IMG/VR virus record: IMGVR_UViG_3300030117_002779
Location: 19,610 to 40,108 of that record
Length of the DNA stretch: 20,499 nt
Direction: 5' to 3' (one strand)
From: a virus
The notes beneath the pieces are model-generated. The model saw nothing but the letters and a program-made list of their open reading frames with translations. It did no database searches and had not been told where the DNA came from. The position numbers and the translations under genes are program-made. Positions 1 through 20,499 of this stretch are shown piece after piece (the stretch's first letter is position 1; each line of letters begins with the position of its first letter).

Positions 1-7369: not shown

Positions 7370-7432
7370 TGACAAGGGCACACATATACAGAGGAGCATT
7401 AACCAGGTATGTGTGTCCTTGTCATTTTTTTT
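7370..7432 (+). terminator. Very long intrinsic terminator with a GGA-bearing loop
   Basis: The arms TGACAAGGGCACACATA (7370-7386) and TATGTGTGTCCTTGTCA (7408-7424) form 17 pairs with a single G-U wobble, followed by eight T (7425-7432). This is an unusually stable terminator after the first gene, so downstream genes need read-through, antitermination or a new promoter. The 21-base loop contains ACAGAGGAGC, close to the CsrA recognition element ACARGGA. Confidence 0.85.
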
Positions 7433-7492
7433 ATTTTGTTAACCAGTGGGTAAGAGCATGCATGCATTGCCTACTATCATGAGGAGAAAATT

Positions 7493-7750
7493 ATGACTAT
7501 TGCATATAAAGCTGGTCTGTTCGTAGCGTCAATCGGCAGGTCAACAGCTAAACTGACGGCGGGTATCACAACTGAATTCGCGAAAGGTATGGCGGCTGGT
7601 GCTCAAGGTGCACCGAAGGTATTACCACGAGACGAGGAGTCCGGAGTCGATGAGCAACTCAGGGAAGAGTTTGCTAAGGAGAACGACGACTATCATCAAC
7701 CTGAATTGCCAGGTATGGATGTAGCTCAACCGGAGAAGGCAAATGGGTAG
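7493..7750 (+). CDS. Hypothetical protein, 85 residues
   Basis: The ATG at 7493 follows GAGGAG (7481-7486). The first 40 residues are Ala/Gly/Thr-rich with a basic N-terminus (MTIAYKAGLFVASIGRSTAK) and could form an amphipathic or weakly membrane-attached helix. The C-terminal half is acidic (DEESGVDEQLREEFAKENDD) and ends PELPGMDVAQPEKANG. The LPGMD end is a common tail in phage proteins of unknown role. No family is recognised. It overlaps the next micro-ORF by eight bases. Confidence 0.72.
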   Translation: MTIAYKAGLFVASIGRSTAKLTAGITTEFAKGMAAGAQGAPKVLPRDEESGVDEQLREEFAKENDDYHQPELPGMDVAQPEKANG

Positions 7751-7805
7751 ATATGTACTACATTTGCCCGAGGAACTTCTTCAAGTCCTTTTTGGAGAAG
7801 TGTGA
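7743..7805 (+). CDS. Candidate 20-residue coupled micro-ORF
   Basis: MGRYVLHLPEELLQVLFGEV is encoded between two genes. Its ATG has GGAGAAGG (7732-7739) at ideal distance, and its TGA overlaps the ATG of the next gene (TGATG at 7803-7807). The peptide is an acidic amphipathic helix. The double junction suggests either a real microprotein or a leader that couples translation of the membrane protein behind it. It is too short to support by homology. Confidence 0.4.
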   Translation: MGRYVLHLPEELLQVLFGEV

Positions 7806-7999
7806 TGGGTATCGTGGAATATGCAGCACTAGCTGTCATCGTGTATATCGTAGCCAATGTCATCTTGAAGGTGACATTGGTTGTCGGTTATTTCTATGTC
7901 TTTAAAATGTTCTTTGAAAAAGACAAGGTTGAAGAAGACCAATCATCTAAAAGTCATGTGAGGGTTAACGGTCCTGACATCGACGACCTTCCATTCTAA
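7805..7999 (+). CDS. Small membrane protein, 64 residues
   Basis: One or two hydrophobic segments (about residues 4-38, EYAALAVIVYIVANVILKVT then LVVGYFYVFKMFF) are followed by a charged cytosolic-type tail (EKDKVEEDQSSKSHVRVNGP). GGAG at 7794-7797 favours the ATG at 7805 over the GTG at 7802. No family is recognised. Small membrane proteins of this kind among early phage genes are often involved in host membrane changes or superinfection exclusion, but nothing here proves that. The transcript ends at the terminator that follows. Confidence 0.75.
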   Translation: MGIVEYAALAVIVYIVANVILKVTLVVGYFYVFKMFFEKDKVEEDQSSKSHVRVNGPDIDDLPF

Positions 8000-8006
8000 G
8001 TATATC

Positions 8007-8039
8007 GGGGGCGTCCAGCCCCCTTCTTTGTTTTTTTTC
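8007..8039 (+). terminator. Intrinsic terminator after the early genes
   Basis: GGGGGC-GTCCA-GCCCCC (8007-8023) is a perfect 6-pair GC stem with a 5-base loop, followed by TTCTTTGTTTTTTTTC. It closes the 7493-7999 unit, just before the gene-free repeat region. Confidence 0.92.
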
Positions 8040-8046
8040 TTTTGAC

Positions 8047-8077
8047 TACTATCATACTATCATGTGCCTACTATCAT
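8047..8077 (+). repeat. TACTATCAT direct repeats
   Basis: TACTATCAT occurs at 8047-8055, 8055-8063 and 8069-8077. The last copy is part of a 13-base element TGCCTACTATCAT (8065-8077) that is repeated exactly at 7468-7480, directly before the ribosome site of the 7493 gene. Both places lie just after a terminator and before a new unit, so the element may be a promoter or activator site specific to this phage. Confidence 0.5.
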
Positions 8078-8124
8078 CACCGTGCCGAGCGGACGCGAGC
8101 ATCGGTGCATGCACACCTGGAGAA

Positions 8125-8407
8125 TGGTTCCATTTGTTCCACGACTCTTGCCCATGTGGAACCAGTTCATGGAACCATGCCCGTTGCTTTGTTTGTGCAG
8201 GTTTGAGCGGGATAACCATGCCCGCGGTTCCAGTGTTCCACGTAGAACAAAGAGGTATGCGTAAGGCCGACCGTGAACCGTGGTTGTATAATATAGTTTT
8301 ACAGAACATTTTTATATGGAACCATGGAACCAAGGACGAACATACGCGGTTTTACGCTGTTTTTTGTGTTCCACGATATGTGGAACCAAGTGGAACCGGT
8401 GGAACCA
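8125..8407. repeat. TGGAACC repeat array, candidate replication origin or binding array
   Basis: Twelve copies of TGGAAC(C/A) lie within 283 bases. Forward copies start at 8157, 8170, 8317, 8325 (directly abutting), 8381, 8391 and 8400. Inverted copies start at 8125, 8135, 8226, 8234 and 8367. Several pair as inverted repeats (8135 with 8157; 8367 with 8381). A second direct repeat AACCATGCCCG is at 8173-8183 and 8214-8224, and an AT-rich stretch (8285-8315, with TATAAT at 8287-8292) divides the array into two clusters. The stretch has no convincing gene: its long ORFs consist of the repeat read in frame. Iteron-like arrays beside AT-rich DNA suit a replication origin. A repressor or partition array is the alternative. 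Confidence 0.65.
8234..8249. other. parS-like palindrome
   Basis: TGTTCCACGTAGAACA differs at two central positions from the chromosomal parS form TGTTCCACGTGAAACA bound by ParB. The half-site TGTTCCACG also occurs at 8135-8143 and 8367-8375. No ParA or ParB gene is in the window, so the site could only work with a host or out-of-window protein. It may equally be the best-conserved member of the local repeat family. Confidence 0.35.
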
Positions 8408-8566
8408 CAACGCACGGGTCGCATTCGCGACCTTCCTCATAATTTTATACATGAATTATATTATTTATCGTCAGCATGTGGACGTAGTAAAGCACATGTC
8501 GGTGTCTCCGGAACGACCACGCTGGGATGAGAAGTCCAGCACCCATTACATTTTTAGGAGGTTATT
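8408..8566 (+). promoter_or_regulatory. Leader region of the 8567 operon
   Basis: This stretch holds no gene. It has a perfect hairpin GGTCGC-ATTC-GCGACC (8417-8432), an AT-rich block around 8438-8470 (CATGAATTATATTATTTATC) that could contain a -10 element, a short hairpin GCTGG/CCAGC (8521-8525 with 8536-8540), and AGGAGG at 8554-8559 before the next gene. A promoter is expected here because the previous unit is terminated at 8039, but I cannot place a clear -35. Confidence 0.35.
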
Positions 8567-8992
8567 ATGGGATTAGACGTATATGCAGGGTTTATGCACC
8601 CTAAGAAAGAGCAACCAGAAAACGTTGTTGATATCAGAGAAGATATTAACGACAGAATGGAGGCTCCATACTACTGGCGTAAGCACGCTAGATTACAACA
8701 ATATATGACTGAGCTGTGGCACAAGAAGAATGGCACAGAAATGCTCGGTATTATGGGACCAGATGGGTTCAACGGTGGCGATGTCTTAAAGCTCACTGAA
8801 GAAGACATTCTTGACTTGAAAGAAAAGGTTGAGTCAGGAACTCTGCCTTTTTGTCCGGACGGTTTCTTTTGGGGACAGCAGTTTCAAGAACAAGCTGCAC
8901 TTGAGTACAAAGACCAAGACTTGAAGTTCTGCGAGAGTGCTCTTGAATGGCTTAGACAAGGTAAAGAGGTGTGGTATGAATCATCTTGGTAA
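8567..8992 (+). CDS. Conserved phage protein of unknown function (MGLD.. / YWRKH family)
   Basis: This protein of 141 residues has strong AGGAGG eight bases before the ATG. Landmarks are MGLDVYAG at the start, APYYWRKHARLQQYMTELWH (about 33-52), GFNGGDVLKLTEEDILDLKE, then PDGFFWGQQF and the end CESALEWLRQGKEVWYESSW. The combination of YWRKH, a FN-x-x-x-V-x-L-T-x-x-D segment, FFxG and a terminal Y-x-SxW recalls small phage proteins that databases often label phosphoglycerate kinase. That label is almost certainly wrong, since the protein is far too short for PGK. The true role is unknown. Its end overlaps the next start by 17 bases. Confidence 0.8.
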   Translation: MGLDVYAGFMHPKKEQPENVVDIREDINDRMEAPYYWRKHARLQQYMTELWHKKNGTEMLGIMGPDGFNGGDVLKLTEEDILDLKEKVESGTLPFCPDGFFWGQQFQEQAALEYKDQDLKFCESALEWLRQGKEVWYESSW

Positions 8993-9182
8993 TCTTGGTA
9001 AAAAAACGATTGACGAAGTCCGCAAAGAGGGTGATTGGCAAGAGATGGACAGTAAATCAAGTGTAGCTTGGTTTGGTGGTAGGACACACGCTCAAATAGC
9101 CGAATGGTTGCCCTCTGATGTCTTAGAAAATAATCTATTGGAAGATATAGATTTTCTTGTTATTGGTTGGAGGAAAGGCTAA
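8976..9182 (+). CDS. Hypothetical protein, 68 residues
   Basis: The ATG at 8976 has GAGGTG (8965-8970) upstream and lies inside the end of the previous gene. The protein reads MNHLGNLGKKTIDEVRKEGD, then WQEMDSKSSVAWFGGRTHAQ and ends FLVIGWRKG. It is small, mixed in charge and has a Trp-rich core. No family is recognised. Its stop overlaps the next ATG (TAATG), so it is coupled on both sides. A longer version starting at a GTG at 8937 is unlikely because it lacks a ribosome site. Confidence 0.7.
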   Translation: MNHLGNLGKKTIDEVRKEGDWQEMDSKSSVAWFGGRTHAQIAEWLPSDVLENNLLEDIDFLVIGWRKG

Positions 9183-9340
9183 TGGAGATTCTTAAAGAAT
9201 ACTGCACGTCAGTTCTAGTGGGTATTGGCGTGCTTTTCTTGCTATTTGGCATTGCCACTAGCATACATTACTCACTGATTCTTGTTGGTGTCGCTATCGG
9301 CATCAGCTCAATATTGTATTTACTATGGAGGTTATTATGA
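9182..9340 (+). CDS. Small membrane protein, 52 residues
   Basis: The sequence MEILKEYCTSVLVGIGVLFL then LFGIATSIHYSLILVGVAIG and ISSILYLLWRLL makes two transmembrane helices with a short turn near Ser-Ile-His-Tyr. The start overlaps the upstream stop (TAATG) and the stop overlaps the next ATG (ATGA). The two coupled junctions and the clean hydrophobic pattern argue for a real gene. Its role is unknown; it could form a complex with the two membrane proteins that follow. Confidence 0.7.
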   Translation: MEILKEYCTSVLVGIGVLFLLFGIATSIHYSLILVGVAIGISSILYLLWRLL

Positions 9341-9492
9341 ATACAACTAGCGTGGTGAGTGCCCTGACAACGGCACTTTGGATACTAATCGAGCTTATAC
9401 AATTTGCGTATATGGCTTATCTTGCATGGAGGAACAGAGATGTTGCTAATCGGAATACTTTCAGCACTAGGTCTACTAGTCCTTGCACTTAA
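9337..9492 (+). CDS. Small membrane protein, 51 residues
   Basis: MNTTSVVSALTTALWILIEL then IQFAYMAYLAWRNRDVANRN holds one transmembrane helix (about 8-30) and a short basic, Ser/Thr-rich tail. GGAGG (9328-9332) precedes the ATG, which overlaps the upstream stop. The last 53 bases overlap the next gene in another frame, so the C-terminal tail is under dual coding. The small size, single helix with an Arg-containing end and membrane neighbours would suit a holin-like or accessory lysis role, but no lysin is nearby. The call is left open. Confidence 0.62.
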   Translation: MNTTSVVSALTTALWILIELIQFAYMAYLAWRNRDVANRNTFSTRSTSPCT

Positions 9493-9775
9493 AGCTGGCG
9501 GTCGTAAAACAATCGGTCACGATGTGTTTGTTGATGTACTTATCACAGTCACATTGATGATTTGTTTCTACGGCACGTTCAGCGGTATGGCGGCAGCCAT
9601 GATTGGCGGTTTGTGTGCTTCACTTGTTTTGTTCTTTATGAAGAAGACAATGGTGCATGAGAAACTGACAATTGAAAAAGAAGACAAGGTTATTATGAAT
9701 AACCCTGTGAAACTAACTGTACCTACAGTCAAACCAAAATGGAAGATTGTAGAACCTGATTGGAGGAATAATTAA
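9440..9775 (+). CDS. Membrane protein, 111 residues
   Basis: Three hydrophobic segments are visible: about residues 2-18 (LLIGILSALGLLVLALK), 29-45 (FVDVLITVTLMICFYGT) and 48-66 (GMAAAMIGGLCASLVLFFM). A soluble tail follows that ends VKLTVPTVKPKWKIVEPDWR. GGAGG seven bases before the ATG at 9440 fixes the start; a TTG at 9404 lacks such support. No family is recognised. It ends three bases before the AAA+ gene, so the membrane group is in one operon with the ATPase cassette. Confidence 0.75.
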   Translation: MLLIGILSALGLLVLALKAGGRKTIGHDVFVDVLITVTLMICFYGTFSGMAAAMIGGLCASLVLFFMKKTMVHEKLTIEKEDKVIMNNPVKLTVPTVKPKWKIVEPDWRNN

Positions 9776-9777
9776 TT

Positions 9778-10797
9778 ATGAGAACGATAAATCCTGTTGG
9801 TCTTGTTACAAGACTTAACAAAGCGGTTACTAAGAACCGACCTGTGATGATTTGGGGCAGCCCTGGTATTGGTAAATCTGATATACCAAGGCAAGTCGCA
9901 GAATCTAGAGGTATCGGACTGTTAGACTTTCGTGCTAACTTGTTCGACCCAGTTGACGTGCGTGGCGTACCATACGTTAGGCAGATAAAAGATACCGGTA
10001 AAAGATTTACATCTTGGGCTGTACCAGATGTATTTCCAATCGCAGAACGCGATGGCGAACGTGGTATTTTGTTCATTGACGAACTACCCGCTTCACCACC
10101 TGCAACGCAGAATGCGTTCTTGCAACTGATATTGGACAGAAGAGTCGGTGACTATGAACTACCAAGTGGTTGGACTATTGTTGCTGCTGGTAACAGACTC
10201 ACTGATGGTGCGTCAGTTTATCAAATGACAAGTGCACTGCGTAACAGGTTTGCTCACTTTGAACTTGAGCCAACTTTGGACGATTGGGTGACTTGGGCTC
10301 ACCAAAACGATATCAATACAGATGTCATTGGTTTTATCCAGTATCGACCACAGTTGCTCAACAGTTTTGACGCTGATGAGTACGCTTTCCCAACTCCACG
10401 TACGTGGGCTATGGTGAGCAATCATATCGACAATACAACAGACGACGAAGAAGGTTTATTCTTTGATGTCGCTTCTTTGGTTGGCGATGGTCCAGCTGGT
10501 GAGTTTGTAGCATTCAAAGAGATTGCTAACAAACTGCCTAACATTGATGAGGTTATTCAAGACCCGTCAAAATACAAGAAAGATGATAATCCAGCTTTAC
10601 TCTATGCTTTTGCTAACGCTCTTGCAGCTAGAGCAGATGATGACAAGATGGAGAGCATCATGAAACTTGCTAAGAAGATACCACTTGAGTTCCAAGTTGT
10701 GCTCGTGCGTAGTTCGATTGCCGCAGGCGGTGACGATGTACGTAAGCACAATGATGTACGTAAGTGGGTTAAAGAAAATGCTAACGTTGTATTATAG
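9778..10797 (+). CDS. MoxR-type AAA+ ATPase
   Basis: This 339-residue protein has Walker A GSPGIGKSD (27-35), Walker B ILFIDE (97-102), sensor 1 VAAGN (135-139, N139) and an arginine-finger region ALRNRFAHFE (R155, R157). The DELPASPP stretch after Walker B and the FRANLFDPVDVRGVPY segment before it are typical of the MoxR branch, whose members act with vWA-domain partners as chaperone-like remodelling machines. A vWA protein is encoded two genes downstream, as in cellular MoxR operons. AGGAGG lies before the following gene, 10806. The target in this phage is unknown; capsid or tail maturation or remodelling of a host complex are possibilities. The molecular class is clear. Confidence 0.93.
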   Translation: MRTINPVGLVTRLNKAVTKNRPVMIWGSPGIGKSDIPRQVAESRGIGLLDFRANLFDPVDVRGVPYVRQIKDTGKRFTSWAVPDVFPIAERDGERGILFIDELPASPPATQNAFLQLILDRRVGDYELPSGWTIVAAGNRLTDGASVYQMTSALRNRFAHFELEPTLDDWVTWAHQNDINTDVIGFIQYRPQLLNSFDADEYAFPTPRTWAMVSNHIDNTTDDEEGLFFDVASLVGDGPAGEFVAFKEIANKLPNIDEVIQDPSKYKKDDNPALLYAFANALAARADDDKMESIMKLAKKIPLEFQVVLVRSSIAAGGDDVRKHNDVRKWVKENANVVL

Positions 10798-10805
10798 GAG
10801 GATAT

Positions 10806-11489
10806 ATGAAAACAGTTAGATTGTCGGAGCAGCTTAAACGAGATATTCGTAGAAAAGCTGAAGAGAAGTTCGAAAAAGTTAATCCAAAGCAGACCTATCC
10901 AGAGGATGGGGCTGTTCTTTTGACGCGTTACAACCTTCAGGACAAAATCAACAAGACTACCAAAAGTTTCAAAGAGATTTGGCCTGATATGAAGATTGGC
11001 ACGCGAAGTGTTGAACGATTGCGTATCAAGTCAAGTCTTATGGTTGATAAGGATGATGTATGGGACTCTGAGAAAGAGGCTTACGTTACGAAAAAAGTAG
11101 AGGATGAGTTTGAGTACACTTTACATGTGCCCGTTACTCAATTCCCAGACTTTTTGGTTGAGTACAGAGAGTTCTCACTTGCTGTACCAAATAACGATGA
11201 AACTTTTCTAGCTTGTTATCAAGTTGAAGTACACAACGAAGACTTAGACCGTAAGAGAAGAGCGTTCACCAACAACATTCAGAATGTTTTGGATAAGTTC
11301 CATACGCTTAACCAATTGCTCAAGGCAGACCCATCTCTCAAAGATTTGGTGCCCAGCGATAGGTTACAGAAAATGTATGAGAAGGACGAGCGTGGAGAAC
11401 GAGCAAAGGAACAGCAAGAACTTGCAGATACAGAGCTACAAGATTTACGTGAAGTCTTACTTGAAGATAAATTACTTGGAGATGACTAA
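10806..11489 (+). CDS. Hypothetical protein between the ATPase and vWA genes
   Basis: This 227-residue protein has TAGGAGG upstream of the ATG. The N-terminus is basic (LSEQLKRDIRRKAEEKFEKV), the middle is beta-prone (YTLHVPVTQFPDFLVEYREF), and the last third is a charged helix rich in Glu/Lys/Leu (about 150-227), likely coiled-coil. I do not recognise a family. Its fixed place between the MoxR ATPase and the vWA protein, with a TAATG overlap into the latter, suggests a subunit or adaptor of the same machine. Confidence 0.8.
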   Translation: MKTVRLSEQLKRDIRRKAEEKFEKVNPKQTYPEDGAVLLTRYNLQDKINKTTKSFKEIWPDMKIGTRSVERLRIKSSLMVDKDDVWDSEKEAYVTKKVEDEFEYTLHVPVTQFPDFLVEYREFSLAVPNNDETFLACYQVEVHNEDLDRKRRAFTNNIQNVLDKFHTLNQLLKADPSLKDLVPSDRLQKMYEKDERGERAKEQQELADTELQDLREVLLEDKLLGDD

Positions 11490-12598
11490 TGAATCAATTG
11501 TATATTAAAGCTAGGTCAAGACTTGTTCTTGACAATCCATTCTTTGGTACGCTTTGTCTACGGCTAAAACCAGTAGAGCGAGATGATATGCCAACCGGTG
11601 CAACCGATGGCGTGCACTTGTTCTACAACCCAAAGTGGTTCGAGAAACTTTCAGAGATACAGCGTATCGGTTTCTTGGCTCACGAGGTTATGCATGTTGT
11701 GCTATTGCACATCACACGTAGACAAGAGCGTGGTCCTGAGAAATGGAACGTAGCTTGTGACTATGCAATCAATAATTATCTCATTGCAGAAAATTTTATT
11801 TTGCCAGATGGTGGTCTTATAGATGAGCAGTACAACGACATGACTGCAGAGGCCATCTACAATCTATTACCTGAACCTCCAAAAGGTTGGGCCCAAATGG
11901 CATTGGATTCTGGCAAGTGTGGTGGCGTGCTCGACCACCCAGACCAAGATGGCACCGGTGGTACAGCCGGTGCTATTGAGGCTGAACTTACTGTCGCTAT
12001 TAACCAAGCGGCAGAGAGTGCCAAAGCACACGGTAAACTTTCTGCAAACATGGAGAGTCTGATAACAGATATTGTTACGCCTAAGGTTGATTGGGCGTCA
12101 GTCTTGGCTAGGTTCATGAGAGCCAATGCTAAGTCTGATTTCACATGGATTAGACCAAACAGACGCTTTATTGCATCTGGTATGTATCTACCATCTTTGT
12201 GGAATCCAGCACTTGAAGAGATTGCTATTATTGCAGACACGTCGGGTTCTATTATCGATGATGTTCTTACTCAGTTTACTACAGAAACATCTGCTATTTT
12301 GCGTGATTTGAATCCACAAAAGATTCATTTCTTGCAATGCGATGCAGAGGTCAACGAAGTTACTGAGTACACAAGAGAGTCGTTACCACTTAAAGTAACG
12401 TACAAAGGTAGAGGCGGAACTCGTTTCAGTCCAGCCTTTGATTACATTAATGAGCATTTGCCTCATATCAGTTGTGCTGTTTATTTGACTGATATGTGTG
12501 CAGATGACTTTGGCGATACTCCACCATACGATGTATTGTGGATATCAACAGAAAAAGACCGGACTGCACCATTTGGTGAAGTCGTACATATAAACTAG
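11489..12598 (+). CDS. vWA-domain protein with HExxH metallopeptidase-like N-terminus
   Basis: This 369-residue protein has two parts. The N-terminal half has the zinc-peptidase motif HEVMH (65-69) in GFLAHEVMHVVLLHITRR, followed by WNVACDYAINNYLI and LPDGGLIDEQYNDMTAEAIY, the pattern of the DUF2201-type putative metallopeptidase domain. The C-terminal half is a von Willebrand A fold with a MIDAS: D250-x-S252-x-S254 in IADTSGS, a GGT motif (T311) and LTD (D335). Such proteins are partners of MoxR ATPases. Proteolytic activity is unproven, and the HExxH might be structural. The start overlaps the upstream stop (TAATG). Confidence 0.9.
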   Translation: MNQLYIKARSRLVLDNPFFGTLCLRLKPVERDDMPTGATDGVHLFYNPKWFEKLSEIQRIGFLAHEVMHVVLLHITRRQERGPEKWNVACDYAINNYLIAENFILPDGGLIDEQYNDMTAEAIYNLLPEPPKGWAQMALDSGKCGGVLDHPDQDGTGGTAGAIEAELTVAINQAAESAKAHGKLSANMESLITDIVTPKVDWASVLARFMRANAKSDFTWIRPNRRFIASGMYLPSLWNPALEEIAIIADTSGSIIDDVLTQFTTETSAILRDLNPQKIHFLQCDAEVNEVTEYTRESLPLKVTYKGRGGTRFSPAFDYINEHLPHISCAVYLTDMCADDFGDTPPYDVLWISTEKDRTAPFGEVVHIN

Positions 12599-12609
12599 AG
12601 GAGGAAAAT

Positions 12610-12909
12610 ATGGCGGATGAGAAAGATAAATGCGTTGAATCTTGGCAACAAGATAAATGCGAGAAATGCGGAGCGGATGTAAAAACCGCAGACGTATTTG
12701 AAGAGGCGATACATGCACAGGTTCATATGTGCCAACAGGCAGGAATGCCACCTATGGATGTTATCATTACAGGGCTGGGGTATTTCATGAAGATGAATTA
12801 TTTTTGTGCCCCTGATGCTAAAACAGCTGATGAGCTTATAGATGATATGAAAAAATTCTATAGAGAAAATCAAGACACATCACATAAGGAGGTGAAGTTA
12901 AATGGCTAG
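12610..12909 (+). CDS. Hypothetical protein with a zinc-ribbon-like start
   Basis: This 99-residue protein follows GAGGAGG at good distance. The N-terminus has C-x8-CEKCGAD and then an H-x-x-x-H-x-C arrangement (HAQVHMC), so up to four or five metal ligands lie in the first 40 residues. This resembles a zinc finger of mixed CCHC type. The rest (FMKMNYFCAPDAKTADELID) is helical. The role is unknown; the position right behind the vWA gene places it in the same operon. It overlaps the next gene by eight bases. Confidence 0.72.
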   Translation: MADEKDKCVESWQQDKCEKCGADVKTADVFEEAIHAQVHMCQQAGMPPMDVIITGLGYFMKMNYFCAPDAKTADELIDDMKKFYRENQDTSHKEVKLNG

Positions 12910-13792
12910 TGTACAAATGTCCCAAACGTTGCGGGAACAAATGCTTTCTAATTATGGAAAGCAAGTAAGAGCGGCGTACGAGAATAAATCTGGAGTAGCA
13001 CAAGTTGTTTCAGATATAAAGGATACAGTATCTGGTAAGGTACCTTTGATTAATGACTTTATATCTTTGAGTTCCGAAGCGGAAGCTTTGTTAAAAGATT
13101 TTAAGTACCAAGTAATTCAAAATATTGTTGGAGATAAAAGCAATGATTTGGCAAAATCAGAGGCTTTTTGGAAACGTAGTATGTTTGATTCGTGGGGTGG
13201 TAAGCCTAATATTTTGAGCTTGAATCCTTCACATAAAATATATGCTGTTATCAATGACCAACGACCAATTGAAGAAAATCTTGAACATATTTTTGATTGG
13301 AACCCAAAGTATGAGTATTCAGATTATTATAAAACATCTGGCCATACTCATAACCCAGCGTCTGATAATTATGTAGATGGAGATATGTACTTCGAATACG
13401 AGTTTACTGAGCCTGTTTTGTTGCCGTTTACACTTGACGGTAGTATGAGTGATTATCAAGCTAAGGCTGATTACGCACCTCATATTGATATTGGTTTGGT
13501 AATATCTGACCCAGAAATGTATAATGTTCTCAAGCAAGTACCAGAAACTGATATGAAAGTTGCCGATGCAGTAAAGAAGATGGAAGATTGTCTAATGCAG
13601 TTTTCTACACTGAAGAAGTTTCTTGATGAGTTTTCTGGTGGTATGGCCCTCGTTCCAGAGGAATACAAACAAAGACTTGCTAAGAAAGCACAACCTAAGA
13701 AACCAGCTAAGGTCAAACCTGCAGCTGTTATACCTGATGACATCAAAGAAGAGATGGCAGAGGTTGTGTTTGAGAACTCATTACTAAAATAG
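12902..13792 (+). CDS. Hypothetical protein, 296 residues
   Basis: AAGGAGGTG precedes the ATG, which lies inside the end of the previous gene. The N-terminal third is helical (SQTLREQMLSNYGKQVRAAY). The middle is aromatic and acid-rich and may be beta-structured (KYEYSDYYKTSGHTHNPASD to MYFEYEFTEPVLLPFTLDGS). The C-terminus has a Lys/Pro/Ala linker (KKAQPKKPAKVKPAAVIPDD) before a short acidic helix. I do not recognise a family. A Pro/Lys/Ala linker commonly tethers a terminal binding helix. It is probably part of the ATPase/vWA operon. Confidence 0.8.
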   Translation: MASVQMSQTLREQMLSNYGKQVRAAYENKSGVAQVVSDIKDTVSGKVPLINDFISLSSEAEALLKDFKYQVIQNIVGDKSNDLAKSEAFWKRSMFDSWGGKPNILSLNPSHKIYAVINDQRPIEENLEHIFDWNPKYEYSDYYKTSGHTHNPASDNYVDGDMYFEYEFTEPVLLPFTLDGSMSDYQAKADYAPHIDIGLVISDPEMYNVLKQVPETDMKVADAVKKMEDCLMQFSTLKKFLDEFSGGMALVPEEYKQRLAKKAQPKKPAKVKPAAVIPDDIKEEMAEVVFENSLLK

Positions 13793-13803
13793 GGGGTATT
13801 AAG

Positions 13804-13992
13804 ATGGCAACTTATATGCAAGATAAAAAATGGGAATATAACCATGAATGGTCTTGGACAGCTAACCGTGACAATTGGGTTTTCGCTGTCAATGATGAAC
13901 GTCAAAAATATGGAGAGGATAAATTATCTTTAGATTTAGCTTATGTTAAGTTTGAAGAGCAGTATCCACGAAGTGAATACGACGTTGAGTGA
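13804..13992 (+). CDS. Hypothetical protein, 62 residues
   Basis: A small soluble protein, rich in Trp and Asp/Glu, that begins MATYMQDKKWEYNHEWSWTA and contains NRDNWVFAVNDERQKYGEDK. GGGGG lies about 11 bases before the ATG, which is a weak ribosome site. It is the last protein gene of this operon. The structured RNA region begins right after the TGA. The family is not recognised. Confidence 0.62.
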   Translation: MATYMQDKKWEYNHEWSWTANRDNWVFAVNDERQKYGEDKLSLDLAYVKFEEQYPRSEYDVE

Positions 13993-14160
13993 AAGTTTGA
14001 CTCTCTTGAGGAAGAGCCCTCCGGTCCGGGTAGTGCACGACATGCTAGCCTCTGAGTAGCCAGCTAGTGGAGCAGGGAGATAGAGAGTCATTTTGACATG
14101 CCAAGGAGTGGCATTAGTATAGCCCAAGATTCGGAGTCCCGGCTTGGGCTATGCGTTTTT
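13993..14160 (+). ncRNA. Candidate structured RNA with repeated GGA hairpins
   Basis: No gene fits here, yet the stretch is rich in complementary arms. A 9-pair closing stem TGACTCTCT/AGAGAGTCA joins 13998-14006 with 14082-14090. Inside it are GAGG/CCTC (14008-14011 with 14018-14021) and CTAGC/GCTAG (14045-14049 with 14063-14067). Then follow ATGCCA-AGGAG-TGGCAT (14098-14114) and a terminator (14117-14160). GGA occurs five times in about 125 bases, at 14010, 14069, 14076, 14105 and 14133, three of them in hairpin loops. This is the layout of CsrB/RsmZ-type RNAs that sequester CsrA, and a csrA homologue lies 3 kb downstream. It may instead be only a structured 3' end of the operon transcript. 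No promoter of its own is clear. Confidence 0.45.
14117..14160 (+). terminator. Intrinsic terminator of the 8567-13992 operon
   Basis: ATAGCCCAAG (14119-14128) pairs perfectly with CTTGGGCTAT (14143-14152), and the stem can extend two more pairs outward. TTTTT follows (14156-14160). The 14-base loop contains CGGAGTCCCG, which can form an inner stem presenting GGA. The run of T is on the plus strand, so it ends rightward transcription. For the converging gene at 14164 it offers no U tract. Confidence 0.88.
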
Positions 14161-14163
14161 AAC

Positions 14164-14571
14164 TTAGGATACGTATACCCAAAGTTCAATTGTTCCAGTA
14201 CCGCCACCACCAGGTGCGACTTGTACTAGAATATCAATGGTGTCATCAGCTGAATACTCATAAGGTGCAAAACCTGCGTCTGTTTTATCAACACCGCCGG
14301 TTTGTCCAATTGTAGAACCATCAACGATTCTATCTGGGTCAGCACCGTCGCCGATGTCAAGAACAAGAGCTGTACCTGAATCAAGGTCATCAACTTTTAG
14401 TACTATGTCATGTACAGTTTCACCTGCAAAGACATCAACCATTTGGATAACATCATTTAATGCTAAAGCTGTAGTAGCTTCGAATTTTGCATATCTAACA
14501 CCCATTTGCCCAGAAGGAAATGGTTTGAAAGATGAATTACCGTCTACTACGTCTGAAGTATATGTTGCCAT
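14164..14571 (-). CDS. Probable structural protein (head decoration-like)
   Basis: This 135-residue protein is the only leftward gene in the rightward arm. It is acidic, rich in Gly/Ala/Thr/Val and short beta strands, has no cysteine or transmembrane segment, and starts MATYTSDVVDGNSSFKPFPS with QMGVRYAKFEATTALALNDV next. The C-terminal VAPGGGGTGTIELWVYVS looks like a terminal beta strand after a flexible Gly loop. Such composition fits a capsid decoration or other virion surface protein, and I recall similar sequences among marine phage structural genes, but no domain is certain. AGGAG sits eight bases before the ATG, and a good promoter lies further upstream. Confidence 0.7.
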   Translation of the reverse strand: MATYTSDVVDGNSSFKPFPSGQMGVRYAKFEATTALALNDVIQMVDVFAGETVHDIVLKVDDLDSGTALVLDIGDGADPDRIVDGSTIGQTGGVDKTDAGFAPYEYSADDTIDILVQVAPGGGGTGTIELWVYVS

Positions 14572-14584
14572 AATATTCTCCTAT

Positions 14585-14613
14585 TTGTATATCACACCAC
14601 CATGGTGTAATAT
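14585..14613 (+). promoter_or_regulatory. Possible rightward promoter with palindromic spacer
   Basis: TTGTAT (14585-14590) and TAATAT (14608-14613) are 17 bases apart. Each matches sigma70 elements at four of six positions. The spacer ends with the perfect palindrome CACCATGGTG (14598-14607), which could be an operator. The match is modest, but a promoter for the 14667 replication operon is needed because a terminator precedes it. Confidence 0.35.
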
Positions 14614-14618
14614 TTATA

Positions 14619-14647
14619 GTCATAAAGACAAAAAGGAGTTTTGTCAA
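14619..14647 (-). promoter_or_regulatory. Sigma70-type promoter for the lone leftward gene
   Basis: On the minus strand TTGACA (plus 14642-14647) is followed after 17 bases by TATGAC (plus 14619-14624). The -35 is perfect and the -10 matches four of six. It lies about 50 bases before the 14571 start and explains how a single leftward gene is expressed inside a rightward arm. Confidence 0.6.
14627..14645 (+). promoter_or_regulatory. Perfect hairpin with AGGAG loop
   Basis: GACAAAA-AGGAG-TTTTGTC has 7-base arms and the same five-base loop as the hairpin at 14098-14114. On the plus strand it lies 22 bases before the ATG at 14667 and just before that gene's own AAGGAG (14655-14660). On the minus strand its sequence overlaps the -35 of the leftward promoter. 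A loop-borne GGA is the preferred CsrA target form. Confidence 0.5.
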
Positions 14648-14666
14648 ACAAATTAAGGAGTAATTT

Positions 14667-14879
14667 ATGCCACCCACTCACGTGTATGTGAAACGTAATC
14701 CGATTCACCCATACACATACAATGATCCAGATGACTTACTTCACATACAATGGCGATATGTCAAGATATCTACTGCTTACAATATGTACACCAGTAAGCA
14801 GATAGGTTGGGAACGTGCTACCACAAAAGAGTACGAAGAATGGTGTGCAAAAGTACAAAAGTTCAAGGAGGAACTATGA
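14667..14879 (+). CDS. Hypothetical protein, 70 residues
   Basis: AAGGAG at 14655-14660 precedes the ATG by six bases. The protein begins MPPTHVYVKRNPIHPYTYND and continues DPDDLLHIQWRYVKISTAYN, then a charged helix ending EEWCAKVQKFKEEL. It is the first gene of the replication operon. No family is recognised. The stop overlaps the next ATG (ATGA). Confidence 0.72.
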   Translation: MPPTHVYVKRNPIHPYTYNDPDDLLHIQWRYVKISTAYNMYTSKQIGWERATTKEYEEWCAKVQKFKEEL

Positions 14880-15052
14880 CTTGGAAAATAATAGACGCAA
14901 CTAAAGATTCAATAGAAATTATTGATGAACTCATGACAGAGGTTGTAATAGAACATCCTGACGTGGGCAAAGCTTGGAGCAGAGTCAAAGAGCTTGCACG
15001 CAAAGGAGAAATCGCAGAAAAACACTTGAAAGAGTGGGGGAGGTTAAAATGA
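14876..15052 (+). CDS. Hypothetical protein, 58 residues
   Basis: MTWKIIDATKDSIEIIDELM then TEVVIEHPDVGKAWSRVKEL and ARKGEIAEKHLKEWGRLK is helical, mixed in charge and soluble. AAGGAGG lies five bases before the ATG (14865-14870). Both ends overlap neighbours by four bases (ATGA), a classic coupling arrangement. The function is unknown. Confidence 0.7.
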   Translation: MTWKIIDATKDSIEIIDELMTEVVIEHPDVGKAWSRVKELARKGEIAEKHLKEWGRLK

Positions 15053-15210
15053 GCTGTGAACACAACGAACGATTATTAGAACTTTACTTTGACCAAGGTA
15101 AAGAAAACGGACTTTCTAATCTAGACGCAGAGGCATATGCCAAAATGATGTTAGAACACGAAGGTCAACCACCAGCTAATATAATGCAACAATTCATGGA
15201 GGGTTTGTAA
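15049..15210 (+). CDS. Hypothetical protein, 53 residues
   Basis: MSCEHNERLLELYFDQGKEN begins a small acidic helical protein that ends PPANIMQQFMEGL. The GGGGGAGG run upstream (15035-15042) gives a strong ribosome site. The ATG overlaps the previous stop and the TAA overlaps the polymerase ATG (TAATG), so it probably couples polymerase translation. The family is not recognised. Confidence 0.7.
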   Translation: MSCEHNERLLELYFDQGKENGLSNLDAEAYAKMMLEHEGQPPANIMQQFMEGL

Positions 15211-17006
15211 TGCAAAAAATATATTTAGATTTTGAGACATACTTTGACACTAACTATACTCTTACTAAAATGTCTACCGCTCAGTATATCAATGACGAGC
15301 AGTTTAAGGTTTGGGGCGTAGGGATAAAAGTAGATGATAATGAGACCGAGTGGTATTCAGAAGATGAAACCCCGGCCATATTGGAACAAATCGATTGGGC
15401 CAACACCGCCCTCGTTTGCCACAATACATTATTTGATGCTTATATTCTTACACAGCATTTCGGATATAAGCCGTCGTACTATTACGACACAGCGGCAATG
15501 AGCCGTGGCTTGTATCCGAACATGTCTGCCAGACTCAAAGATTGTTGCGTGCGTGAATTTCCATCCGACGATAGCATGCGTAAGGGAGAAGAATTGGTAT
15601 CAGCAAAAGGTATACGCGACTTAGACCCAGCAACAGATAACACGATCGGACAATATTGTGTACAGGACGTGGATCTAACGTACGCACTTTTCCAAAGTTA
15701 CATTAAAAACTTTCCGTGCAGTGAGCTAGATCTAATCGATCTCACGACACGTATGTTCGTAGAACCAAAGTTGTTAATGGACCGTGGACTTTTGGAAGAT
15801 TACAAAGAAGAAATGGCAAAACGTGCAACGGAGGCAATCGCTGCTTCGGGAGTAACACGAGAAGTTCTTGCGTCTCAACAAAAGTTCGCTAAGCACTTAG
15901 AGTCATTAGATATTGTAGTGCCAACTAAAAAATCCCCACGCACAGGTGAACAGATACCCGCTTTTGGCAAAAACGATCCGGCTTACATTCAAATGTGCAA
16001 CTTGTACCCAGAACACCGTGCGTTGTGGGACGCCAGGGAAGTAGTAAAGTCACGCATTGACGAAACCAGAGCCCAACGTTTCATTGATGCATGCAACCCT
16101 GACGGTACGTTTAGCATACCGCTGCGTTACTATGCGGCACACACCGGGCGTTTCGGTGGCATGGATAAAATCAACTTACAAAACCTGCCACGTGGATCTA
16201 AACTACGACACGCAATCATGGCTCCAGAAGGTCAAGCACTCTACATTGCTGACCTGTCTAACATCGAGGCACGAATGCTAGCATGGATGTCTAATCAAGA
16301 AGATTTACTTCGTGCATTTGCAGAAGGCCGTGACGTGTATTCGGAGTTTGCATCTGAGATATATGGTCGTACGATTACTAAAGAGGACAAGTTAGAAAGG
16401 TATGTCGGTAAAACCGCAGTTCTTGGATTGGGGTACGGCATGGGACACCAAAGATACAAAGACACCTTAAAATCAGGTTCTCCTTCAGTAGACATCGGTG
16501 ATCAGACAGCACAGTCTATTGTTAATCAATACAGAACTATGTATCCAAACATCCCTGATTTATGGAGTAGCATGAAAGGATTACTATGGGAAATGCTTTC
16601 ACCTAAGTCTTATGGCACTCATTATGGACCATTAATAATTCGTGCAAATGGGCTGGAGCTACCTAACGGTATGCAACTCAAATACCCTAGCTTAAGACAT
16701 GAGGCCGGTGAGTTTATCTACACAACAGGTAAAGAATACATACGTACGCACGGACCTAGACTTACAGAAAATGTAGTTCAGGCACTTGCACGTATTGTTA
16801 TTACTGACCAAATGTTAGACATCCAAAGTTTACCTGAAGTTGACATAGTCATGCAGGTACACGACGAAATTATAGCTATCGGTTCTAATATTGGTTCAGA
16901 TGTTATACTAAATAAAATACTAACTATAATGAGAACACCACCAGCTTGGTGCAAAGATTTACCGTTAGACGCAGAGGCAAGTGTAAGTTCTATTTATGAC
17001 AAATAA
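15210..17006 (+). CDS. DNA polymerase, family A, with 3'-5' exonuclease
   Basis: This 598-residue replicative polymerase has an N-terminal DnaQ-type proofreading domain: DFE (D7, E9), HNTLFD (D76) and YCVQD (Y149, D153). The polymerase domain has motif A YIADLSNIEARM (D348, E353), motif B from R397 through K401 to YG (409-410), and motif C MQVHDE (H551, D552). There is no 5'-3' exonuclease, as in T7-like polymerases. In motif B the residue equivalent to E. coli Phe762 is Leu405. The absence of a CxxC DnaJ-like insert distinguishes it from some other marine phage polymerases. The gene ends inside the csrA start (11-base overlap). Confidence 0.96.
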   Translation: MQKIYLDFETYFDTNYTLTKMSTAQYINDEQFKVWGVGIKVDDNETEWYSEDETPAILEQIDWANTALVCHNTLFDAYILTQHFGYKPSYYYDTAAMSRGLYPNMSARLKDCCVREFPSDDSMRKGEELVSAKGIRDLDPATDNTIGQYCVQDVDLTYALFQSYIKNFPCSELDLIDLTTRMFVEPKLLMDRGLLEDYKEEMAKRATEAIAASGVTREVLASQQKFAKHLESLDIVVPTKKSPRTGEQIPAFGKNDPAYIQMCNLYPEHRALWDAREVVKSRIDETRAQRFIDACNPDGTFSIPLRYYAAHTGRFGGMDKINLQNLPRGSKLRHAIMAPEGQALYIADLSNIEARMLAWMSNQEDLLRAFAEGRDVYSEFASEIYGRTITKEDKLERYVGKTAVLGLGYGMGHQRYKDTLKSGSPSVDIGDQTAQSIVNQYRTMYPNIPDLWSSMKGLLWEMLSPKSYGTHYGPLIIRANGLELPNGMQLKYPSLRHEAGEFIYTTGKEYIRTHGPRLTENVVQALARIVITDQMLDIQSLPEVDIVMQVHDEIIAIGSNIGSDVILNKILTIMRTPPAWCKDLPLDAEASVSSIYDK

Positions 17007-17241
17007 AAACTTAATATTAACTAGAAAAAAAGGTGAAAAAATTATCGTGCATGATTCAGCATCTGAGCTGCAGTTATGCACGATAACAGTCACCCAAATT
17101 ACTAACAAACAATGCAAGTTAGGTTTTGAGGCTGACCCAACTATACGCATTGATAGAGAAGAAGTATACTTAAATAAGGAGGATAAAAATGCAGACCACA
17201 TTTCTCAAAGCCAAAAAACCACTGGCAAAGGAAATAACTAA
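16996..17241 (+). CDS. csrA: CsrA-family RNA-binding translational regulator
   Basis: This 81-residue protein starts with NLILTRKKGEKIIV (5-18), the N-terminal strand of CsrA, and continues to TIRIDREEVYLNK (49-61), the C-terminal strand and helix start. Compared with E. coli CsrA, the RNA-contact arginines R6 and R44 correspond to R10 and R54, and the LTR and REE(I/V)Y signatures are kept. One to three residues are inserted in the loops, and a polar tail (62-81) is added. The family binds GGA in loops or leaders of mRNA as a dimer and changes translation or stability. The start overlaps the polymerase stop and the end overlaps the primase by 53 bases, so it is made with the replication proteins. 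Confidence 0.92.
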   Translation: MTNKNLILTRKKGEKIIVHDSASELQLCTITVTQITNKQCKLGFEADPTIRIDREEVYLNKEDKNADHISQSQKTTGKGNN

Positions 17242-19675
17242 AGACGGCTCAAAGCCCTATCCTTTAGTTAAAAACTTTACATCAGAAACACACGATATAT
17301 CTTTAGACAAAAAAGGTTTTACTAAATTATTTCGTGTAATTACAACAGCCGCCCAGCAAGGGGCGTGTATGCACAAGGGCCCACTTAAACGTGCCCTTAA
17401 AGATGAGCCCCGGGCTTTTATGTCCGATCGGTCTACACCAACAGAGTTGTTAGTCCTAGATATAGACGGGCTTCGTGCAACTCCAGGGGATGACATTCAA
17501 GCTATGGCGGATAAAATCGTGTTACAACTACCTGATATATTTCATGATGTTTCGTACATAGCACAAGCTAGTGCATCTTTAGGTGTCAAAGAAAATCAAA
17601 TATCACTACATTTGTTTTTTCTCATGGATATGCCAGTGCACCCAAAAACTCTAAAAGATTATCTTCGTATGTTAAATTATGAATGTGATTTTTTAGCTGA
17701 ACAAATTACTTTATCTGCTAACGGTCAAAGTCTTTCGTACATACTTGACCCGTCGGTTGCAGATAACAGTAAGTTAATTTATATTGCACCACCAAAATTT
17801 ACTGGCGTGCAAGATCCCTATCCTAACGGAAGGTTTGTCAAAGTTGACCGTGGTTCGCCACTTCTGGAAATCTCCTCATCTTTAATTGGTGTTAACCCTG
17901 AAAAGGTGCACACACTTGGTTTGCAGATTAAAGATAATCTTAGGAAAAAGAACAGTCTCCCTAAGAAAGCCGGAAAGGTAACCACGGTTAACGTTGCTGG
18001 TGAGTCGCACGAAGTGCTACAAAATCCGGACAAGATGACCATCCAAATCTCTCGTGTGTCCGAACCTTATGTAAATTGTAATGTAAATGACGGCGACAGT
18101 GGTGCGTATTTTTTCGTGCTAACAAACCCACATTACATGTACAACTTTAAGGGCGAACCTATATGGGAGATAGAAAAAGCAGACCCAGACTTTTATAGAA
18201 GTATCTTCGAAATCTTTGCGGATAAGATAGATGAAAAGTCAAAACTAAAACCAATAGCGTTACGTGACTTCTACACTGACACTTACTATAACGGAGTATA
18301 TGATGAAACTAAAAAACAATTCACTGACGAGTACCCTCTCACACCTACTACAAAAAACTCTATCAACGATTTCCTACGCTCTCATAGTAGGCCTAATCTT
18401 GATTATATTCCTGATGCCAGGGTCACTTTTGATCCTAGCAGCAATGTCGGCATACAGCTCGACGAAGCTCCGTACTACGTAAATCTATATCGTCGTACAT
18501 CTTACATGCTGCGTGCAGAGGAGAATGTAAAAGAACTCTCCTACGGTGAAGCTATCGAAATACAAAAAGTTGCACCAAACTTTTACAAACTCTTGATGCA
18601 CGCTCTCGGTAATGGCAAACCAGAGTTTGAACACTTTATAAACTGGCTAGCTTATATTTACCAAAATAAACGTAAAACAATGACAGCTTGGATATTCACA
18701 GGTGTACCTGGCACTGGTAAAGGTTTATTCGTGCATAGAGTCCTTAAGCGTCTTTTTGGCGAAGCACAAGCACCAATGCGTTCTTTAGAAAATATTGAAG
18801 AACAATTTAATCTTTATATGAGAACTGCGTTATTTCTTGTGGTTGATGAGTTTCGTATGGCAGATTCAGGTTCTGTAGGTAAAATGGCTGATAAGTTAAA
18901 ACACCAAATAACAGAACCAAATCTAACTATTAGAGCTATGCGTACCAACCAGATAGAGCTGCCTTCTTACACGAACTTTATATTTCTTACTAACAGAGCA
19001 GACGCTGTCAAGATAGAAGATTCAGACAGGCGTTACAATGTTGCTCCACGTCAAGAAGAAAAACTAGAAGTCGTGCATCCAGAGCTCTTAGAAAATTTGT
19101 CCGTATTAGAAAAAGAACTTTACATCGTGGCCGGTGTGCTCCAGAAGTTCCAGGTAAATGCACGTATGGCCCATACTGCATTAGAAAACGATGCTAAGAA
19201 AGAAATGAAAGAAGTATCTATGTCGGTCATCGAAGAAGCGGCACATGCGATACGCACACGAAACCTAGAATATTTTACAGATGTTTTAGATATTCCGCTT
19301 ACAAATACTTTTGATGCTGGCGGGATTAGCACGGCACAAAGATATGTAAAAGATTGGCTTTCTACTTTAGGTAATGAAGTTGTTATACCACTAGCACATT
19401 TTAAAGTTGTGTATGACGCACTTACAGACAGTCGTAACACACTGTCGCAAAGAGAGTTTTCTAAACGAATGTCTAGACTAAATATAAAAACTGCACGTAA
19501 ACGTGTTAGCAAAGATCGTGCAGCTGGAATCCCCCGGGGGGTTGTCTTGACATGGAAATTAGACAATAATGTTCGTGAACAATTAATTAAGGAACATTTC
19601 GACGAACGGGATTTAGAACTACTTAATGGAGAAGCTAACACAACCCAATCGTCCAGACCTAATCTCAACGCTTGA
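17189..19675 (+). CDS. Primase-helicase (AEP-like primase plus SF3-type helicase)
   Basis: This 828-residue protein has AGGAGG before its ATG (17177-17182). The N-terminal part has LLVLDIDG (D91, D93) and QISLHLFFLMD (S139, H141), which fit the hhhDhD and s-x-H motifs of archaeo-eukaryotic primases (inference). The C-terminal part is a hexameric-type helicase with Walker A GVPGTGKG (505-512), Walker B LVVDEF (about 550-556), a FLTNRADAV segment equal to superfamily 3 motif C, and DRRYNV with an arginine-finger candidate; this matches the DUF5906/NrS-1-like phage helicase group. It should unwind and prime at the fork for the family A polymerase. The last 50 bases overlap the nuclease gene. Confidence 0.9.
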   Translation: MQTTFLKAKKPLAKEITKDGSKPYPLVKNFTSETHDISLDKKGFTKLFRVITTAAQQGACMHKGPLKRALKDEPRAFMSDRSTPTELLVLDIDGLRATPGDDIQAMADKIVLQLPDIFHDVSYIAQASASLGVKENQISLHLFFLMDMPVHPKTLKDYLRMLNYECDFLAEQITLSANGQSLSYILDPSVADNSKLIYIAPPKFTGVQDPYPNGRFVKVDRGSPLLEISSSLIGVNPEKVHTLGLQIKDNLRKKNSLPKKAGKVTTVNVAGESHEVLQNPDKMTIQISRVSEPYVNCNVNDGDSGAYFFVLTNPHYMYNFKGEPIWEIEKADPDFYRSIFEIFADKIDEKSKLKPIALRDFYTDTYYNGVYDETKKQFTDEYPLTPTTKNSINDFLRSHSRPNLDYIPDARVTFDPSSNVGIQLDEAPYYVNLYRRTSYMLRAEENVKELSYGEAIEIQKVAPNFYKLLMHALGNGKPEFEHFINWLAYIYQNKRKTMTAWIFTGVPGTGKGLFVHRVLKRLFGEAQAPMRSLENIEEQFNLYMRTALFLVVDEFRMADSGSVGKMADKLKHQITEPNLTIRAMRTNQIELPSYTNFIFLTNRADAVKIEDSDRRYNVAPRQEEKLEVVHPELLENLSVLEKELYIVAGVLQKFQVNARMAHTALENDAKKEMKEVSMSVIEEAAHAIRTRNLEYFTDVLDIPLTNTFDAGGISTAQRYVKDWLSTLGNEVVIPLAHFKVVYDALTDSRNTLSQREFSKRMSRLNIKTARKRVSKDRAAGIPRGVVLTWKLDNNVREQLIKEHFDERDLELLNGEANTTQSSRPNLNA

Positions 19676-20381
19676 GGTCACGGAGGACTTAGAACTGGGA
19701 GACATTCCAGCTTGGAGCTATTCGGCTTTGAAAACATTTGAGTCGTGCGCTTACAGATCTTACATTGCAAAAGTGAAACGAATACAAGAAGACTTCGGGC
19801 CCGCTGCGGCCCGTGGCACAGCAATACATGAAGAGGCAGAAAAGTACGTCAACGGACAACTTGGCGAACTACCTGATTCTTTACGTAAGTTTGATACTAA
19901 ATTCAAACAATTGCGTGAGTTATTTGTTGATGCAAAAGTAGAACTTGAAGGCGACTGGGGTTTTACACGGTCGTGGGAAACGTGCGATTGGATGGCCCCT
20001 GATGTCTGGGCACGTATAAAACTAGACGCGTTTGTACACCAGGATGACACTTCAGCACGAGTTATTGACTACAAAACAGGCAAACAAATAGGTAATGAAA
20101 TTGCACACAGCCAACAAGCACTTATATATGCTATTGGTAGTTTTTTTAGATATCCATTATTACAGTTTGTCAAAACAGAAATATGGTATTTAGATCATGG
20201 TACAACTTCAGAACAAACATACACACGTGATGAAGCTATGATTTTTATGCCAAAACTACATGAGAGAGCTATTGCTATGACTACTGCTACAGAGTTCCCA
20301 CCGAACCCAAGTCAGTACAATTGTAAATGGTGTACTTATGGCAAAGGTTTAGATCCCCATTGTCAATGGGCTATAACCTGA
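19626..20381 (+). CDS. Cas4/RecB-like PD-(D/E)XK nuclease with probable Fe-S cluster
   Basis: In this 251-residue protein the nuclease core shows GTAIHEEAE (H68, E72), RIKLDAF (D134), VIDYKTGK (D148, K150) and QQALIY (Q164, Y168), the order of RecB-family exonucleases. Cysteines at 41 (FESCAYRSY) and at 233, 236 and 246 (CKWCTYGKGLDPHC) form the set that holds a 4Fe-4S cluster in Cas4 and AddB. It probably processes DNA ends during replication or recombination. No CRISPR genes are nearby, so an adaptation role is unlikely. The ATG lies inside the primase end without a strong ribosome site, suggesting coupling. Confidence 0.9.
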   Translation: MEKLTQPNRPDLISTLEVTEDLELGDIPAWSYSALKTFESCAYRSYIAKVKRIQEDFGPAAARGTAIHEEAEKYVNGQLGELPDSLRKFDTKFKQLRELFVDAKVELEGDWGFTRSWETCDWMAPDVWARIKLDAFVHQDDTSARVIDYKTGKQIGNEIAHSQQALIYAIGSFFRYPLLQFVKTEIWYLDHGTTSEQTYTRDEAMIFMPKLHERAIAMTTATEFPPNPSQYNCKWCTYGKGLDPHCQWAIT

Positions 20382-20387
20382 TATAAT
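20360..20387 (+). promoter_or_regulatory. Sigma70-type promoter for the last gene
   Basis: TTGTCA (20360-20365) and a perfect TATAAT (20382-20387) are 16 bases apart. The -35 sits in the symmetric element CCCATT-GTC-AATGGG (20356-20370) at the end of the nuclease gene, which may serve as an operator. The expected transcript start is near 20394. Confidence 0.7.
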
Positions 20388-20394
20388 AAACTTA

Positions 20395-20428
20395 TAAAGT
20401 ATTCACCCAACTAACACCGAATACTTTA
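20395..20428 (+). promoter_or_regulatory. 5' stem-loop of the helicase transcript
   Basis: TAAAGTATTC (20395-20404) and GAATACTTTA (20419-20428) are perfect 10-base arms around a 14-base loop of A and C with a few T. The stem begins at the predicted transcript start and ends six bases before GGAG (20434-20437). It may protect the mRNA 5' end or control initiation. No T run follows, so it is not a terminator. Confidence 0.55.
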
Positions 20429-20445
20429 ACAACGGAGAACGAAAG

Positions 20446-20499
20446 ATGAATGATATACCTGAGCCTTATGCTCATCAAACTGAAACTACAAACTTCATT
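20446..20499 (+). CDS. Start of a probable DNA helicase (partial, 18 codons)
   Basis: The visible residues are MNDIPEPYAHQTETTNFI, and the frame is open to the window end. The PYxHQ segment resembles the Q-motif region that opens SNF2/DEAD-like phage helicases, where a Gln precedes the Walker A. GGAG lies about eight bases upstream. The gene order after primase-helicase and Cas4-like nuclease fits a helicase of the replication/recombination set. With 18 residues the call is tentative. Confidence 0.5.
   Translation, partial: MNDIPEPYAHQTETTNFI

Follow-up and report, generated by a model that had tools for sequence, protein, structure and literature searches.

Organization of the locus

The DNA analysed here (the window, 20,499 nucleotides) forms the right-hand portion of a virus record of 40,108 bases (IMG/VR IMGVR_UViG_3300030117_002779, positions 19,610 to 40,108) in which P22-type portal, terminase and capsid genes are found. 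Four genes of its plus strand concern us: polA, encoding a family A DNA polymerase (15210..17006; PF00476, E = 3.3e-29; phrog_17, 6e-74); csrA, encoding an 81-residue CsrA-family protein (16996..17241, ATG to TAA); a DUF5906 primase-helicase gene (17189..19675; PF19263, 2.4e-18; phrog_24712, 9e-157; phrog_1156, DNA primase); and, next in the conserved order, the gene of a PD-(D/E)XK (RecB-like) exonuclease (19626..20381; PF12705, 5.7e-18). The csrA product, translated from its ORF, reads MTNKNLILTRKKGEKI...IRIDREEVYLNKED...

A first-pass annotation had csrA overlapping both of its neighbors, and the ORF coordinates bear this out, with 11 nt shared with polA and 53 nt with the primase-helicase gene. 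At the upstream junction (16996..17006, plus strand) the MTN(K) codons of csrA overprint the polymerase C-terminus YDK*, which is read from TAT GAC AAA TAA in the other frame. Among 109 distinct relatives, about 101 have a csrA start that overlaps or abuts the polA stop (-11 to +11 nt), an arrangement that suggests translational coupling.

Some other features of the polymerase and of the record can be mentioned here. The window polA has the motif KTAVLGLGYG, which, read by eye, places leucine at the equivalent of E. coli Pol I position 762. The leucine type of polymerase has been linked to temperate phages (PMC6302109); in contrast, 12 records of relatives, 47-64 kb in length, yield no Pfam integrase match. 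An AAA ATPase (9778-10797; phrog_1297) and a DUF2201 metallopeptidase/VWA protein (11489-12598) of the window make up a MoxR-VWA-like pair that is well kept in relatives (VWA 58-72%), and a 227-aa protein encoded at 10806-11489 matches Nmad5 (nucleotide modification associated domain) at a sub-threshold level. On the minus strand of the record's left half (L050), positions 2996-12652 encode a protein of 3218 aa that has a YAcAr/SLOG domain (4.5e-12) and matches NADAR weakly; it resembles the large multi-domain 'polyvalent' phage proteins, which are presumed to be delivered together with the genome.

A divergent member of the CsrA family

The csrA product matches the Pfam CsrA profile (PF02599) at E = 1.7e-12 (47.5 bits, with a cut-off of 27) and no other Pfam family at E<=0.001; in the PHROG search it matches phrog_9500, 'CsrA-like regulator', at 1.6e-11. 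PDB sequences retrieved with the protein or its profile are exclusively CsrA, RsmA, RsmE, RsmF and RsmN, and PF02599 is matched at E<=0.01 by all 76 aligned relatives. Scores against the NCBIfam equivalog models are 36.5 bits (cut-off 70.1; TIGR00202) and 41.2 bits (cut-off 73; NF002469). These models thus place the protein as a divergent family member rather than as a csrA ortholog.

Structure prediction, which had been proposed as a check on the family assignment, has been carried out and gives a monomer model that resembles CsrA chains. The AlphaFold2 model built with 76 relatives has pLDDT 93-97 over residues 11-60 (it supersedes an earlier one from 21 sequences, with pLDDT 69). The best 13 Foldseek matches in the PDB are all CsrA, RsmA or RsmE chains, the closest being 2bti_A (TM 0.85 by target, rmsd 1.5 Å), and TM reaches 0.85 to RsmA chains; Foldseek E-values are weak for so short a protein, the best being 0.006. 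The structural matches include the CsrA-protein complexes 5dmb and 5z38, and no RegA chain is among the listed ones. The CsrA/RsmA fold consists of five β strands and a C-terminal helix in an intertwined dimer, with strands β1 and β5 pairing in the dimer only; the likeness of the phage protein is that of a monomer model.

The conserved core of csrA extends over 17011-17178 (plus strand; residues 6-61). What follows, residues 62-81 (17179..17241, plus strand), is a polar tail that had been listed as a functional difference from host CsrA. That distinction does not survive comparison with relatives, most of which encode a CsrA of about 61-64 aa whose frame closes ahead of primase. Loss of the csrA stop, seen in the window and in a few further subclades, lets the frame continue into the primase gene, so that the tail is mostly the primase 5' end translated out of frame; when the stop of an untailed relative (L059) is ignored, translation gives NENNIFESKQTTCQRN..., which resembles the tails. 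Since it is read-through and present in few subclades, the tail needs no function of its own, and it was dropped as a candidate functional domain.

The overlap of start and stop codons, and the loss of the stop in some subclades without apparent harm, raise the question of whether csrA might be kept mainly as a spacer that couples polA and primase translation, its product mattering little. We consider this very improbable, because a spacer would not preserve a specific fold: csrA is under purifying selection, R6 and R44 (E. coli numbering) are invariant, and the CsrA match is found in 76/76 aligned members. For the window gene and its close relatives (the closest informative pairs) dN/dS is 0.15-0.23; the median over 1267 pairs is 0.33, with pairs of high dS giving only rough values. 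The Pfam and PHROG matches, purifying selection and a constant location in all relatives that extend far enough argue against a chance ORF, and confirm at the level of sequence analysis that phage csrA is a real gene and a genuine relative of CsrA.

Distribution and gene order

With the csrA protein as query, 48 viral relatives were retrieved; polA-csrA-primase is the gene order in each, with the exonuclease gene following where the contig is long enough. To avoid the bias of a csrA-based search, loci were retrieved again by similarity of their primases, and prevalence and conservation were recounted on these. All 159 primase-retrieved loci that reach upstream (134 distinct sequences) have csrA between polA and primase; the remaining 8 begin within the primase gene. 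A scan of a remote branch, with a query primase ~42% identical to that of the window, found csrA in 48/48 loci, together with 11 cut at primase. Every non-carrier of csrA is thus a contig that is cut at primase. (Most primase scans took the best 80 relatives per query, and universality here refers to the loci retrieved.) The pooled set, with the window included, comprises 207 loci, which have between them 155 distinct csrA sequences at the DNA level and 144 at the protein level, contigs being partly shared between scans. Each of the 12 records of 47-64 kb encodes exactly one CsrA.

In this group of uncultured phages csrA is a constant member of the replication operon (polA-csrA-primase/helicase-exonuclease). 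Its presence at the same place in all retrieved loci, down to ~42% primase identity, implies a core, vertically inherited gene and not an occasional cargo of host origin. Aeromonas phage phiA008 and Pseudomonas phage KPP25, which are the nearest isolates (primase ~30%), both lack csrA, and the isolate collection searched contains no phage belonging to the csrA clade. (The single hit in that collection, MT836129.1, 'Bacteriophage sp.', L054, was rejected as a phage relative: its ORFs resemble a bacterial flagellar operon, with flgL-, fliW- and fliD-like genes around csrA.) The strict three-gene signature polA-csrA-DUF5906 primase can serve for spotting the clade in metagenomes.

Conservation of the RNA-binding face and a clade signature

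Residue conservation was counted over the 144 distinct CsrA proteins in E. coli numbering, set by alignment with E. coli CsrA. L2, R6 and R44 are invariant (144/144), and A36 (143/144), E46 (142/144), V42 (as Ile; 142/144) and L4 (139/144) nearly so. The window protein has L8, R10, R54 and E56 as equivalents of the RNA-binding residues L4, R6 and R44 and of the partners of the R6-E46 salt bridge. The original reading of R10 and R54 as R6 and R44 of E. coli CsrA is upheld by the alignment, and the LTR and REEVY signatures are both found. Ten residues have been singled out as having the strongest effects on RNA binding in E. coli and C. jejuni CsrA (PMC6692469), and 7 of the 9 positions conserved at >=96.5% in the clade belong to this set (hypergeometric P = 4e-5). 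Sequence comparison supports strong constraint on the RNA-binding face of the clade CsrA. (The invariant N-terminus MTNKNLIL was rejected as evidence of selection, having itself been the search pattern; it also overprints polA.)

This distribution of conserved positions bears on the suggestion that the CsrA fold works here mainly through protein contacts, with polymerase or primase for example as partner and RNA binding secondary, somewhat in the manner of CsrA-FliW or CesT. Strict adjacency to two replisome genes fits such a role, as does the occurrence of CsrA-protein complexes (5dmb, 5z38) among the structural matches. However, conservation is highest at the RNA-binding positions and not on some new surface, and we consider a principal role of this kind unlikely.

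Elsewhere the clade has departed from bacterial CsrA. His43 is replaced by Asp in 139 of 144 proteins and Val34 by Phe in 142, P37 is mostly D or E, and the turn between β2 and β3 is lengthened (by about four residues in the clade and six in the window). Position 43 is H or Y in the nine Marinimicrobia CsrA and two isolate-phage CsrA that were extracted for comparison. The His43 to Asp change, by adding negative charge on an RNA-binding strand, could alter or weaken RNA recognition. At first the gene had been regarded as the phage version of a host regulator. The observations fit better with a phage lineage that is old and derived, D43 and F34 being absent from the 9 bacterial (a small sample) and 2 isolate-phage CsrA compared. 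A tree separates phage from bacterial CsrA with support 0.81 (with ~50 sites and 12 outgroups, it is too small to find a donor).

RNA targets and the role of phage CsrA

The primase Shine-Dalgarno sequence, AAGGAGGATAAAA (17174..17188, plus strand), lies within csrA and contains GGA, which makes it a candidate CsrA site. Of 89 distinct primase leaders, 98% have a GGA between -22 and -3, as an ordinary Shine-Dalgarno element, and A.GGA occurs in 57% of primase leaders vs 24-50% for four other genes, which does not discriminate. The leaders of the pol, primase, exo, AAA and VWA genes have no conserved second (non-Shine-Dalgarno) GGA site, and the scan of replication-gene leaders found no target RNA of the phage CsrA.

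Nor was a CsrB-like decoy (an sRNA with many GGA hairpin loops) found: scanning the window with Rfam gave no meaningful match. A non-coding element at 8042-8550 has many TGGAACCA, TGGTTCCA and TGTTCCAC repeats in both orientations, with spacing kept in one subclade (L056, L074, L098, L097, L075, L067, L080, L108 and, partly, L051). Its TGGAACC repeats were considered as a decoy and rejected: they point both ways along the DNA, other subclades with csrA lack them, and Rfam is silent on them. The repeats resemble DNA sites, making the element a candidate replication origin or operator. One of the relatives sharing it (L056, positions 1-1181) is identical to the window at 7820-9000 (100%), yet its CsrA/primase region has diverged (94% identity), which suggests recent recombination between close relatives.

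The main rival to a phage-internal role is that CsrA acts chiefly on host mRNAs, for example repressing CRISPR-Cas or other defense mRNAs or shifting carbon metabolism, and owes its place in the operon to early need only. There are precedents: cas mRNAs are repressed by RsmA, whose phage homologues have been proposed as possible anti-CRISPRs (PMC8450108); RsmQ, a plasmid CsrA homologue, globally controls host translation (PMC9928087). The conserved RNA-binding face of the clade protein would suit such a function too. On the other hand, csrA is never lost or moved across deep divergence, unlike host-range-dependent cargo genes, and its D43/F34 signature is absent from the bacterial CsrA extracted. 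The one clade member that is binned in a Marinimicrobia genome (L051) is weakly linked to that bin, which has no CsrA except the phage's own, so that a host Csr network for the phage to take over may not exist. (The bin was not accepted as evidence that Marinimicrobia are the host: a close primase is found in no other of 245 Marinimicrobia genomes.) Action mainly on the host is possible, but we find it rather doubtful.

The favored reading, which we hold with about as much conviction as reserve, is by analogy: the protein would be a phage-lineage CsrA acting as a RegA-like translational regulator of phage mRNAs. Its translation would be coupled to that of the polymerase, and it would dimerize as other CsrA proteins do, bind GGA-containing ribosome-binding sites and repress or re-time the translation of early and replication mRNAs, possibly including those of its own operon. 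It would thus fill, in this clade, the role of the unrelated RegA of T4-like phages; effects on host mRNAs may be additional. The idea that a phage CsrA might time the phage's own gene expression was already raised in the first-pass annotation, and it fits the universal synteny and tight coupling to polA, but gene order by itself does not show function. The fuller proposition, a clade-wide obligate CsrA, co-translated with DNA polymerase, that is a dedicated switch for the phage's own mRNAs, a Csr-based counterpart of RegA with an RNA-recognition surface changed at D43, is offered tentatively, as something that we are somewhat more inclined to doubt than to assert.

Relation to known CsrA proteins and to RegA

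With bacterial CsrA and RsmA (E. coli CsrA, P. aeruginosa RsmA, P. fluorescens RsmE) the clade protein has in common its predicted monomer fold, residues R6, R44, L2, L4, A36 and E46, and the RNA-binding strands β1 and β5. It differs in H43D, V34F, the mostly acidic (D/E) position 37, the longer β2-β3 turn, its sub-equivalog scores and its location between polA and primase.

Phage-encoded CsrA itself has been published: csrA was tabulated in 30 phages, including marine metagenome viruses, in 2020 (PMC7366521), and a 2021 survey of GenBank and IMG/VR dealt with phage RsmA (PMC8450108), so that members of the clade may already be in those tables. What is new is the universal place of csrA in the replication operon together with its derived signature. 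No earlier report of a fixed polA-csrA-primase order was found in the open-access literature (subscription papers and preprints lie outside this search), and a survey of polA neighborhoods in virioplankton does not mention csrA (PMC6302109). The CsrA/RsmA proteins of isolate phages (Pseudomonas, Vibrio and jumbo Xanthomonas phages; PMC7366521, PMC8450108) belong to the same family and are likewise phage-encoded. Unlike those of the clade, the listed ones for the most part closely resemble host CsrA (57-100% identity to that of E. coli in most), and in three examined the gene lies among small genes or beside exonuclease/HNH genes, not between polA and primase. RsmQ (PMC9928087) is likewise a CsrA-family protein of a mobile element with a global effect on translation, but host behavior has been shown to be its target, and its context is a plasmid, not the core of a replication operon.

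Phage csrA genes have so far been read as host-borrowed manipulators; one that is universal, syntenic with polA and primase, and derived directs attention to Csr use internal to the phage. RegA of the T4-like phages is the obvious comparison. Its gene belongs to the core replication cluster, and the protein competes with ribosomes at the initiation regions of ~30 mRNAs (PMC3014915). RegA has an unrelated fold, AU-rich targets and binds as a monomer; the likeness to the clade CsrA, also a small and presumably RNA-binding protein encoded in a core replication cluster, is one of position and proposed role only.
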